This document shows, in pieces, positions 1 through 64,000 of a stretch of 64,000 nt of DNA. The stretch is taken from NCBI RefSeq assembly GCF_011769525.1, contig NZ_CP050440.1:1923501-1987500 (forward strand), read 5' to 3'. Source of the stretch: Tolypothrix sp. PCC 7910. GTDB taxonomy: Bacteria; Cyanobacteriota; Cyanobacteriia; Cyanobacteriales; Nostocaceae. Position 1 is the stretch's first letter, and each line of letters begins with the position of its first letter. The position numbers were made by a program, and so were the translations under genes. A model generated the notes under the pieces. It worked only from the letters and a program-made list of their open reading frames with translations. It ran no database searches and had not been told where the DNA came from.

Positions 1-498
1 CTCTGTCTCTTCCTCCTGCTGTTCCTGTGCTGGTGGTGGTTCCAGTAACATTTGAGCAGTTTGGACAATTGGTTGTGGAGGAAGTTCTTTTACAGGCGGT
101 TCACTACTTTCGAGTATGCTTCCCAAGATGGTGGCATTAATAAAGTAATAAACCGGACTTTCATCTTCAGAATTCAGAATACTGGCACCAAATTCATTGG
201 CTTTAGTATCAAGGTAGCGTTTGGCTTGGGAGCCAGAAAAATTACCCTTGATTGCCAAGTCCATTGGTGTGACTTTACCCTGAGTTTCCAGAACCAGGCG
301 ATTGAAAATAGGATTAACTTGCTGGCACCATTTTTGCCATTGAATACGCTGCCAAGTATTGAAAGCAAAAATCACTAGCATAAAAGCCAGCAAAATTTTC
401 CAGGTGGAAACCAGGAAAATAATCAGAAACGAAATCGGCAAAAGCAGAACGAGAAAAGCCTTCCCGTTGCCTTCTAATGTGTTTTCACTCATGCTCAT
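1..498 (-). CDS. Partial membrane-anchored hypothetical protein
   Basis: This reverse-strand frame is open from an ATG at 498 to the left edge (166 codons, no stop), so the C-terminus lies outside the window. A second in-frame ATG at 492 is an equally good start. Residues about 14-45 form a long hydrophobic stretch (two short membrane helices), followed by a Trp/Gln-rich linker, a small soluble domain (about 60-120) and a Pro/Gln/Glu-rich tail that resembles a flexible linker. I do not recognise the family. The opposite-strand frame over 52-378 is a shadow. The gene is divergent from the RNA array that follows. Confidence 0.6.
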   Translation of the reverse strand, partial: MSMSENTLEGNGKAFLVLLLPISFLIIFLVSTWKILLAFMLVIFAFNTWQRIQWQKWCQQVNPIFNRLVLETQGKVTPMDLAIKGNFSGSQAKRYLDTKANEFGASILNSEDESPVYYFINATILGSILESSEPPVKELPPQPIVQTAQMLLEPPPAQEQQEEETE

Positions 499-856
499 GG
501 CCGCCAAGTGAATTGTTAGGAAAGAAATAATTATTATCTTGGCAAAAATTGTGACATTTTTTTGTATCTTTTGGCAAATTTGTTGGAAAAATATAACATC
601 AGTGATTCTTATACACTGTACATAGCCTCAAGATTCTGCAAAAATTTGAGCTTGAATTGCCCGTATTGCAAAGCTTTTGTCAGGAAAATCTATTTTTGCC
701 AAACTCTTTTCACAGGCAAAACCTATAAATTTAAGTATTAAATAATACTTTTATTCGGCAAACACCCAATTCTCAAAATAAACACTTGACATTTTGTATT
801 ACGCGTACTACATTAAGAATACAAGGCGATGTTCCAAAAGGAGTAAGCTTTCAACC
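499..856. other. Divergent intergenic region before the RNA array
   Basis: AT-rich spacer between the leftward gene and the rightward RNA array. The only feature I can support is a promoter-like pair at 786-814; no coding frame of note. Confidence 0.6.
786..814 (+). promoter_or_regulatory. Candidate promoter for RNA array and rsr
   Basis: A perfect -35 TTGACA (786-791) is followed after 17 bp by TACATT (809-814), a plausible -10. A 7-bp inverted repeat, TTGTATT (794-800) and AATACAA (818-824), brackets the -10 and could be an operator. No other good promoter is obvious before element 1 at 857, so one transcript through the six RNAs into rsr is possible (inference). Confidence 0.45.
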
Positions 857-991
857 GTAGCGGATAGCTCAAATACCAGAGCGCCCACCTTGCCCGCAAG
901 GGCCGACATATCAAGGGTTACCGCAAATAACAGAAAACATCCTTGATGCTAATTCTGGAGGTGCAGGTGAAAATCCTGCTCCGCTACACCA
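857..991 (+). ncRNA. tRNA-like Y RNA, element 1 (permuted)
   Basis: First of six tRNA-shaped RNAs. Eight-bp acceptor GTAGCGGA (857-864) with TCCGCTAC (980-987), then ACCA (988-991). D-stem GCTC/GAGC (867-882) and T-stem GCAGG/CCTGC (963-979), but the D-loop lacks GG and the T-loop is TGAAAAT, so the elbow looks degenerate. A 5-bp anticodon-type stem CAGAA/TTCTG (931-935, 953-957) and 5-nt variable loop follow. The Ro module has hairpin GCCC-GCAA-GGGC (892-903), then CGAC. Its long stem is in reversed strand order: TATCAAGG-GTT (909-919) comes first, and AAC-AT-CCTTGATG (936-948) lies downstream, within the anticodon loop. In the other elements the CCTTG strand comes first. Confidence 0.7.
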
Positions 992-1045
992 AATAAATTT
1001 GAGATTTAATCAAAAATCTCAAATCCAAAATCTAAAATTCTTCAT

Positions 1046-1170
1046 GTGGCGGGTAGCTCAGTGGTAGAGCGCTAAACATCCTTTTTCACCCCTTGCCTGC
1101 AAAGGCCGACGAATGAGGGTTATCGATTGGGTTCGAGAGGTCGCAGGTTCAATTCCTGCCCCGCCACCCA
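1046..1170 (+). ncRNA. tRNA-like Y RNA, element 2
   Basis: Acceptor TGGCGGG (1047-1053) pairs with CCCGCCA (1160-1166); G1046 pairs with C1167, giving a tRNA-His-like extra pair, and CCA (1168-1170) is encoded. D-arm GCTC-AGTGGTA-GAGC (1056-1070) keeps GG; T-arm GCAGG-TTCAATT-CCTGC (1143-1159) is canonical. The Ro module sits after the D-arm: AAC-AT-CCTTTTTC (1075-1087), hairpin GCCT-GCAA-AGGC (1095-1106), CGACG, then GAATGAGG-GTT (1111-1121). Six of the eight pairs of the long stem are canonical, one is a G-U wobble and one a mismatch. Downstream, TCGA-TTGGGT-TCGA could be a shortened anticodon arm (GGG), weakly supported. Confidence 0.75.
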
Positions 1171-1266
1171 AAATCTCATACTAATTTGAAAAAATAATTC
1201 AACAGATATTCGTAGGGGTGGGGTCTATCCGCCTTGACGACAATCCATATAGTTTTAAATTTTCAT

Positions 1267-1393
1267 GTGGTGGGTAGCCAAGTGGTAAGGCGCTTAACAC
1301 CCTTGTTCATCTCTTGCCTGCAAAGGCCGAAGAATTGAGGGTTATCGTTTGCAAAACGAGCATCGCGGGTTCGAGTCCCGCCCCACTACACCA
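1267..1393 (+). ncRNA. tRNA-like Y RNA, element 3 (anticodon GCA)
   Basis: Acceptor GTGGTGGG (1267-1274) pairs with CCCACTAC (1382-1389, one G-U), followed by ACCA (1390-1393). D-arm with GTGGTA and canonical T-arm GCGGG-TTCGAGT-CCCGC (1365-1381). Ro module: CCTTGTTC (1301-1308), GCCT-GCAA-AGGC (1316-1327), CGAAG (1328-1332), GAATTGAGG (1332-1340). A complete 7-nt anticodon loop survives: TCGT-TTGCAAA-ACGA (1345-1359), with T33, anticodon GCA (1351-1353) and A37, as in tRNA-Cys. So the module lies between the D-arm and the anticodon arm of a tRNA that is otherwise intact. Confidence 0.75.
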
Positions 1394-1405
1394 AATTACA
1401 GTTAT

Positions 1406-1616
1406 GTGGCGGATGGCGAAATTGGAAAACGCACTTGACAAAAAACCTTAATTTATCACCTTGCCCGAAAGGGCCGAAGAGTTGAGGGTTATCGTAATCT
1501 AGCAACCGCAAGGTTTTGCAGGTACCCTACCCTTTGGGAACGGCTTCGCCGAACGGGAAGCCGCTTCTCTACGAGACGCTACGCGAATGCGTCTACAAGT
1601 CCTGCTCCGCCACACC
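1406..1616 (+). ncRNA. tRNA-like Y RNA, element 4 (interrupted)
   Basis: Leu-type body: 8-bp acceptor GTGGCGGA (1406-1413) with TCCGCCAC (1606-1613), then ACCT, so CCA is not encoded. D-stem GCG/CGC; a hairpin AACC-GCAA-GGTT (about 1504-1515) looks like a long variable arm. Ro module: CCTTAATTT (1446-1454), GCCC-GAAA-GGGC (1463-1474), CGAAG (1475-1479), GAGTTGAGG (1479-1487); the stem pairs over 9 bp with compensatory changes relative to element 6. The T-arm GCAGG (1518-1522)/CCTGC (1601-1605) is split by a 71-bp repeat insertion inside the loop. It may still fold, since the insert is itself a hairpin. Confidence 0.65.
1523..1593. repeat. Palindromic repeat inserted in a T-loop
   Basis: A 71-bp insert separates the T-stem halves of element 4. 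It is flanked by TAC on both sides (1523-1525 and 1594-1596), so removing one copy restores a 7-nt loop, TACAAGT. The insert contains palindromic blocks such as GGCTTCGCCGAACGGGAAGCC and GAGACGCT, typical of dispersed repeats in these genomes. Confidence 0.6.
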
Positions 1617-1648
1617 TAAACTTAATTTTGAATTTTGAATTGTGACGT

Positions 1649-1790
1649 GGGTGTGTAGCTCAACTGGATAGAGCAATGAACGGGTTAATCACCCATAGTC
1701 CTTGGTTCACAAACTTGCCTGAAAAGGCCGACGAGTCGAGGGTTATCGTCAATTCATCGGTTGTAGGTTCAAATCCTACCTCACCCGCCA
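1649..1790 (+). ncRNA. tRNA-like Y RNA, element 5
   Basis: Acceptor GGGTGTG (1649-1655) pairs with CTCACCC (1780-1786, one T-T mismatch), then GCCA (1787-1790): the only member with a standard 7-bp stem plus discriminator and CCA. D-arm GCTC-AACTGGATA-GAGC and T-arm GTAGG-TTCAAAT-CCTAC (1763-1779) are canonical. An anticodon-type stem ATGAA (1676-1680)/TTCAT (1753-1757) and a 5-nt variable loop (1758-1762) are kept, with the whole insert inside the anticodon loop. The insert has a GGGT/ACCC hairpin (1682-1694), then CCTTGGTTC (1700-1708), GCCT-GAAA-AGGC (1717-1728), CGACG and GAGTCGAGG (1733-1741), a 9-bp stem. Confidence 0.75.
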
Positions 1791-1810
1791 AAATCTAATT
1801 TTGAATTTTG

Positions 1811-1860
1811 CGGAAAGTTGCGTGCGGGGGTTCCCCCCGTTGAGCAAACTTTCCAAGACG
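1811..1860 (+). repeat. Dispersed hairpin repeat A, copy 1
   Basis: A 50-bp hairpin with AAAGTT...AACTTT outer arms and a GGGGG/CCCCC core, lying between elements 5 and 6. Near-identical copies occur at 25311-25358 and, inverted, at 55784-55833. Confidence 0.8.
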
Positions 1861-1876
1861 AATTTTGAATTGTTAT

Positions 1877-2003
1877 GTGGCAGGTAGCTCAGTGGTAGAG
1901 CGCCTAAAACATCCTTGTTCACTCCTTGCCTGCAAAGGCCGAAGAATGAGGGTTATCGCCTTCCAAGCGGGATGTCGCAGGTTCAAATCCTGCCCTGCCA
2001 CCT
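1877..2003 (+). ncRNA. tRNA-like Y RNA, element 6 (anticodon TCC)
   Basis: Acceptor GTGGCAGG (1877-1884) pairs perfectly with CCTGCCAC (1994-2001); CT follows, so CCA is not encoded. D-arm GCTC-AGTGGTA-GAGC and T-arm GCAGG-TTCAAAT-CCTGC (1977-1993) are canonical. Ro module: AAC-AT-CCTTGTTC (1913-1920 for the last part), GCCT-GCAA-AGGC (1928-1939), CGAAG (1940-1944), GAATGAGG-GTT (1944-1954); GCCGAAG fits the bacterial Y RNA motif GNCGAAN(0-1)G as I recall it. A Gly-type anticodon arm remains: CGC-CTTCCAA-GCG (1957-1969), anticodon TCC (1962-1964). It ends 35 bp before rsr. Confidence 0.8.
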
Positions 2004-2012
2004 TTTATTTTT

Positions 2013-2030
2013 GCCCGTAAGGGCCGGGAG
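2013..2030 (+). promoter_or_regulatory. Y-like hairpin in rsr leader
   Basis: GCCC-GTAA-GGGC (2013-2024) followed by CGGGAG repeats the GCCY-GNAA-RGGC-CG signature of the six RNAs, but here it sits in the rsr leader. The ribosome site GGAG (2027-2030, 8 nt before the ATG at 2039) lies directly against it. Rsr binding its own leader would block translation: a testable feedback hypothesis. Confidence 0.5.
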
Positions 2031-2038
2031 TTAAAGCT

Positions 2039-3643
2039 ATGAATTATAATTTCTTTACTAAAAAGAAAACAAATACGCCACAAACTCAGCCTATCCCCGG
2101 ACGGGAAGCAGAGATGGTTAAGGGGCGTTCCGGCGGGTATATGTTTGAGGCTGGTATTTGGAAAATGCTGCGCCGTTGCCTGTTGATTGGGACAGCAAAA
2201 AGCACTTACTATGCTGGCAAACAGGAACTAACAGAAGATTTTGTAGATGTTGTTAAGCAAGCTGTAGCAGAAAATCCTGGGCGGGTTGCAGAAGAAATTC
2301 TCTATGCTAGCGATGGCCGCGCCATTAATAACAGTGCGCCTATCTTGGCTTTAGTGTTGCTATCGATGGGTGAAACCCCAGAAGCGAAAAAGGCATTTGG
2401 TGATATCTTTGGGCAAGTTGTCCGTACTGGTAGCCACTTCTATGAATGGCTGAACTACACTAAATCTCTGCGGGGATTTGGTAAGGTGGTGCGCGAAGCT
2501 GGTAAAACTTGGCTATCGCGTGAAGATGTTAAAGGTTTGGCTTATCAACTGTTGAAATATCAACAGCGTCAGGGCTTTTCTCACCGAGATGCATTACGGT
2601 TGTTTCATGTCAAACCACCTACAGAAACCCACCGCGAATTATTTGAGTGGGTAGTAAAAGGTTGGGAAGATTTACCAGCAGATATCCCCTCAGAAGCCTT
2701 AGCGCAGATTTGGTGGTATGAGTGGTTAAAACGCAACCCCAGCGAAACCCACACTGCGATCGCACAAGGTCGTCTCACACACGAAATGGCTGCACCTTTG
2801 GGTAAAATGGATAAACAAGCTTGGCAGCTACTTTTCCAAGAAATGCCCATCGGTGCAATGCTGCGTAACCTTGGTTCTTTGACAGAACTGGGCGTGTTGC
2901 GAGCTGATGAAAGTGCCAATATTCTGCGAGTAGAAGCAGTTCTTAACAATCAAGAACATCTGCGTAAAGGTCGCATACATCCGATTGATGTTTTGAAAGC
3001 TCTCAAAACCTATCAATCTGGTGGTAGATTAGGGCGCAGCCAGAAAACTTGGGAACCAGTTCCGCGAATTGTAGACATCTTAGAAAAGGCGCTTGAACTA
3101 TCTTTTGATGTGGTGCAACCCACAGGCAAAATTTTCATGCACGCTGTGGATGTTTCTGGCTCTATGTCTTGGGGTGTAGTGGATTCAGTGGGTTTAAGCT
3201 GCTGTGAAATCGCCACTACAATGGCGCTAGTAACAGCAAAAGCTGAGAAAAACTACATGATTCGTGGCTTTGCAACCGAATTTAGAGAACTAGGTATCAC
3301 CGCTAAAGATACTTTTAGTTCTGCACTTCGCAAAGCTAGCAATCAAAACTTTGGTGGTACAGATGCTTCTGTGGCTTACGACTGGATGATTCAGAACAGG
3401 TTTAAAGCAGATGTAGTTTGCTTTTGGACTGACAATGAATCATGGGCTGGTCATAAACATCCCAGTCAAGCATTAGCACAGTATCGCCAGAAGGTGAACC
3501 CCAATGCTAAGGCAGTGTATGTCACCCTTACACCTTACAACATTACCTTAGTAGATCCTCAAGATCCTCTTTCTTGGGATCTAGCAGGATTCGACCCTGG
3601 GACACCTCGCATCATCCAGATGCTAGCTACAGGCGAACTGTAA
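2039..3643 (+). CDS. rsr: Ro60/Rsr, TROVE-domain RNA-binding protein
   Basis: A 534-residue homologue of the Ro60 autoantigen, close to the usual family length. Residues about 20-360 form the TROVE domain (HEAT-like ring that holds Y RNAs and misfolded RNA ends). Residues about 365-534 form a von Willebrand A-like domain with a MIDAS metal site: D371-V-S373-G-S375, and T441-D442 in GGTDAS. GGAG lies 8 nt before the ATG. In other bacteria Rsr with Y RNA tethers or gates polynucleotide phosphorylase and helps rRNA maturation and stress survival; that role here is inferred. The gene sits directly after six tRNA-shaped RNAs carrying Ro-type binding modules, so protein and RNA partners are in one locus. 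No rtcB or pnp is visible nearby. Confidence 0.93.
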   Translation: MNYNFFTKKKTNTPQTQPIPGREAEMVKGRSGGYMFEAGIWKMLRRCLLIGTAKSTYYAGKQELTEDFVDVVKQAVAENPGRVAEEILYASDGRAINNSAPILALVLLSMGETPEAKKAFGDIFGQVVRTGSHFYEWLNYTKSLRGFGKVVREAGKTWLSREDVKGLAYQLLKYQQRQGFSHRDALRLFHVKPPTETHRELFEWVVKGWEDLPADIPSEALAQIWWYEWLKRNPSETHTAIAQGRLTHEMAAPLGKMDKQAWQLLFQEMPIGAMLRNLGSLTELGVLRADESANILRVEAVLNNQEHLRKGRIHPIDVLKALKTYQSGGRLGRSQKTWEPVPRIVDILEKALELSFDVVQPTGKIFMHAVDVSGSMSWGVVDSVGLSCCEIATTMALVTAKAEKNYMIRGFATEFRELGITAKDTFSSALRKASNQNFGGTDASVAYDWMIQNRFKADVVCFWTDNESWAGHKHPSQALAQYRQKVNPNAKAVYVTLTPYNITLVDPQDPLSWDLAGFDPGTPRIIQMLATGEL

Positions 3644-3722
3644 AAAGGCTGAATTGTAAAGTATAAAGGGTGAAATCCAAAAATTTTCATCCTTTATTGA
3701 TTACCTTAAATGCAGTGGTATA

Positions 3723-3762
3723 AAAGAGCCTAGTTTACTAACTTAGGCATCGCTCTTTTTTT
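3723..3762 (+). terminator. Terminator after rsr
   Basis: AAAGAGC (3723-3729) with inner CCTAGT/ACTtAGG pairs with GCTCTTT, followed by a T run. A good intrinsic terminator about 80 bp after the rsr stop. Confidence 0.65.
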
Positions 3763-3867
3763 ATGCATTCTCGCAGAAATAACCCTATTGTCTTGCCTAT
3801 GATGACTAGCAAATAAATATTTTCGCTAGTTAAAGAAGCGTAATGTTGTGGTAGCTTGTTGATAGAT

Positions 3868-3904
3868 TCTCCCGATACAGTCATGACATAACTGTATCGG
3901 GAGA
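3868..3904 (+). promoter_or_regulatory. 14-bp perfect inverted repeat
   Basis: TCTCCCGATACAGT (3868-3881) and its exact complement (3891-3904) flank a 9-nt loop, 45 bp before the start of the receiver gene. No T run follows, so it is more likely an operator or an mRNA leader hairpin than a terminator. I see no second copy in the window. Confidence 0.6.
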
Positions 3905-3949
3905 GTTCCTCCGTAATTGATTAGGGCAACTAAGGAGGTACAGTTGATC

Positions 3950-4399
3950 ATGACAAAAAATAGAGAGGAACTGCATCCTCAAGAAGACACAAAAAATTTT
4001 CCGTCTTTAGATAACTTGCGAGTTTTATTAGTAGATGATAATGAAGATAGCCTGTTTCTCACTACGTTTATTTTAGAAAATCAAGGATTTCAAGTCACAA
4101 CAGCAACATCAGTTACACAAGCTCTAGAGACAATTAAAGGCTCGAAATTTGATATCTTAATTTCTGACATTGCCATGCCAGAAATTGATGGTTATTCGTT
4201 AATTCGTAAAATTAGAAATAGCACCCTTAGCGAACAAAGAGAAATGCCAGCTATAGCGCTAACTGCCCTAAGTTCTGATGAAAGTCGCAGTATGGCTCTA
4301 GCATCGGGATTTCAAAGCTATGTTAATAAACCTGTAGAACCTACTATATTAATAACCGAAATAAGACGTTTAATTAGTAATAATCAAACTACTAAATAA
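3950..4399 (+). CDS. Single-domain response regulator (REC)
   Basis: A CheY-like receiver of 149 residues with no output domain. Conserved features: acidic pair DD in LLVDDNED near residue 33, phosphoacceptor D73 in ISDIAMP, then T/S and K positions (ALTALSS, NKPVEP). The start at 3950 is chosen because AAGGAGG (3932-3938) precedes it; an upstream in-frame ATG at 3917 would place this site inside the gene. The receiver is strikingly like the C-terminal receiver of the neighbouring convergent hybrid kinase (DILISDIAMPEIDGYS against DVLISDIGMPEMDGYA), which suggests duplication and a shared phosphorelay (inference). Confidence 0.88.
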   Translation: MTKNREELHPQEDTKNFPSLDNLRVLLVDDNEDSLFLTTFILENQGFQVTTATSVTQALETIKGSKFDILISDIAMPEIDGYSLIRKIRNSTLSEQREMPAIALTALSSDESRSMALASGFQSYVNKPVEPTILITEIRRLISNNQTTK

Positions 4400-4485
4400 A
4401 TTTTCTTTACATAGAATACGCTGTATGAATGCTCAGATTGCGGCAGCTTTCCCAAAATTTTTAATGTGTTACGACTTACTTTTGA

Positions 4486-4513
4486 GTAGAGACGCGATTA
4501 ATCGCGTCTCTAC
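4486..4513. repeat. GACGCGATTAATCGCGTC palindrome, copy 1
   Basis: A perfect 28-bp palindrome centred on GATTAATC, between two convergent genes, where it can act as a terminator in both directions. It belongs to a dispersed family with copies at 23946, 26445, 34369 and 59122. Confidence 0.75.
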
Positions 4514-4538
4514 AACTTTTGACTTTCGCCTTGCAGTA

Positions 4539-6668
4539 CTATTCCTTATTCTCCATAAGTTTAATAATCCCTGCAACTAATTCTTCTGGGTTAATGGGTT
4601 TAGGTAAATGCATTTGAAATCCTGCTTGGAGTGCTTGCTGTTTATCTTGACTACTAGCGAAAGCAGTAAGTGCGATCGCAGGAATTTTTCCTCCTACTTC
4701 TGCTTTTTTAGTTCTCAGTTGACGCAATAGGGCATAACCATCCATCTCAGGCATTCCAATATCGCTAATTAACACATCTGGCTTTGTCTGTTCGAGAACT
4801 TGTAAAGCAGTTAGTGCGGAAGATGCTGAAATTACTTTAGCCCCATCTTGTTCTAATACAAAAGCTAGGAAATCTCTTGAATCTGCATCATCATCCACAA
4901 GTAGAATTTGCACCCCAGACAGAGACAAAGAATTACTGATTAACGAGGAAGGGCTATTTTGTTCATTCATTAAAGCTGGGTTTCTGTTTTGGATTAGCGG
5001 TAAGCAAACAGTGAATGTAGCCCCTAGATCATTACCAGGGCTGGCTGCTGTGACTGTACCACCATGCATCTCGACTATATTACGAACAATAGCTAGCCCT
5101 AAACCTAATCCACCAAAGTTTCTGGTAGAACTGCTATCGGCTTGGCGGAAGTAATCAAACGCATAGGGTAAGAACTCTGCGCTAATTCCCTTACCTGTAT
5201 CACTAACTATAATTTGAGCATAGCCATCTATTTGGTTTAATTGTACATCTACCTTTCCCCCTGGGGGAGTAAATTTAACGGCGTTGGAAAGTAGATTCCA
5301 AACAACTTGTTGTAAGCGGGTAGAATCGCCCAAAACCATCCCGACATTTGGTGCAAAAATTGTATTGACCTGAATCGACTTAGTTTGTGCAGCTAAGGTT
5401 ACTGTCTCTATTGCAGATAAGACAATAGATTCTAATTTAATACTCTGAGTTTGCAGTGTGAGTTTACCCTGTAAAATGCTAGAAACATCCAGTAAGTCTT
5501 CAATTAATTGCACCTGTAACTTGGCATTGCGTTCGATTGTCTCTAAGGCTGGAGATATTTTTTCTGGTGCTAATCTGCCGCTTTGCAATAACCTAGACCA
5601 ACCAAGGATAGTATTTATAGGAGTTCGTAATTCATGAGAAAGTATAGCTAGAAATTCATCTTTAATTCGATTAGCTGTTTCAGCTTTTGCTCTTGCTGCT
5701 TGTTCCAGTTCCAGCAACCTAGCACGTTCTTGTTGTATTTGTTTTTGTTCTTGAATATCTGTACAAGTGCCAAACCACTTCACTACAATACCTTGTTCAT
5801 CTTTGAGGGGTAAACCTCTAGCTAGTTGCCAACGATAAGTAGCATCAGCAGCTCGTTTAAAGCGGTATTCATTTTCATATAAGGTGCCACTATTGACAGC
5901 ATTTATCCACACATAATATGCATTTTGTACGTCATCTGGATGTAATGCTGCTACCCAACCAGAACCTAAAGACTCTTCAAAAGTCAACCCCGTATATTCA
6001 GACCATTTTTGATTAAAATAATCGCATTCACCTTGAGCATTAGTTGTCCAAACAAGTTGAGGAATTGCCTCAGCTAAATAACGATAACGCTCTTCACTTT
6101 GCCGTAAAATTTCTAAAATACGCTGACGTTCAGTAATTTCCTGCTGTAATTGTTTGTTGGTCTTGGTAATTTCATTAGTGCGAACAGTAACCAATTCTTC
6201 TAAATCATTCTGATATGTTCTGAGTTCTGCTTCTATGCTTAAACGCTCTGTTATTTGTCTTTGTAGCTGTTGATTTGCTTGTTCTAATTGGGCTGGGCTA
6301 GGAAGCGCTAATGCTTGGGGAACTAAAGGTACAAGTTGCAGGGCTGTAAATAAAGATATTATGGCAGTTACAGCTTTAATGAATCCCGATAGCCAATAAG
6401 TTGGATGCCAAAGCGTCCAAATTTCCATGAGGTGAGTAGTGCCACAAGCTACTATAAATCCACTAAATAATAGAAAAATCCAGTGAAAAGGTAAATCCTC
6501 TCGTTTGCTGACGAAATAGAAAAGTGTAGCAGGGATAGAGTAATAAGCTAGGGCTATCAGTGCGTCAGAAATTATGTGTAGCAAAACTAAATCAGTTTGC
6601 CAAAGATAGCAGTGGCCATGTGGAATAAACGGGCCTGAACTAAAAAAAGTGTTCCAAAATTCTGACAT
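4539..6668 (-). CDS. Ethylene-receptor-type hybrid histidine kinase
   Basis: A 709-residue sensor kinase. Residues 1-125 match the membrane ethylene-binding domain of plant ETR1: ISDALIALAYYSIP (D35, Y42, P46) and FIVACGTTHL (C75 and H79, the copper ligands). A coiled coil (about 125-190), one PAS/PAC domain (about 190-310), HisKA with H345 (SHELRTP), an ATPase domain (N box NLLSNAVKF, G boxes DTGKG and GLGLGL) and a C-terminal receiver with D636 follow. Cyanobacterial ethylene receptors are known (Slr1212/Etr1 of Synechocystis), so copper-dependent ethylene sensing is likely. It converges on a lone receiver gene with a closely similar REC domain, a candidate partner. Confidence 0.9.
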   Translation of the reverse strand: MSEFWNTFFSSGPFIPHGHCYLWQTDLVLLHIISDALIALAYYSIPATLFYFVSKREDLPFHWIFLLFSGFIVACGTTHLMEIWTLWHPTYWLSGFIKAVTAIISLFTALQLVPLVPQALALPSPAQLEQANQQLQRQITERLSIEAELRTYQNDLEELVTVRTNEITKTNKQLQQEITERQRILEILRQSEERYRYLAEAIPQLVWTTNAQGECDYFNQKWSEYTGLTFEESLGSGWVAALHPDDVQNAYYVWINAVNSGTLYENEYRFKRAADATYRWQLARGLPLKDEQGIVVKWFGTCTDIQEQKQIQQERARLLELEQAARAKAETANRIKDEFLAILSHELRTPINTILGWSRLLQSGRLAPEKISPALETIERNAKLQVQLIEDLLDVSSILQGKLTLQTQSIKLESIVLSAIETVTLAAQTKSIQVNTIFAPNVGMVLGDSTRLQQVVWNLLSNAVKFTPPGGKVDVQLNQIDGYAQIIVSDTGKGISAEFLPYAFDYFRQADSSSTRNFGGLGLGLAIVRNIVEMHGGTVTAASPGNDLGATFTVCLPLIQNRNPALMNEQNSPSSLISNSLSLSGVQILLVDDDADSRDFLAFVLEQDGAKVISASSALTALQVLEQTKPDVLISDIGMPEMDGYALLRQLRTKKAEVGGKIPAIALTAFASSQDKQQALQAGFQMHLPKPINPEELVAGIIKLMENKE

Positions 6669-7567
6669 ACACCTCGGATTATGAATTATAAATTATCAAT
6701 TAAAGGCTAAAATACTGATGCTACAGCAAAAAATATCATATATGTACAGATATCTTCTGTTTATATTTAATTGCTATTATTTGTTGAAATGAGCGATTTT
6801 TTTATTCCTTATTCTCTATCCTTTATACTTGCTTTGCTCGATGATTCAGTAATTTTATTGCCTTAAGCTAGCTGATCCGAAAAAGCCATAAACATCAAAA
6901 AGTAATTAAATTTATTCATATAGTTTTTTGGGTATGCAGTTCATAATGGTTATTTATCCTGAATAAATGGAACAAATAAACCCCACCAGATGGAAAGATG
7001 GCAGGGTGATTCGTGGGAAAAATGTTAATATTTTTAAATCTTTTTAGACATATATCTAAGTGAAAATATTTTTCCCAGTATTATATCTAAAGTTGCCAAT
7101 AAAGTTAGGATTTTGATATTTTTTGCCTACGCTCAGAGGTAAATGCATCTCACTAGGGAGAAGAATATTTAAAATTTTACTACGAGATAAAAGTTTATAG
7201 TCTTACGAAAAAACCACTGCTGACGTTGCGATCGCTAGCAATAAAAATTGTTACAAAATTTAATAATAGTGAGAGTATTCACAATAGTGCTACCTCATTT
7301 ATAAATCAAATTTAAACAGAGAAAAATTATTGTATAATCTCAAAATTTTTCTATTTCACTAAATGAGCCATTTGCCAAATTTAATACTCTCAGTAAAAGG
7401 AAACATAACTGGGGGAAGAGGCAGATAAAAATAATTTTTCAGTACTCTACTTATTAGTAAATATCTCTATTTAAATGCGTCCACCAACCAGATTTGATTG
7501 TAAGTGAACGTAGAGTATTACTTTGTGGGGATCGAAAAAATTAACAAACGGAAAAGTTTTCAAAGAA
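6669..7567. other. Long AT-rich intergenic region
   Basis: About 900 bp between divergent genes (kinase leftward, permease rightward). No convincing small gene, RNA or strong palindrome was found; one HIP1-like GCGATCGC lies near 7230. It presumably holds both promoters. Confidence 0.5.
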
Positions 7568-8980
7568 ATGGCTTTACAAGGCTCTACTATTAATCAGGGG
7601 AAAACAGTTTCCTATGTAATTTTAATTGCCAGTGCCGCAGCGCTGGGTGGTTTTTTGTTTGGTTATGATACTGCTGTCATTAACGGCGCTGTTTCGGCTC
7701 TTTCAAAAGCATATAATGCTAACAGCGTGATGACAGGCTTTGCAGTATCTTGTGCATTGCTAGGATCTGCTGTAGGGGCTTTTGTCGCAGGGCCGATCGC
7801 AGATCGCTATGGTCGCCTCAAAACGATGCTAGTGGCATCTGTTTTCTTTACCTTAAGTGCGATCGGTTCGGGTATTGCATTTGGGATTTGGGACTTTATT
7901 TTCTGGCGGGCATTAGGTGGTATTGCAGTCGGAATGGCGAGTGTGATTGCACCCGCTTATATTGCAGAAGTTGCACCAGCCCATTTGCGCGGTAGACTTG
8001 GTTCACTGCAACAGCTAGCAATTGTAGTTGGGATTTTCGCAGCCTTAGTTTGTGACTACTTCATAGCTTTAGGTGCAGGTGGATCGGCGGAAGGGATATT
8101 TTGGTTTGGTGTCCCCGCTTGGCGTTGGATGTTTTGGACAGAAGCCCCACCCGCAATTATTTATGGATTTGCTGCACTAGTAATTCCTGAGTCGCCACGT
8201 TATTTGGCAGCACAAGGACGATATACAGAAGCGACCAATGTTTTAAGAAAAGTTCTGGGTGGGAATGTTGAGGCCAAAATTGAAGAGATTCGCCAAACAG
8301 TTCTAGGAGAACGTCGCCCCAAATTCTCTGACTTGCTAAGTCGTAGTGGTGGATTGTTACCCATTGTGTGGATTGGTATGGGGTTGTCTATCCTGCAACA
8401 ATTTGTGGGTATCAATGTAATTTTTTACTACAGCAGCGTTTTGTGGCAGGCAGTCGGATTTTCTGAAAGAGATTCGCTACTAATTACAGTAATTACCGGA
8501 ATCGTCAATATTGTCACAACTCTAATTGCGATCGCCTATGTTGACAAATTTGGTCGCAAACCTTTACTCATGCTAGGTTCTATTGGCATGACTGTGACAT
8601 TGGGTACTTTAACTGTGGTGTTTGCTAACGCAGCTATCGACCCAGCCACAGGTAACCCCACTCTTCCAGGGACATCAGGAATTATTGCCCTTTTAGCAGC
8701 TAACTTATATGTAGTCTTCTTTGGCTTTTCTTGGGGGCCAATTGTTTGGGTGCTGTTAGGCGAAATATTTAATAACAAAATTCGTGCTGCTGCCTTATCT
8801 GTAGCTGCTGCGGTGCAGTGGATTGCGAACTTTCTAGTTTCTACCTCATTTCCGCCTTTACTCAAATCTTTTGGTTTAGGTTCTGCCTATGGACTGTATA
8901 CAATTGCATCGGCAATTTCTATATTTTTCGTTGCTTTTTTGGTGAGGGAAACCAAGGGCAAAGAATTAGAGGAAATGTAA
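7568..8980 (+). CDS. MFS sugar porter (SP family)
   Basis: A 12-helix permease of 470 residues. Family signatures: GFLFGYDTAVI in helix 1, DRYGRLKTM loop motif after helix 2, PESPRYL before the central loop, GINVIFYYS in helix 7, DKFGRKPLL, and ETKGKELEE at the C-terminus. These match the sugar porter family (glucose, fructose or xylose:H+ symporters); the exact sugar cannot be read from the sequence. The ATG at 7568 is preferred to a TTG at 7523, because the family starts shortly before helix 1. Cyanobacterial GlcP glucose permeases are one likely identity. Confidence 0.88.
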   Translation: MALQGSTINQGKTVSYVILIASAAALGGFLFGYDTAVINGAVSALSKAYNANSVMTGFAVSCALLGSAVGAFVAGPIADRYGRLKTMLVASVFFTLSAIGSGIAFGIWDFIFWRALGGIAVGMASVIAPAYIAEVAPAHLRGRLGSLQQLAIVVGIFAALVCDYFIALGAGGSAEGIFWFGVPAWRWMFWTEAPPAIIYGFAALVIPESPRYLAAQGRYTEATNVLRKVLGGNVEAKIEEIRQTVLGERRPKFSDLLSRSGGLLPIVWIGMGLSILQQFVGINVIFYYSSVLWQAVGFSERDSLLITVITGIVNIVTTLIAIAYVDKFGRKPLLMLGSIGMTVTLGTLTVVFANAAIDPATGNPTLPGTSGIIALLAANLYVVFFGFSWGPIVWVLLGEIFNNKIRAAALSVAAAVQWIANFLVSTSFPPLLKSFGLGSAYGLYTIASAISIFFVAFLVRETKGKELEEM

Positions 8981-9045
8981 TGTAAATCCCATAATTTACA
9001 GGCTGCTCAGTCGTAATAATTTGAATAAAGAATGCAACGGATCTT

Positions 9046-9071
9046 TAGGGGTGCAAGGCTGTGCGCCCCTA
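9046..9071 (+). terminator. Hairpin after sugar permease
   Basis: TAGGGGTGCA and TGCGCCCCTA pair over 10 bp around a 6-nt loop. A similar hairpin ends the lipoprotein gene at 31070-31103, so this is also a small repeat family. Confidence 0.55.
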
Positions 9072-9158
9072 CAAATTTATGTGTTGCAAACATGATTTTG
9101 AGATTATTAAGTTACGCCAAATTACCTGAATATGTAATGCGATCGCCATTTTCCTAGT

Positions 9159-11489
9159 TCATCCTTCCCAAGGTGTAGTCGGAGCGTCTGGATCGTCAAT
9201 TGCATCTGTGACATCTTTAATGGGGTTTTGTTCGGTTCTAAAATTACGAGTTGACCCAATCAACTGTTCTACCGCAACCAATGCTTCTGACGCAGATTGA
9301 TAACGCTGCTTGTAATCTTCTAAGACCATTTTACTGAGAATCGCAGCTAAGGCTGGGTTGATAACTGCATGTTCGCGCCATTGCAACTCTCCGTCAGCAT
9401 CTCTTTCTAGTTCGTGGGGGGCGATACCAGTCACGGCCCTAATGCCAATCATCCCGACTGCATAGATGTCGCTACTGTATTGGGGACGACCAAAACATTG
9501 TTCGTTGGGTGCATAACCTTTAGTCCCAATCCCAATGGTAAAAGGGGTTTGTTCTTGATTTTCTGTTTGCAGTGTAGAGACCTCTTTCACAGCACCAAAG
9601 TCAATTAGTACTAATTTCCAATCTGAATGTCGGCGGATAATGTTACTGGGTTTAATATCACGGTGAATTACACTGTTTTGATGCACAAATGCCAATGTTT
9701 GCAATAAATCCCGTAACAGTTCGATAACTGAGGTTTCTAAAAGCGATTGACCTGCAGGTAATTCTTTACTTAAGGGATGACCAACTACAAATTCTTGAAC
9801 TAAATAAAATTCTTCGTCTTGTTCAAAATAAGCTAATAATTGGGGAATTTGGTGATGTTTTCCCAATCTTTCTAAGGTTTGCGCTTCAGAATTAAATAAA
9901 CGTCTGGCTAGTTGCAATCCTGTGGCTTTGGTGTTGGCTGGTTTGAGTTGTTTAACTACACATTGCGGGTGACCTGGACGTTGCAGATCTTCTGCAATGT
10001 AGGTTTCGCTAAATCCTCCAGAACCAAGAACTTTAACAATTCTATAGCGTCCACCGAGGATTTTGCCGGCTACAGCTAAATCGCGTTGTTGCAGTAAATC
10101 TTGTAAGTCTTGTTGTTGGCTGATGATTTCTTGCACAACAGGCGAAGATTTATATTTTTGAAATATATCAACTAATTGCCGCTTTTTAATGCTTTCCCTA
10201 GCGATTTCGGTTCCCAGATAGGATAAGCCGATAAAGGCGATCGCTACCATTGGGACAGTAGTCGGGTAGATTAACTGGTAATGTACAAATAATACGTAGC
10301 TGATGCCTCCCCAAATAGTCGCACAGCCAATGCTGACAATTAATCTACTGATACCACGCTTACGTCTAGCACAGACGATGCCGACACCACCAACTAAACC
10401 CAGCACAAATACACCTTGCAGAGGTGAACTGCTAATTCCTTGAGCGATCGCTTTATCTTCTATTAAAGTGGCGATTGCGTTGGCATGAACTTCTACGCCT
10501 GACATGCGTTCTGGATATAGCCAGTTATTACCCGCCACTACTGGATGATAGTCATTACCTAACTGTGCAGTAGCTCCAATCACTACAATTTTATTTTTGA
10601 AAACCTTTCCCTGCTCTAAATAATTTTTCCAATTTTGGGGGTCAAGAACGTACCAAAAGGGAATTTGCTCAAATGTTCCGGCTGGCCCCCAAAAATGAAT
10701 GCGATCGCCTTTTGGTCGTGAATATTTAATTCTGGCTGCCCTCAGCGCTGCTTCGTCAAAGGAAGACACTTTATCTATTAAGTTATCTTCTGCTAATGAC
10801 TTATTAAACTCACTTGCTAAACGATGAATTTTACCATCAACTTCTAGGGGAAAATTTACTGTACCTATAGATACAGCACCGATACGAAACATTGGCTGAG
10901 GCAGCGTTAATTTATTAAAGGTGCCTTGATGTGACTCAGAGGTTTCATATACAGAAGCTAAGGTAACTTTACTGCCATATTTTTGTAACACTGCTTTGAG
11001 TTGGCGATCGTCGGCGGCACCATAACTACTCTCTGTATCAAAAATTACGTCTACTGCCACAGATTTCGCACCAGCCTGCATCAATTTTCTGATGACATCA
11101 GCATAAGCAGCACGTTTAAATGGAAAAGATTTCAGTGGTTCCAGGTAAGCATACTGTTGTGGATCTGTTTTATAGTACTGTTCAGGGACTGATATAGACT
11201 GACTGTCTATGGCTAAAATCACAATGTCTTCTGGAGGTGCAATCGGCCCGCGCAGTTGAAAAAACGTAGAAAGTGCCTGACTTTCCATCAACTGCACAAT
11301 GCTCAAACCAGAACTACTCAGTAGTGCTGCTCCTATTGCGGAAACACCAGTCAGCAGATGACCAAACCAAGACATTAGTTGGGTATGGTAGGTTAATGCA
11401 GTCGAAGTTGCTTTAGTTGGTTTGCCTAACTGGCTATTGGCAGCAGAGACATATTTTTTAGCTGAGGTAGACGTAGGTTCTTCTGCCAT
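9159..11489 (-). CDS. CHASE2-sensor Ser/Thr protein kinase
   Basis: A 776-residue membrane kinase. After an N-terminal helix (about 40-65) comes a CHASE2 extracellular sensor (about 70-345, starting RGPIAPPEDIVILAIDSQS and ending near GVEVHANAIATLIED), then three membrane helices (about 350-430) and a eukaryotic-type kinase domain (about 480-745). Kinase motifs: glycine loop LGSGGFSET, VKQL lysine, HRDIKPSN catalytic loop, DFGAVKE metal motif, GTKGYAPNEQ in place of APE. All catalytic residues are present, so it should be active. The ligand is unknown. It ends close to the sugar permease gene, with which it converges. Confidence 0.9.
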   Translation of the reverse strand: MAEEPTSTSAKKYVSAANSQLGKPTKATSTALTYHTQLMSWFGHLLTGVSAIGAALLSSSGLSIVQLMESQALSTFFQLRGPIAPPEDIVILAIDSQSISVPEQYYKTDPQQYAYLEPLKSFPFKRAAYADVIRKLMQAGAKSVAVDVIFDTESSYGAADDRQLKAVLQKYGSKVTLASVYETSESHQGTFNKLTLPQPMFRIGAVSIGTVNFPLEVDGKIHRLASEFNKSLAEDNLIDKVSSFDEAALRAARIKYSRPKGDRIHFWGPAGTFEQIPFWYVLDPQNWKNYLEQGKVFKNKIVVIGATAQLGNDYHPVVAGNNWLYPERMSGVEVHANAIATLIEDKAIAQGISSSPLQGVFVLGLVGGVGIVCARRKRGISRLIVSIGCATIWGGISYVLFVHYQLIYPTTVPMVAIAFIGLSYLGTEIARESIKKRQLVDIFQKYKSSPVVQEIISQQQDLQDLLQQRDLAVAGKILGGRYRIVKVLGSGGFSETYIAEDLQRPGHPQCVVKQLKPANTKATGLQLARRLFNSEAQTLERLGKHHQIPQLLAYFEQDEEFYLVQEFVVGHPLSKELPAGQSLLETSVIELLRDLLQTLAFVHQNSVIHRDIKPSNIIRRHSDWKLVLIDFGAVKEVSTLQTENQEQTPFTIGIGTKGYAPNEQCFGRPQYSSDIYAVGMIGIRAVTGIAPHELERDADGELQWREHAVINPALAAILSKMVLEDYKQRYQSASEALVAVEQLIGSTRNFRTEQNPIKDVTDAIDDPDAPTTPWEG

Positions 11490-12213
11490 ATCGTGTTATT
11501 GATTGATTTAGGTACAACACTTTATATTTATTCAGACCCTATTTGAGCGAACCACATTAAATTAAGAGTTAAATGAAAAACTTATACATTTGTAAACTAG
11601 CCTTTCTGCTGCAGCGAATTTTTATTGATGTGTCTTTACAGGGTCTTGCGATTAAAATACTGCCCAAATTCTTCTCCATTAGAAGAGCAATCTGTAATTT
11701 TGCCACAGAACTAAGCTAGAGACGCTTTGTTTGTGGATTTGGTTTCGCGTAAGATATACCAAACCCAACAGGTATGCCGTCAGTAGAAGGTTTACCAGAT
11801 TTTTGTTTTGGGCAACTTCTGTTAATGCGACAACGCTGATATTGTGCAAAAATTGTGTCCTGTTGTTAATGGCAAAATCAAGAGATGGGCATTAGCCTAC
11901 ATTCTACCTGAGAACCAATACCATACCTCTTTAGGAGTAAACTTGACTGTTATACAGTTAGGAAAGCTGTTACACAGTCTAGTTTATTGGTAGATTTTGA
12001 TCGCAGGCTAACTCTTACACTGTCTGGGATGAAAAAGGTTCAGCATCCTGCATCTGCTCTATTGTTTTCCCGATTTTTATGACTTAAAAGAGGTTAAGAT
12101 AAAAGCTATACATGAAGATATACTTTATAGATATTAGCAAATAGATCATTTGATAATTGCTATAATCTATTGTTCAATCTAAAATTCTTTTCTATTATTA
12201 GGTGTATTTTTCT
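11490..12213. other. Intergenic region, kinase/NYN
   Basis: About 720 bp between divergent genes. AT-rich with no convincing gene. A loose direct repeat TGTTATACAG/TGTTACACAG lies near 11947-11977; nothing else is supportable. Confidence 0.45.
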
Positions 12214-12735
12214 ATGGGTTCCCCAATGAATCGTCTGTCTATTTTTGTAGACGGAAACAATATGTTCTATGCTCAACAAAAAAATGGCTGGTTTTTTGAC
12301 CCACGAAGAGTTTTAGAATATTTTAAACACGAGCAATCAGAAACAACATTAATCAATGCATTCTGGTACACAGGCTTAAAAGACCCACAAGATCAAAGAG
12401 GTTTTCGAGATGCTCTTATTAGTTTAGGATATACAGTAAGAACTAAAATTCTTAAAGAATATTATGATGATTCATCTGGTCGCTATTCACAAAAAGCTAA
12501 TTTAGATATTGAAATTGTTGTAGATATGTTTAATACAGTAGACCAGTATGACAGAGTAGTATTATTTAGCGGTGATGGGGATTTTGAGAGAGCAATTGAA
12601 TTATTACGTTCAAAAAATACACATATTACAGTAGTATCTACAGAAGGAATGATCGCCAGAGAATTACGTAATGCTACTGATAGATATATAGATTTGAATG
12701 ATATTAGAGACAGAATAGAAAAGACAGAAGCTTAA
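12214..12735 (+). CDS. NYN-domain (LabA/DUF88-type) protein
   Basis: A 173-residue NYN domain, the PIN-like nuclease fold. Motifs: IFVDGNNMFYA near the start (D13), an internal acidic residue in LDIEIVVDMF, and SGDGDF (D121, D123), the usual metal-binding acids. Members bind or cut RNA; the cyanobacterial relative LabA affects circadian output, but the role here is not known. Starts at GTG 12202, ATG 12214 or ATG 12226 are possible; 12214 fits the usual short lead before RLSIFVDGNN. It stands 95 bp before leuA on the same strand. Confidence 0.82.
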   Translation: MGSPMNRLSIFVDGNNMFYAQQKNGWFFDPRRVLEYFKHEQSETTLINAFWYTGLKDPQDQRGFRDALISLGYTVRTKILKEYYDDSSGRYSQKANLDIEIVVDMFNTVDQYDRVVLFSGDGDFERAIELLRSKNTHITVVSTEGMIARELRNATDRYIDLNDIRDRIEKTEA

Positions 12736-12830
12736 TATGTTAATAATTATTTACAAATCTAAACAGTAAAAAACTTAAGATACAAGGTAGTTATAGCAAA
12801 AAGTCCACACTAAACACAAAAAACAGACAA

Positions 12831-14426
12831 ATGACAACCCAACCAGAGCGAATCATTATTTTTGATACCACATTGCGAGATGGCGAACAATGTCCAGGAG
12901 CAACCCTGAATATAGACGAAAAGCTAGTGATAGCCAAGCAACTGGCGCGTCTGGGTGTGGATGTAATTGAGGCCGGATTTGCCTTTGCCAGTCCTGGAGA
13001 TTTTGAAGCAGTTAACAAAATTGCCCAAGTTGTTGGGACAGAAAATGGCCCTGTGATTTGTAGTTTGGCTAGAGCTAAACATGATGATATTAAAGCCGCA
13101 GCTGAGGCGATTAAACCAGCTGCAAAAGGCAGAATTCACACATTTATTGCCACATCTGATATTCATCTGCAATATAAACTGAAAAAAACCAAATCAGAAG
13201 TTTTGGCGATCGCAGAGGAAATGGTTGCCTACGCTAAAACATTCACTGATGATGTAGAATTTTCCCCAGAAGATGCTGGACGCTCCGATCCGGAATTTCT
13301 CTACCAAGTATTAGAGAGAGCGATCAGAGCTGGAGCCACAACAGTTAATATTCCCGATACCGTAGGATATACAACCCCTAGCGAATTTGGAGCAATTATT
13401 AAGGGCATAAAAGAGAATGTCCCTAATATTGATAAAGCAATTATTTCCGTTCACGGACATAATGATTTAGGCTTGGCAGTGGCTAACTTCTTAGAAGCTG
13501 TGAAAAATGGTGCTAGACAATTAGAATGCACCATTAATGGTATTGGTGAGCGTGCTGGTAATGCAGCTTTAGAAGAGTTAGTAATGGCCTTGCACGTACG
13601 TCGGCAATATTTTAATCCCTTCTTAGGTAGACCAGTAAACTCAGAAGAATCATTAACTAATATTGACACTCGTCAAATTTATAAATCCTCGCGGTTGGTG
13701 TCCAATTTGACGGGGATGCTAGTACAACCAAATAAAGCCATAGTCGGGGCAAATGCCTTTGCTCACGAATCTGGAATTCACCAAGATGGTGTATTAAAAA
13801 ACAAGCTCACTTATGAAATTATGGATGCCCAATTGATTGGCTTAACAGACAATCAAATAGTTTTGGGCAAACATTCTGGCAGAAATGCTTTTCGGACTCG
13901 CTTGAAAGAATTAGGTTTTGAACTGTCAGAAACCGAATTAAATAAAGCATTCATCAAATTTAAAGAAGTTGCTGACAAAAAGAAAGAAATTTCTGATTGG
14001 GATTTGGAAGCGATTGTTAATGATGAAATCCAACAAGCACCGGATTTGTTCCGCGTCGAGTTAGTGCAAGTTTCCTGCGGTAGCAATGCCCAACCTACAG
14101 CAACAGTTACTCTGCGAACTCCAGATGGGGAGGAATTAACAGATGCGGCAATTGGTACAGGGCCTGTAGATGCTGTTTATAAGGCAATTAACCGCGTAGT
14201 TAATGTACCCAACCAATTGATTGAATTCTCTGTACAGTCAGTCACAGCTGGAATAGATGCAATTGGGGAAGTAACTATTCGCTTACGTCACGAATCGCGC
14301 GTATTTTCTGGCCATGCAGCGAACACAGATATCATCGTTGCATCAGCTCAAGCCTACGTTAATGCACTGAATAGGTTGTATGCATCTTTGCAATCGAAAG
14401 AAAAAGAGCTGAATCCAACCCCGTAA
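12831..14426 (+). CDS. leuA: 2-isopropylmalate synthase
   Basis: First committed step of leucine synthesis: acetyl-CoA plus 2-oxoisovalerate to 2-isopropylmalate. The 531-residue protein has the HMGL-like barrel ([14 protein letters not shown] at 10-24, [13 protein letters not shown] with the metal-binding Hx[12 protein letters not shown]) and the C-terminal LeuA regulatory domain (about 390-515) that gives leucine feedback. Length and motifs are those of bacterial LeuA type 1. The gene stands alone; other leu genes are not in the window. Confidence 0.95.
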
Positions 14427-14470
14427 AGGATGGGATTGGAGCCTGGAGACTTCGCCAACTCCATCTCACA

Positions 14471-14497
14471 GTAGGATGCGTTAATAACGCATCCTAC
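14471..14497. repeat. Palindrome GTAGGATGCGTTA family
   Basis: Perfect 13-bp arms around one base, 45 bp after leuA, able to act as a terminator. Related palindromes lie at 33448-33474 and 48218-48245, and degenerate ones near 29083 and 63785. Confidence 0.7.
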
Positions 14498-14652
14498 CTG
14501 CATTTAAACTATAAAATATGAATCTTTTGTATTACAAAGCTGAAACTGTATTAATAATATTCAAAATTTAATCATGCCCAAAGCTGATAATTCCCATTTA
14601 TCAAGTGGGAATAAAAAATGTTTTTATTTATAAATTTGATAGACGTTACTAC

Positions 14653-15096
14653 TTAATTTTGATGCTGATAAGCATTAGGATTAGAACGCATCATCAGTTT
14701 TTCTGGTGCTGTAGATTTTTTAAAGCCGTAACGCCGATAAAGTCCGTGGGCATCTTTGGTACCTAATAACCATTTTTGAACATCTTGGAGTTCTGGATAA
14801 TTCAGAATAAACTGGACAAACCAAGTTCCTAAACCTTGACCGCGATAAGGCTCTAAAATAAATACATCTTTCAAAAAAGCAGAAGTAGCGTAATCAGTAA
14901 TTACCCTTGCAAACCCAACTTGTTGCTGCTCTTCATAAAGTCCAAAGCATAAAGAATTAGCAATTGATTTTTCTAAAATGCCTAAAGGAATATTTTCTGC
15001 CCAATAAGAATTTCGCAAAAAATCGTGAATCATGGCAATATCCAGCTTAGATTTATCTGTGCTGATATAGAATCTGTGTTTTAAATCTTCGTTCAT
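14653..15096 (-). CDS. GNAT-family N-acetyltransferase
   Basis: A 147-residue GCN5-related acetyltransferase. The acetyl-CoA loop is clear (VFILEPYRGQGLGTWFVQ, about residues 77-95), followed by KWLLGTKDAHGLYRRYGFKK, where the Tyr-Gly-Phe near the C-terminus is typical. The N-terminal half (DIAMIHDFLRNSYWAENIP) resembles a subgroup close to YhbS/ElaA-like enzymes. Substrate unknown. It converges on leuA and is divergent from the helicase gene. Confidence 0.85.
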   Translation of the reverse strand: MNEDLKHRFYISTDKSKLDIAMIHDFLRNSYWAENIPLGILEKSIANSLCFGLYEEQQQVGFARVITDYATSAFLKDVFILEPYRGQGLGTWFVQFILNYPELQDVQKWLLGTKDAHGLYRRYGFKKSTAPEKLMMRSNPNAYQHQN

Positions 15097-15215
15097 CTTT
15101 TTATCCAGATTACTTGTATTGATGAAATTACTGAACCTTATGTTAAATAGCAGCAGCTATATTCAAAATTGCTACTGATTAAATCTGCAAAACAGGGTTA
15201 TATCTATTATTCATT

Positions 15216-16661
15216 ATGAATCAAGTAGGAACCACATCTTGGAACTCAGTTCTTGCTACTTTTAAAAAAATTTGGGGTTATGAAAATTTTCGTCCCCCGC
15301 AGGGTGAAATTGTTAGTAGTTTATTGGCACAAAAAGATGCATTGATTATCATGCCTACAGGTGGAGGTAAGTCGATTTGTTTTCAACTGCCTGCGCTACT
15401 GCAAACAGGATTGACTTTGGTAGTTTCGCCTTTAGTAGCGCTGATGGAAAACCAAGTGCAAGAACTACGCCAGCTAAACTTGAGTGCAGCACTGCTACAT
15501 AGTGAACTACCTTCATCCCAACGTCGCTTAACTCTGCAAGCATTGGCACAAAACAAACTCAGATTATTGTATTTATCGCCAGAAACTTTATTAAGTGCGC
15601 CTGTTTGGGAAAAATTGTGTCAACCGCAATTGCAGATTAACGGCTTAATTTTGGATGAAGCCCATTGTTTAGTGCAGTGGGGCGAAACCTTTCGACCAGC
15701 TTATCGCAGATTAGGGGCAGTGCGGGAGGCATTGCTGAAATCAAAACCACCGGGAAGTAAAATTAGTGTGGCAGCTTTTACGGCGACGGCTGACCCTTTA
15801 GCGCAAAAAATTATTGCCACAGTTTTACAATTACAACAACCAGATATTTACCGCCTCAATCCCTACCGTTCAAATCTGCATCTCAACGTCTGCATCGCAT
15901 GGACTCCCAGAGGTAGAAAGCAAAAATTAGTCAAATTTATTCAAAAGCGATCGCAACAAGCTGGATTAGTCTATGTCCGCACACGAAGAGATAGCGAGAA
16001 TTTAGCAGCCTGGTTAGCAGAGATGGGTTACGCCACAGCTAGTTATCACGCTGGACTAAGTGCGACAGAACGCCGTGCTGTAGAAGCCAGCTGGTTAGGT
16101 GGTAAAATCCCATTTGTGGTTTGTACCTGTGCATTTGGCATGGGGATTAACAAACCTGATGTGCGCTGGGTCATTCACTTTCATGCGCCGCTACTACTTT
16201 CCGAATATGTGCAAGAAATTGGCCGCGCTGGGAGAGATGGGAAACCAGCAGAAGCATTGACATTGGTAAGTGAACCTACAGGTTGGTTAGATCCAGAAGA
16301 TAAACAAAGACAGCAGTTTTTTGAACAACAAATGCGATCGCAACAACAAACAGCACAGCAATTAGTGAAAAAATTGCCGAAACAAGGGGAAGTAAATACA
16401 GTAGCGCGACAATTCCCCGATGGTGCAATGGCTTTGTCTTTACTCCACAGTAGTGGACAATTAAACTGGCTTGACCCTTTTCATTACGTCATTAAGCCAG
16501 GGGTGAACCAGCAATCAACTACTCAATTGCAAGCCGCCAAGCACATGAACCAGTATTTGCATACTAAACAATGCCGTTGGCAATTTTTGTTAACCGCCTT
16601 TGGTTTTGCAAAAGAAGCCGCTAACTGGCGTTGTGGACATTGCGATCGCTGTTTAAGATAA
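15216..16661 (+). CDS. RecQ-type DNA helicase, short form
   Basis: A 481-residue superfamily 2 helicase. Walker A MPTGGGKS near 45-55, LDEAHCLVQWG (DEAH box), FTATADP, and the C-terminal motifs VVCTCAFGMGINKPDVRWVIHF and EIGRAGRDG (arginine finger region). A four-Cys end, CRWQ...CGHCDRC, gives a minimal RecQ zinc-binding region. It lacks the winged-helix and HRDC domains of E. coli RecQ (about 610 residues) and has a shortened linker, as in the RecQ-like helicases common in cyanobacteria. Expected role: 3'-5' unwinding in repair or recombination. Confidence 0.88.
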   Translation: MNQVGTTSWNSVLATFKKIWGYENFRPPQGEIVSSLLAQKDALIIMPTGGGKSICFQLPALLQTGLTLVVSPLVALMENQVQELRQLNLSAALLHSELPSSQRRLTLQALAQNKLRLLYLSPETLLSAPVWEKLCQPQLQINGLILDEAHCLVQWGETFRPAYRRLGAVREALLKSKPPGSKISVAAFTATADPLAQKIIATVLQLQQPDIYRLNPYRSNLHLNVCIAWTPRGRKQKLVKFIQKRSQQAGLVYVRTRRDSENLAAWLAEMGYATASYHAGLSATERRAVEASWLGGKIPFVVCTCAFGMGINKPDVRWVIHFHAPLLLSEYVQEIGRAGRDGKPAEALTLVSEPTGWLDPEDKQRQQFFEQQMRSQQQTAQQLVKKLPKQGEVNTVARQFPDGAMALSLLHSSGQLNWLDPFHYVIKPGVNQQSTTQLQAAKHMNQYLHTKQCRWQFLLTAFGFAKEAANWRCGHCDRCLR

Positions 16662-16760
16662 TTCGTAATTCGTAATTACAGGTAAAGAATTAGGAATAAG
16701 TAAAATAAAACGCTTGTATAGGAAGTATTTTCATTTATACAAGCGGTCTAATTACATCAT

Positions 16761-17753
16761 TTAAAATTGCCGTAAAAAGCGCAAATCGCTGGCATATAAG
16801 CGCCGAATATCGTCGATTTGGTGCAGAACCATTGCAAAGCGTTCGACACCGAAACCAGCTGCAAACCCAGTATAAATTTCTGGGTCATAACCTACGGATT
16901 TCATCACATTTGGATCGACCATACCACAGCCCATAACTTCCAGCCAGCGACCATTCCATTGCAAATCCACTTCGGCTGAGGGTTCTGTAAAGGGGAAATA
17001 ACTAGCACGGAAGCGAATCGGCAAATCGCCAAACATTGCTTGTAAAAATACCTTAATTACACCCTTGAGGTCTGTAAATGTCAGTCCCTCATCAATAGCT
17101 AGCAACTCGATTTGATGGAAAACTGCTGAGTGGGTAGCATCTACGTTATCTCGGCGATAGACTCGCCCAGGGGCCACAACCCGAATGGGTGGTTCTTCAG
17201 ATTCCATATAACGAATTTGCACTGAAGAGGTATGAGTACGCAGAAGATTGCCATCTGGCAGGTAGAAGGTATCCTGCATATCACGGGCGGGATGGTCAGG
17301 GGGAGTATTCAGCGCCTCAAAATTGTAATAATCTGTTTCCATCTCTGGCCCTTGAGCCACCGTGTAGCCCATGCCGACAAAGATATCCAGGGCGCGGTCG
17401 ATGATACCATTTAGAGGATGGATGCGACCTTGGGGGCTGTAGATTCCCGGCATTGTAACATCCAGAGTTTCAGCCTCTAACTGGGCTTGAATTTGAGCAG
17501 CTTCTAGGGCAGTGCGCTGCTTGTCTAAACTATTTTGCAGGGATTCTTTCACTGTATTGGCGATCGCCCCAATTTTGGGACGTTCCTCTGCACTCATCTG
17601 CCCCATACTTCGCAACAGTGCCCCAAGTTGCCCCTTCTTACCCAGATAACCTACTCTGAGTTCTTCTAGGCGTTCTAAGGTATCAGCGGCTGCGATCGCT
17701 TTTTCTCCTTCCTGCCGTAGTGCTAAAAGTTGAGCCTCTAAATTGCTAGTCAT
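16761..17753 (-). CDS. pheS: Phenylalanine-tRNA ligase alpha subunit
   Basis: Class II aminoacyl-tRNA synthetase alpha chain, 330 residues, the usual size. An N-terminal coiled coil (1-85) contacts tRNA; the catalytic core includes [53 protein letters not shown] (motif 2) and [12 protein letters not shown] (motif 3). It forms a heterotetramer with PheT, which is not in this window, as is common in cyanobacteria where the genes are separate. Confidence 0.96.
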
Positions 17754-18270
17754 TAGTTATTAGTCATTTGTCATTTGTCATTGGTCATTAGTTCCAGAAG
17801 TTGGTACAAATCACCAATCGGCTTAGTAATATGACCTTAACAGGCCAAAGGTAAGGGTTAAAGGAAGGTTGAAGGCTAAAGTATGAAGTTTGAAATTACC
17901 TATGATTCCATAATGAGTGAGGAATCACAAAAATTAGATTTTGCGCCGCACTTGCGGGTAAGGCAGATGCCTAGTAGCCATTACTTCATTCTTCATCCTT
18001 CACACTTCTTGAGTCCAAACCTCTGTTTACCAGTTTAAGGGACTTCCAGAAATTAAATTATTCATTTTTCACAGCGAAGACCATAATTGTATTCTCCTCT
18101 GCTTCCTCTGCTTCCCAAAGCGATTGATTATTTTGTTAGTTGCAAGCCCCTAAAGGGGATTCGGTGTGTGAGGATGTTTTTTTTCCCTGCTATTTGTGAC
18201 GCTCGACATTGACAAATGTCAGATAACAAATAACTAATGACTAATGACCAACGACTAATGACCAATAACG
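17754..18270. other. Spacer with TTAGTCA heptamer repeats
   Basis: Divergent spacer between pheS and surE. Both ends carry 7-bp tandem repeats of the TTAGTCA/TGACTAA type (17752-17790 and 18228-18268). The middle holds no convincing gene. The surE-side array runs almost to its start codon. Confidence 0.6.
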
Positions 18271-19068
18271 ATGAAATTACTCATTAGCAATGATGACGGA
18301 ATTTCTGCCTTGGGTATTCGTACCCTGGCCAACTGCTTGGCAGAGGCAGGTCATGAAGTGACTGTAGTATGCCCCGACAGAGAGCGATCGGCAACTGGGC
18401 ATGGATTAACTTTACACCAACCAATTCGAGCGGAAATTGTGGAGTCAATTTTTCATCCCGCAGTTAAAGCTTGGGCTTGTGATGGTACTCCTTCTGATTG
18501 CGTCAAATTAGCACTTTGGGCTTTGTTAGAGACACCCCCAGATTTAGTACTTTCTGGCATTAATCAAGGGGCAAACTTGGGCACAGAAATTCTCTACTCT
18601 GGGACTGTGTCTGCGGCTATGGAAGGAATGATTGAAGGGATTCCTAGCATTGCTTTCAGCCTTGCTAGCCATACGTCCAAAGAATTTCAAACTGCGGCTC
18701 ACTTTGCCCAGCAGCTAGTAGCACAACTAGCAGCAAAACCCTTACCAGAGTTAATGTTGCTCAATGTTAACGTTCCCCCAGTCAAATGGGAAGAAATTGC
18801 CGGAGTCACAATCACCCGCCAGGGAGTGCGACGCTACGTTGATGTGTTTGACAAGCGAGTCGATCCGCGTGGTAAAACCTACTACTGGTTAACTGGTGAA
18901 GTTCTGGAAGAAGTAGAACCGCCAGAAGGCTTAAATTTGCCACAACACATCCCTATAGATGTGCATGTTATCCGTAAAAACCACATTAGCATTACTCCAT
19001 TACAATACAATCTTACTTACGCAAAAGGATTACAACAATTATCAGAATGGGAATTCAAATTTACGTAA
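18271..19068 (+). CDS. surE: 5'-nucleotidase SurE
   Basis: Survival protein SurE, a metal-dependent nucleotide monophosphatase, 265 residues. The N-terminal [11 protein letters not shown] carries the D8-D9 metal pair; [15 protein letters not shown] and [26 protein letters not shown] are the other active-site signatures (Ser and Asn ligands). It dephosphorylates 5' or 3' nucleotides and is linked to stress and stationary phase in other bacteria. Confidence 0.95.
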
Positions 19069-19363
19069 AAACTTTGTTATTCAAGGCAAATTTTGTAACT
19101 TTCGGCAATGAGTTAAAACATGATCGACAAATTTAAGCTATAAAGTAGAAACGCTGTTGATCTTACTGCTACATGTAAGCCCAAAGTACTTTAAGCTTTG
19201 GCTTTGTCATCTCTCACTCTGGTTGAAAAAACCTGCCGGAAAAAGGGTATGCTGTTTTACCAAGAAATTCCCCTCTGCCAAAATGGTAAGACCGCATAAA
19301 CTTAACAAAAATAAGTAACAATTTGTTTTATTGATCGCACGCTCAGTCCAGAAAGCAACACCC

Positions 19364-20260
19364 ATGTCTAGGTTAGAGAACCAATTTACCGTGCAATTTT
19401 GGGGCGTTCGCGGCAGCATCCCCAGTCCAGGGCCACACACCGTGCGTTATGGCGGTAATACCCCTTGCGTAGAAATGCAAGTGGGCGGTAAACGCTTAAT
19501 TTTCGATGGTGGAACAGGACTTCATGTTTTGGGGCAATCTTTGTTGCGCCAAATGCCGTTAGAAGGTCATCTATTTTTTACCCATTCCCACTGGGATCAC
19601 ATGCAAGGATTTCCGTTCTTTGCACCAGGTTTTATCAAGGGAAACCATTTTAAGATTTATGGCGCAATTGCTCCCGATGGTTCCACTATCGAACAGCGCC
19701 TGAATGACCAAATGCTGCATCCCAATTTTCCTGTGCCTTTGCAAATTATGCAGGCAAATTTAAATTTTTGTGACATTACTGCGGGGCAGCCAATACACAT
19801 TAATGACATTACTGTAGAAACAGCACCATTAAATCACCCTGGTGAAGCCGTGGGATATCGAGTTAACTGGCGTGATGGTGCTGCTGCTTATATTACTGAT
19901 ACTGAACATTTTCCTGACAGACTGGACGAAAACGTCCTCTGGCTAGCGCGTAATGCGGATATCCTAATATACGATTGTACCTATACTGATGAAGAATACC
20001 ATTCACCAACATCGCCGCGAATAGGTTGGGGACATTCCACCTGGCAAGAAGCGGTGAAAATAGCCAAAGCTGCTCATGTCAAAACCCTAGCAATTTTCCA
20101 CCATGACCCGGCACATAACGATGAATTTCTAGATAATGTCGGAAATCAAGCGGGTGAGGAATTTGCGGGTGCAGTCATGGCACGGGAAGGTATGGTACTT
20201 CATGTTCCTATTTCTGCGGCTATATCAGAATCTTGCCCTGTTGGGAAGTTATCTGCCTAA
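19364..20260 (+). CDS. MBL-fold metallo-hydrolase
   Basis: A 298-residue metallo-beta-lactamase-fold hydrolase. It opens with FWGVRGSIPSPGPHTVRYGGNTPCVE, a signature of the PhnP/cAMP-phosphodiesterase-like subgroup, and has THSHWDHMQGFPFF (HxHxDH), a second His in PLNHPGEAVGYR, D in DTEH, and IFHHDPAHND near the C-terminus. All metal ligands for two metals are present. The start at 19364 (MSRLENQF) is preferred to an upstream start at 19331. Substrate unknown; phosphodiester hydrolysis is likely. Confidence 0.87.
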   Translation: MSRLENQFTVQFWGVRGSIPSPGPHTVRYGGNTPCVEMQVGGKRLIFDGGTGLHVLGQSLLRQMPLEGHLFFTHSHWDHMQGFPFFAPGFIKGNHFKIYGAIAPDGSTIEQRLNDQMLHPNFPVPLQIMQANLNFCDITAGQPIHINDITVETAPLNHPGEAVGYRVNWRDGAAAYITDTEHFPDRLDENVLWLARNADILIYDCTYTDEEYHSPTSPRIGWGHSTWQEAVKIAKAAHVKTLAIFHHDPAHNDEFLDNVGNQAGEEFAGAVMAREGMVLHVPISAAISESCPVGKLSA

Positions 20261-20266
20261 AGTTTG

Positions 20267-20582
20267 TAAGTAGGTCGGCGAAATTAAAGATAACTGGCTG
20301 AGGCTGTCATTCTTACAAAATTCTGATGCCTGCGGCAACCCCTTCGGTGTACGGAGGTTTCCTCCGATCAACGCCAGTTCGTTCAAGTCGGGAGACCCGC
20401 CCACACGACTGGCTCGACTTTGCGCTTTGTCCTTAGTCATTGGTGAGCCACTGCGTTGGACGGGTTCCCCGGCTTGTTCGTGTAGCGTCTCCCCTTGGGA
20501 GAAGCAAGTGGCGACATTGGTAAGGATTTCAAGCTATTTACGTTTCTTAACATAGTTTGGTTTATTTCCACTGACTTACTTA
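20267..20582. mobile_element. MITE-like element, copy 1
   Basis: A 316-bp non-coding element with imperfect terminal inverted repeats (TAAGTAGGTCGG and CTGACTTACTTA) and a TA at each outer end, as expected of Tc1/IS630-type insertions. A second copy lies at 39204-39468; the terminal 40-60 bp and a core around 20371-20431 match, while copy 1 has extra repeat blocks. No transposase frame. It sits 7 bp after the preceding stop codon. Confidence 0.65.
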
Positions 20583-20689
20583 GTCGAAGCGATCGCAAAA
20601 TCTGCGATTATCCCCCTTTGACAAATCATGGTGACAGATGGATGCAAGAATTCCCAATCTAAAATCCAAAATGGTATTAGATTGGTGAA

Positions 20690-21125
20690 GAGAAGCTCTC
20701 AGCAGGAGAGGTTACTCTTGCGGTAAAGTGCGAAAACTGGAGAACACGCTTTGCGAGCTAACCAGGGAAGCACAAATGCCCATAGACTAGCTGCCTCAAG
20801 GGACGAGCAGGTACAATACTTGCTAAAACCCAAAAGCTTAGCTAAAGCCTCTTTGACTTTGGTGTGGGGTTCTCTGGACTCAGCCAAGATAAATCAAGCT
20901 GATAGACAGCACAAAACACCCTCACTTGCGACTGCCTGTAGGGTATGCTTTGGCTAATAGCCAAAGGGGTGGTAAACGCCGTGGCTACTCCCACAAGATG
21001 TTAAAGTCAGAGTGAAACCGCTCCAGATGAAAACTCTGTGGAGTCGCGGGATGTGCGTCAAGGGTGCCCTCCCAGGCAGTTACCCATAGGGAAACTTGTA
21101 CCTATAGGGGAACTTGTAGCTGATA
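20690..21125 (+). ncRNA. Candidate large structured RNA
   Basis: About 430 bp with little coding character but many local helices: CTCTC/GAGAG (about 20696-20710), CTTTGGCT/AGCCAAAG (20948-20966), CTCCA/TGGAG (about 21023-21045), and nested GGGT-GCC/GGC-ACCC (about 21061-21084). GC content and purine runs differ from nearby spacers. It is not RNase P RNA, tmRNA, SRP RNA or an FMN riboswitch by the sequences I remember. A stand-alone HEARO (IscB omega-RNA-like) element is my best guess but unproven. The frame over 20751-20957 has no support as a protein. It precedes ribF on the same strand. Confidence 0.4.
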
Positions 21126-21155
21126 GCTCAATAAACCTAAAATCCCAGAATCCAC

Positions 21156-22304
21156 GTGCTAAATTTGTCTCAAAATGGGTGTTCCGTGTGGGTTGGTTCT
21201 TCGAGTGAAGAACTACTAACACCAACTGCTGTTGCGCTTGGCAAATTTGATGGTATGCACCTTGGTCATCAAAGAGTCATCCAGCCAGTTTTGCAGCAAG
21301 CAAAAAGAGCAGTTACAGGGACTGCGTGCGATCAAAAGTTTGTGCAAGATGGGGGAAATTTACCAGAACGCTCACTTCATGATTTCACCAATCCTGCATC
21401 CCAACCAGGAAACCCCACAGCTACAACAAATGAGCATATATACTCTACTGTTGTGACATTTCATCCCCATCCACAGGAATTTTTCTCAGGTCAACCCCGT
21501 GCTTTGTTAACCCCACTTGATGAAAAAGTGGAACAATTGCGATCGCTAGGAATAGAACAGCTGGTACTATTGCCCTTTGATAAAGAATTATCAGCTCTGT
21601 CTCCAGAAGAGTTTGTAGAAAAAATTCTCGTGCAACAACTGCGATGTCAGCAACTTAGCGTGGGACAAGATTTCTGTTTTGGTAAACAGCGCGCTGGTAC
21701 AGCTCAAGATTTACAAATACTCGCCGCTAAGTACAATATTCCTGTCACAATCGTTACTTTAGAAACTTATGTAGGTAGCGATAAATTGACGGCAGACAGT
21801 AATTGTCCTAGTAATCCTCCTACCCAAGCGCCACCAATTAGTACTTCATTAATCCGCCAGACCCTAGAAAATGGCGATGTCAAAAGCGCTAATTTCCTTT
21901 TGGGAAGACCATACACTCTTTTTGGTGTTGTAATTCAAGGTCAAAAACTGGGCAGAACGATTGGTTTTCCTACCGCTAACCTGCAACTACCAAAAGACAA
22001 GTTTTTACCTCGCCTAGGTGTTTATGCTGTCCGCGTGTTGATGATTGATGAGACCCCAGATACTAAAGCATCAACAATATTAGGCGTAATGAATATAGGT
22101 AATCGCCCCACAGTTGATGGTACTCATACATCGGTGGAAGTCCATTTGTTTGATTGGTCTGGAGATTTGTACGGCAAAAAGCTGGCTGTACAGCTAGTGG
22201 AATTTTTACGACCTGAACAAAAATTTGACTCTCTAGAAGCCTTGAAAACACAAATTCAACTCGATTGTAATGTGGCGAAAGAAGTTTTGCTGTGTGAATG
22301 TTGA
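21156..22304 (+). CDS. ribF: Bifunctional riboflavin kinase/FAD synthetase
   Basis: Makes FMN then FAD from riboflavin. The N-terminal FAD synthetase half has GKFDGMHLGHQ (nucleotidyltransferase HxGH-like site) and VTFHPHPQEFF; the C-terminal kinase half has GRPYTLFGVVIQGQKLGRTIGFPTANL and NIGNRPT. At 382 residues it is longer than the usual 305-335: a poorly conserved segment (about residues 47-90) lies between the first two motifs of the N-terminal domain. Another short extension precedes STSLIRQ. The start is GTG with no clear Shine-Dalgarno sequence. Confidence 0.92.
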   Translation: MLNLSQNGCSVWVGSSSEELLTPTAVALGKFDGMHLGHQRVIQPVLQQAKRAVTGTACDQKFVQDGGNLPERSLHDFTNPASQPGNPTATTNEHIYSTVVTFHPHPQEFFSGQPRALLTPLDEKVEQLRSLGIEQLVLLPFDKELSALSPEEFVEKILVQQLRCQQLSVGQDFCFGKQRAGTAQDLQILAAKYNIPVTIVTLETYVGSDKLTADSNCPSNPPTQAPPISTSLIRQTLENGDVKSANFLLGRPYTLFGVVIQGQKLGRTIGFPTANLQLPKDKFLPRLGVYAVRVLMIDETPDTKASTILGVMNIGNRPTVDGTHTSVEVHLFDWSGDLYGKKLAVQLVEFLRPEQKFDSLEALKTQIQLDCNVAKEVLLCEC

Positions 22305-22385
22305 GTTGTGATTGCTGGCTGGGAATACTAGGGACTGGAGATTAGGACTAGGGACTGGGAAGATCAAGAGAAAAATAACAACTAA

Positions 22386-22452
22386 GCGTGAATTAATCAA
22401 TCCCCAGTACCCAATCCCCAATACCCAATACCCAATACCCAACCCCCAATCC
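22386..22452. repeat. CCCCAAT-type heptamer array
   Basis: Tandem 7-bp units of the type CCCAATA/CCCCAAT, G-rich on the minus strand. The array ends 8 bp before the moxR ATG, so it forms the leader of that mRNA. Confidence 0.8.
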
Positions 22453-22460
22453 CGTGGTGC

Positions 22461-23369
22461 ATGAGAGAAAAACTTGAGGCTTTAACACATAATCTGTCTC
22501 GTACCATCGTTGGTAAAACTGAAGCAATACGTTTGGTACTAGTCGCACTCCTAGGCGGTGGTCATGCTTTATTAGAAGATGTTCCTGGTGTTGGTAAGAC
22601 CCTGCTAGCTAAATCATTAGCGCGATCGGTTGATGGTAAGTTTCAAAGGCTACAATGTACCCCCGATTTATTACCTACCGATATCACTGGTACAAATATT
22701 TGGAACCCAAAAAGCGGCGAATTTAGCTTTCTGCCTGGGCCTATATTTGCCAATGTATTGCTAACTGACGAAATCAACCGCGCTACACCCCGGACTCAGT
22801 CAGCTTTGCTAGAAGTGATGGAAGAACATCAGGTAACAGTTGATGGTGTTTCTCGTGCTGTTCCCACACCTTTTTTTGTGATTGCGACTCAGAACCCGGT
22901 GGAATATCAAGGGACTTTTCCTCTCCCAGAAGCGCAGATGGATAGATTCATGCTGTCCTTGAGCTTAGGCTATCCTTCGGAGACAGAAGAACTCCAGATG
23001 TTGCAAAACCTCACGGATGGTATCAAGGTTGCCGATTTACAACCTTGTATTACGTTGAAAGAAATAGCTCAATTACGCCAACTCTGCTCTCAGGTCAGAG
23101 TAGAAGCGCCTTTACAACAATACATTTTGGATTTGGTACGGGCGACAAGACAGGATGAAGAAATTTCGCTTGGTGTCAGCCCTCGCGGTACAGTCGCTTT
23201 ACAAAAAGCTACCCAAGCCCTCGCTTTTATTTTAGGACGTGATTACGCCATTCCCGATGACGTAAAATTTCTCGTGCCTCACGTTCTTTGCCATCGCCTC
23301 ATCCCCAGAGGAGGACGCAGCGCCAGAACTGTTGTTGAGCGATTGTTACGCTCTGTTAATATTCCCTGA
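22461..23369 (+). CDS. MoxR-family AAA+ ATPase
   Basis: A 302-residue MoxR ATPase. Walker A EDVPGVGKTLLAKS (about 39-52), LLTDEINRATPRTQSALLEVMEEHQV (Walker B and MoxR signature), and sensor ATQNPVEYQGTFPLPEAQMDRFML. MoxR proteins act as chaperones for metal-centre insertion or complex assembly, usually with a DUF58/VWA partner; no such gene is next to this one. There is no Shine-Dalgarno motif, as the leader is a heptamer array. Confidence 0.9.
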   Translation: MREKLEALTHNLSRTIVGKTEAIRLVLVALLGGGHALLEDVPGVGKTLLAKSLARSVDGKFQRLQCTPDLLPTDITGTNIWNPKSGEFSFLPGPIFANVLLTDEINRATPRTQSALLEVMEEHQVTVDGVSRAVPTPFFVIATQNPVEYQGTFPLPEAQMDRFMLSLSLGYPSETEELQMLQNLTDGIKVADLQPCITLKEIAQLRQLCSQVRVEAPLQQYILDLVRATRQDEEISLGVSPRGTVALQKATQALAFILGRDYAIPDDVKFLVPHVLCHRLIPRGGRSARTVVERLLRSVNIP

Positions 23370-23543
23370 TGAGAAAGTGGGAGAGATAAGGGAGATTAGG
23401 GGGATGAGGGAGACAAATCAATTCAAAATTCAAAATTCAAAATTCAAAATTCAAAATAATACAGTGTTTCCCGTTCCCTCTCACAAGCACTAAACCCCAA
23501 TTACCAATTACCAATTACCCATTCCCCCTTCCCCTAAAAAACC
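23370..23543. repeat. AATTCAAA tandem repeats and spacer
   Basis: Short spacer with about five copies of CAAAATT (near 23420-23455) and TTACCAA heptamers near 23500-23518. No gene. Confidence 0.6.
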
Positions 23544-23897
23544 TTACCCAAAGGTTGAGCCATTCCAACCCCACATTGCACCTTTAGCATCTGCAAATTC
23601 TATATAAATCCGATTTTTGGCTACACCTAAAGCTTGGTTAATCTGCTGGCAGAAATCCTGACTCATCGTCGCAGTTTGCTCAGGTTTCATAGTACCGATA
23701 CTTTTAATTTCAATGTAACAAACTGGGTCTGTTGTACCAGCAAAAGTCATAGGTACATCCGGCTCAAAAGCAGTCATAACATAAGATTCCGGTTTGCCTA
23801 AATGCTTGGCTAACTTAGCAGATAGGCTTTTCAGCAAGCTTTCAATTTCAGTTCTTTCAGGCGCAGCAACAGAAGTTTGTACTTTAATTAATGGCAT
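23544..23897 (-). CDS. MIF-family tautomerase-like protein
   Basis: A 117-residue protein of the macrophage migration inhibitory factor family. The start at 23897 is chosen because it gives MPLIKV, placing the catalytic Pro directly after the initiator Met; an upstream start (23912) would bury it. The end, AMWGWNGSTFG, is typical of plant and cyanobacterial members. The fold is a homotrimer with keto-enol tautomerase activity in animals; the role in cyanobacteria is unknown. Confidence 0.9.
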   Translation of the reverse strand: MPLIKVQTSVAAPERTEIESLLKSLSAKLAKHLGKPESYVMTAFEPDVPMTFAGTTDPVCYIEIKSIGTMKPEQTATMSQDFCQQINQALGVAKNRIYIEFADAKGAMWGWNGSTFG

Positions 23898-23945
23898 AGT
23901 CAAAAATTCCAAATTGAAAATTAGTCAAAGCTCAAAGAGACGGAG

Positions 23946-23965
23946 AGACGCGATGAATCGCGTCT
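23946..23965. repeat. GACGCGAT palindrome, copy 2
   Basis: AGACGCGATGAATCGCGTCT, one copy of the family first seen at 4486-4513; it lies just upstream of the tautomerase gene. Confidence 0.75.
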
Positions 23966-24094
23966 GTACAAGAGTCAAAAAAAGTTGGCAATTTCCAGAT
24001 TAATTTTACCGAAGCGTAGGGAAGGGAGATAAGGCGGATGAGGAGGATGAGGGAGATATTCCATTACCAATGCCCCATGCCCCATGCCCAATAG

Positions 24095-24904
24095 CTATTG
24101 ATGCGACGAGCGAAATAGATGATTATGTTCAGGATGATATAAACGCGATCGCGCTGTTGCTTGTAAGAGTGCTGGACTAATTACATACAGTGTGGTACGA
24201 ATCAACTGTTCTTTCTGAGTACAGTCAGCCATTTCAGTGAGGGGAACAACCCGAATTTTTTCATCTGGCCAGCCGATGCGAAAGCAAATCGCTACTGGGG
24301 TATCAGCTGGATAGTGTTCTAATAATTTGGCTTGGGCTGTTTCTACATGGCGCGCACTCAAATATAAGCAAAGACTAGCTTGGTGTGCTGCTAGGGTTGC
24401 TAGTTCTTCAGTGGCGGGGACTTCTGTACGTCCGCTAATGCGCGTCAAAATAATAGTTTGTACTAAGTTGGGAACAGTTAATTCTACTTGCAGTTTAGCG
24501 GCTGCAGCTTGAAAGGCGCTGACACCTGGGATGACTTCAAAGGGGATTTCTGCTGCTTTTAACAGATGCATTTGCTCTTGGGTAGCGCTGTAGAGGCTGG
24601 GATCGCCAGAATGGAGACGAACGACAGATTTATGCGATCGCACTCTTTCTATCATCAGCGGTACAATCTCTTCTAAGGTTTTACTGGCAGTCCGAATAAT
24701 TTCTGCCTCTGGACGACAAAGATTTAAAATATCCTCAGGCACTAAAGAATCGGCAAATAAAATTACATCTGCCATAGCTAGCAGTTTTTGTGCTTTAACC
24801 GTTAATAAATCAGGATCTCCGGGGCCTGCCCCCACAATGTAAACCTTTGGTTCTACAGGGGATAACAATTTTTTGTCACATAATTCTTCTGTATATTCAC
24901 TCAT
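24095..24904 (-). CDS. cobM: Precorrin-4 C11-methyltransferase
   Basis: A 269-residue SAM-dependent tetrapyrrole methylase of cobalamin synthesis. VYIVGAGPGDPDLLTVKAQ is the N-terminal motif 1, VRLHSGDPSLYS the second, and EVIPGVSAFQAAAAKL plus LTRISGRTEVP distinguish the C11 enzyme (CobM/CbiF) from its paralogues. It stands alone here, as cob genes do in many cyanobacteria. Confidence 0.94.
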   Translation of the reverse strand: MSEYTEELCDKKLLSPVEPKVYIVGAGPGDPDLLTVKAQKLLAMADVILFADSLVPEDILNLCRPEAEIIRTASKTLEEIVPLMIERVRSHKSVVRLHSGDPSLYSATQEQMHLLKAAEIPFEVIPGVSAFQAAAAKLQVELTVPNLVQTIILTRISGRTEVPATEELATLAAHQASLCLYLSARHVETAQAKLLEHYPADTPVAICFRIGWPDEKIRVVPLTEMADCTQKEQLIRTTLYVISPALLQATARSRLYHPEHNHLFRSSHQ

Positions 24905-25052
24905 TGCAGCACAAAAAACAATTTATTAAAAAAAATTTTGGTAATTTTTCCGTGTCTTTCCGGATAACCTCTATTTCCCTAGTAGAGAGTAATGGTAGAT
25001 GCACCCTGGTTAAGCCCTGGAGATACTCTCTGGGGCATTTTTTATTTTTGGG

Positions 25053-25115
25053 TAATTGGTAATTGGTAATTGGTAATTGGTAATTGGTAATTGGTAATTG
25101 GTAATTGGTAATTGG
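25053..25115. repeat. Nine-copy TAATTGG heptamer array
   Basis: Nine uninterrupted copies of TAATTGG, an example of the short tandemly repeated repetitive (STRR) sequences of heterocystous cyanobacteria. Confidence 0.9.
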
Positions 25116-25310
25116 AATTTCTTCCCTTGTCCCCCACCCTGCGGGAAGGCCTTCGGGTTCGCCAGTTCCTTTATGCCGGGGAACCCGTCCACCGGACTGG
25201 CTCACCGCAAAGCGTCTACATCTCCCCAATCCCCAGTCCCCAGTCCCCAATCCCTAAGAGTTATTTAATTTTGAATTTTGAATTTTGCGTTCGCGAAGCG
25301 TGTCGAAGAC

Positions 25311-25358
25311 AAAAGTTGCGTGCGGGGGTTCCCCCCGTTGAGCAAACTTTTCAAGACG
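25311..25358 (+). repeat. Dispersed hairpin repeat A, copy 2
   Basis: Same hairpin as 1811-1860 with one or two differences. Confidence 0.8.
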
Positions 25359-25393
25359 AATTTTGAATTGATTTGTCCCCAGCCCCCAATCCC

Positions 25394-26269
25394 TCACCTC
25401 TCTATGGCTCCATTACCCTTTGGCGTGGAAATAACATCTGGTAAAGGGCGTTTAGCTATGTAAAGCCAAGCTAATCCAGCTAATCCTAAAATAATTCCGA
25501 TTAAGCTCACGACTTGAGCCATTCTGAGGGGCCCTAGCATTAAGCTATCAGTACGAAAACCTTCTATCCATAAGCGTCCCAAGCTGTAGGATGCTAAGTA
25601 AGTGAGAAATAGCGTACCTATTTTGAGGCGTGGTTTACCTTGCAAACTACGTAAAAACAGCGTAATCAACAGGGCAAATACCATTAAATCCCAGAGAGAT
25701 TCGTAGAGAAAAGTAGGATGAAAGTACTCAAAATTAACTAACTCTGGCGGACGACGCTCGAGTGGAATATATAATTTCCAAGGTAAATTGGTAGGAGCGC
25801 CAAAAGCTTCTGAGTTAAAGAAATTACCCCAACGTCCGATCGCTTGCCCTAAAATCAGCGAAGGTGCTACCAAATCTGCTAATTGCCAAAAAGAAACTTG
25901 CTTAAGTTTGGCAAAGATAAGCGCAGCTACTAGTCCACCTAGAATTGCTCCATGAATTGCAATTCCACCTTGCCAAATGGCAATTATGCGGTCTGGGTGC
26001 TGGGCATATTCTGGCCATTGAAATAAAACGTAATATAATCGGGCGGCGGGAATTGCGCCAATTACTAGCCAAATTGACAAATCGCTAAGTAAGTCTGGGT
26101 TAACGTTACGGCGCTTGGCCAAATACTGAGAAAGACTGACTCCGATTAAAACTGCTGTGGCGATTAATAAACCATACCAACGGATTGTTATCGGCCCTAT
26201 TCTCCACAGAATCGGGCCGGGAGAAGTAAATTGAAATGCCAAAGGCAAAGTGGAAATATCCAGCGCCAT
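25394..26269 (-). CDS. lgt: Prolipoprotein diacylglyceryl transferase
   Basis: A 291-residue inner-membrane enzyme that moves diacylglycerol from phosphatidylglycerol to the lipobox Cys. Seven hydrophobic segments; [12 protein letters not shown] and the Lgt signature [13 protein letters not shown] (catalytic Arg) are intact, and [23 protein letters not shown] near the C-terminus matches the family. Two predicted substrates in this window are at 30415 and 36472. Confidence 0.95.
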
Positions 26270-26581
26270 GCAAAAGTACCTAAATAACTTAATTATTAAT
26301 TAGCATTAGCAGCTCCCAATCATAGGACAAGAACCTTAAGGCTAGGAGTATATAAACAATTAGAGCAGGTTTTGCTTTTCGGGGATTGATTGGGGATTGG
26401 GAGGACAAGAGAGATAAATGACTCTTGACCTTTGACTCTTGTACAGACGCGATTAATCGCGTCTCTGCAACTTTTGTACTAAAAACTTCTTGTTTTAACT
26501 TCTGGATGTCTGTTGCTGCCCCAAGACTCGTATGATCAGAATATCAGGAACATAATAACAGCCAGATTTTTACCGGAAAAC
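26270..26581. other. Spacer lgt to tab2-like
   Basis: Divergent spacer with one GACGCGAT palindrome (26445-26464) and AT-rich sequence otherwise. Confidence 0.5.
26445..26464. repeat. GACGCGAT palindrome, copy 3
   Basis: AGACGCGATTAATCGCGTCT, a perfect 20-bp palindrome, upstream of the tab2-like gene. Confidence 0.75.
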
Positions 26582-27445
26582 ATGGGCAGTATTTGGGAAA
26601 TTGATTTTTACTCCCGTCCGATTTTGGACGAAAATCAGAAAAAAGTTTGGGAAGTCTTAATTTGCGAAAGTCCCTTGGATATTGGCGCAAAAATAGATTC
26701 TTTGTTTCGTTATGCTAAATATTGTCCTAGTACGCAGGTAAATTCGGGTTGGTTGCGGACGGCTTTGCAGGAGGCTATTGCTGAAGCTGGAGAAGCACCA
26801 ATGAAAATCCGCTTTTTCCGCCGCCAAATGAATAATATGATTACCAAAGCCTGCGAGGATGTAAGTATTCCAGCTCAAGCTAGCCGTCGGACTTTGATGC
26901 TTAACCAATGGCTAAAACAGCGAATCGAGGAGGTGTATCCCAACGAACCAGGCTATCAAGGGGGAACTAATCCCTCGGTGCGACTGGAAAGTCCTTTACC
27001 CCAACGGTTACCTGATGCATTGGAAGGGAAAAAATGGGTGTTTGTGTCTTTAGAAGCTGCTGATTTAATGGATATGCCAGATTGGGACATTGGTTTTGGT
27101 GAAGCTTTTCCTCTAGAGTTGGCGCAAGTATCACCTCAAACCCGTATTCCTGGGATTTTGATTTTCTCCCCCAGGGCCTTGCCGATCGCAGGCTGGATGT
27201 CTGGTTTAGATTTAGCTTATCTAAGATTTGACACGAGTGTCGGCACAAGATTACTGTTAGAAACTGGTGTGACAGAAAGCTGGATTTTGGCAAATATCAA
27301 AAGTCCTCAAACATTGGCAGAAGCCAAAGGGTTTGAAGAAGCCAAACAACAAGCCAATGGAGTGCATTTTATCGGTGTGCAGTCAGATCCTCAAGCAGAA
27401 TCGTTTGCCGGATTTTGGCTGTTGCAAGAGGTTAATCTGCCGTAA
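26582..27445 (+). CDS. Tab2/Atab2-family RNA-binding protein
   Basis: A 287-residue protein resembling Tab2 of Chlamydomonas and ATAB2 of Arabidopsis, which bind psaB-type mRNA leaders and are needed to make photosystem I. Recognised from IWEIDFYSRPILDENQKKVWEVLICE at the start, RFFRRQMNNMITKACEDV, LPDALEGKKWVFVSLEA and the end SFAGFWLLQEVNLP. The ATG at 26582 is preferred to a TTG at 26513, since homologues start just before the IWE..F motif. Function in cyanobacteria is inferred from the chloroplast proteins. Confidence 0.85.
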   Translation: MGSIWEIDFYSRPILDENQKKVWEVLICESPLDIGAKIDSLFRYAKYCPSTQVNSGWLRTALQEAIAEAGEAPMKIRFFRRQMNNMITKACEDVSIPAQASRRTLMLNQWLKQRIEEVYPNEPGYQGGTNPSVRLESPLPQRLPDALEGKKWVFVSLEAADLMDMPDWDIGFGEAFPLELAQVSPQTRIPGILIFSPRALPIAGWMSGLDLAYLRFDTSVGTRLLLETGVTESWILANIKSPQTLAEAKGFEEAKQQANGVHFIGVQSDPQAESFAGFWLLQEVNLP

Positions 27446-27736
27446 ATTCATGGCATAGTCATGAGGGGAACGGTATGAGGATCAAGGAAAAAGCCATAAA
27501 ACTTTTGCCGAATGATTATTAATTACCGAGCTAATCATCAATGAATCACCTAAAAGGGCAACGGCTGATACATGTTGATGATTTGGGATAATGATCTGCG
27601 CGGCAGTAGCTTCTCCCTTGGCGCTAGCCTCTCCCTATGGGAGAACTGGAGACGTTAGGCAATAAGTCTGGCGACCGAATGCACTGCTTTATCTATTCGC
27701 GGTTCAAAATCCACAATCCATAATTTACCAAGGGTC

Positions 27737-29050
27737 ATGGGTTCTGAAAATTTGTCACAAGATACGCTAGCAGAACATCTGCTGGAACTAGCAATTAAGT
27801 CTGGAGCAGAAGCAGCTGAAGTGTATCAGTCGCGATCGCTTTCTCGACCAGTGTTTTTTGAGGCTAATCGCCTAAAGCAACTCGAAACTAGTCAATCTGA
27901 AGGTACAGCGTTGCGGCTATGGCGCAATGGCCGTCCGGGGCTGACTGTGGCTTACGGTACTGTGGAACCGCAAGCGATGGTAGAACGCTCTCTAGCGTTG
28001 AGTAAACTCAATCAACCGGAACCAATAGAATTAGGGCGTAAATTTAAGCCATCTTACCCAGACTTAGGGAAAAGTGTGCCCATAGAGCTTTTGGTCAACT
28101 GGGGTAAGGAAGCGATCGCTTTGGTTCGAGATGCATATCCCGATGTACTTTGCCATAGTGACTGGGAATGTGATGTGGAAAATACTAGACTTGTGAATAC
28201 CGAGGGTCTAGATTGCTACTACACAGACACAACTCTTAGCTGCTATATGTCGGCTGAATGGGTCAGGGGTGACGATTTTTTAAGCATTTCTGACGGACAA
28301 ACCCAAAGAGATGAACTCGACCCGGAAAAACTCGCTGAACAAATTTTACAAAGGCTAATTTGGGCGCGAGAAAACGTCTCACCCCCTAGCGGTCGCGTAC
28401 CAGTTTTATTTACATCCAAAGCTGCTGATATGCTTTGGGGTACAGTGCAAGCAGCATTAAACGGCAAACGCGTACTAGAAAAAGCTTCTCCTTGGGCAGA
28501 CCGTTTAGGCAAACCAGTCCTCGCACCCAGCCTTACCCTCTATCAAGAACCGCAAGCAGGGCCTTATAGTTGTCCTTTTGATGATGAAGGCTGCCCTACC
28601 AATACAATTGTTTTTATTCAAAATGGAATCTTACAGCATTTTTATAGCGATCGCACTACTGCACGACAATTAGGTATGAGTAGTACAGGTAATGGTTTTC
28701 GCCCTAGTTTAGGTAGCTATCCCACCCCTGGATTATTTAATTTTTTAGTTCAGCCCAGTTCTCTATCCCTACAAGATTTGATTCAACAAATTGATGATGG
28801 TTTGATTGTTGATCAAATGCTAGGTGGTGGTGGCAGTATTTCTGGCGATTTTTCCATCAATATAGAATTGGGCTACCGCGTGCAAAATGGGGAAGTAATC
28901 GGGCGTGTTAAAGATACAATGGTTGCCGGCAATATCTACACAGCCTTGAGACAATTAGTAACCCTAGGTGGTGATGCTGATTGGAACGGCTCATGTTATA
29001 CACCCTCACTCATAGTTGATGGGCTATCAACTACAGGTAGGAATAATTAA
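27737..29050 (+). CDS. pmbA: TldD/PmbA-family metallopeptidase
   Basis: A 437-residue member of the TldD/TldE (PmbA) family, which form a heterodimeric protease in E. coli that matures microcin B17 and degrades CcdA. The opening AEHLLELAIKSGAEAAEVY, the mid-protein SDWECDVENTR, and C-terminal LGGGGSISGDFSINIELGYR fit PmbA; no HExxxH zinc motif is present, as expected of the TldE half. The TldD partner is not in the window. Confidence 0.88.
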   Translation: MGSENLSQDTLAEHLLELAIKSGAEAAEVYQSRSLSRPVFFEANRLKQLETSQSEGTALRLWRNGRPGLTVAYGTVEPQAMVERSLALSKLNQPEPIELGRKFKPSYPDLGKSVPIELLVNWGKEAIALVRDAYPDVLCHSDWECDVENTRLVNTEGLDCYYTDTTLSCYMSAEWVRGDDFLSISDGQTQRDELDPEKLAEQILQRLIWARENVSPPSGRVPVLFTSKAADMLWGTVQAALNGKRVLEKASPWADRLGKPVLAPSLTLYQEPQAGPYSCPFDDEGCPTNTIVFIQNGILQHFYSDRTTARQLGMSSTGNGFRPSLGSYPTPGLFNFLVQPSSLSLQDLIQQIDDGLIVDQMLGGGGSISGDFSINIELGYRVQNGEVIGRVKDTMVAGNIYTALRQLVTLGGDADWNGSCYTPSLIVDGLSTTGRNN

Positions 29051-29253
29051 AAATTCCCCAAAATATTTTTGAGTATTTGTAGGATGTGTTACGCGAAAAG
29101 CCGTAACGTATCTCTATTTGAATAACTATGGTGTGTTATATCAAGTTTGGTTAATTTTTGACACTCTCGGGCCTTGAGTTTTTCCTATTACCAATTACCC
29201 ATTACCCATTACCAGCCTACACGACAGTATAAGTATTTAAGCCAACATAAAAT

Positions 29254-29844
29254 TTATTTTTTATTATTCTCTTGAGCAGATTTCTTACCTGCTGAAACAA
29301 ACTGTACCAAAAGATATCCACTCAGATCCAATAACTGATCTAATAAACAGCCAATCACACCAATATAGATAATTGACTGAATAATGTAATTAACGTTGCC
29401 AGCTTTATAAGCATCCCAAACTAGCGAGCCTAAACCTTTGGTGCCTACCAACATTTCTACCGCAATTACTGTAAACCATGCAACCCAAATACTAACTTTT
29501 AAAGCATGAAATGTATGAAAAATAGCAGCACGAAAGTGATTAGACTGCCTGTAAAAATGTCGCATCCCAATTGCAGTATTCACAATCATTGACCAAAGGC
29601 TAGCCGAAAAAATTACTATTGCAGTAGCAGCTTCGGTTTCTTGAAAGAGAATGAGCGCAATAGGTAGTAATGCTATAGGGGGGACACTATGGGGTATCTG
29701 AAATATCCGCCTGCATATCTGATAAATGGTGCCATTGATACCAATTAAGTAGCCTATGAAACCACCTAAAATAGCGGCTGGAATATAGCCTACAAATAAT
29801 CTTTGTAGGCTAGATAAAACATCTAAAAATATATTGTGTTCCAT
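29254..29844 (-). CDS. Orphan ABC transporter permease
   Basis: A 196-residue inner-membrane permease of the NitT/TauT group (BPD_transp_1). About five helices; the region PIALLPIALILFQETEAATAIVIF and the loop FRAAIFHTFHALKVSIWVAWFTVIAVEMLVGTKGLGSLVWDA correspond to the EAA loop and flank, though the classical EAA...G is altered. It is shorter than usual (250-280 residues) at the N-terminus. No ATPase or binding protein lies beside it, so it may be a remnant or pair with distant genes. Confidence 0.8.
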   Translation of the reverse strand: MEHNIFLDVLSSLQRLFVGYIPAAILGGFIGYLIGINGTIYQICRRIFQIPHSVPPIALLPIALILFQETEAATAIVIFSASLWSMIVNTAIGMRHFYRQSNHFRAAIFHTFHALKVSIWVAWFTVIAVEMLVGTKGLGSLVWDAYKAGNVNYIIQSIIYIGVIGCLLDQLLDLSGYLLVQFVSAGKKSAQENNKK

Positions 29845-30414
29845 GCCTCAGTGCTCATTTGCCAAGTTTAGGGAATACTGCGGCAATTGCAAAAAAATAT
29901 TGAATAGACGGAAATAGGAAGGTGTGATAGTCTGATTAAATTTATTTTAACAAAAAGTGCAAGCAAGTTTAATAAATTAAATACAATTTGAATGATTTAG
30001 ATTTTAGGAATAAATACACAAAGTTAAAGTGTCTACTATAGCGCAAATATATTCGTTGATAGTGCAGTAACATAACCTACATAAGTTGATGATTACTAGA
30101 AAATTTAATGTTTACTTTATAAATAACCTCAGAGAATGTCGCAAAAAATAATATGGGCAATCTAGAATCTATACCACAAATCTTTGTACCCCTATAGACA
30201 CTTGAGCTTTATAAGACTGAGTGCGATCGCCTCTACCATATATTATTCCATTAGGTAGAAGCTAAATTATCTTCTAATAACTTAAAGTACCACTATTGAG
30301 GCAATAATACTTTTTCTAGGTACCATAAAGCTCTTGGTGCGAGATTTTTATTAGCCTCAAAACCTCAAAAAATGAGTGTTTAAATAACTCAATATTAAGT
30401 ATATTCATAGTCAA
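29845..30414. other. AT-rich divergent spacer
   Basis: About 570 bp between divergent genes; one GCGATCGC near 30224; no convincing gene, RNA or repeat. Confidence 0.5.
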
Positions 30415-31035
30415 ATGTATAAGCAAAATTGCACTTTAAGCAACATCCAAAATGATGGTAATCTGGTCAGTAAAAAGTCATGGCTGAGTAAAGCAACGCT
30501 TTTAACGCTGCTTGTAACTGGGATTACAGCTTGTGCTACTGAACCAAAGCAACCTGATGTTGTTGTCGTTCCAACACCACAAGCAACGGTTACCGTCACT
30601 GCTACACCACAAGTAACAACTACTGTGGTTGTCACCCCTACGCCACAACCAACAACTATTGTTCAAACTCAACCAATAACAGATGTATTAGTAATTACCA
30701 ACGCCAATAAACAAACACTTGTAAATAGACCCGTGCAGTTTACAAATGTGAATGTTCAAAGTGTAGTAGGCGATCGCACTTTCTGGGTTGGTTCCAGCAA
30801 TGCTCAACGAGTATTTGTGGTTTTGGCTCCCAATCTAGATGCGGGAAGTGCTGAAAATAAAATTGTTGTGAAAGCAGGACAAACCTTAGATTTAGCAGGT
30901 GTGCTTAAACTAGTGCCCAGTGTAAAACAAGCACAGCAGCAGTGGAAGGGTTTAACGGCTACTGAAGCTCAAGGACTAAAAAACCAGGTAATTTATCTAG
31001 AAGCAAGTCAAATTAGGTTTAAGCCCAGCATTTAA
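30415..31035 (+). CDS. Predicted lipoprotein, unknown function
   Basis: A 206-residue exported protein. After a basic start (KKSWLSKA) comes a hydrophobic segment ending in the lipobox VTGITAC (Cys near residue 40), so lipid attachment by Lgt is likely. A Thr/Pro/Val-rich linker (about 48-92) with repeated VTPTPQ-like units follows, then a small beta-rich domain (about 93-200) starting VLVITNANKQTLVNRPVQF. I do not recognise the domain; it looks like a single-domain binding fold. An intrinsic terminator follows. Confidence 0.8.
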   Translation: MYKQNCTLSNIQNDGNLVSKKSWLSKATLLTLLVTGITACATEPKQPDVVVVPTPQATVTVTATPQVTTTVVVTPTPQPTTIVQTQPITDVLVITNANKQTLVNRPVQFTNVNVQSVVGDRTFWVGSSNAQRVFVVLAPNLDAGSAENKIVVKAGQTLDLAGVLKLVPSVKQAQQQWKGLTATEAQGLKNQVIYLEASQIRFKPSI

Positions 31036-31069
31036 TAATTAGATATATTAAAACTGCCATAAAGAATAT

Positions 31070-31103
31070 TTTTAGGGGGCGCAAGACTTTGCACCCCCTA
31101 AAA
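31070..31103 (+). terminator. Terminator after lipoprotein gene
   Basis: TTTTAGGGGGCGCAA pairs with TTGCACCCCCTAAAA around a 4-nt loop, 35 bp after the stop codon. Its GC-rich core resembles the hairpin at 9046-9071. Confidence 0.65.
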
Positions 31104-31277
31104 CCATTTCTCAAAAATTCTGATACATATAGGAATCCTATTTGATTTATGAAAAAGATTGCGAGAAAATACGGCTAAGTATACAAGTGTAAGAGTAGAC
31201 AATGAGAAATCAGCATCTACAAACTGTCTTCAATCCTGACTACGATGACTCTCTATATGAAAGTAGATGATAAAGGC

Positions 31278-31308
31278 TTGACATAGATAATGAGTGTATA
31301 TACACTTA
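31278..31308 (+). promoter_or_regulatory. marR promoter and operator
   Basis: TTGACA (31278-31283) is followed after 17 bp by TACACT (31301-31306). Overlapping this -10 is GAGTGTATATACACTTA (31292-31308), whose core GTGTATATACAC is a perfect 12-bp palindrome. The identical 17-mer recurs at 31794-31810 after the gene. This is the pattern of an autorepressed MarR gene. Confidence 0.7.
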
Positions 31309-31314
31309 ATAAAA

Positions 31315-31779
31315 ATGGAAAAGAAAATAGTTCAAGTCAATTTAGCTCAACTCAACCAAGTTAGTGTTTTGTGTACTTGCTTCAAATTGCGTAAAGCTTC
31401 ACGAGTGGTGACACAATTCTTTGATCAAGAATTGAAGCCTAGTGGCTTATTGGCGACGCAGTTTACGATTTTAGTGGCGATTTCGCTTTTGAATTCTGGA
31501 AGCATAAATGGATTGGCTCAAAGTCTGGCAATGGATCGTACTACGTTGACACGCAACCTGAAGCCTCTGGAACGAGAGGGATTAATCCAAATTGAACCAG
31601 GGCAAGATCAGCGAACACGAGTAGTCAGCTTGACGGATGCAGGACAGGCAAGTTTAGCCAAAGCCTTGCCCTTATGGGAGCAAGCGCAAGCTTGCATTGT
31701 GGAAAAACTGGGTCAGGAGCGCTGGTCTACTTTGCTTTCGCATTTAAACGCAACAACAACTTTAGTCAGCCAATTTTAA
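31315..31779 (+). CDS. MarR-family transcriptional regulator
   Basis: A 154-residue winged-helix regulator. The helix-turn-helix is NGLAQSLAMDRTTLTRNLKPLEREGLI, followed by the wing IEPGQDQRTRVVSLTDAG. The ATG at 31315 is used; the upstream GTG at 31294 lies in the operator and would be an artefact. The protein probably binds GTGTATATACAC, present both in its own promoter and before the next gene (31866), as a dimer. A Cys-x-Cys near the N-terminus (VLCTCFKL) could sense oxidants or electrophiles, as in other MarR proteins (inference). Confidence 0.9.
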   Translation: MEKKIVQVNLAQLNQVSVLCTCFKLRKASRVVTQFFDQELKPSGLLATQFTILVAISLLNSGSINGLAQSLAMDRTTLTRNLKPLEREGLIQIEPGQDQRTRVVSLTDAGQASLAKALPLWEQAQACIVEKLGQERWSTLLSHLNATTTLVSQF

Positions 31780-31793
31780 TTTTTTTGTCCAAA

Positions 31794-31810
31794 GAGTGTA
31801 TATACACTTA
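31794..31810 (+). promoter_or_regulatory. Second MarR operator
   Basis: GAGTGTATATACACTTA, identical over 17 bp to the site at 31292-31308. It lies 15 bp after the marR stop and 55 bp before the Fe-S/SCP2 gene, which should therefore be under the same control. Confidence 0.7.
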
Positions 31811-31865
31811 TTTGCTCTATGGACTAGTTTTTTGCTGTGGATATGATGTTTTAAAGGATAATTGT

Positions 31866-33206
31866 ATGTCTAAATTTGATGAACACCCAACAGTCAAACA
31901 CTGGCGTAAACAGGAAGCATCTGAAGCAAAAATCATACCATCCACCCAGATTGATGCCCAATGGCTGCGCCACCTCTGTCTCGAAGCTGGAGCTGATGAT
32001 GTTGGTTTTGTTGAGATTGACAGACCTGAGATTGCTGATCAACGTCAAGACATTCTGGCCGCCTTTCCACCTACCAAAACTTTAATCAGTTTTGTGTGCC
32101 GTATGAATCGAGAAAACGTCCGGAGTCCAGCTAGGTCAGTTGCTAATCTCGAATTTCATAGTACTGGTGATGAGGTTAATCATATTGCGCGTCAAATTGT
32201 GACGGAGCTTGAACGGCATGGGATTCGGGGCTGTAATCCCGCAATGGGGTTTCCGATGGAAATGAATAAATTCCCTGGAAAGGTTTGGACTGTGTCCCAC
32301 AAACCAGTAGCCGTGGCAGCAGGTTTAGGACAAATGGGAATTCATCGCCTTGTGATCCACCCAAAATTCGGCAACTTCATTTTACTAGGAACGATTTTGA
32401 TTGATGTCAACGTGACAACATATCACCAACCCATTGACTATAACCCTTGCTTAGACTGTAAACTCTGTGTTTCTGCCTGCCCCGTTGGTGCAATTAGTGC
32501 TGATGGACATTTTAATTTTTCTGCTTGCTATACCCACAACTATCGGGAGTTTATGGGAGGTTTCACCGATTGGGTAGAAACTATTGTTGAAAGTAAAGAT
32601 AGGCATGAATATCGCCAACAAGTCAATGCTGCCGAATCTGCTTCTGTGTGGCAGAGCTTATCTTATGGAGCCAACTACAAAGCGGCATATTGTATGGCGG
32701 TTTGTCCTGCGGGTGAAGATGTAATTGCTCCCTTTTTGACACGGCGCAAAGAATTTATTCAAGAAGTCGTTAAACCTTTGCAGGCGAAGGAAGAAACTAT
32801 TTATGTAGTACCAAACTCAGATGCTGAAGCCTATGTTACCCGTAGATTTCCTCATAAGCAGGTCAAACAGGTCAGGAATAGTCTAATACCAACATCAATT
32901 CGCGGATTCTTGGGCGGTATGCCTTCAACATTTCAACGCGAACACTCCAAAGGACTAAATGCGATTTACCATTTTACGTTTATAGGTGCAGAGTCATGCA
33001 AAGCAACGGTTATCATCCGTCATCAGACTCTTGAAATTCAAGATGGACATTTAGAAACCGCAAATTTAGCAATCACTGCTGACAGCAAAACCTGGTTAAA
33101 GTTTTTAGCAAAAAAACAAAATATTGTTTGGGCAATTGTGCGACGGCAGATCCGCTTTCAAGGTCAGCTGCGGTTATTACTCGCTTTTGGTAAGTGCTTT
33201 CTATAA
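31866..33206 (+). CDS. QueG-like Fe-S protein fused to SCP2 domain
   Basis: A 446-residue protein. Residues about 30-180 resemble the N-terminal domain of epoxyqueuosine reductase/reductive dehalogenase-like proteins (DDVGFVEIDRPEI, KTLISFVCRMN, AVAAGLGQMGIHRLVIHPKFGNFILLG). One complete ferredoxin motif, CLDCKLCVSACPVGA (about 197-211), binds a 4Fe-4S cluster; a second, YCMAVCPAGED, is partial. The C-terminal part (about 330-446, IYHFTFIGAESCKATVIIRHQTLEI...) looks like an SCP2 sterol/lipid-binding domain. The combination suggests a reductase acting on a hydrophobic substrate (inference). Its operator is the same as that of marR. Confidence 0.82.
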   Translation: MSKFDEHPTVKHWRKQEASEAKIIPSTQIDAQWLRHLCLEAGADDVGFVEIDRPEIADQRQDILAAFPPTKTLISFVCRMNRENVRSPARSVANLEFHSTGDEVNHIARQIVTELERHGIRGCNPAMGFPMEMNKFPGKVWTVSHKPVAVAAGLGQMGIHRLVIHPKFGNFILLGTILIDVNVTTYHQPIDYNPCLDCKLCVSACPVGAISADGHFNFSACYTHNYREFMGGFTDWVETIVESKDRHEYRQQVNAAESASVWQSLSYGANYKAAYCMAVCPAGEDVIAPFLTRRKEFIQEVVKPLQAKEETIYVVPNSDAEAYVTRRFPHKQVKQVRNSLIPTSIRGFLGGMPSTFQREHSKGLNAIYHFTFIGAESCKATVIIRHQTLEIQDGHLETANLAITADSKTWLKFLAKKQNIVWAIVRRQIRFQGQLRLLLAFGKCFL

Positions 33207-33709
33207 TAGGCGAAGAGTTAGCCCCACCCCATCTCATAGAGCCTCAACTGAGTTTTTAAATTGAGTTTTGTTCAGCTATATTTTATTCTCCAGTTTAAAA
33301 TTGGAGATTCTGCGTTTTTGTAGAAATCGATTGCTACTGTTGAAACTTCGATTACCTCTTGACTCATTTTTTTCAAAAATAAAATAGGAGTATTATATAA
33401 ATTTTTGGTATGGGTTTAGCACTGCTAAATCCTCACAAGGCTTGGATGATGCGTTACGGAGTCCGTAACGCATCCTACTGGCGTGGCAAGCCTTAAATGT
33501 TGCAATAGAAATTAGTTTTATCCGCTTTCATCTGCAGGTAATTTTTTCTAATCTAACGCACTATTTTAGCCTTACCACACCACTACAAATATTGATTTAG
33601 GGACTTCCAGATCCAAAAAATAAATTATCCAATTTACTCAAATCATATTTTTATTTCTCGCCTGTCCCCTTGCCTACACAAACATGGGATATTTGTTGCT
33701 ATAAATTGC
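33207..33709. other. Convergent spacer with palindrome
   Basis: About 500 bp between convergent genes. It contains a palindrome at 33448-33474 (GATGCGTTACGGA, 13-bp arms) that can terminate transcription; otherwise AT-rich, no gene seen. Confidence 0.55.
33448..33474. repeat. GATGCGTTACGGA palindrome
   Basis: 13-bp perfect arms around one base, in the same family as 14471-14497 (shared GATGCGTTA core). Confidence 0.7.
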
Positions 33710-34285
33710 TTATTTCCCCATCTGACGTTTCAATTTTTCTAACTCATCTTGAGTTTCCCAGCGACGAAATTTTTCTTCTAAGTCATCAAAATTACTGGAA
33801 TAACTACTAGTTGAATTTGACCAACCATTAGTTTCTAAACGCTGTTGGGATTGTGCTTTAGCGCGTACTGTCTGTGCTTCGGTTGCTTTAGCTTGTACTT
33901 CTTGCCGTCGCGCCTGTATTTTTTGTAATAGTTCCTTAGATTGGTTAATGCGTTCTTTTAACCCTTGCATATGTCCCCAACGCTGGTTACCTTCGCGCAA
34001 TAAGGCGGCTTCTCTCTCTTGCGCCGCCGCCGCTAAATCCTCTCTCCCAGCAGATTTCGCCTTTTGCACACGGATATGCCAACGCTGGATTTCTTGAGCG
34101 GTGTCCAAAATTTCCTCTTGCGATCGCTTCTCTTGTAATTGTAAATCTGCAACTAGCTTTAAGGTATCTTCCTCTTGTTCGCGTAACTGTTCTAACAGCG
34201 CTTCTAATTCCAAATGAGGATTATTACGCAAGAATTCTTCTAAACGGTTTTCCAGAAACCGACTTAAATCATCAAATAAGCCCAC
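33710..34285 (-). CDS. Coiled-coil protein (TIGR04376-like)
   Basis: A 191-residue, highly charged coiled-coil protein, similar in feel to PspA-type proteins and to a cyanobacterial family I remember as TIGR04376. It opens with GLFDDLSRFLENRLEEFLRNNPHLE, then runs of heptads rich in Gln, Glu and Ala (about 30-150), and ends with a short charged helix (LEEKFRRWETQDELEKLKRQ). The start is taken at GTG 34285 (MGLFDDL); an upstream GTG at 34294 is possible. Function unknown. Confidence 0.8.
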   Translation of the reverse strand: MGLFDDLSRFLENRLEEFLRNNPHLELEALLEQLREQEEDTLKLVADLQLQEKRSQEEILDTAQEIQRWHIRVQKAKSAGREDLAAAAQEREAALLREGNQRWGHMQGLKERINQSKELLQKIQARRQEVQAKATEAQTVRAKAQSQQRLETNGWSNSTSSYSSNFDDLEEKFRRWETQDELEKLKRQMGK

Positions 34286-34368
34286 GGCCAACACTCCAGA
34301 GTCAGGTGTGTGACTTTATTGTAGTAATTATTCACGTGGAGGGGAAGGAAATGAGTGCTGAGTTGCAG

Positions 34369-34388
34369 AGACGCGATGAATCGCGTCT
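34369..34388. repeat. GACGCGAT palindrome, copy 4
   Basis: AGACGCGATGAATCGCGTCT, in the divergent spacer before the ABC exporter. Confidence 0.75.
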
Positions 34389-34549
34389 GTACAAGTGTTG
34401 AGTGGTAAATCGCTCAAAATTATTCTCCCTCTGTGCCTCTGCTCCCCAAAGCGATTAATTTTCGCTCAATATTTTGTAACCCTCAGTCTCCTGGTATCTA
34501 GGCAATATTGGTGAGCGATCGCAGGTGTTTTCACGCTATAAAAAGAATA

Positions 34550-36370
34550 ATGAAGACCAAAAAGAACCGAAACACTCTGCGGCAATCACTGGCAGTTTTC
34601 CGTTATAGCGGACGAGCTATTGGCTTGGTTTGGACTACTAGCCGTGCTTTGACCATTATTCTTGCTACTTTAACTTTAGTCGCTGGTCTTTTACCAGCTG
34701 CGATCGCTTACATTGGTAAGTTAATTGTGGATGCGGTGGTATTATCTGCCCAAGCTGGTGCAGATGGTGATATTTCTCGTCCTTTAATGTATGTAGGATT
34801 AGAAGCGATCGCAGTCATTGTCTTAGCTGGTAGTCAACGGGGTTTGACTATTTGTCAATCGCTGTTGCGGGCGTTACTAGGTCAGCGAGTAAATTTACTG
34901 ATTTTAGAAAAGTCGCTCACTCTCGATTTAAAGTACTTTGAAGATTCGGAATTTTATGACAAGCTGCTGAATGCGCGGCGAGAAGCTTCAGTGCGTCCGC
35001 TTTCTTTAGTTAACCGCACCTTTGGGTTAGTACAAAATGCCCTTTCGCTAGTAACTTACGGTATCTTGCTGGTGAAGTTTTCTATATGGGCAGTGATAGT
35101 GCTAATTTTAGCAGCTATGCCTGCATTTATTGGCGAAACAAAATTTGCTGGTGAAGCCTTTCGCCTATTTAGTTGGCGTGCGCCAGAAACCCGTCAACAA
35201 CATTATCTAGAAAATCTCTTGGCGAGAGAAGATTTTGTTACCGAAGTTAAACTTTACCAATTAGGAGAAATGCTGCTCGGACGATACCGCCAGCTATTTA
35301 ATAACCTTTATGGTGAAGACCGTGATTTAACTTTGCGGCGGGGATGGTGGGGTTATCTTTTGAGTTTGGTAAGTACTACAGCCTTTTATTTAGCATACGG
35401 TTGGATTGTTATTGAAACAGTCTTAGGTAAAATTTCCTTGGGAGATATGACGATGTATCTCACAGTATTTCGCCAAGGACAATCAACTTTTTCTGCTGCT
35501 TTAACTTCCATTGGTGGAATGTACGAAGATAATCTTTATCTTTCCAACCTTTATGATTTTTTAGAAGAGCAAACACCACAACCTTGGGGTACAGCTACCA
35601 AAGGTATAAATCCCAAAGATGGGATTAGATTTGAGAATGTATCTTTTACTTATCCAGGGAATTTAAAACCTGCATTACAAAATATTTCTCTACATCTAAA
35701 ACCCGGAGAAAAATTAGCAATTGTTGGTGAGAATGGTTCCGGTAAAACTACTTTAATCAAATTACTCACCCGACTTTACACACCAGATTCCGGCAGAATC
35801 ACCCTTGATGGTTTAGATTTACAGGAATGGGATGTAGAAGTATTGCGTCGTCGGATTGGTGTGATTTTCCAGAACTTTGTTCGCTACCAGTTTACCGTAG
35901 GAGAAAATATTGGTGTCGGTGATGTGGAGTATTTAGAAGACACAAACCGCTGGCAAAAAGCTGCTCAAAAAGGTATGGCGCAAACTTTTATTCACCAATT
36001 ACCTAACAGTTTTCAAACTCAACTAGGGCGTTGGTTTAAGGGAGGGCAAGAATTATCTGGAGGACAGTGGCAAAAAATTGCTCTCTCCCGTGCTTTTATG
36101 CGAAGTCGTGCCGATATTTTGGTATTAGACGAACCCACATCAGCAATGGATGCTCAAGCTGAATATGAGATTTTCAATCATTTTCGCACTGTCACCAAAA
36201 ATCAAATGGTATTTTTAATTTCCCATAGGTTTTCTACAGTTCGTATGGCTGACAATATTATGGTTATCGAAAGTGGAAAAGTTGTAGAACAAGGAACTCA
36301 CGAAGAATTATTAGCCACTGGCGGACAGTATGCGAAGCTGTTTTTATTGCAAGCAGCCGGGTATCAGTAG
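34550..36370 (+). CDS. ABC exporter, fused permease-ATPase
   Basis: A 606-residue half-transporter. Six membrane helices (about 25-315) precede the ATPase: Walker A GENGSGKTTL, Q-loop IGVIFQNFVRYQF, signature LSGGQ, Walker B ILVLDEPTSA and H-loop LISHRFSTV. It should act as a homodimer exporting a peptide, lipid or drug. The VRYQFTVGENIGVG stretch after the Q-loop is like peptide/bacteriocin-type exporters. The ATG at 34550 is preferred to GTG or ATG upstream at 34508. Substrate not known. Confidence 0.88.
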   Translation: MKTKKNRNTLRQSLAVFRYSGRAIGLVWTTSRALTIILATLTLVAGLLPAAIAYIGKLIVDAVVLSAQAGADGDISRPLMYVGLEAIAVIVLAGSQRGLTICQSLLRALLGQRVNLLILEKSLTLDLKYFEDSEFYDKLLNARREASVRPLSLVNRTFGLVQNALSLVTYGILLVKFSIWAVIVLILAAMPAFIGETKFAGEAFRLFSWRAPETRQQHYLENLLAREDFVTEVKLYQLGEMLLGRYRQLFNNLYGEDRDLTLRRGWWGYLLSLVSTTAFYLAYGWIVIETVLGKISLGDMTMYLTVFRQGQSTFSAALTSIGGMYEDNLYLSNLYDFLEEQTPQPWGTATKGINPKDGIRFENVSFTYPGNLKPALQNISLHLKPGEKLAIVGENGSGKTTLIKLLTRLYTPDSGRITLDGLDLQEWDVEVLRRRIGVIFQNFVRYQFTVGENIGVGDVEYLEDTNRWQKAAQKGMAQTFIHQLPNSFQTQLGRWFKGGQELSGGQWQKIALSRAFMRSRADILVLDEPTSAMDAQAEYEIFNHFRTVTKNQMVFLISHRFSTVRMADNIMVIESGKVVEQGTHEELLATGGQYAKLFLLQAAGYQ

Positions 36371-36471
36371 GAGAAGAGGCAAGGGGGCAGGGAGTAGGGG
36401 AAAAATAATTAATGGCAAACACAATTACCAATTACCAATTACCCAATGCCCAATGCCCCATGCCCCATGCC

Positions 36472-37221
36472 CTACTTTCTTGGAATCTTATTAAACGGCG
36501 CATCCATCACAGCATATTTGTCCCAATCGGGTGCATCAAAGTGCCACCATTCTGTTGCTAAACCTGTAAATCCTCGCTTTTGCATTGCATCTTCTAGTGT
36601 TTGACGGTTTTTGCGAGATTGAACGCTGCCGCCACTATAATCTCTATGGGAAGCTTGTGTAAAAGCATCAAAGGCGCTAGGCATTTCTAATTCTTTGCCA
36701 TTGCTATCAATTAATGTTAAATCCACTGCTGCACCGCGATTATGTCGCGAACCTTTAGCAGGATTACCTACATATCTTTCATCAGGTAGGATTTTCCACA
36801 TTTCTTTTTGTACAGAAAGTGGCCTATAGCAATCATAGACTTTTAAACTTAATTTATTTTTGGCTAAATCTTGTTGTACTAATGATAGTTGTTTCGCTGC
36901 TCCATAGCGCAATACACATCTAGCTTCAGGATATAATTTCTTTTTTAAAAAGTTATTTGGTGTAGCATAACGGATGTCAAGCAAGACATTTTTATTGATT
37001 GATTGAATATCAACTAGACGTGCATCTGCTGGAGTGATGGCAGTTTGCTCATTTGAATCGGTTTCTAAATTTGGCGAGGCGCTAGGCGAAATTATTTGTT
37101 TTGGTTGATTTTGGGAGTTGGCAATGGCATTGTTGTTAGGTAATTTAGTTTCATTACAAGCAACTGCTAAAAAGAATATACATATTATCAAACTGAGAAA
37201 TTTCCACCAGCGATTAATCAT
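36472..37221 (-). CDS. VanX-like D-Ala-D-Ala dipeptidase lipoprotein
   Basis: A 249-residue M15D-family zinc dipeptidase. The N-terminus is a signal peptide with lipobox LAVAC (Cys near 22), then a Ser/Pro/Asn linker (25-65). The catalytic domain shows CYRPLSVQKEMW, SRHNRGAAVDL (zinc His and Asp, SxHxxGxAxD) and TEWWHFD (catalytic Glu and zinc His). Active-site residues are complete. It probably recycles peptidoglycan-derived D-Ala-D-Ala outside the cytoplasm rather than conferring vancomycin resistance (no vanH or vanA nearby). Confidence 0.9.
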   Translation of the reverse strand: MINRWWKFLSLIICIFFLAVACNETKLPNNNAIANSQNQPKQIISPSASPNLETDSNEQTAITPADARLVDIQSINKNVLLDIRYATPNNFLKKKLYPEARCVLRYGAAKQLSLVQQDLAKNKLSLKVYDCYRPLSVQKEMWKILPDERYVGNPAKGSRHNRGAAVDLTLIDSNGKELEMPSAFDAFTQASHRDYSGGSVQSRKNRQTLEDAMQKRGFTGLATEWWHFDAPDWDKYAVMDAPFNKIPRK

Positions 37222-37621
37222 TAGTTTAAAGATTGAGGAATTATATAAAATAGAATTATTGTGTCAGTTAATCTACAGCAGATGATAAATTTTTGTTTAT
37301 AGATGCTTATTAAAGCACAACAATGTTGTGCCCTTAGCTCTATAATTCATACCCTGGAAAACTGCTGTAGTAGCATTGGTTCAATGATTCTGTCAATGCA
37401 AAATCAAGTTTAAATCATCTACTATCTGCTGAAGCTGCTTGACAATAAAAAGTAAACTATAGGCAAGAAGACTTTTTTGACAAGATGTTGTAACTAAGGC
37501 ACTTGGCTATATCATTCTAGAGGCAGAACTAAAAAACTGCCTTTATCGTAGATTATTGCCGTAAAATCGCCAAGAAAACAGAAGCTCGTTACAATCAAGG
37601 TTAGGCGTTAAACATTCCAAC
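37222..37621. other. Divergent spacer
   Basis: About 400 bp between divergent genes. A GCACAACAATGTTGTGC palindrome (about 37316-37332), related to the hairpins at 48331 and 59708, is the only feature seen. Confidence 0.5.
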
Positions 37622-39193
37622 ATGAGATTGATATCCGAACCACCAATTCCCGTAAAAATTCAAAAAATGCAGGAACGGGTGCGTTGGCTTCATCCCCAAA
37701 TTGTGCAGCGAGGAATCGACCAAACCAGTATGGTTGTGGACGATAACCAGGATGAGAATCCGGAGTTTTCTTTTATGGTTATCGGTGATAGCGGGACAAA
37801 ATCCCATTTCGGATACCATCCCCAACGACAAGTAGCTGAACTCATGCTTGCTCATAAGGATGATTGCCGTTTTGTGTTACACACTGGTGATGTCATTTAT
37901 GTGGTGGGTTCCCATGAATATTACCCGACAAATTTTATCGAACCTTACCGGGAATTTTTGGTAGGTGGAGAAAATCCCGAGAAAATTGCCTACGATCGCA
38001 TGGTGTTTAATCTGCCATTTTTACCAGTACTAGGCAATCACGATTACTATGATGTGCCTTTGATGTATCGTCTGCTGACAGGTAGCACATTACGGCTACG
38101 GCGGATGCTACGTTACAAAGATTTTGAAATTGGTTGGCATGGTTCTAATCAAGGTGATGCTTATTCACGGGCCTTTCTCGATTATCTAGCAGCAGTTGCT
38201 TCTCCCGAAGAATTAACGCAGCACTTAGACAGTCACTATACTGCTAAAACCGACAACGGTCGATGTTTGCGTTATCAACCAGGCGTTTTTACGCGCATAC
38301 CTAACCGCTATTACACTTACAGGTATGGCGGTATAGATTTTTTTGCACTCGATTCCAATACCTTTAACGAACCATCGCCTTTACCTACCACCCAAGAGGG
38401 AGAACTGTATCGCCGGGAATTGCAGAAGCGTCGCCAGCAAATCGATCAAGAAGAAGTGCAGATTTTGGAAATGAGCGATCACCTCAATGCAGATAACCCT
38501 GAGGAAGCGGAACAACTAGACGACCTTAGTGCCAAATTAGACCAAATCAATGAAGTCAAAATTGACATTGAAAAGCAACTTGCATCCCACAGCGCACCTA
38601 AGATTGACTTTGAACAACTCGACTGGTTGCGTAATCGGCTGATTGAATCTTGGAATAACCCCGAGGTGCGCGGACGGATCATTTATCTCCACCATCCCCC
38701 ATATGTGACAGAAGCTACTAAATGGCATCAAGCCCAAACCTTAGCAGTACGCCATCGCTTGCGTTGGGTATTTACACAAGTAGCCCAAAGCCTGGGTTCT
38801 TTAGTTAAAGAGCGTCCGCTAGTAGATTTAGTCCTCAGTGGTCACGCTCACTGTCTAGAATATCTCCGCACCGTTGATACTGGCTACGCTGATTCCAATA
38901 TTAACTACATTATCTCTGGTGGTAGTGGTCGTCGTCCCCGCCGCCAGCGCTCAGAGGGAACCGAACTAGAGGAGAATTTTACCGACAGTTCCGGTAGTTC
39001 AACCCGCAAAGTTGCTGATTCGTTGTTATATGTAGGACGCACTGGCTACAGTTCGCAAAAGCGGTTACCTTATTCATGCGTGCGGATTGATGTTCATAAC
39101 GGCACCCCACTTAAATTTACAGTCAAACCATTAGTTGCAGAGCGTGTTGGTGAATATTGGTTTAATAATCAATTTGACCCGTTTGTCATTTAA
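37622..39193 (+). CDS. Calcineurin-like metallophosphoesterase
   Basis: A 523-residue metallophosphatase. Motifs in order: VIGDSGTKS (D), LHTGDVIY (GD), LGNHDYYD (GNHD), YLHHPPY (H) and LSGHAHCLEY (GHxH). All five blocks for a two-metal site are present. A charged, Glu/Gln-rich coiled insertion (about residues 265-325) separates the core halves. No signal peptide is visible, so it is probably cytoplasmic. It is followed 11 bp later by a MITE-like element. Confidence 0.9.
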   Translation: MRLISEPPIPVKIQKMQERVRWLHPQIVQRGIDQTSMVVDDNQDENPEFSFMVIGDSGTKSHFGYHPQRQVAELMLAHKDDCRFVLHTGDVIYVVGSHEYYPTNFIEPYREFLVGGENPEKIAYDRMVFNLPFLPVLGNHDYYDVPLMYRLLTGSTLRLRRMLRYKDFEIGWHGSNQGDAYSRAFLDYLAAVASPEELTQHLDSHYTAKTDNGRCLRYQPGVFTRIPNRYYTYRYGGIDFFALDSNTFNEPSPLPTTQEGELYRRELQKRRQQIDQEEVQILEMSDHLNADNPEEAEQLDDLSAKLDQINEVKIDIEKQLASHSAPKIDFEQLDWLRNRLIESWNNPEVRGRIIYLHHPPYVTEATKWHQAQTLAVRHRLRWVFTQVAQSLGSLVKERPLVDLVLSGHAHCLEYLRTVDTGYADSNINYIISGGSGRRPRRQRSEGTELEENFTDSSGSSTRKVADSLLYVGRTGYSSQKRLPYSCVRIDVHNGTPLKFTVKPLVAERVGEYWFNNQFDPFVI

Positions 39194-39203
39194 AAGAGAT
39201 GAA

Positions 39204-39468
39204 TAAGTAGGTTGGCGAAATTAAAGATAACTGGCTGAGGCTGTCATTGGTCATTCTTACAAAGTTCTGTTCGTCGGAGACGTTGGCGTTCGCGAAGCGT
39301 CTCCCCTTGGGAGAAGGCATCGGAGGAAACCTCTGCTCAACGCCAGTTCGTTCAAGTCGGGAGACCTGCCCACACGACTGGCTCGACTTTGCGCTTTGTC
39401 ATTGGTAAGGATTTTAAACCTATTTACGTTTATTAACATAGTTGGGTTTATTTTTACCAACTTACTTA
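39204..39468. mobile_element. MITE-like element, copy 2
   Basis: A 265-bp element with terminal TAAGTAGGTTGG and CCAACTTACTTA (11 of 12 inverted matches), TA at each end, and no open frame for a transposase. Copy 1 is at 20267-20582. Like copy 1 it lies immediately after a stop codon. Confidence 0.7.
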
Positions 39469-39858
39469 CTGTTGACCATTGACAGTTAACTGTCAATGGT
39501 CAACTAATTGAATAAAATAATTTATTTATTGCAAAAATTATTTGAATTAGTATTAGCCTGCTTAATATTATTTAAGCTACTAATATAAAAATTCATACCT
39601 CAGCTAGATGACAAAAAAACAATAATTTTATTAGTTAAAAATCTCAGAATTTTGAGTTTCTGGCGTTAATTTCATCAATAAAAGGGAACTATATACAATG
39701 ACCATCTTCCCAAAAATGTTTAGACCCTGAAATAGGGGACTGGGAATTGGCAACTATTCAAAATTTTGCAGTTTTTGATACTGAAGATTTTGTAGTTGTT
39801 CATTCTAGAGAAGTTTGGGAGGAAACATTTTGTTATCAAAATTCCCAAAATCAGAGCC
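39469..39858. other. Spacer before GAF kinase
   Basis: AT-rich, with an 8-bp palindromic TTGACCATTGACAGTTAACTGTC type block near 39471-39500. No gene. It presumably holds the promoter of the photoreceptor-like kinase. Confidence 0.4.
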
Positions 39859-42800
39859 ATGACACTTAATTCAACTTCCACGAAAAATGAAATTCTATTG
39901 TCAAGTACGGAACTGCAAGAACAACTAGAGCAACAAAAAGCCTTAGCTAATGTCATCGTGCGGATTCGGGAGTCACTTGACTTAGAAACAATTTTTCAAA
40001 CTACTGTGACAGCAGTACTGCAATTACTGAATGCAGACCGTGTAGCAGTATTCCAGTTTAATCATCAAATAGAGTGGGAAGGTGAATTTGTTTGTGAAGC
40101 GATCGCACCTGGCTGGGACTCGGTAATAGGAACTAAAGTGCATGGCAACTGTTTTGGAGAAAAATTTGCTACTCAGTATCAAAAAGGACAGGTACAAGCA
40201 GTTGCTGATATTTATGACGCAGGACTCAGTAATTGCTATGTAGAAATCTTCAGTCAATTTCAGGTACGCGCTAACTTGGTTGTGCCTTTATTACAGGAGC
40301 AAGAAGTGTGGGGCTTGCTTTGCATTCATCAGTGCAGTGAGGTGCGTAACTGGAAAGAATCGGAAATTGAATTTATCTATCAAATTGCTAATCATTTAAC
40401 TGTTGCGATTCAACAAGCCAAACATTTACATGAAGCACAATTACAAGCTGCAAAATTAGCGCAAGCAGCCCAACGCGATCAAGTAATTGCTCAGATTGTC
40501 GATAAAATTCGTTCGCCGTTGGATATCGAAAGCATCTTTGCAATGACAACACTAGAAATCCGCCAGTTGCTGCAAGCCGACAGAGTGGCAATCTTTCGTT
40601 TCAATGCCGATTGGAGTGGTAAATTTGTGGCGGAATCATTTGCGGAAGGCTGGATACCTTTGGTGGGTGTAGAAACTGCGATCGCGGATACTTATTTACA
40701 GAAAAATCAAGGGGGACGCTACATTAACAACGAAACATTTACTATTAATGATATTTATCAAGCAGAATTATCCGACTGTCACGTTGCGTTATTAGAACAA
40801 TTTCAAGCAAAAGCTTTTGCAACAGCTCCCATTCTCCAAGGAGATAAACTATGGGGAGTTATTGGCGCTTATCAAAATTCCTCACCAAGAAAGTGGCAAT
40901 CTTATGAAATCGAATCGCTAACCAAAATCAGCAGACAAATCGGTTTAGCTTTGCAACACCATCAGTTATTTGCCCAAGCTCAATACCAAGCAGAGCAGCA
41001 AAAAACATTAACCAGTGTGATTACTCGCATTCGCGAATCTTTGGATTTAGATGTCATCTTCCAAACTACAGTTACACAAGTGCGGCAAATGCTACAAGCT
41101 GACAGAGTAGCAGTCTTTTGTTTCGATCCGCAAAAAGATTCCCAAGGAGAATTTATTTCTGAGGATATTGCACCGAACTGGGAATCAATAATTGCTACCA
41201 CAACCCCAGAAAATTCCTTTGGAGAACAGTTTACGGCTTACTATCAACAAGGAAAAGTAAAAGCGATCGCGGATATTTTCACTGAGGGATTAAGTGAATC
41301 TCATCTAGCAATTCTCAGCAAATTTCAGGTGCGCGCTCAACTGGTAGTGCCTTTACTGAAACGAGGCACTCTATGGGGCTTACTATGTGTACATCAATGT
41401 CGTAATCCCCGCAATTGGCAAGCTTCAGAAATTGAATTTGTCAGCCAAATTGGGGAAAATTTAGGAGTCGCTTTACAACATAACGAACTTTTATTAGAAG
41501 CAAGATACCAAACAGAACAGCAAAAAACATTAACTGGTGTAATTGCCAGAATTCGTGAATCTTTAGATTTAGAAAAAATCTTTCAAACTTCTGTGAGCGA
41601 AGTGCGACAACTGTTGAAAGCTAGCCGAGTTGGTGTTTTCCGCTTCGATCCTTTATCAGATTGGGCAGGAGAATTTATCTACGAAGATGTAGCTCCCGAT
41701 TTCACTTCCGCAATCAAAGAACAAGTTTACGATCATTGTTTTAGCGAACAATTTGCCCCTCTTTACGCCCAAGGTCGAGTGAATACAGTTGCAGATATTT
41801 ATCAAGATAAATTTCAAGACTGCTATATCAAAATCTTAGAAAGATTCCAAGTGCGCGCCAATATGGTTGCGCCTCTATTGAAGCAAGGCGAACTCTGGGG
41901 ATTACTTTGCATTCATCAATGTGACACACCTCGCAATTGGCAAACTTCAGAAATTGAATTTGTGAGCCAAATAGCCGAACAATTAGGAGTGGCTTTAAAA
42001 CAGGATTCTTACTTAAAGCAGTTTCAACTGCAAGCTGTGCAGTTAGCAGAAGCTAAAGAACGAGAAAAAGCAATGGAAAGACAAAAACTGCTAGCTGCGA
42101 CTATTGATAAAATCCGCCAATCCCTCGATATTCAAACAATTTTTAAAACTACTACTCAAGCAGTTCTAGAATTACTAGAAGTTGAGCGGATTGCTATCTA
42201 CCGCTTTAACTCAGATTGGAGCGGTAAATTTGTAGCCGATTCTTTCAAGGATGGTTGGAAACCGATGACACAAGCCCAACCAATGATCATCGAAAACTTT
42301 GCCAGTACTGATGACGATAATGAACTTCCTCGTAACGAAACTTTTGTTCCGATTCGTCAAGGAGAAAAATTATGGGGATTATTAGTTGCTTATCAAAATT
42401 CCCAACCCCGCTATTGGAAAGATGAAGAAATTAATTTATTGGCGCAAGTAGGCGTGCAATTAGGGATTGCACTTCAACAAGGAGAATTACTAGAGCAAAC
42501 CAAACGTCAAACCTTAGAATTGACTCAAGCTCTACAAGAATTAAAACAAACTCAATCGCGTTTAATTCAAGGCGAAAAAATGGCTGGTTTAGGGCAACTA
42601 ATTGCTGGAGTTGCTCATGAAATCAACAATCCTGTAACTTTTATTTCTGGCAACCTTGTACATTTGAATGAATATACTGACGAACTCTTGAAAGTTGTCA
42701 ATCTTTATTGGCAACATGATTCATTATTTCCAGAAATTCAGAAACAAATTAATCGCAAAGAGTTGGAATTTATCATCAAAGATTTACCCAAAACTATCGA

Positions 42801-43398
42801 TTCAATGAAGATAGGCACCGACAGAATCGACCAGATTGTACTATCACTGCGAAACTTCTCGCGTACAGATGAAGGTGAATTGAAGTTAGTCGATATTCAT
42901 GAAGGACTAGATAGTACTTTGCTTATCTTAGGACATCGCTTTAAAAATCATAAAGAGCGCCCACCAATTTCCATTGTGAAAGAATATGGTATTTTACCTT
43001 TCGTGGAATGCTATCCTGCACAAATCAATCAAGTGCTAATGAATCTTTTGAGTAATAGTGTTGATGCTTTAGAAGAAAAATTTAAAGCTATAAATAAGAC
43101 TTATTTACATTCATCAATACAAACCCCAAATACTCCTTTAAATATTTGGATTAGTACGCAAACCTTAAATAGCCACATTGTCATTAAAATAGCTGATAAT
43201 GGCTTAGGCATTCCTGAAGAAGTGAGAACTCGGATTTTTGAACCATTTTTTACCACAAAAGAGGTAGGAAAAGGCACAGGATTAGGGTTATCTATCAGCT
43301 ATCAAATCGTAGTTGAAAAACATCACGGGCAGATTAGATGTTCTTCCCAACCGGGACAAGGTACAGAATTTGTAATTGAAATTCCCATTAAACACTGA
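39859..43398 (+). CDS. Multi-GAF cyanobacteriochrome-like histidine kinase
   Basis: A 1179-residue kinase with five consecutive GAF domains (about 20-190, 210-370, 375-545, 550-720, 745-880), then HisKA (H920 in HEINNP) and an ATPase domain. Several GAFs look like bilin-binding cyanobacteriochrome domains. The canonical Cys is present in GAF1 (C126-Y), GAF2 (C307-H) and GAF4 (C655-Y), in contexts such as [12 protein letters not shown]4 also has a DXCF motif (D625-H-C627-F) and GAF1 has GNCF (C98). GAF3 has lost both Cys (S453, S481) and GAF5 lacks the region. It is thus probably a light sensor with up to three chromophores. The first ATG is taken at 39859, as the upstream part is not GAF-like. 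Confidence 0.85.
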
Positions 43399-43544
43399 CC
43401 GAATTTTATATTTTAGACTAATTTTTATTAATCTAAAATTCAAAATTGATTGACACATAGATTACTTGATTTAGAGCCTTGGTATCTTTGTGTGGAAATA
43501 CAATTTATTGTAAACAGCAAAGATACCAAGAAAACTCTATGTAC

Positions 43545-45383
43545 TTATAGGTAATACCTAACAGTAGAGATAACGCGACTTTTTTTAGCTCTTAAAGCGG
43601 TTTTTAAGAACAGGGTTGTTTGGTTATGCAAAATGCTATCCCACCAGTTGCGAGTGACAAAAGCAGGAATCACAATTGTCGTGAAAACATCGGGATGGCG
43701 TTCTTCAAACTGAGATACAAAATCGACAATGGGAGTAATTACAGAACGGTAGGGGGAGTCGATAATTTCTAAAGGAATATCAGACTCTAATTGTCGCCAT
43801 TTTTCTTGCAGTTTTTCTCGGTCTGTAGAACCGTTAATATCTACATGGACTGCGACAATTTCATCAGCAATGGTACGTGCATAATCTAAGGCTTCTACTG
43901 TCCCGCGATTTAGATGTCCTACCACAACTACAGCTGGGTGAGTAACTACTTCTGGTTTTGGGCGAGGAATATAACTGCGAGGTGCGATTCCTTGAATGCT
44001 CAGGCGTTCGGCTACGTATTGATAGTGACGGTGAATGCTAGAAAATAGCGCTACCACTAAAGGAATAGCTACGACGACTAACCAAGCTCCTAAAAGAAAC
44101 TTTGTGGAGACAATGACTATCAGCACCACTAATGTTGCGATCGCACCTAACCCGTTCATGAAAGCACTAGCACGCCAATTCGGTTCCCGTGATTGGAACC
44201 AATGACGCACCATCCCAGCTTGCGATAGGGTAAAGGAAGTAAATACACCCACCGCATATAGGGGAATAACGGCGTTAACTTGTCCTTTAAAGATAATTAC
44301 TAAAATTCCTGCACACAAGCTGAGGAGAATAATCCCGTTAGAGTAGACTAAGCGATCGCCCAATAAAGCTAATTGTCGGGGTAAGAAGCCATCTCGTGCC
44401 AAAAAGTAACAAAGTCTGGGGAAATCTGCATAACTGGTATTCGCCGCTAATAGTAAAACCAGCAAGGTGACAATTTGTACAAAATAATAAAATGCATTAT
44501 TCCCCAAAATCTCTCTACCTAAAAGAGAGACTACTGTTTGTCCCTCTTCTGGTACCACATGGTACACATTTGATAAATACGTGATACCAATAAACATCAA
44601 GCCGAGAATACCACCCAAATAAAGCAAGGTGATGCGAGCGTTTTTCCACTCTGGTTCCTTAAATGCTAAAACACCATCAGAAATTGCTTCTACCCCTGTG
44701 AGTGCTGTACACCCCGCCGAAAATGCTCGCAAAATAAAGAACAAGCTCAGTCCTTCCTGTACAGGAATGGGAGGATATTCTGCGATCGCTTGTCCAGTAA
44801 CTTGCTTGAACAAGCCAATTGCAATCAGCACAAAAATACTCACAATAAACCCATAGGTAGGAATCATAAATATTCTGCCTGATTCCTTTACACCTCGGAG
44901 ATTTGCCAGCATCAACAAGAAAATGAAAATTAAGCACAAACTGACAGTGAAAGGTCTAAGCGCTGGAATGGCTGAGGTGAGAGCGGCTGTACCCGCAGAT
45001 ATACTGACGGTGACTGTCAATATATAGTCAATCATCAGTGAACCCCCTGCTACTAGACCGGGATAAAGACCCAAGTTTTCTCTAGCAACAATATAGGAAC
45101 CACCGCCTTTAGGATAAGCGCGAATAGTTTGCCGATAAGATAGTACAACTATGCACAGCAGGAGAATAATCGCGATCGCAATCGGTAGCGATAAACCAAG
45201 TGCGCCACTTCCAGCTGCAACTAAAACTAACAGGATTTCTTCTGTTGCATAAGCCACAGAGGAGAGCGCATCCGAAGAAAGAACCGCCAAAGCCGCCGCA
45301 TTACTCAATCGCTCTTCACTATGAGCGCTGGTTGGTAATGATTTACCGAGTAGAAATTGTTTTATCTGTGGGTAGAGGGACAT
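43545..45383 (-). CDS. APC-superfamily permease with C-terminal USP-like domain
   Basis: A 612-residue transporter. Twelve helices; opening LSSDALSSVAYATEEIL and PKGGGSYIVARENLG are typical of the APC/KUP-like permeases of cyanobacteria and actinobacteria (amino acid or K+ uptake). The last about 140 residues are soluble and start with PRPKPEVVTHPAVVVVGHLNRGTVEALDYAR, resembling a universal stress protein-type regulatory domain. Substrate unknown. Confidence 0.85.
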   Translation of the reverse strand: MSLYPQIKQFLLGKSLPTSAHSEERLSNAAALAVLSSDALSSVAYATEEILLVLVAAGSGALGLSLPIAIAIILLLCIVVLSYRQTIRAYPKGGGSYIVARENLGLYPGLVAGGSLMIDYILTVTVSISAGTAALTSAIPALRPFTVSLCLIFIFLLMLANLRGVKESGRIFMIPTYGFIVSIFVLIAIGLFKQVTGQAIAEYPPIPVQEGLSLFFILRAFSAGCTALTGVEAISDGVLAFKEPEWKNARITLLYLGGILGLMFIGITYLSNVYHVVPEEGQTVVSLLGREILGNNAFYYFVQIVTLLVLLLAANTSYADFPRLCYFLARDGFLPRQLALLGDRLVYSNGIILLSLCAGILVIIFKGQVNAVIPLYAVGVFTSFTLSQAGMVRHWFQSREPNWRASAFMNGLGAIATLVVLIVIVSTKFLLGAWLVVVAIPLVVALFSSIHRHYQYVAERLSIQGIAPRSYIPRPKPEVVTHPAVVVVGHLNRGTVEALDYARTIADEIVAVHVDINGSTDREKLQEKWRQLESDIPLEIIDSPYRSVITPIVDFVSQFEERHPDVFTTIVIPAFVTRNWWDSILHNQTTLFLKTALRAKKSRVISTVRYYL

Positions 45384-46203
45384 ACTTAGTCCACCTGAAA
45401 AAGGTTTGTACTCCTGCTCAATTGAATTGGTAGTGTAACTTCATGTAGAAGTTGGATCAAGAGGAAGCAGGAAGAGTCAAAGGAATAAATTTCCCTTTCT
45501 CCTTAACCTTTACCTTATCCCCACTGTTTACAAAAGTATCTTTTGCAAGAGGACTACTAAAAACTGAGCTAGGAATATAGCAATTTTGGCAGATTGTTCA
45601 GGTATTAGGCGATAGGGGATTGGGAATTGGTGATTGGGTAATGGGTAATTGGTAATGGCGAATAAATAAAGTGCCTAAACAGAATTATTTACATACATTA
45701 TTTTTTGTTCATTGTTCCATTTAGCAACCAATGCATTTAATGTTGTACGACTAGATGATCTAAAACTGTTTAACTTCACTATTAGCCGATAAATCTGCTG
45801 AGGTTTCGTGTGAGTCAGTAAAACGAAGCCTATTGAGTTACTCATATTTGTAGATTTAAGCAGATGCAATTAATACATCAAGGGATATATAGATTTAATT
45901 TATACTATATTTTCCCTTGTAAACACTCGCCCATAGCTAAGTTGATTAGGCATAATCTATTGCTATATAAGGGTTATGAGGCTAAAAACTCATTCAGACT
46001 ATATATTGCTGTAGTAAAAATACTACTGAGTAACAAACCGAAAGGTAGAATGTCAGGGAACGTAGATGTATCTTTTGGCAGTTTAGTCAATATCCTGAAA
46101 TATTTATTAATATGGAATATATATTTCAGCGTAAAGAGTGAAAAAAGCTCTGAACGTGAATTTGTATCAATGCCTAAATTCTTCACCAATGGAGTAGAAG
46201 ACA
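45384..46203. other. Spacer with heptamers and relics
   Basis: About 820 bp. It contains GGTAATT/GGGTAAT heptamers (45612-45655), a glycosyltransferase-like fragment (45675-45845) and AT-rich sequence. A frame over 45864-46232 lacks a ribosome site and any recognisable domain, and overlaps the next gene; I do not call it. Confidence 0.5.
45675..45845 (-). pseudogene. Possible glycosyltransferase fragment
   Basis: A 56-residue frame starting MSNSIGFVLLTHTKPQQIYRL resembles only the first strand-loop-helix of core-2/I-branching-type glycosyltransferases (usual opening: a hydrophobic strand, then H-x-x-P-x-Q and RL). The rest of the enzyme (over 200 residues) is missing, and an unrelated lysine-rich end follows, so it looks like a decayed remnant. 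Weak evidence. Confidence 0.3.
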
Positions 46204-46422
46204 ATGAAAGACCAGAAACCATCCGACTCTAAAGATGTTCTGGGATATCTCAAGAATGGAATTTGGCTGTTTGGCCTTTCATCTTGGTTATTTGGAATTA
46301 CAGATCGCAGCATTGCTTCATTTGCAGATGGTTATCTATCTGCATTGGATTTAACGCAACTATTTACAGCGGCTACGTTCTTTGTAGCATGGATATTTTT
46401 AAAGCCAGTACCTAGAGGTTAA
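46204..46422 (+). CDS. Small two-helix membrane protein
   Basis: A 72-residue protein with two hydrophobic segments: residues about 20-40 (IWLFGLSSWLFGI) and 50-68 (LFTAATFFVAWIFL). GGAG at 46191-46194 lies 9 nt before the ATG. A charged N-terminus (MKDQKPSDSKD) is plausible for the cytoplasmic side. Family unknown. Confidence 0.6.
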   Translation: MKDQKPSDSKDVLGYLKNGIWLFGLSSWLFGITDRSIASFADGYLSALDLTQLFTAATFFVAWIFLKPVPRG

Positions 46423-46764
46423 TTGAATCCTCAATTTTGCATTCAAATCATTGTTTACTGCACTAGTTGTCAGCATTTTAGTGCTGGGAGTTTTAGAAGT
46501 ATGTAGAAATTCAAAAGGTTAATTATGTGAGAGAGAACACTTTTCATTCCCATAGAGCGATCGCCAAAAATGGCAGCTTGCGATTTTACGCAAAGTTACA
46601 CTTAGTTATTTATATTCACAACAGTTAGGGTAATTCTGCAATTGCAGAATTACCTTGATTTTTAGTGATAAATTCGGTTTTTTCTGTGAATAATTTGATG
46701 AAGTAGCAGAAACTTTTGTTAGGATACATCGGTCTGGTGATTCACAGTATCCAAATATCCCTCC
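46423..46764. other. Spacer with palindrome
   Basis: About 340 bp; the 26-bp palindrome at 46629-46654 is the one clear feature. Confidence 0.5.
46629..46654 (+). terminator. 26-bp perfect palindrome
   Basis: GGTAATTCTGCAA and its exact complement with no loop, then a T-rich stretch. It can terminate the small membrane gene or act as an operator for the gene at 46765. Confidence 0.5.
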
Positions 46765-48159
46765 ATGAATCCTGCTGCTCAAGGTATTCCCGGATTACCT
46801 GATTTAACACATCCTCATGAATTGGTGCAATTTGGCACCCAAGCACTTAAAGGTTCACTGTTATTTGTATTTTTAGTTATAGCTTTAGGAATTGCGATCG
46901 CACTAGTTAGTGTTTCTCTGCGGCGAAGTTCTCTAGAACAATCAGTTTTCTTTGGCGAATGGTCTATTCGCTACTCTCAACTGTTAAAAGGTCTACAGCA
47001 TTTAGCTTTAATCTTAGTTTTAGTAGTTGTCGGGTTCTTTCTATGTACAACCTTAAGCAATCGCTACCATCATTGGGAACAAGCGAGGGTAGCTCAAGTA
47101 GCTGAAAGTGTTGCTGGTGATAAGCTAGAACAAACTGCACCTCAAGTACGCTACGTCACTGAAGAACCATACACCTACACAACTCAAGTTAAAGACAAAG
47201 TAGTTAAAGTCAATGATACGCAAAAAGTGAATCGCTATTTAGCACTAGCTGGATCGCAAATTCAGGTAAAGCTAAAGCAAAGCGTAGATGTTAACGGACG
47301 CAGCGTTATTTATTTGGTAGATTACACTGCTGAATACAAAGTGATTAATAAGCTTTTCAAGATTAATAGTTTCTTTTTTGAAGCACCACCACCTGATGGT
47401 TATTCACTGCTAGATGGTTACAAAGTAGAACGCGATAGTAGCCAATTACAACAGACTAATCCTGGTGATTATGCTTTTCCCTTCCGTTTAGAACCAGGCG
47501 CAGAAACTACCTTTAAAGTTAGCTATAAAGCCCAAGGCGGGCCGCGTTGGGTTTATAACGCTACCGGACAGTTGCTGTCTAAATTTCGTCTCACCACAAT
47601 TGCCAATTTTAGCCCAGTTGAATTTGCTAGTGGTGTGATACCAAGCAATACCAAAGTTGAGGGAGATAGCACTCAATTTACTTGGACATTTGATGAAAAT
47701 GTTTCCGTCAAAAATCCTTTTGGCGTATTTACTAACACAGCACCTGTTCGCAATACTGGCATTATTCCCCGGTTATTATTGTTAGCACCAGCCATATTTT
47801 TGTGGTGGATATTATTACTATATTTATCGCTACCAATGCATCTTAAAAATGTGGCGATCGCAGGTGGAATTTTCTTCGCTTGTCTATTGACTTTAACCTA
47901 TTTAGGCAGGTTAATTAATCCCCCTTTAGTATGGATAATGATTTCCCTTGTCTTCTTAAGTTTAATGTGGGGATTAGGGTCAAATCGTCGTGCTGCTTTA
48001 GCCGCTATTATTTGCACAATTTCTGGTGCAGTCATACCAGTATTTGGATTATTGGTACCATTCAGCGGATTGACATTGAGCCTAGCTGCTTTACTTTCCG
48101 CAGTTTGGCTAGCAGTGCAACATTGGTATGGCTGGCAAACTTTACCACAAGAACGATAA
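46765..48159 (+). CDS. Integral membrane protein, unknown family
   Basis: A 464-residue protein. Two N-terminal helices (about 30-55, 72-95), a large extracytoplasmic beta-rich domain (about 100-320) with repeated Val/Tyr/Thr patterns, and five or six C-terminal helices (about 330-455). The layout recalls CreD-type inner-membrane proteins but I cannot confirm it. It ends at QHWYGWQTLPQER. No enzymatic motif found. Confidence 0.75.
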   Translation: MNPAAQGIPGLPDLTHPHELVQFGTQALKGSLLFVFLVIALGIAIALVSVSLRRSSLEQSVFFGEWSIRYSQLLKGLQHLALILVLVVVGFFLCTTLSNRYHHWEQARVAQVAESVAGDKLEQTAPQVRYVTEEPYTYTTQVKDKVVKVNDTQKVNRYLALAGSQIQVKLKQSVDVNGRSVIYLVDYTAEYKVINKLFKINSFFFEAPPPDGYSLLDGYKVERDSSQLQQTNPGDYAFPFRLEPGAETTFKVSYKAQGGPRWVYNATGQLLSKFRLTTIANFSPVEFASGVIPSNTKVEGDSTQFTWTFDENVSVKNPFGVFTNTAPVRNTGIIPRLLLLAPAIFLWWILLLYLSLPMHLKNVAIAGGIFFACLLTLTYLGRLINPPLVWIMISLVFLSLMWGLGSNRRAALAAIICTISGAVIPVFGLLVPFSGLTLSLAALLSAVWLAVQHWYGWQTLPQER

Positions 48160-48536
48160 AACTGCTTGGAGAAATACAGCAATATTGCATAATCACCTAA
48201 TTTTGTAGATTTTGTAGGGTGCGTTGTCGCGCAGCGCAACGCACCACAAAAGGGCTTAATTTATTACTCTTTATCTCTCCAAAATCTCATACTAATGCCA
48301 AGAATTTTTACGATACATAAATAATTCATCAGGGCACAACAATTTTTGTGCCCTTACTCATCTGTCACATTATTTTTACGACTTTTATTCAAACTATAGC
48401 TAAAAAAGGTATAAAGCAAAATTTTTATGTAACAAATAATTAATTATTTTATATTTATCATATCATTTACATTCATATTTAGCTCACTATCACTTAAAAT
48501 CAACTGAATCTAAACTTGTAGTTATTAAAAAGTAGT
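48160..48536. other. Spacer with two hairpin repeats
   Basis: Two palindromes: GGTGCGTTG arms (48218-48245) and AGGGCACAA/TTGTGCCCT (48331-48354), both able to terminate the preceding gene. The rest is AT-rich, no gene. Confidence 0.6.
48331..48354 (+). terminator. GGGCACAA hairpin
   Basis: Nine-bp arms around a 6-nt loop. Same family as the longer hairpin at 59708-59750. Confidence 0.55.
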
Positions 48537-49772
48537 ATGCTTGCGAGAATCCGCCGCCTTTTAAACCAATTTTTTAGTAAGTCGAGGACAATCAACAACG
48601 AACCTCTAAATAAAGTCAGTTTGATAGTAATTATTTTGATTGATATTTTTATATTAATCAATGTATTTACAGGACTGGATGATATTAGTAGGTGGCATCT
48701 CAGCCCAACTCAGGCATATCCCTGTTATTCCGAATGGCAAAATTACCGGACACAAACTAGTAAAAATAAAGATTATGAAATTCTCAGACTAGCATTACCA
48801 TATAACATTAATCAACCTAGTTTTCAGCAAACATATCAACAAGATGAAACTGGACATTTGGGTAAAGTTTCTACAACTTGCTTGCAGTATGCTGATGCCA
48901 AAGATAAAGTTAAAAATGCAGAAAATCAGCAAACTATCAGAAGCATAGACGAGAAACAAGCTAACATCGGTAGGCTAGAACAGCGCAATCGGACAATTCG
49001 CGCTCAATATGATTCAACGCTTTTAGAAAAAATTGCAGGACAGCCACGCGAGCAATCAATTAATCAAGTTGGTGCGGAAAAAGCCAAACAAACTTTAGAG
49101 CAGAATAACCGTCAAATTTCTACTCTCAAAAATGAAATTTCTACTTTAAAAGATGGGCTACTATCCAAACCAGAAAGCACGAATTTGCTAACTTTATTGA
49201 AAGATGAAAATAAATTTAGTGAAGTAGAAAAAGGCTACCAGCAAGCATCATTTTGGTATCCTAGTATCCAGCTTGGTTTTCAATCCCTATTTCTCATACC
49301 CCTGATTCTGATTGCTTTCTCAGTTCACAACTTTGCTCAAAATCGCAGGTATGGATTAGTTGCGCTTATTAGCTGGCATTTACTAGTTATCTTTTTTATA
49401 CCACTAATCCTGAAAATATTTGAGTTTCTGCAAGTCGGTGTACTCTTTCAATTCCTCTTCGATATTATTAGCGCTATTTTTGGCGGTTTACTTTTCCTCA
49501 TCAGTTACGTTTATATATTGCTGATTCCCCTCATTGGTTTTGGAATTATCAAGTTCTTTCAACAAGTTGTTTTTAACGCCAAATTACAAGCAGCTAATAG
49601 AGTTCAAAAATCACGTTGCGTTAAGTGTGCTAAAAAAATTCGCCATCAAGATAGCCACTGTCCGCATTGTGGTTATTACCAATATATTGAATGTCAAAAC
49701 TGCCACAATTTAACTTACAAGCATTTACCCTATTGCAAACATTGTGGATATTTTCAAGATTCTACTAACTAA
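48537..49772 (+). CDS. Membrane protein with double zinc ribbon
   Basis: A 411-residue protein. One N-terminal helix (about 27-43), an extracytoplasmic region with a coiled coil (about 130-215), three or four C-terminal helices (about 240-350), then a cytoplasmic double zinc ribbon: CVKC...CPHCGYY and CQNC...CKHCGYF (about 358-405), eight Cys in four CxxC pairs. The ribbon probably mediates protein binding. Family not recognised. A good intrinsic terminator follows at 49895-49920. Confidence 0.75.
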   Translation: MLARIRRLLNQFFSKSRTINNEPLNKVSLIVIILIDIFILINVFTGLDDISRWHLSPTQAYPCYSEWQNYRTQTSKNKDYEILRLALPYNINQPSFQQTYQQDETGHLGKVSTTCLQYADAKDKVKNAENQQTIRSIDEKQANIGRLEQRNRTIRAQYDSTLLEKIAGQPREQSINQVGAEKAKQTLEQNNRQISTLKNEISTLKDGLLSKPESTNLLTLLKDENKFSEVEKGYQQASFWYPSIQLGFQSLFLIPLILIAFSVHNFAQNRRYGLVALISWHLLVIFFIPLILKIFEFLQVGVLFQFLFDIISAIFGGLLFLISYVYILLIPLIGFGIIKFFQQVVFNAKLQAANRVQKSRCVKCAKKIRHQDSHCPHCGYYQYIECQNCHNLTYKHLPYCKHCGYFQDSTN

Positions 49773-49894
49773 GTCATGTTGCTCCAGCCATCTCAGCCTT
49801 GAGGATATTGAAATACAGCCTCCGGGAAGATGAATCCGATTAAATTTCAGCATAGATTAGTCTGGGATGTCTGTTTAAGCACCAGGATATAAAG

Positions 49895-49920
49895 AGGCTT
49901 AGCAAAGTGCTGAGCCTTTT
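49895..49920 (+). terminator. Intrinsic terminator
   Basis: AGGCTTAGCA and TGCTGAGCCT pair over 10 bp around a 3-nt loop, followed by TTTT. It lies 120 bp after the stop of the zinc-ribbon gene and before a convergent gene. Confidence 0.75.
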
Positions 49921-49965
49921 CCTCATAGCAGATGCCTAGGTAAGCCTTTCGCAGACATCGCAAGA

Positions 49966-50799
49966 TTAAAACTTACTTGATGCATCAGCGGTTAGCTGGG
50001 AGAAAAGCCTTTCCCAGTCAATCACAGGCGGTCTTTGTCCCTGATTTGCCAACTCAAACACCTTTCCTTCTGTCGTTGGGTAAAAAATACTTTCAACACA
50101 AGCTTTAGCCACATCAATTCGGCTAGCATCACCCGCAATTTTATCGCCTTGGCCTAAAACTACACCCAATTTACCCTCTGTTTTTGCTTGCAAAAGAGTG
50201 TTGAGGTCATATGAAGTATAGGGGCCATCAATTAAGCGTCCAGGACGGATGATAGTGTAAGGTAACCCAGAGTTAATGATGGCTTCTTCACCTTTTTGTT
50301 TGGCATCCAGTATGCCAAAAGCATTGAGGATACTAAAAGGAAACTGATTTTTACGCAAAATACCACAAGAAGAGGTAAATACAAATCGCTGAAGATTGCG
50401 CGGTGCGGCTGCTACTAAGTTGCTTACACCAATTGCATCAACCTTTAGCGGACTATTCTTTGCCCTAGCTTCTAGATGTTTGCGGTCAGTAAGCAGCTGC
50501 GCCCATTCCAATAAGCTAGGGTTGGGATCAAAATCCCATCTACCAGAAGGAAAGGCTGTAGTACCGCTACTACAAATGATATGGGTAACATTCTGCACCG
50601 CATCTGGTAGCGTCGCTGCGTCGCGGATATCGCCTACGGCAATTTCCACTTGATTATTAAACATTTTTTGGGCTTTTTCTGTATTGCGTGTCAGCACACG
50701 CACTGCTAAGCCTTTCTCTAATAATTCACCTACTACTAGCTGCCCTACTCCACCCGTAGCACCAGCAACCAGCACTAAATTTTTAACAGCAGAAGTCAT
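49966..50799 (-). CDS. Atypical SDR, NAD(P)-binding protein
   Basis: A 277-residue atypical short-chain dehydrogenase of the NmrA/HSCARG-like group. LVAGATGGVGQLVV near residue 10 is the nucleotide-binding TGxxGxxG motif; AVGDIRD and TTAFPS follow the usual strands. RFVFTSSCGI replaces the classical YxxxK, as in atypical SDRs, and YTIIRPGRL is a conserved late motif. Plastid and cyanobacterial relatives act in pigment or photosystem maintenance; this one's role is unknown. Confidence 0.85.
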   Translation of the reverse strand: MTSAVKNLVLVAGATGGVGQLVVGELLEKGLAVRVLTRNTEKAQKMFNNQVEIAVGDIRDAATLPDAVQNVTHIICSSGTTAFPSGRWDFDPNPSLLEWAQLLTDRKHLEARAKNSPLKVDAIGVSNLVAAAPRNLQRFVFTSSCGILRKNQFPFSILNAFGILDAKQKGEEAIINSGLPYTIIRPGRLIDGPYTSYDLNTLLQAKTEGKLGVVLGQGDKIAGDASRIDVAKACVESIFYPTTEGKVFELANQGQRPPVIDWERLFSQLTADASSKF

Positions 50800-50862
50800 A
50801 ATTGTCCCTAAATATAGCCTATTGCTAATCTAATCAAAAATGCGATCGCGAAGCGTCTCCCC

Positions 50863-51246
50863 TTGGAGGATAAATGGAAAAGACGGGAAGGTAATAACTG
50901 GGTAGAGGTATCTAATAGCCCAACTTCTCAAAGTATGTACCATCAAAAAATGTTTCAGCAATGGATTACTGCTTTAATTCCTAACCTTCCTGATGGATTT
51001 GTTTTCGCTCCCGTAGTTTTCCCCATTGCTAAATGGATCGGAATAAATAATTGTTCAGTTCCGGTATTCCAAGGTATTCCCGCACTGTTACAGATGATTG
51101 TTAGTTGTCCGAACTGTTTAACAGCAACGCAAGTACAAGCAATTGCTCAAGCAGTTGCAGAATTAAAACTTGTGGAAAACACTTCTCCAATTCCACAACC
51201 GATTCCCAAGCCTAAACTTGTGAAACGCCAAAATCAGCCCAATTGA
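50863..51246 (+). CDS. Small hypothetical protein
   Basis: A 127-residue frame from a TTG at 50863, or 103 residues from ATG 50935. The core, MYHQKMFQQWITALIPNLP then SCPNCLTATQVQAIAQAVAEL, looks like a small helical domain, with a CxxC that may bind metal. The C-terminus is Pro/Lys-rich and basic. No family recognised. The stop codon overlaps the upstream frame of the next gene; its real start is at 51366, so the two may be co-transcribed. Confidence 0.55.
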   Translation: MEDKWKRREGNNWVEVSNSPTSQSMYHQKMFQQWITALIPNLPDGFVFAPVVFPIAKWIGINNCSVPVFQGIPALLQMIVSCPNCLTATQVQAIAQAVAELKLVENTSPIPQPIPKPKLVKRQNQPN

Positions 51247-51365
51247 ATTTTAAAGTCAGAAGTAATTTATCCCGAATTCCCAGCCCCAATCCCCAAAATT
51301 GTTTATACTGTCCTTTAAAACAGCCTAAAAACCTGAAATTGTTACTAATCAGGAATTTCAAAGCT

Positions 51366-52118
51366 ATGGCAGTGAATACAAAAACATCTGAAGCAGCTAA
51401 AACAGCTTTGCGTCAGGCGCTTGCGGCTTCTGGGGGAAATACTAAGGATAAAGAAGTAATAGCGGCGATTGAAAATCTTCAATCTGTAAATCCAATAACA
51501 GCACCAGCTCGTAGTGATACCCTACTGGATAGTAATTGGTTGTTGATTAGTGCGCCTAATTTTCCGGGGGGAGAACAGCTTGCAGATGGAAGCTTTTCTT
51601 ACACTCTTGGTCGTCTTGCTTTTAATATGTTTCAACCCACTGGATTAAAAGTTACTCTCCAGAGAGTTTCACAGCCTGTATTTTTGTTGGGTAATGGAGA
51701 ACAGCGTAGCCACGATATCGTTGTGGAGTTTACAACTATTGATGAATCTGTTCCTAAATTAAATGGGATTGTTCGCAATCAAGGAGTTTGCCAAGTTGTT
51801 AGCGATACAATACTGCAAGTAGAATTTACTGGAGGAATATTACAGCCACAAGATAACCAGAACCTAGAAGAATGGAAAGCTGTATTTGGTAATCAAAAAC
51901 CTTCTTCGAGAAGAGGTTTTAAAGACATTTTGATGTCTGGTTTTTTGAGGCTAATGTTTGGTTTAGTTCCTCCCCAAGGAATGAATCCTGATAGCGGAGA
52001 AATTTCCTTTACTATGAGTCGTTCCCCGAAAGGACGGTTAGAAATTCTCTATGTTGATGAGGAACTGAGAATTACGCGTGGGGAACGTGAAACTGTTTTA
52101 GTCAGTGAAAGACAGTGA
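51366..52118 (+). CDS. PAP/fibrillin-family protein
   Basis: A 250-residue member of the plastid lipid-associated protein (fibrillin) family, which associates with thylakoids and lipid droplets in plants and cyanobacteria. Indicators: TLLDSNWLLISAPNFPG near 55-70, SYTLGRLAFNMFQPTGLKVTLQRV, and the C-terminal GRLEILYVDEELRITRGERETVLV, which is the family's end signature. The ATG at 51366 gives a sensible start (MAVNTKTSEAA); the upstream open frame is not conserved-looking. Expected role: protection of photosynthetic membranes. Confidence 0.85.
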   Translation: MAVNTKTSEAAKTALRQALAASGGNTKDKEVIAAIENLQSVNPITAPARSDTLLDSNWLLISAPNFPGGEQLADGSFSYTLGRLAFNMFQPTGLKVTLQRVSQPVFLLGNGEQRSHDIVVEFTTIDESVPKLNGIVRNQGVCQVVSDTILQVEFTGGILQPQDNQNLEEWKAVFGNQKPSSRRGFKDILMSGFLRLMFGLVPPQGMNPDSGEISFTMSRSPKGRLEILYVDEELRITRGERETVLVSERQ

Positions 52119-52319
52119 ACAATTTGAGAGAATTTCAAATATTGTGATATAGATATCCTCATACTATACTTATACCAAATCAAATTATGTTTGCTATACA
52201 TCAATAATATTTTAGAGGGCAAGGCAGTGCCTTGCTCCTACGATCTGTTGCATTCTTTTTTCAAATTAGTATTATGAATAAATGTTGATAACAGCAAAAT
52301 TCCCTGAAAGCTTTTTTCG

Positions 52320-53789
52320 TCAAAATTGACGTGACCAATCTTTAGGCCAGCGTTCAACTACGACTTTCGTTTGGGTGAAAAATTCTACGGCGTGATTGCT
52401 TTGACCGTGTAAATCGCCAAAAAAGCTTTCTTTCCAACCGCTAAAGGGAAAAAATGCCATTGGTGCAGCAACACCAATATTAATACCAATATTACCAACC
52501 TCGGCTTCGTAGCGAAACTTGCGGGCGGCTGCACCACTGCTGGTAAATAAACAAGCCATATTTCCATATTGACCGCTATTGACGAAGGCGATCGCATCTT
52601 CAATAGTATTGACATGAATTAAGCTCAATACTGGGCCAAAAATCTCGGTACGGGCGATTTCTCCTGCAGGGTTGACGTTTTGCAGAATTGTCGGGCGAAT
52701 AAAGTTACCTTGTTCGTAACCAGAAATCTGCGGTTTGCGTCCGTCAACTAAGAGATTTGCCCCTTCTTCTACTCCCTGTTGAATTAATTGTTCTATGCGG
52801 GTTTTACTGCGAACATCTATTACAGGCCCCATCTCTACACCTTGATCTAAACCGTTACCTACTACACGCTTTTGAGCAGTTTCGGCGATCGCTTCTGTAA
52901 ACGAGTCACGCGCATCTGCAACGGTGACAGCAATGGAAGCCGCTAAACAGCGTTGTCCTGCACAGCCAAAAGCGCTATCAGCAGCAATGCGTGTAGTCAT
53001 TTCGATATCTGCGTCAGGTAAAACAATCAAGGGATTTTTCGCCCCACCTTGACATTGCACCCGTTTACCATTGGCTGCGGCGCGACTATATATATATTTA
53101 GCGACTGGTGTGGAACCAACAAAACTAATTGCCCGAATTTGGGGATGATCTAAAATGGCATCGACAGTTTCTTTCGCACCGTTGACGAGATTGAGTACAC
53201 CTTGGGGTAAGCCTGTTTTTTCTACCAGTCCAAAGATTTTTTGCATTGTCAGCGGGACTTTTTCCGAAGGCTTTACAATGTAAGTATTGCCAGTGGCGAT
53301 CGCATAGGGTAAAAACCAAAATGGAATCATTCCCGGAAAATTGAACGGACAAATCACCGCCGCCACTCCCAAGGGTTGACGAATCATCATCTCATCAATT
53401 CCTCTGGCAATATCTTCTAAATTTGTTCCCTGCATCATCATTGGTATACCACAGGCAACTTCGACATTTTCTATCGCCCGTCGCATTTCCCCTTGGGACT
53501 CTGCCAGAGTCTTACCGCATTCTAAGGTAATTGTGCGCGCTAAATCCTCAAAATTTTCTTCCAGCAGATTTTTGAGTTTAAATAAATACTGCACTCTTTC
53601 TGTTGCTGGTGTGCGTCGCCATGTTATAAAAGCTGCTGCGGCTGCTGCAACTGCTTGATTCACCTCAGATGCAGGTGATACAGGTACTTTAGCTAATATT
53701 TCTGCTGTTGCTGGGTTGATGACATCTAGATAATCTGTAGTATTAGATGCACACCATTGTCCGTTGATGTAGTTAGGTAATTGGGTCAT
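52320..53789 (-). CDS. mmsA: Methylmalonate-semialdehyde dehydrogenase
   Basis: A 489-residue CoA-acylating aldehyde dehydrogenase of valine and thymine/inositol catabolism. It has LPNYINGQW at the start, [31 protein letters not shown] (NAD loop), and active-site [25 protein letters not shown] at the end fits MmsA. The reading frame continues upstream to 53969, but that part is only translated heptamer repeats, so the start is set at ATG 53789, which directly follows the array. No Shine-Dalgarno site is present. Confidence 0.92.
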
Positions 53790-53794
53790 GGGGT

Positions 53795-53931
53795 GGGGAC
53801 TGGGGATTGGGGATTGGGGACTGGGGATTGGGGATTGGGGACTGGGGATTGGGTATTGGGGATTGGGGATTGGGGACTGGGGATTGGGGATTGGGGATTG
53901 GGGATTGGGGACTGGGGACTGGGGATTGGGG
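53795..53931. repeat. GGGGATT heptamer array
   Basis: About 19 tandem units of GGGGATT, GGGGACT or GGGTATT on the plus strand. It ends 5 bp before the mmsA start codon. Regular runs of four G every 7 bp could form G-quadruplexes on this strand. Confidence 0.85.
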
Positions 53932-54011
53932 ACAAGGATTTTGGGATTGAAATCCAATCCAAAATCCAAAATCTAAAATCTAAAATCCAAAATTGTTTCC
54001 TATGTCCAAAA

Positions 54012-55772
54012 TTAAATTAGCAATTGATATTTTTCCTGTGCTAATTGGTAGAGGGGTCGCCAGACGAGGCGGTTGGTTAAGACTACTAATGAAGACATTA
54101 CCATTGTGGCAGCTAGGAGGAGGGAGAAATTACCGCTAGCTGTGGCATGAGAAATTGTTGAACCCAGCCCAGAGGTACTGATAACTTTGCCTTGAAATGT
54201 AACGTACTCGCTGACAATACTGGCGTTCCAAGCACCACCAACTGCGGTAATGATACCTGTAATCAGGTAGGGGAAGATTGCGGGTAAGATTAAGGTTCGC
54301 CAACGTTGCAGTCGGGAAAGTTTATAGACTGAAGCTGCTTCTATTAAATCTGAGGGAATTGATTGTGCGCCAGCAATGACATTGAACAGAATGTACCACA
54401 TTGTTCCTAACATCATTAAAGCGATCGCACCAATTTGTAAACCGCCTGCAATATGAGTTAATCCTAGTAACAAAACTGGAAATAATGCTGTAGCTGGTAC
54501 AGAAGCAGCTATTTGGACTATAGGTTGCAAAATCTGCGATAACCGACGATTCCGCCCAATCGCCACTCCTACTGGTACCGTCCACAATAAAGATAATACC
54601 AGGGCAATAATGACTCGTAAGGCGGTAAACACAGCGCCTTTAATTACCTGTAGCCAATCATTCCAGCCTAAAGTCTTTAATAAGAATACAGCTTCCCAAG
54701 TGCCCCAGAGGACGATTAAGGCGCAACCACTAATAAATAACCAATTTAAGAAACTCGGCCAGTGCAGATTTCTTTGGGAGTTTACTGGTAGAGAACGTAC
54801 AGGAAACGCCTGAATTAAACCATAATCAACTGTTGTTTGTATTGGTTGAAAAATTCGCTCCTTGAGCATTTGCAAAGTAGGCGATCGCCTTAAAATATCT
54901 AATACCCATGATTGGGGAGCATTTTCTGACTCTACCATCTCTAATTTAAATTTTTCTGACCAAGCAATTAACGGTCGCCAAATAAAATAATCTATGGCGA
55001 CAATCACCCCAATTAACACTACTAAGCCCCAGAATATCGCTGTAAAATTTCCCTGGCTAGCGGCGGTTCCTAAAAAAGAACCTAATCCAGGTAAGCGAAA
55101 ATCTTTATCTCCCAAAGTAAAAGACTCAATTGCAATTAAGAAAAACCAGCCACCAGCAACCGACATGACGCTATTCCATACCAAACCTATCACACCTGAT
55201 GGTAATTCCAATGTCCAAAAGCGTTGCCAAATATTCAGTCGATAAATCTGCGCCGCTTCTAGCAATTCTTGGGGAATACTTTGCAAAGACTGGTAAAAAC
55301 TAAAAGTCATGTTCCAAGTCATACCAGTGAAAATCAGCAGAATAGAAGCTAATTCTACGCCTATTCGCTGACCTGGAAACAGCGCAATCAAAGCCAGCAC
55401 CACTCCTGGTAAAAACGATAAAACAGGAATTGATTGCAAAATATCCAGCAAAGGAATCATCACCATTGCTGCTACACGAGAGCGGTAAGCTGTATAAGAG
55501 TAAATGAGCGTAAATACCAGAGATAAAAAGTAAGCAATGCTCATACGTAAAAGAGTTTGGGCTGTATATCCTGGTAAAGCCGCAATATTTGTAGAAATTG
55601 TCAGATTAGCTTGAAAAGTACCGCTAAATTGAGAAGCAGTTTTGATAATAGCCACACCAAAAGCCACAATTAGCAGAATTAGTGAGCCATCTTGCCAAGT
55701 CCAACTTAATCTTCCGAGAATTTGGTTAGCTGGAGTTAAGGGTCGAGTCACGTCGCTGCACTCCGAATTCAA
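54012..55772 (-). CDS. ABC permease, two fused NitT/TauT-type domains
   Basis: A 586-residue permease with two tandem BPD_transp_1 domains (about 85-265 and 375-580), each with five or six helices and an EAA-type loop ([21 protein letters not shown] and [21 protein letters not shown]). The domains are linked by a soluble stretch (about 280-325). It lies 118 bp after its ATPase (55891-57216) on the same strand, likely one operon. No periplasmic binding protein is in the window; substrate may be nitrate-, sulphonate- or bicarbonate-like, not resolvable. Confidence 0.9.
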
Positions 55773-55783
55773 AATTCAAAATT

Positions 55784-55833
55784 CGTCTTGGAAAGTTTGC
55801 TCAACGGGGGGAACCCCCGCACGCAACTTTCCG
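55784..55833 (-). repeat. Dispersed hairpin repeat A, copy 3
   Basis: Inverted copy of 1811-1860, inside the short gap between the ATPase and permease genes, where its hairpin may reduce read-through. Confidence 0.8.
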
Positions 55834-55890
55834 CAAAATTAATGAAACTTTGCGTTTAAGCAATTCACATTAAAAAGCTCACTTCATCCT

Positions 55891-57216
55891 TCATACTTCA
55901 GCCTTCACACTTTCTAAAAATATTTGTCCAGATGGCTCATCATAGCCATAAATTTCGGCATAGCGTCCCCAATCAATTGCTGTTTTTAATTGGCGTTGGG
56001 CTTCTTCTGGGCTAAAGTGATTTTCGAGAATATCTAATACTAGTTCTTCAGGAATACGTTGATTGCGTTTAGCTTCGAGAAGCCGATAAATTTGCTGGAC
56101 TAAACGAATGTGAGTCAACAATTGAGTGCGAACAATTTGTTTACGCTCATCAATAATCCCGTTAATAAATTGTTCTCCAACTGGGTTAAGATGAATATCA
56201 CCTTCGATAATTTTTACAAAATCCATTAAGTTGGCAGCGTCAACAATTGGCAGAATTTCATCTACTTCTAATTGCAGTTCTTGAGCTAAACGATAGAGGT
56301 CTTTTTCTTGACGATCCTCTAACAGTTCTAATAAACCAGCAATAGAACCGATACGGACAGCAGGTAAAGACTGATACTTGGGCTGTGGCTTTGGCTCTTG
56401 TGGAGATACTGTTTCTGCAGGTTCTACTGTATCAATTTCTGGATTAGTAATGATTTTATATACCTGATCGACTAACGCTTGAAAACTAGGATGTTTGCGA
56501 TCGCGGTAATGAGGTAAAGTTACAGGTAAGTCAGCGCGGATTCTCCCTGGATTGCGTCCTAAAACAATAATTCGATCCGCAAGAATCACAGCTTCTTCAA
56601 TCCCATGAGTCACAATTAAAATAGCTTGAGTCGGGATACGACGATCTATCCACAAATCTAATAATTCAAATCGCAAGTTTTCTGCTGTCAGCACATCTAA
56701 TGCAGAAAACGGCTCATCCATACATAATAGTTCTGGTTCCACCGCTAAAGCTCTGGCGAATCCCACTCTTTGACGCATTCCCCCAGAAAGTTCTTTGGGA
56801 TAAGCATTTTCAAACCCATCCAAACCAATCACGTCAATCATGCGTAGCGCTTTTTGTCGCCGTGACTCTGGGGGTTCTCCTTTAGCTTTTAAACCCAGTT
56901 CCACATTTTCTAGTACAGTTAACCAGGGATAAAGCGCAAAACTTTGAAATACAATTGCGACTCCTGGATTTAAACCTACAAGGGGACGGTTATGATATAG
57001 AACTTCTCCTTGCGTAGGCGGAATTAAGCCCGCAATCATCCTCATTAAGGTAGATTTTCCGGAACCAGAAGGGCCTAATAAAGCAACTATTTCACCAGGA
57101 CGCAATTCTAAATTAATATTGTCCATAATGACAATTTGCTGTCCATTAGGCTGACGATAAGATTTATTGACACTTCGTAGAGTAATCAGATGTTCTGTTG
57201 TTGTTTTGACTGTCAC
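55891..57216 (-). CDS. ABC ATPase with C-terminal AAA-associated domain
   Basis: A 441-residue NitT/TauT-type ATPase. Walker A GPSGSGKSTL near 50-60, signature LSGGMRQRVGFARAL, Walker B LLCMDEPFSAL, and the His loop VTHGIEEA. The C-terminal part (about 290-440, RIGSIAGLLELLEDRQEKDLYRLAQELQ) is the AAA-associated domain found in a subset of these ATPases, probably regulatory. It partners the fused permease downstream. Confidence 0.92.
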   Translation of the reverse strand: MTVKTTTEHLITLRSVNKSYRQPNGQQIVIMDNINLELRPGEIVALLGPSGSGKSTLMRMIAGLIPPTQGEVLYHNRPLVGLNPGVAIVFQSFALYPWLTVLENVELGLKAKGEPPESRRQKALRMIDVIGLDGFENAYPKELSGGMRQRVGFARALAVEPELLCMDEPFSALDVLTAENLRFELLDLWIDRRIPTQAILIVTHGIEEAVILADRIIVLGRNPGRIRADLPVTLPHYRDRKHPSFQALVDQVYKIITNPEIDTVEPAETVSPQEPKPQPKYQSLPAVRIGSIAGLLELLEDRQEKDLYRLAQELQLEVDEILPIVDAANLMDFVKIIEGDIHLNPVGEQFINGIIDERKQIVRTQLLTHIRLVQQIYRLLEAKRNQRIPEELVLDILENHFSPEEAQRQLKTAIDWGRYAEIYGYDEPSGQIFLESVKAEV

Positions 57217-57348
57217 TCCACCACCCCAAAATATAATTTAATAGAATCTCATGCTGAGGTTATCTTATAGTTAACAAATCTAGCTATTAAGAATTTTTAA
57301 CCTTTTATCGTAGTGCATGATGTAATTTTTTTGTTTTTATATCCGATG

Positions 57349-57747
57349 CTATGGCAATAATCTGGCAAAAATTACACCTAACTGAATACAGATAATTCCT
57401 AATATGGCACTACCTGCCCAATAGCCAGTAGCAATTAATGAATTACCACTACGGATTAAGCCGATAGTATCTAAGCCATAAGTAGAAAAAGTTGTATATG
57501 CTCCTAAAAATCCAGTCGCTACCATTAACTTGATTTCTGGAGAAATAATTTCCACTTTTTCTAGAGTTAAAGTGGCGAAAAATCCCATAGCTAAACAACC
57601 ACTCAAATTAATAAAAAAAGTGCCATAGGGAAAGCTAACGCCAAAGCGATTAGCAAACCACAATGTTAGATAATATCGGCTTAAAGCACCTGCGATCGCA
57701 CCTAAACTAATGGCGATAGGATTACGTAAATTAGGGTCTTGTAACAT
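57349..57747 (-). CDS. crcB: Fluoride channel CrcB/Fluc
   Basis: A 132-residue, four-helix membrane protein. [12 protein letters not shown] near 20-31, [16 protein letters not shown] (the conserved Asn and Gly-rich pore helix) and [16 protein letters not shown] (the Fluc signature with TTFSTY) identify it as the dimeric fluoride exporter. I see no crcB/fluoride riboswitch of the known type upstream. Its start is only 21 bp from a divergent Cys-rich small frame. Confidence 0.94.
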
Positions 57748-57768
57748 ATTACAAAACTAAGATTTTCA

Positions 57769-57930
57769 ATGAGCAAATATTACTACTTATACATCAAAAG
57801 AATTACAGCAGATTGCAAGTTAAGTAAAGAATGTGATAAACATAACCATGATCATTGCCAACGCTGTGCTGCATCTTGTCACCGTTGTGCTGATTCTTGC
57901 CGTCAATTAGCCAGTACAAGTAAAATTTAA
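57769..57930 (+). CDS. Mini Cys/His-rich protein (DUF326/Csp-like)
   Basis: A 53-residue frame from ATG 57769 to TAA 57928-57930. The second half, CDKHNHDHCQRCAASCHRC, continues to ADSC and gives the repeated CxxC-x3-C pattern of four-helix copper-storage (Csp/DUF326) proteins, but only the last helix pair (full proteins are 110-150 residues). The first 15 residues are aromatic and basic. It has an in-frame stop upstream at 57742, no strong ribosome site, and little room for a promoter between it and crcB. It is therefore either a mini copper-binding protein or a decayed Csp end. Confidence 0.5.
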   Translation: MSKYYYLYIKRITADCKLSKECDKHNHDHCQRCAASCHRCADSCRQLASTSKI

Positions 57931-58231
57931 AAATTTCCTAGTAAGGTTCTCAGCCCTCAAATTGAAGGCTAAAGCGCTGACTAAGTATTTATTGAGTATG
58001 ACAATACTTAATTCTTAATAAAGAAGTAATTTATAATACAGTTCATTTTTCCCAAGAATTATACAAAAGCAAAGCTAATAGTATTTTTGCAACTTTAGTG
58101 GGAAAACCGTACTGAATTGGAGCGTAATTTCTACCTGCTAAATACCTATTTAGGTGGTTAGAATCATAGTACGGCTTGAGTAATGCTGTTGTTTAAAAAA
58201 TCAATTACAGCATTAGTAGGAGAGCAAAAAT
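57931..58231. other. Spacer before htpX
   Basis: About 300 bp, AT-rich; GGAGAG (58218-58223) just before htpX is its ribosome site. No other gene seen. Confidence 0.5.
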
Positions 58232-59101
58232 ATGGGAAATCAATTCAAAACTTTAGTATTGCTAGCTACTCTTAGTGGCTTATTAATTGCAATTAGTTAC
58301 TGGATAATTGGCGGCAGTACTGGGTTAATTATAGGTATTGGTTTAGCAGCAGTCACAAACCTATTTTCCTGGTATCAATCAGATAAAATCGCGTTGGCTG
58401 TATATCGCGCCCAACCTGTAAGTGAAGCAGAAGCACCGAAGCTTTATCGCATGGTGCAAAAGTTATCTCAGCGGGCAAATATCCCCATGCCAGGAGTTTA
58501 TATTGTCCCTAGTCAAACTGCTAATGCTTTCGCTACAGGACGCGATCCAGAACATGCGGCTGTTGCTGTTACAGAAGGAATTTTGCAGATATTACCAGAG
58601 GATGAACTCGAAGGCGTAATTGCCCACGAACTCACCCACATTATTAATCGTGATACCCTGACACAAGCTGTTGCAGCCACAATCGCTGGTGCAATTTCAT
58701 TCTTGGCGCAAATGGTAAGTTATAGCTTATGGTTTGGCGGTGGTTCACGTGATGATGACAGAGGTGGAAATCCTTTAGGTGTTTTATTAACAGTATTACT
58801 TGCACCTTTAGCTGCCACAATTATTCAGTTAGGTATCTCACGTACCAGAGAATTTTCTGCTGATGCTGGTGCTGGGAAACTAACAGGTAATCCTCGCGCT
58901 TTAGCTAGGGCATTACAACGTTTAGAAGCTACAGCTAGACAGTTGCCTTTAGATGCTAATCCAGCTTTTGAACCATTATTAATTATCAATCCCATTTCTG
59001 GAAAGTTTCTTGGTAACTTGTTCTCTAGTCATCCATCTACTGAGGATCGTGTTGAGCAATTGCTTAAATTAGAGCAACAATTGACAACAACAGCTTATTA
59101 A
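58232..59101 (+). CDS. htpX: Membrane metalloprotease HtpX-like (M48)
   Basis: A 289-residue M48-family zinc metalloprotease. Two N-terminal helices (about 8-45), zinc motif HELTHIINRDT (H132, E133, H136), further helices (about 145-210) and a third zinc ligand in EFSADAGAGKL. HtpX degrades misfolded membrane proteins. GGAGAG 8 nt before the ATG supports the start. Cyanobacteria often have several M48 paralogues, so its exact orthology is uncertain. Confidence 0.9.
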   Translation: MGNQFKTLVLLATLSGLLIAISYWIIGGSTGLIIGIGLAAVTNLFSWYQSDKIALAVYRAQPVSEAEAPKLYRMVQKLSQRANIPMPGVYIVPSQTANAFATGRDPEHAAVAVTEGILQILPEDELEGVIAHELTHIINRDTLTQAVAATIAGAISFLAQMVSYSLWFGGGSRDDDRGGNPLGVLLTVLLAPLAATIIQLGISRTREFSADAGAGKLTGNPRALARALQRLEATARQLPLDANPAFEPLLIINPISGKFLGNLFSSHPSTEDRVEQLLKLEQQLTTTAY

Positions 59102-59121
59102 GTTGAAGTCAAAAGTCACAG

Positions 59122-59141
59122 AGACGCGATTAATCGCGTCT
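59122..59141. repeat. GACGCGAT palindrome, copy 5
   Basis: AGACGCGATTAATCGCGTCT, 20 bp after the htpX stop, able to terminate it. Confidence 0.75.
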
Positions 59142-59232
59142 GTAACCAAAAGTCAAATTATTAGTGGCTAATTAGTACAGGGTGCAATTCTTAATTGGAT
59201 AAGAAAATTTGCAATTTAAGGATGTTTTAGCT

Positions 59233-59631
59233 ATGACTGACAATAACTTTGAATCAACAGTAGTAGTAGAAATTAGTCCTCAAACTCACGAATTAGTAGA
59301 AACTGAAATGGCTGGCGAAACTGATGAAGTGAAGCGCGAAACTAAAGCGTTAATTGAAGCACTCAAAAGACGCGCCCAAACTGAAGCCGAATCAGCAGGT
59401 ACTCTTACCCGCGAAACCTATTTAAACGCTGTACGCCAAGCGCGGGAAGCCTTAGAAGGGGAAAAACTCATAGAACGCGATCGCATTGAACGTTCTTGGG
59501 CGGTAATGCAGGATGAAGCTGAGAAAAATTGGCACCTGCTAATTCAAGAGATTACAGGATTTGGCGATCGCGTGCAAAGTGCTGCCAAAGCTGCTTGGGA
59601 AGCCTTCAACGCCCCTCGTCCTCAAAGTTAA
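59233..59631 (+). CDS. Conserved hypothetical, helical
   Basis: A 132-residue, acidic, helical protein: MTDNNFESTVVVEISPQTHELVE, then a Lys/Glu/Ala-rich helix (about 30-95) and a Trp-rich end (ERSWAVMQDEAEKNWHLL). I recognise no domain. ATG 59233 is preferred to the start 24 bp upstream at 59209 (its context, ttaaggATG-like, is weaker). Followed by a long bidirectional hairpin. Confidence 0.7.
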   Translation: MTDNNFESTVVVEISPQTHELVETEMAGETDEVKRETKALIEALKRRAQTEAESAGTLTRETYLNAVRQAREALEGEKLIERDRIERSWAVMQDEAEKNWHLLIQEITGFGDRVQSAAKAAWEAFNAPRPQS

Positions 59632-59707
59632 TCAGATATACAAACTCTGAGGAGAATTACTACCTACAATTGAATAAAAGCAGATTCACTAAATAGCAAT
59701 TAAAATA

Positions 59708-59750
59708 TAAATGAGTAAGGGCACAAGATTGTTGTGCTCTTACTCATTTA
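59708..59750. terminator. Bidirectional 19-bp hairpin terminator
   Basis: TAAATGAGTAAGGGCACAA pairs over 19 bp (one G-T) around a 5-nt loop; A/T ends on both sides let it work in either direction between convergent genes. Related to 48331-48354. Confidence 0.75.
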
Positions 59751-59785
59751 TATTTTGTTCTCAAATACTCTCATCAATACTTTTA

Positions 59786-60211
59786 TCAAAAAGAGAACTT
59801 ATAGGAAACATTACCTTCTTCATCCACTTCAAATCCAGCATTAAGTTCTTGAGCTTTTTCATCTAAATATTGTTTAGATGACTGAATTGGAATATCAGCA
59901 TTTTTTGCCATTTGTAATACTGTAATTTTTCCAGCATTGGTTTCAACTAATTTTAAAAATACTGATTCAAGACGCTGTTGTTCGGATGCGAGAATTAATG
60001 CTTTTTCTTTTCTGTTTTGCTGGACTAAAGACCAACTCAGCCATCCTCCGATCATGGTTGAGGGAAGAGTAAAAATAGTTAAAGCTGCTATTGCAGCATT
60101 CTTATCTTTTTCAGTAGTTTTGGGATTTAGGATATCGATAATCACTGCGGCAGAAAATGGAATACCGAATAATAAAAAACATACAGCTAAAAATTTTTTA
60201 ACTAATTTCAT
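59786..60211 (-). CDS. Small membrane protein, unknown
   Basis: A 141-residue protein with two hydrophobic segments (about 5-24 and 44-64), then a soluble helical end (65-141). The last part (LVETNAGKITVLQMAKNADIPIQSSKQYLDEKAQELN) resembles a small winged-helix or HTH unit of the kind seen in cyanobacterial membrane proteins, but I cannot assign it. It converges with the preceding gene. Confidence 0.65.
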   Translation of the reverse strand: MKLVKKFLAVCFLLFGIPFSAAVIIDILNPKTTEKDKNAAIAALTIFTLPSTMIGGWLSWSLVQQNRKEKALILASEQQRLESVFLKLVETNAGKITVLQMAKNADIPIQSSKQYLDEKAQELNAGFEVDEEGNVSYKFSF

Positions 60212-60456
60212 ATAAATAGCTTTAGTTAAAAATGATACTTATATTATACTCTCTGTTTTATGAGGTCATGTGTAATTTATTACTAAATATTATATCCAAA
60301 GAAAAGCTTGGGTAGAGCAAGGTAAAGAGTGTAAATATTGTGTCGGTATTATTGCGTAGTCTTACTATGAATTGAGATAAAAATTAGCATAGAAAAGACT
60401 AGACACACAGGTATTAGTGTGCGATCGCATTCCGGCGAGAATAAAAAATTATCGTA

Positions 60457-61467
60457 TTAGCGTGGATTAATGCACTTAAGGCGATCGCAACCTAAATGTT
60501 GAGTCATCATTGCAGATAGTTGTTGAGAAGCCAAACCATCAATATTTAATTCTCGCTTAATTTGCTCATAGCCTTCTCCCTGCACTATCCTATTTGCCAT
60601 TTGCTGAAACTGTGTCCAAGTTAAATCACTTTCCACAAATGCTTTGGCTAGAGTAATTACCAATTCCTCATAATCATTATCTTCAAGTTTTGTCATCATC
60701 CGGTGTTCAATATGTAGCGAATCATCAAAACAGTAATACCAAGACTTTGGTTGCTGCTGGAGTACCGTTGTGAAAAAATCTTGCTGCTTAGGACGACTCA
60801 CAGCGCGATCGCCTTCGCTACAAACCATTAATATAGGAGCAGCAACAGAATTTGGGCCCTGTTTTAACAGCTTTTCTCCTAATTCTAGAAATATGCGTAA
60901 TGCGGGAATCCGAAAACCTTTATAGCCAAAATTACCAGATGCGTCTTTATTAAACCATTCAAAGTAAATCGGCAGAATTTTAATTAACCAATCGAATATT
61001 AACTGATGACTACCTAAATAAGGTGTGAACAATAAAGCGCGATCAATCAACTGCGGATACTCTAAAGCTAACCAAGCTGCTAAAGTTCCACCTGTTGATA
61101 ATCCACCTACTACAACTTCTTTTCCTAAAGTTTTAGCAACTTCTAACCAATCCAGCACAAATTGTTGATAAGTCTGAATGTTTGTAGGAAGTGGTGGCGG
61201 ATTTTTACGGTTCCATTCACCGGAGAGTCCATGACCAGGTTGTAAAGGAACTAAAACGTTGTATCCTTGGTGGAAAAACGCTTTACCAATCGGATCAAAT
61301 TGGTAAGGCCCAGCTGTAAAGCCATGCAAGAATAGACATACTTTGTCAGTGGAGTGAGGATGGACAAAAAATTTTGAACGACAAGCTTCATTTTTGAGTC
61401 CCATATTAGACTCTGATTGCTGAACTTTTTCCAGAATTTTTGCTGTCTCCTGAATATTAATTGTCAC
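60457..61467 (-). CDS. Alpha/beta-hydrolase
   Basis: A 336-residue alpha/beta-hydrolase. VCLFLHGFTAGPYQFDP carries the oxyanion HG motif, and VVGGLSTGGTLAAWLALE the nucleophile elbow G-L-S-T-G; SLHIEHRMM near the C-terminus supplies the acid-base His, with an Asp/Glu nearby (CSEGDRAVS). The lysophospholipase/carboxylesterase type is likely. Start: GTG 61467 with GGAG 9 nt upstream is preferred to a TTG at 61488. Confidence 0.85.
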   Translation of the reverse strand: MTINIQETAKILEKVQQSESNMGLKNEACRSKFFVHPHSTDKVCLFLHGFTAGPYQFDPIGKAFFHQGYNVLVPLQPGHGLSGEWNRKNPPPLPTNIQTYQQFVLDWLEVAKTLGKEVVVGGLSTGGTLAAWLALEYPQLIDRALLFTPYLGSHQLIFDWLIKILPIYFEWFNKDASGNFGYKGFRIPALRIFLELGEKLLKQGPNSVAAPILMVCSEGDRAVSRPKQQDFFTTVLQQQPKSWYYCFDDSLHIEHRMMTKLEDNDYEELVITLAKAFVESDLTWTQFQQMANRIVQGEGYEQIKRELNIDGLASQQLSAMMTQHLGCDRLKCINPR

Positions 61468-61488
61468 GCCTCTTTGCTCCAAAATCAA

Positions 61489-61879
61489 AATTAATAATTT
61501 CCCTAAATCAATTCAAGTGACTCAATATTGTTGAGTCATTTTTTCACTAATCTTATTTTTGAATGTATTGCTGTAGAATTTACCTCAACAATATAAGCAG
61601 CCACATCCAACTAACGTAGTAATTTATAGCGACTATGTTTAAAATTAAGCGATCGCAAAAGGGCTAATCACTAGACCTCTTACACGAATGTAAAATTTGC
61701 CCTCATCCCCCAACCCCTTCTCCCAATTTTGGGAGCAGGGAAGTAAATTTCAAAGTCCCTCTCCCAAGCGTGGGAGAGGGATTTAGGGTGAGGGCTTTGG
61801 ATTCATGCAAGAGATGTATACTGTATAAAATATAAAATTAGAGAAAATTCGCGTATTTTAACGGAACTAAGCAAGCAAA
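61489..61879. other. Spacer with hairpin repeat
   Basis: Divergent spacer of about 390 bp. The 61701-61796 hairpin repeat is the main feature; no gene seen. Confidence 0.55.
61701..61796. repeat. CCCTCATCCC hairpin repeat
   Basis: CCCTCATCCCCCAACCCC (about 61700-61717) pairs imperfectly with GGGATTTAGGGTGAGGG (about 61779-61795), with inner TCTCCCA/TGGGAGA arms. A common dispersed repeat type in filamentous cyanobacteria. Confidence 0.6.
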
Positions 61880-63520
61880 ATGGCGAAATATGCATTGCTG
61901 ATTGGAGCTAGTGAGTATGAGTCTCAAAAAATAAATAACTTATCTGGCGTAGTCAAAGATATTGAAGCAATGCAGCGTGTTTTGCAGAATTCAGGGATAG
62001 GCGGGTTTGATGAAGTGAAATTTTTGCCTAATCCTGATTCTGATACCATGCGCTCAGAAATTGAGCAGTTGTTTATGGAAAAATGCCAGAAAGATGACGT
62101 AGTGCTGCTTTATTTTTCTGGACATGGCTATAGACATGAAGACGGAAGTTTATTTTTTATCAGCCGCAACACTCAAGTTAATCCTCAAGGTTTCCCCAGA
62201 ATTGGTACAGCAGTAGATGCCAAATTCATCCATCAAAATTACATGAGTCGTAGCAAATCTAAGCGACAAGTTTTAATTCTTGACTGTTGCTTTAGCGGTG
62301 CTTTTGCAGAAGGAATGAGTGCCAAAGATATTGCTAATCTTAGTATTAAAAATGAAATTGGTGAGCAATTAGGTGGTGAAGGTAGAGCTGTGCTAACTTC
62401 ATCAACAGCTACACAACAATCCTTTGAAGATTCAGGCGGCGGAGTTTACACCCGCTACTTGGTTGAGGGGATTGAAAAAGGATCTGCTGATAGTGACAAC
62501 GATGGTGTGATTACCGTAGCTGAACTGCATGAATATGCCAAGCGCAAGGTGCAGGAAGCAAAACCAGCGATGAAGCCAGAAATCTTTGCAGTCAAGGAAG
62601 GTTATACAATTCGCCTAGCCAAAGCACCAGTAGGCGATCCTCAATTAGAGTATCGCAAAGAAGTTGAGCAACGTATCAGAAATGGTCGTGTCTCAGTTGT
62701 AGGGCGTAGGGTTCTTACTCGTAGACAAAGGGAGTTGGGGTTACAGCTGGAAATAGCAGCAGCGATAGAAGCAGAAGTTCTCAAACCATTCCATGAGTTA
62801 CAGGAAAGCTTGCAGGAATACGAACAAACCCTGACTGAAGCATTAGAAGAAGAACCAATTCTCAGTGATGGAACTGTTGATGATTTGCAGCGATTACAGC
62901 AAATTCTCAAACTTCGAGATGAGGATATTGCAGCTATACATAAGCGCTTGATTCCTCAGCAGTCAATTACAACAAGTAACACTATTTCCCCGCCACCAAC
63001 TTCAACAATTGACATCAAAGAACCGACAGATCAAGAAGACGATGACCTCAGTTCCGAAAAAGGCGTAAACTATAGCAAACTACGCGACTTGTTAGCAGCA
63101 GGGAACTGGAAAGATGCTGATCATGAAACATATCTAGTGATGATTCAAGCTTTAGGTAAGATGAAACGTAATGAGTTTGAGTCTGAAGAGTTATTAAACT
63201 TCCCTTGTACCGATCTCTGCACAATTGACCGCTTATGGGTCAAATATAGCAATGGACGCTTTGGCTTCAGCGTTCAAAAAAAAATCTACTTGAGCGTTGG
63301 CGGTAAGGCAGACGGTAAGTATTACGGAGAAGCCTGGGATAAATTTGGCGATCGCGTAGGATGGAGAGTGGAAAGGAACTGGATTTGGTACACCCAAGTC
63401 ACTTTTTATATCTCAGCCCCTAGGGGACACTTACCTAGCCTGAGGCGGGGAGGGATGGGATTCCCAGGCGATAGGATATTTGGTGTTCTCTTCTCTCGCA
63501 TTGAGACTTGTAAAGTGTAA
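61880..63520 (+). CDS. Metacaspase-like protein with EF-hand and GUN4 domains
   Basis: A 546-residue multidomain protein. Residues 1-255 form a caspase (C14/metacaspase) fold: ALLIGASEYE, then catalytic H82 in FSGHG and C137 in DCCFSG. A canonical EF-hand loop, D204-S-D-N-D-G-V-I-T-V-A-E215, sits near its end, suggesting Ca2+ control. A coiled middle region (260-385) follows. From about G395 the sequence is a GUN4 domain (VNYSKLRDLLAAGNWKDAD; LCTIDRLWVKYSNGRFGFSVQKKIYL; GDRVGWRV), which binds porphyrins or bilins and activates Mg-chelatase in plants. Tetrapyrrole-triggered proteolysis is a plausible role (inference). Confidence 0.9.
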   Translation: MAKYALLIGASEYESQKINNLSGVVKDIEAMQRVLQNSGIGGFDEVKFLPNPDSDTMRSEIEQLFMEKCQKDDVVLLYFSGHGYRHEDGSLFFISRNTQVNPQGFPRIGTAVDAKFIHQNYMSRSKSKRQVLILDCCFSGAFAEGMSAKDIANLSIKNEIGEQLGGEGRAVLTSSTATQQSFEDSGGGVYTRYLVEGIEKGSADSDNDGVITVAELHEYAKRKVQEAKPAMKPEIFAVKEGYTIRLAKAPVGDPQLEYRKEVEQRIRNGRVSVVGRRVLTRRQRELGLQLEIAAAIEAEVLKPFHELQESLQEYEQTLTEALEEEPILSDGTVDDLQRLQQILKLRDEDIAAIHKRLIPQQSITTSNTISPPPTSTIDIKEPTDQEDDDLSSEKGVNYSKLRDLLAAGNWKDADHETYLVMIQALGKMKRNEFESEELLNFPCTDLCTIDRLWVKYSNGRFGFSVQKKIYLSVGGKADGKYYGEAWDKFGDRVGWRVERNWIWYTQVTFYISAPRGHLPSLRRGGMGFPGDRIFGVLFSRIETCKV

Positions 63521-63857
63521 CATCTAAGGCTTTGAGAAATTTTAGAAGATTTATTACAAGCCCCTCATTCACGGTATAATCAGCATTTCGGATTTCCAAT
63601 ACCTGGCACTGCGGGGTTATAACAGTTCGCCAGAATAAATTTTTCTGCTACCTCATGCACCTCGGTATCTTCAGTTACTCTTTGCTTATCCCAAGGTAAA
63701 CTCATCTGTCCCGGTGACTTTTTAGACTTACCATCCTTCTTCATTGATGGTAAAAAGCGATTACCCCAGAATTGTTGATGGTGCGTCGGTGCGTTGCGCT
63801 GCGCGACAACACACCCTACATTTAAATGTATTAACAATTGAGTTATCAACGTTACAA
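63521..63857. other. Spacer after caspase-GUN4 gene
   Basis: About 340 bp. A reverse frame over 63580-63849 has no recognisable domain; its second half (from MSLPWDKQRV, about 63702) could be a small protein, but evidence is weak. A degenerate GGTGCGTTG-type palindrome lies at about 63787-63825. Confidence 0.45.
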
Positions 63858-64000
63858 CATTAAGAACAAAACCTTGACCATTAAGAATAAAACCTTGACC
63901 ATTAAGAACAAAACCTCGACCATTAAGAACAAAACCTTGACTATTAAGAACAAAACCTCGACCATTAAGAACAAAACCTCGATCATTAAGAATTAAAATT
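63858..64000. repeat. 21-bp minisatellite
   Basis: Six 21-bp units, CATTAAGAACAAAACCTTGA plus C, and a seventh diverged unit that reaches the window edge. Units start at 63858, 63879, 63900, 63921, 63942, 63963 and 63984; T/C and C/T changes separate copies. Since 21 is a multiple of 3, one plus-strand frame reads as repeated LTIKNKT with a stop near 64000, but no good start exists. Confidence 0.85.

Follow-up and report, generated by a model that had tools for sequence, protein, structure and literature searches.

Analysis of the 64,000-nt window of Tolypothrix sp. PCC 7910 DNA (the whole stretch studied, to which all positions refer) places six tandem tRNA-like units at 857-2001, followed by rsr at 2039-3643, all on the forward strand. 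We put at roughly 0.7 the probability that this locus is one transcription unit for unpermuted tRNA-embedded Y RNAs and the Ro60 homologue Rsr. The fold of the units, its conservation and its link to rsr are established from sequence and covariation, and from these we infer the single transcript and all later steps. The units are probably bacterial Y RNAs in an unpermuted, arrayed form, combining tRNA-like processing with Rsr binding. What may be new is the unpermuted arrangement of a tRNA-Y RNA, the permuted, tRNA-mimicking YrlA being already known.

Organization of the rsr locus

Ro60 is the human lupus protein. The rsr product (534 aa, 2039-3643) matches the vWA and TROVE domains of Ro60, and Rsr of D. 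radiodurans (2NVO, E 8e-82). Searching the window at E <= 0.01 with the covariance model R1, built from 28 units including three from the window itself, recovers all six units and no other match. The initial annotation of this DNA had located six units and rsr here and proposed such a search, and both the units and rsr lie where it placed them. It had also described one design for the six. The module does have a common build, with a GNAA hairpin, CGAAG or CGACG, a long stem and GGTTATCG, and the acceptor is 8 bp long in five of the six units. In units 2, 3 and 6 the module bulges out of the anticodon stem between tRNA positions 28 and 29, and an anticodon loop remains. Unit 1, with its strand order and CGACA, is a different design, and unit 4 has a split T-loop.

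Unit 6 (1877-2001, R1 139.4 bits) consists of an 8-bp acceptor, D-arm, module, anticodon arm CGC-CTTCCAA-GCG and T-arm. Its putative Rsr-binding module (1911-1953) comprises strand b ATCCTTGTTC (1911-1920) and a linker, the hairpin GCCT-GCAA-AGGC (1928-1939) followed by CGAA, and strand a GAATGAGGGT (1944-1953). Unit 2 (1046-1167, 128.4 bits) has the 8-bp acceptor GTGGCGGG/CCCGCCAC with CCA directly 3' (1168-1170), while unit 3 (1267-1389, 121.7 bits) combines an 8-bp acceptor, followed by ACCA, with a Cys-like body and the loop TTGCAAA. In unit 1 (857-987, 51.1 bits; ACCA directly 3' at 988-991), the tRNA-like body carries the module strands in the other order (hairpin-CGACA-ATCAAGG ... CCTTGAT), so that the partner strand of the long stem lies 3' of the hairpin instead of 5'. 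Unit 5 (1649-1787; R1 match at 1648, 64.3 bits; CCA directly 3' at 1788-1790) is the exception in acceptor length, with 7 bp including one mismatch, and its tRNA-like body holds the module plus an extra hairpin in the anticodon loop. Unit 4 (1406-1613, 34.3 bits) has a Leu-like, class II body with the module; a repeat of ~73 nt (1524-1596) splits its T-loop, and the unit is probably damaged.

A promoter-like element (TTGACA-17 nt-TACATT, 786-814) lies upstream of the entire array. Between 600 and 3900 there are two such sites (786-814 and 1234-1261), fewer than the 5.6 found in shuffles, and the scan by itself therefore carries no weight; terminator-like sites are absent from the same interval, compared with 3.3 in shuffles. 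Across loci, 42 of 53 have a promoter-like element ahead of their first parsed unit, by a loose pattern that admits some poor matches.

The leader of rsr contains a look-alike of the module hairpin, GCCC-GTAA-GGGC (2013-2024), then a C and the ribosome-binding site GGGAG (2026-2030). Of 55 cyanobacterial loci, 49 have a similar hairpin next to the ribosome-binding site of rsr, as against 20 of 2200 shuffles, loci with a distant rsr (L106-L109) lying outside both this test and the acceptor test described below. L084 and L094, from which parsing gave no complete unit, have this hairpin too. By eye, four of the six misses have an imperfect hairpin (L073, L076, L098, L099), one has it farther upstream (L065), and none is seen in L101.

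Conservation of the fold and its association with rsr

The covariation of hairpin and long stem noted in the initial annotation proves strong and far above shuffles. In 28 diverse standard units (28 of 30 non-redundant ones, two with long variable regions being left out of alignment A2), 94.0% of pair cells pair, and both-sided changes occur at 22 of 36 pairs, in 136 cells versus 35.8 in shuffled and 12-27 in slid alignments. The inner anticodon stem is the weakest helix, with 83% of cells paired. In the unit-1 type (alignment A1, 26 of 33 units, near-identical ones left out), 96.4% of pair cells pair, and both-sided changes are seen at 18 of 30 pairs, in 44 cells versus 8.3 shuffled and 6-13 slid. 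The two topologies, standard and unit-1 type, share the same helix. RNAalifold, to which no structure was supplied, recovers most of the same helices but not the outer two pairs of the anticodon stem or a handful of isolated pairs. Folding of single sequences is unconvincing (unit 5, z -0.77, with 42 of 200 shuffles equally good; unit 2, z -1.93, with 9 of 200), so the case for the units rests on comparison.

These compensatory changes, found in the acceptor, D, T and module helices of the 28 and 26 sequences, disfavour a decaying tRNA cluster that has hitched to rsr and whose tRNA part has no role. The interrupted unit 4 and the varying number of units would fit such decay, which we nevertheless regard as extremely unlikely.

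The Y RNA motif is GNCGAA(N)G beside a stem. In the 147 units with a called hairpin, the word after the hairpin is CGAAG in 52 and CGACG in 42, with others making up the rest. CGACG, following 42 of 147 hairpins, departs from that motif.

The initial annotation had proposed looking for the same arrays before rsr in other cyanobacteria, and complete units, 157 in all, were parsed in 53 of 59 rsr loci. The sample includes 58 upstream stretches out of 67 further genomes in which rsr was matched, nine with fragments or weak matches being left out (G030, G087, G028, G005, G058, G093, G132, G126, G116); units without a complete acceptor, such as unit 4 of the window, fall outside the 157. No unit above threshold is found at loci L157 and L193. 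The number of units ranges from one parsed (L083, L085, L087, L099, L100) to 11 upstream matches, and six members, which had been taken as special, are therefore not exceptional. Spacers between parsed units measure 7-433 nt. The unit-1 type occurs in 33 of 53 loci and is the first parsed unit in 32, a count that follows the replacement classification, one stricter cut-off having given 11. An array is also present in PCC 6912 (L182), a relative of Chlorogloeopsis fritschii PCC 9212, and Picosynechococcus sp. PCC 7002 carries three units on plasmid pAQ7.

In a screen of 244 genomes of the phylum, a covariance-model match of at least 57 bits was obtained in 22 of 22 genomes with an rsr of at least 69% identity, in one genome with a distant rsr, and in none of the 214 without rsr; the cut-off was chosen after the scores had been seen, and strict filters were applied with 14 candidates scored per genome. 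In all 23 genomes with such a match, one lies no more than about 2.6 kb from rsr on the same contig. The remaining seven rsr genomes of this sample (G135, G118 and G211, G028 with an rsr fragment, and G132, G126 and G116 with weak rsr matches) have no unit at 57 bits. Matches of 51-56 bits and 73-74 nt in 17 genomes were counted as plain tRNAs on length.

Relation to tRNA and YrlA

Of 85 units of the commonest class, 84 are called tRNAs by ARAGORN once the module is cut out, nine of them with no clear anticodon; the test covered these 85 of the 157 units, with the Arg-like, Leu-like and unit-1 types outside it. With introns allowed, the program makes 117 tRNA calls across the 157 uncut units, and in its plain mode none, either in these or in the window. 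Units 5 (48.0 bits, with the insert) and 2 (47.6 bits) pass the Rfam tRNA cut-off in the window. Such likeness could mean that the units are functional intron-bearing tRNAs, their module being removed, perhaps with ligation by RtcB, to release the Y hairpin and leave a tRNA able to decode. All 30 genomes that have an rsr match also have RtcB, versus 64 of 214 others, a difference confounded by kinship; within family and order the counts are 22 of 22 versus 34 of 53. Intron-bearing tRNA genes and bacterial tRNA clusters share the tRNA body and the tandem order. They differ from the units, whose insert is conserved and linked to rsr, whose acceptors mostly have 8 bp and whose anticodons drift: no conserved anticodon was found among 40 last units, which gave 17 different calls, some with loops of the wrong size. 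Moreover, 22 of the 33 units of the unit-1 type have neither GG in the D-loop nor T[TG]C in the T-loop. We thus judge decoding by spliced units very improbable.

The view that the units are built on different tRNA bodies stands in part. Among the 83 tRNAs of the same genome, a clear parent is recognisable for two units, a Leu-like body in unit 4 (60/74) and a Cys-like one in unit 3 (57/69), and for none of the remaining four. tmRNA similarly fuses a tRNA acceptor and T-arm to a non-tRNA domain, but the units have a complete D-arm; the Rfam tmRNA model matches the T-arm only (10 kb searched).

Strong tRNA mimicry would also suit decoys that soak up tRNA-cutting nucleases or tRNA enzymes during translation stress, with Rsr merely a stabiliser. 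An RNA-seq study reports that a TROVE gene of Chlorogloeopsis fritschii PCC 9212, an rsr-type gene, rises "dramatically" with erythromycin (PMC6424891); a co-culture RNA-seq study, apparently also of PCC 9212, lists this gene and RtcB as increased (PMC11423583); and competitive inhibition of an anticodon nuclease has been raised for YrlA (PMC7790460). We consider such decoys with Rsr as mere stabiliser unlikely, although a decoy role would be compatible with our preferred reading. Among the literature matches listed, in a search whose coverage excluded the primary YrlA papers, none concerns cyanobacterial Y RNAs.

The initial annotation had set these free-acceptor tRNA bodies with Y RNA-like modules, arrayed by rsr, apart from YrlA, and the comparison with the Rfam family supports it. 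YrlA (Y RNA-like A, RF02553, structure 6CU1) likewise neighbours rsr and has a D-arm, a T-arm and an acceptor-like arm, with a long stem attached on the anticodon side; by eye, that of Gordonia phage Cashline also shares the GGTTACC strand and the 7-nt linker that precedes the terminal stem's 3' part. However, YrlA is circularly permuted: it ends in the Rsr stem, its acceptor is closed and its T-arm precedes its D-arm. The cyanobacterial units have putative ends at the acceptor, often with CCA, the order D-arm, module, T-arm, an Rsr stem capped by a GNRA loop, and several copies in most loci. The statement in the initial annotation that YrlA has no full acceptor is right in substance, as the known Y RNA is a circular permutation of tRNA according to a published structure comparison (PMC11472068).

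The actual RNAs could still be ordinary YrlA spanning unit junctions, with ends in the module and the inter-unit spacer closing the acceptor. The YrlA model stays below the Rfam cut-off (69 bits) in all eight genomes tested, including that of the window, and gives no match at E <= 1 in positions 1-10000 of the window. It does give sub-threshold matches over junctions in two genomes (G003 and G059; 50.6, 37.7, 35.8 and 35.6 bits), which we dropped as evidence because tandem plain tRNAs reach similar scores (44 bits for tRNA-Asn genes, L111). RNAs of the YrlA kind are seen in the viral contig L208: of its six T-arms, three pair better with the following D-arm (6, 6 and 5 of 8 versus 4, 4 and 2), one is tied at 3 and two are not comparable. 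The register is not decided by model scores alone, R1 giving 46.2 and 44.4 bits in the unit register and RF02553 41.2 and 39.7 bits in the YrlA register for L208, and 40.9 and 42.2 bits, respectively, for phage Cashline (L211), where the pair count is tied at 5/8. For the cyanobacterial units, 119 comparisons were made in a symmetric test that treats both options by an identical search; acceptor pairing is better within the own unit in 99 of them, better with the next unit in 9 and tied in 11. This argues against junction-spanning RNAs, as do the loci with one parsed unit and the wide range of spacers, and we find them very unlikely.

Two other versions of the acceptor test were set aside: an earlier one (own unit 86, next unit 1, tie 13) as biased, because its units were preselected for own-unit pairing (at least 7/8), and an intermediate one (own 10, next 2, tie 2) in which 51 units were anchored, many wrongly.

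Proposed function and significance

In our preferred reading of the array as unpermuted Y RNAs made together with Rsr, each unit keeps a tRNA body with acceptor, D-arm and T-arm, and in the commonest class the anticodon arm too, the putative Rsr-binding helix sitting in the anticodon arm as a closed hairpin. The association of RtcB with rsr genomes and the reported induction of the Chlorogloeopsis TROVE gene also speak for this reading; against it stand the rsr genomes and loci that lack a unit, the CGACG word after many hairpins, the sub-threshold scores of the YrlA model, and 45 of 53 last units that have neither CCA nor NCCA. The precursor would be cut into several short RNAs by tRNA enzymes (RNase P, 3' processing), with CCA added where it is not encoded. 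The units would be excluded from decoding by the length of the acceptor (8 bp) and its outermost G:C pair, by the drift of the anticodons and by the bulk of the insert. Rsr may bind the module via the CGAAG/long-stem/GGTTATCG element and so protect the RNA, while the tRNA-shaped face, placed about as in YrlA, would recruit or compete for tRNA-binding proteins. Our best guess for the protein met by this face is PNPase, by analogy with the Deinococcus Y RNA complex RYPER (Rsr-Y RNA-PNPase), which has a partner from the same protein family (2NVO) and a proposed tethering role and is described in two reviews (PMC8394870, PMC4726728). Multiple units per locus may set the dose and present slightly different faces. 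The proposal in the initial annotation that every unit targets its own tRNA-handling partner is not directly supported, and anticodons drift from one locus to another among the last units, but the conserved unit classes would leave room for specialisation. Rsr free of Y RNA could bind the leader hairpin as a mimic of the module, lowering its own translation.

A broader reading is possible, though we hold it only tentatively: tRNA and Y RNA may be linked by natural circular permutation via tandem arrays. Cyanobacteria would have the unpermuted form, the Rsr helix having grown from the anticodon stem of an intact tRNA, and the widespread YrlA would be this periodic array with its cuts in a different phase, as in viral arrays such as L208. 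Since the acceptors are free, partly CCA-bearing and have a G(-1):C pair, some units may receive a CCA tail or even an amino acid, and Rsr would control its own translation through the leader mimic.

If true, this would give a plausible origin and a testable direction for the tRNA mimicry of bacterial Y RNAs, with an unpermuted form alongside the permuted YrlA. Because the acceptor ends are free, the reading would make RNase P processing, CCA addition and aminoacylation direct questions for a Ro60 RNA, and the mimic in the rsr leader predicts autoregulation.

The tRNA-like array and the rsr gene in the window

The initial annotation had described six tandem tRNA-like units followed by rsr, the gene of a bacterial Ro60 homologue, and all of these were located on the forward strand, the array at 857-2001 and rsr at 2039-3643. 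Each unit is a tRNA-like body carrying an inserted module with a hairpin, CGAAG or CGACG (CGACA in unit 1), and a long stem of strands a and b. The units lie at 857-987 (unit 1, in which strand a precedes strand b), 1046-1167 (unit 2), 1267-1389 (unit 3), 1406-1613 (unit 4), 1649-1787 (unit 5), and 1877-2001 (unit 6, the last before rsr). The rsr product is a full-length Ro60 homologue with the Pfam vWA_Ro60 and TROVE domains and a match to Rsr of D. radiodurans (2NVO). ARAGORN found no tRNA genes in the window. Unit 5 scores above the Rfam tRNA cut-off (48.0 bits) with a large insert, and unit 2, also with a large insert, does so only with laxer filters (47.6 bits).

The T-loop of unit 4 holds a repeat (1524-1596) whose full length occurs once in the genome; elsewhere in it there are eight partial matches. 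At four other rsr loci, five units (L053, L061, L063 twice, L078) carry similar inserts at this point of the T-loop. The window also contains an Rfam match to NsiR1, nitrogen stress-induced RNA 1 (24993-25044, 51.9 bits), and the genome has two long tRNA gene clusters, at about 7.301 Mb on contig C1 and about 22 kb on contig C2.

Scanning positions 600-3900 yielded two promoter-like sites (786-814 and 1234-1261), against 5.6 in shuffles, and no terminator-like site, against 3.3 in shuffles. A block around the 786-814 site recurs 5' of the array in 42 of 53 loci, using a loose pattern with some poor matches. In the window this block spans 780-825, reads roughly TTGACA-TAATACATATACTACATTAATAATACAAG, and likely includes a regulator site. 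The lack of a terminator-like site, together with the recurrence of the block in relatives, makes it likely that the whole array and rsr are read as one transcript.

Just 5' of rsr stands a leader hairpin, GCCC-GTAA-GGGC, and after it C and GGGAG (2013-2030). Defined as a four-pair hairpin with CC in the 5' arm, then N-GG or N-GAG, within the last 48 nt, it occurs in 49 of 55 cyanobacterial loci compared to 20 of 2200 mononucleotide shuffles, a figure that serves as a guide only because the pattern was set after the sequences had been seen. The leader loops are mostly GCAA, GTAA, and GAAA, like those of the units, and the hairpin is also present in L084 and L094, two loci without a parsed complete unit. 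We read the leader hairpin as an element through which Rsr may autoregulate.

Fold and register of the units

We analyzed the DNA upstream of rsr in the window and at 58 further loci, drawn from the 67 other genomes that have an rsr match. Of these 59 loci, 53 yielded complete parsed units, 157 altogether; the six that yielded none are L084, L094, and L106-L109. From its 5' end, the standard unit consists of an 8-bp acceptor strand, the D-arm, two anticodon-stem pairs, strand b (A[TC]CCTTGTTC), and a linker of about 7 nt; then the hairpin, CGAAG or CGACG, strand a (GAATGAGGGT), and TAT; and finally the remaining three anticodon-stem pairs enclosing some 7 nt of loop, the variable region, the T-arm, and the acceptor. 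This order places the module as a bulge between tRNA positions 28 and 29. The hairpin has a GNRA loop in 118 of the 147 units where it was called.

Aligning 28 diverse standard units (138 columns) showed standard pairs in 94.0% of pair cells, and two-sided changes at 22 of 36 pairs in 136 cells, compared to 35.8 in shuffles and 12-27 with the structure slid. Without structure input, RNAalifold recovered matching helices for the acceptor, D-arm, T-arm, hairpin, and long stem, missing the outer two pairs of the anticodon stem and three individual pairs; the weakest helix is formed by the inner three pairs of the anticodon stem (83% of cells paired). Uncut, none of the 157 units is called a tRNA by ARAGORN, which makes 117 calls when introns are allowed; once the module is excised, 84 of 85 standard-class units are called, nine of them without a clear anticodon.

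Since the units are tandem, another cutting phase is possible in principle, with the acceptor pairing between neighbors. The strand 3' of the T-arm was thus compared with its best partner 5' of the D-arm in its own and in the next unit, both searched alike. The own unit pairs better in 99 cases and the next one in 9, with 11 ties, and the mean number of Watson-Crick pairs out of 8 is 6.87 (170 units) versus 4.55 (119). Some loci have a single parsed unit. Of the six T-arms on viral contig L208, three find their better partner in the following D-arm, with one tie and two not comparable, and in its folds the acceptors are closed. Besides tandem RNAs of the YrlA type, this 63.9-kb IMG/VR contig encodes a distant rsr, one tmRNA, one tRNA, and an ORF (1759-3066) resembling by eye a CCA-adding enzyme.

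The reversed strand order of unit 1 is found in one unit at 33 of 53 loci, 32 times in the first parsed unit, as hairpin, CGACA or the like, strand a, GTTATCG, loop, and strand b. Among 26 aligned units of this type, 96.4% of cells pair and two-sided changes affect 18 of 30 pairs (44 cells, versus 8.3 shuffled and 6-13 slid). The same helix is therefore retained with its strands reversed in order and the tRNA body joined at the other end. The D-loop GG occurs together with the T-loop T[TG]C in 113 of 124 standard units, and 22 of 33 units of the unit-1 type lack both. Such counts would follow from retention of the tRNA elbow in the standard class and its loss in many units of the unit-1 type.

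G:C is the outermost acceptor pair in 116 of 153 anchored units, while CCA directly follows the 8-bp stem in 31 of 100 internal units (NCCA in 36 of 100), and CCA or NCCA in 8 of 53 last units. Because tRNA-His is marked by G(-1):C73, aminoacylation of the units is worth considering, though we do not claim it. The last units gave 17 different anticodon calls in 40 with ARAGORN, a drift that counts against decoding. Only two units of the window have a clear parent tRNA.

Association with rsr across genomes

Such arrays precede rsr in many other cyanobacteria. In a phylum sample of 244 genomes, 30 had an rsr match, 22 of these with at least 69% identity over nearly the whole protein. All 22 contain a unit scoring at least 57 bits with a covariance model of the units, as does G138, a genome whose rsr has 39% identity, compared to none of the 214 genomes without rsr; this cut-off was chosen after the scores had been seen, with stricter Infernal filters and 14 candidates scored per genome. 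No unit reached 57 bits in the remaining seven rsr genomes (G135, G118, G211, G028 with an rsr fragment, and G132, G126, and G116 with weak rsr matches). Matches of 51-56 bits and 73-74 nt in 17 genomes are plain tRNAs judging by length. In the family sample, 50 of 99 genomes have rsr matches, fragments included.

A search of named genomes (E <= 1e-5), excluding locus L148 with only 233 nt upstream, found unit matches in 77 of 79 loci (29/29 and 48/50), the best reaching at least 60 bits in each, and none at this threshold in L157 and L193. Prochloron didemni (L200) has the highest count, with 11 upstream matches. Many loci show an extra, mostly weak unit match that begins near the rsr stop codon or up to about 215 nt from there, as in the relatives' loci L128 (5679-5789) and L130 (5679-5789); none is seen in the window.

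Locus L107 comes from a distant genome of the phylum. Its rsr has two plain hairpins with GGGCCGGAG...GGGTTATC on the 5' side, by eye without a surrounding tRNA part, and RtcB nearby. In L259 (contig C31 of the cyanobacterial assembly G211), a distant rsr (32% identity) adjoins tRNA genes and an ORF that resembles a terminase by eye; this is possibly a phage contig.

Relation to YrlA and possible partners

The Rfam consensus of YrlA (RF02553) runs stem, T-arm, closed acceptor hairpin, D-arm, stem. According to Bohdan and colleagues, the structure of a bacterial Y RNA (6CU1) can be superposed on tRNA with circular permutation (PMC11472068). A review divides YrlA into a large stem, which is made by the two ends of the RNA and binds Rsr, and a tRNA-like domain, which binds PNPase (PMC8394870). 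Compared to YrlA, the cyanobacterial unit is another cut of the same circle, with an open acceptor and a GNRA-capped Rsr stem. By eye, Gordonia phage Cashline (L211) follows the order of YrlA: its acceptor is closed (CACCC-TTCG-GGGTG), and the terminal stem's 3' part is preceded by a linker of 7 nt, equal in length to that of the units. The two registers fare about equally there, both in model scores and in pair counts. We infer that YrlA and the cyanobacterial units may be homologous as wholes, not just similar in parts.

In an excerpt on Chlorogloeopsis fritschii PCC 9212, erythromycin raises the transcript of a TROVE protein 'dramatically', 'for unknown reasons' (PMC6424891). A passage on far-red co-culture, apparently of the same strain judging from its position in the text, lists TROVE (log2 4.5) and RtcB (log2 3.5) among the top induced genes (PMC11423583). 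The array is present in a relative, PCC 6912 (L182). All 30 genomes that have an rsr match contain RtcB, versus 64 of the 214 without, a comparison confounded by kinship; within family and order, the values counted from the table are 22/22 versus 34/53. Any tRNA-binding protein named as the contact of the units' tRNA face would be a guess by analogy.

Tested for YrlA membership, the units matched neither the model score nor the topology, and since these are two defining features they are not classed as YrlA. Novelty was gauged by Rfam release 15 and the literature surveyed; cyanobacterial RNAs may already be listed in the primary papers on YrlA. The annotation table of one plasmid lists no RNA genes of any kind. 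The units are a real, conserved family beyond the Rfam cut-offs, except for some that score as tRNA. They are best filed as a bacterial Y RNA variant and probably work like YrlA.
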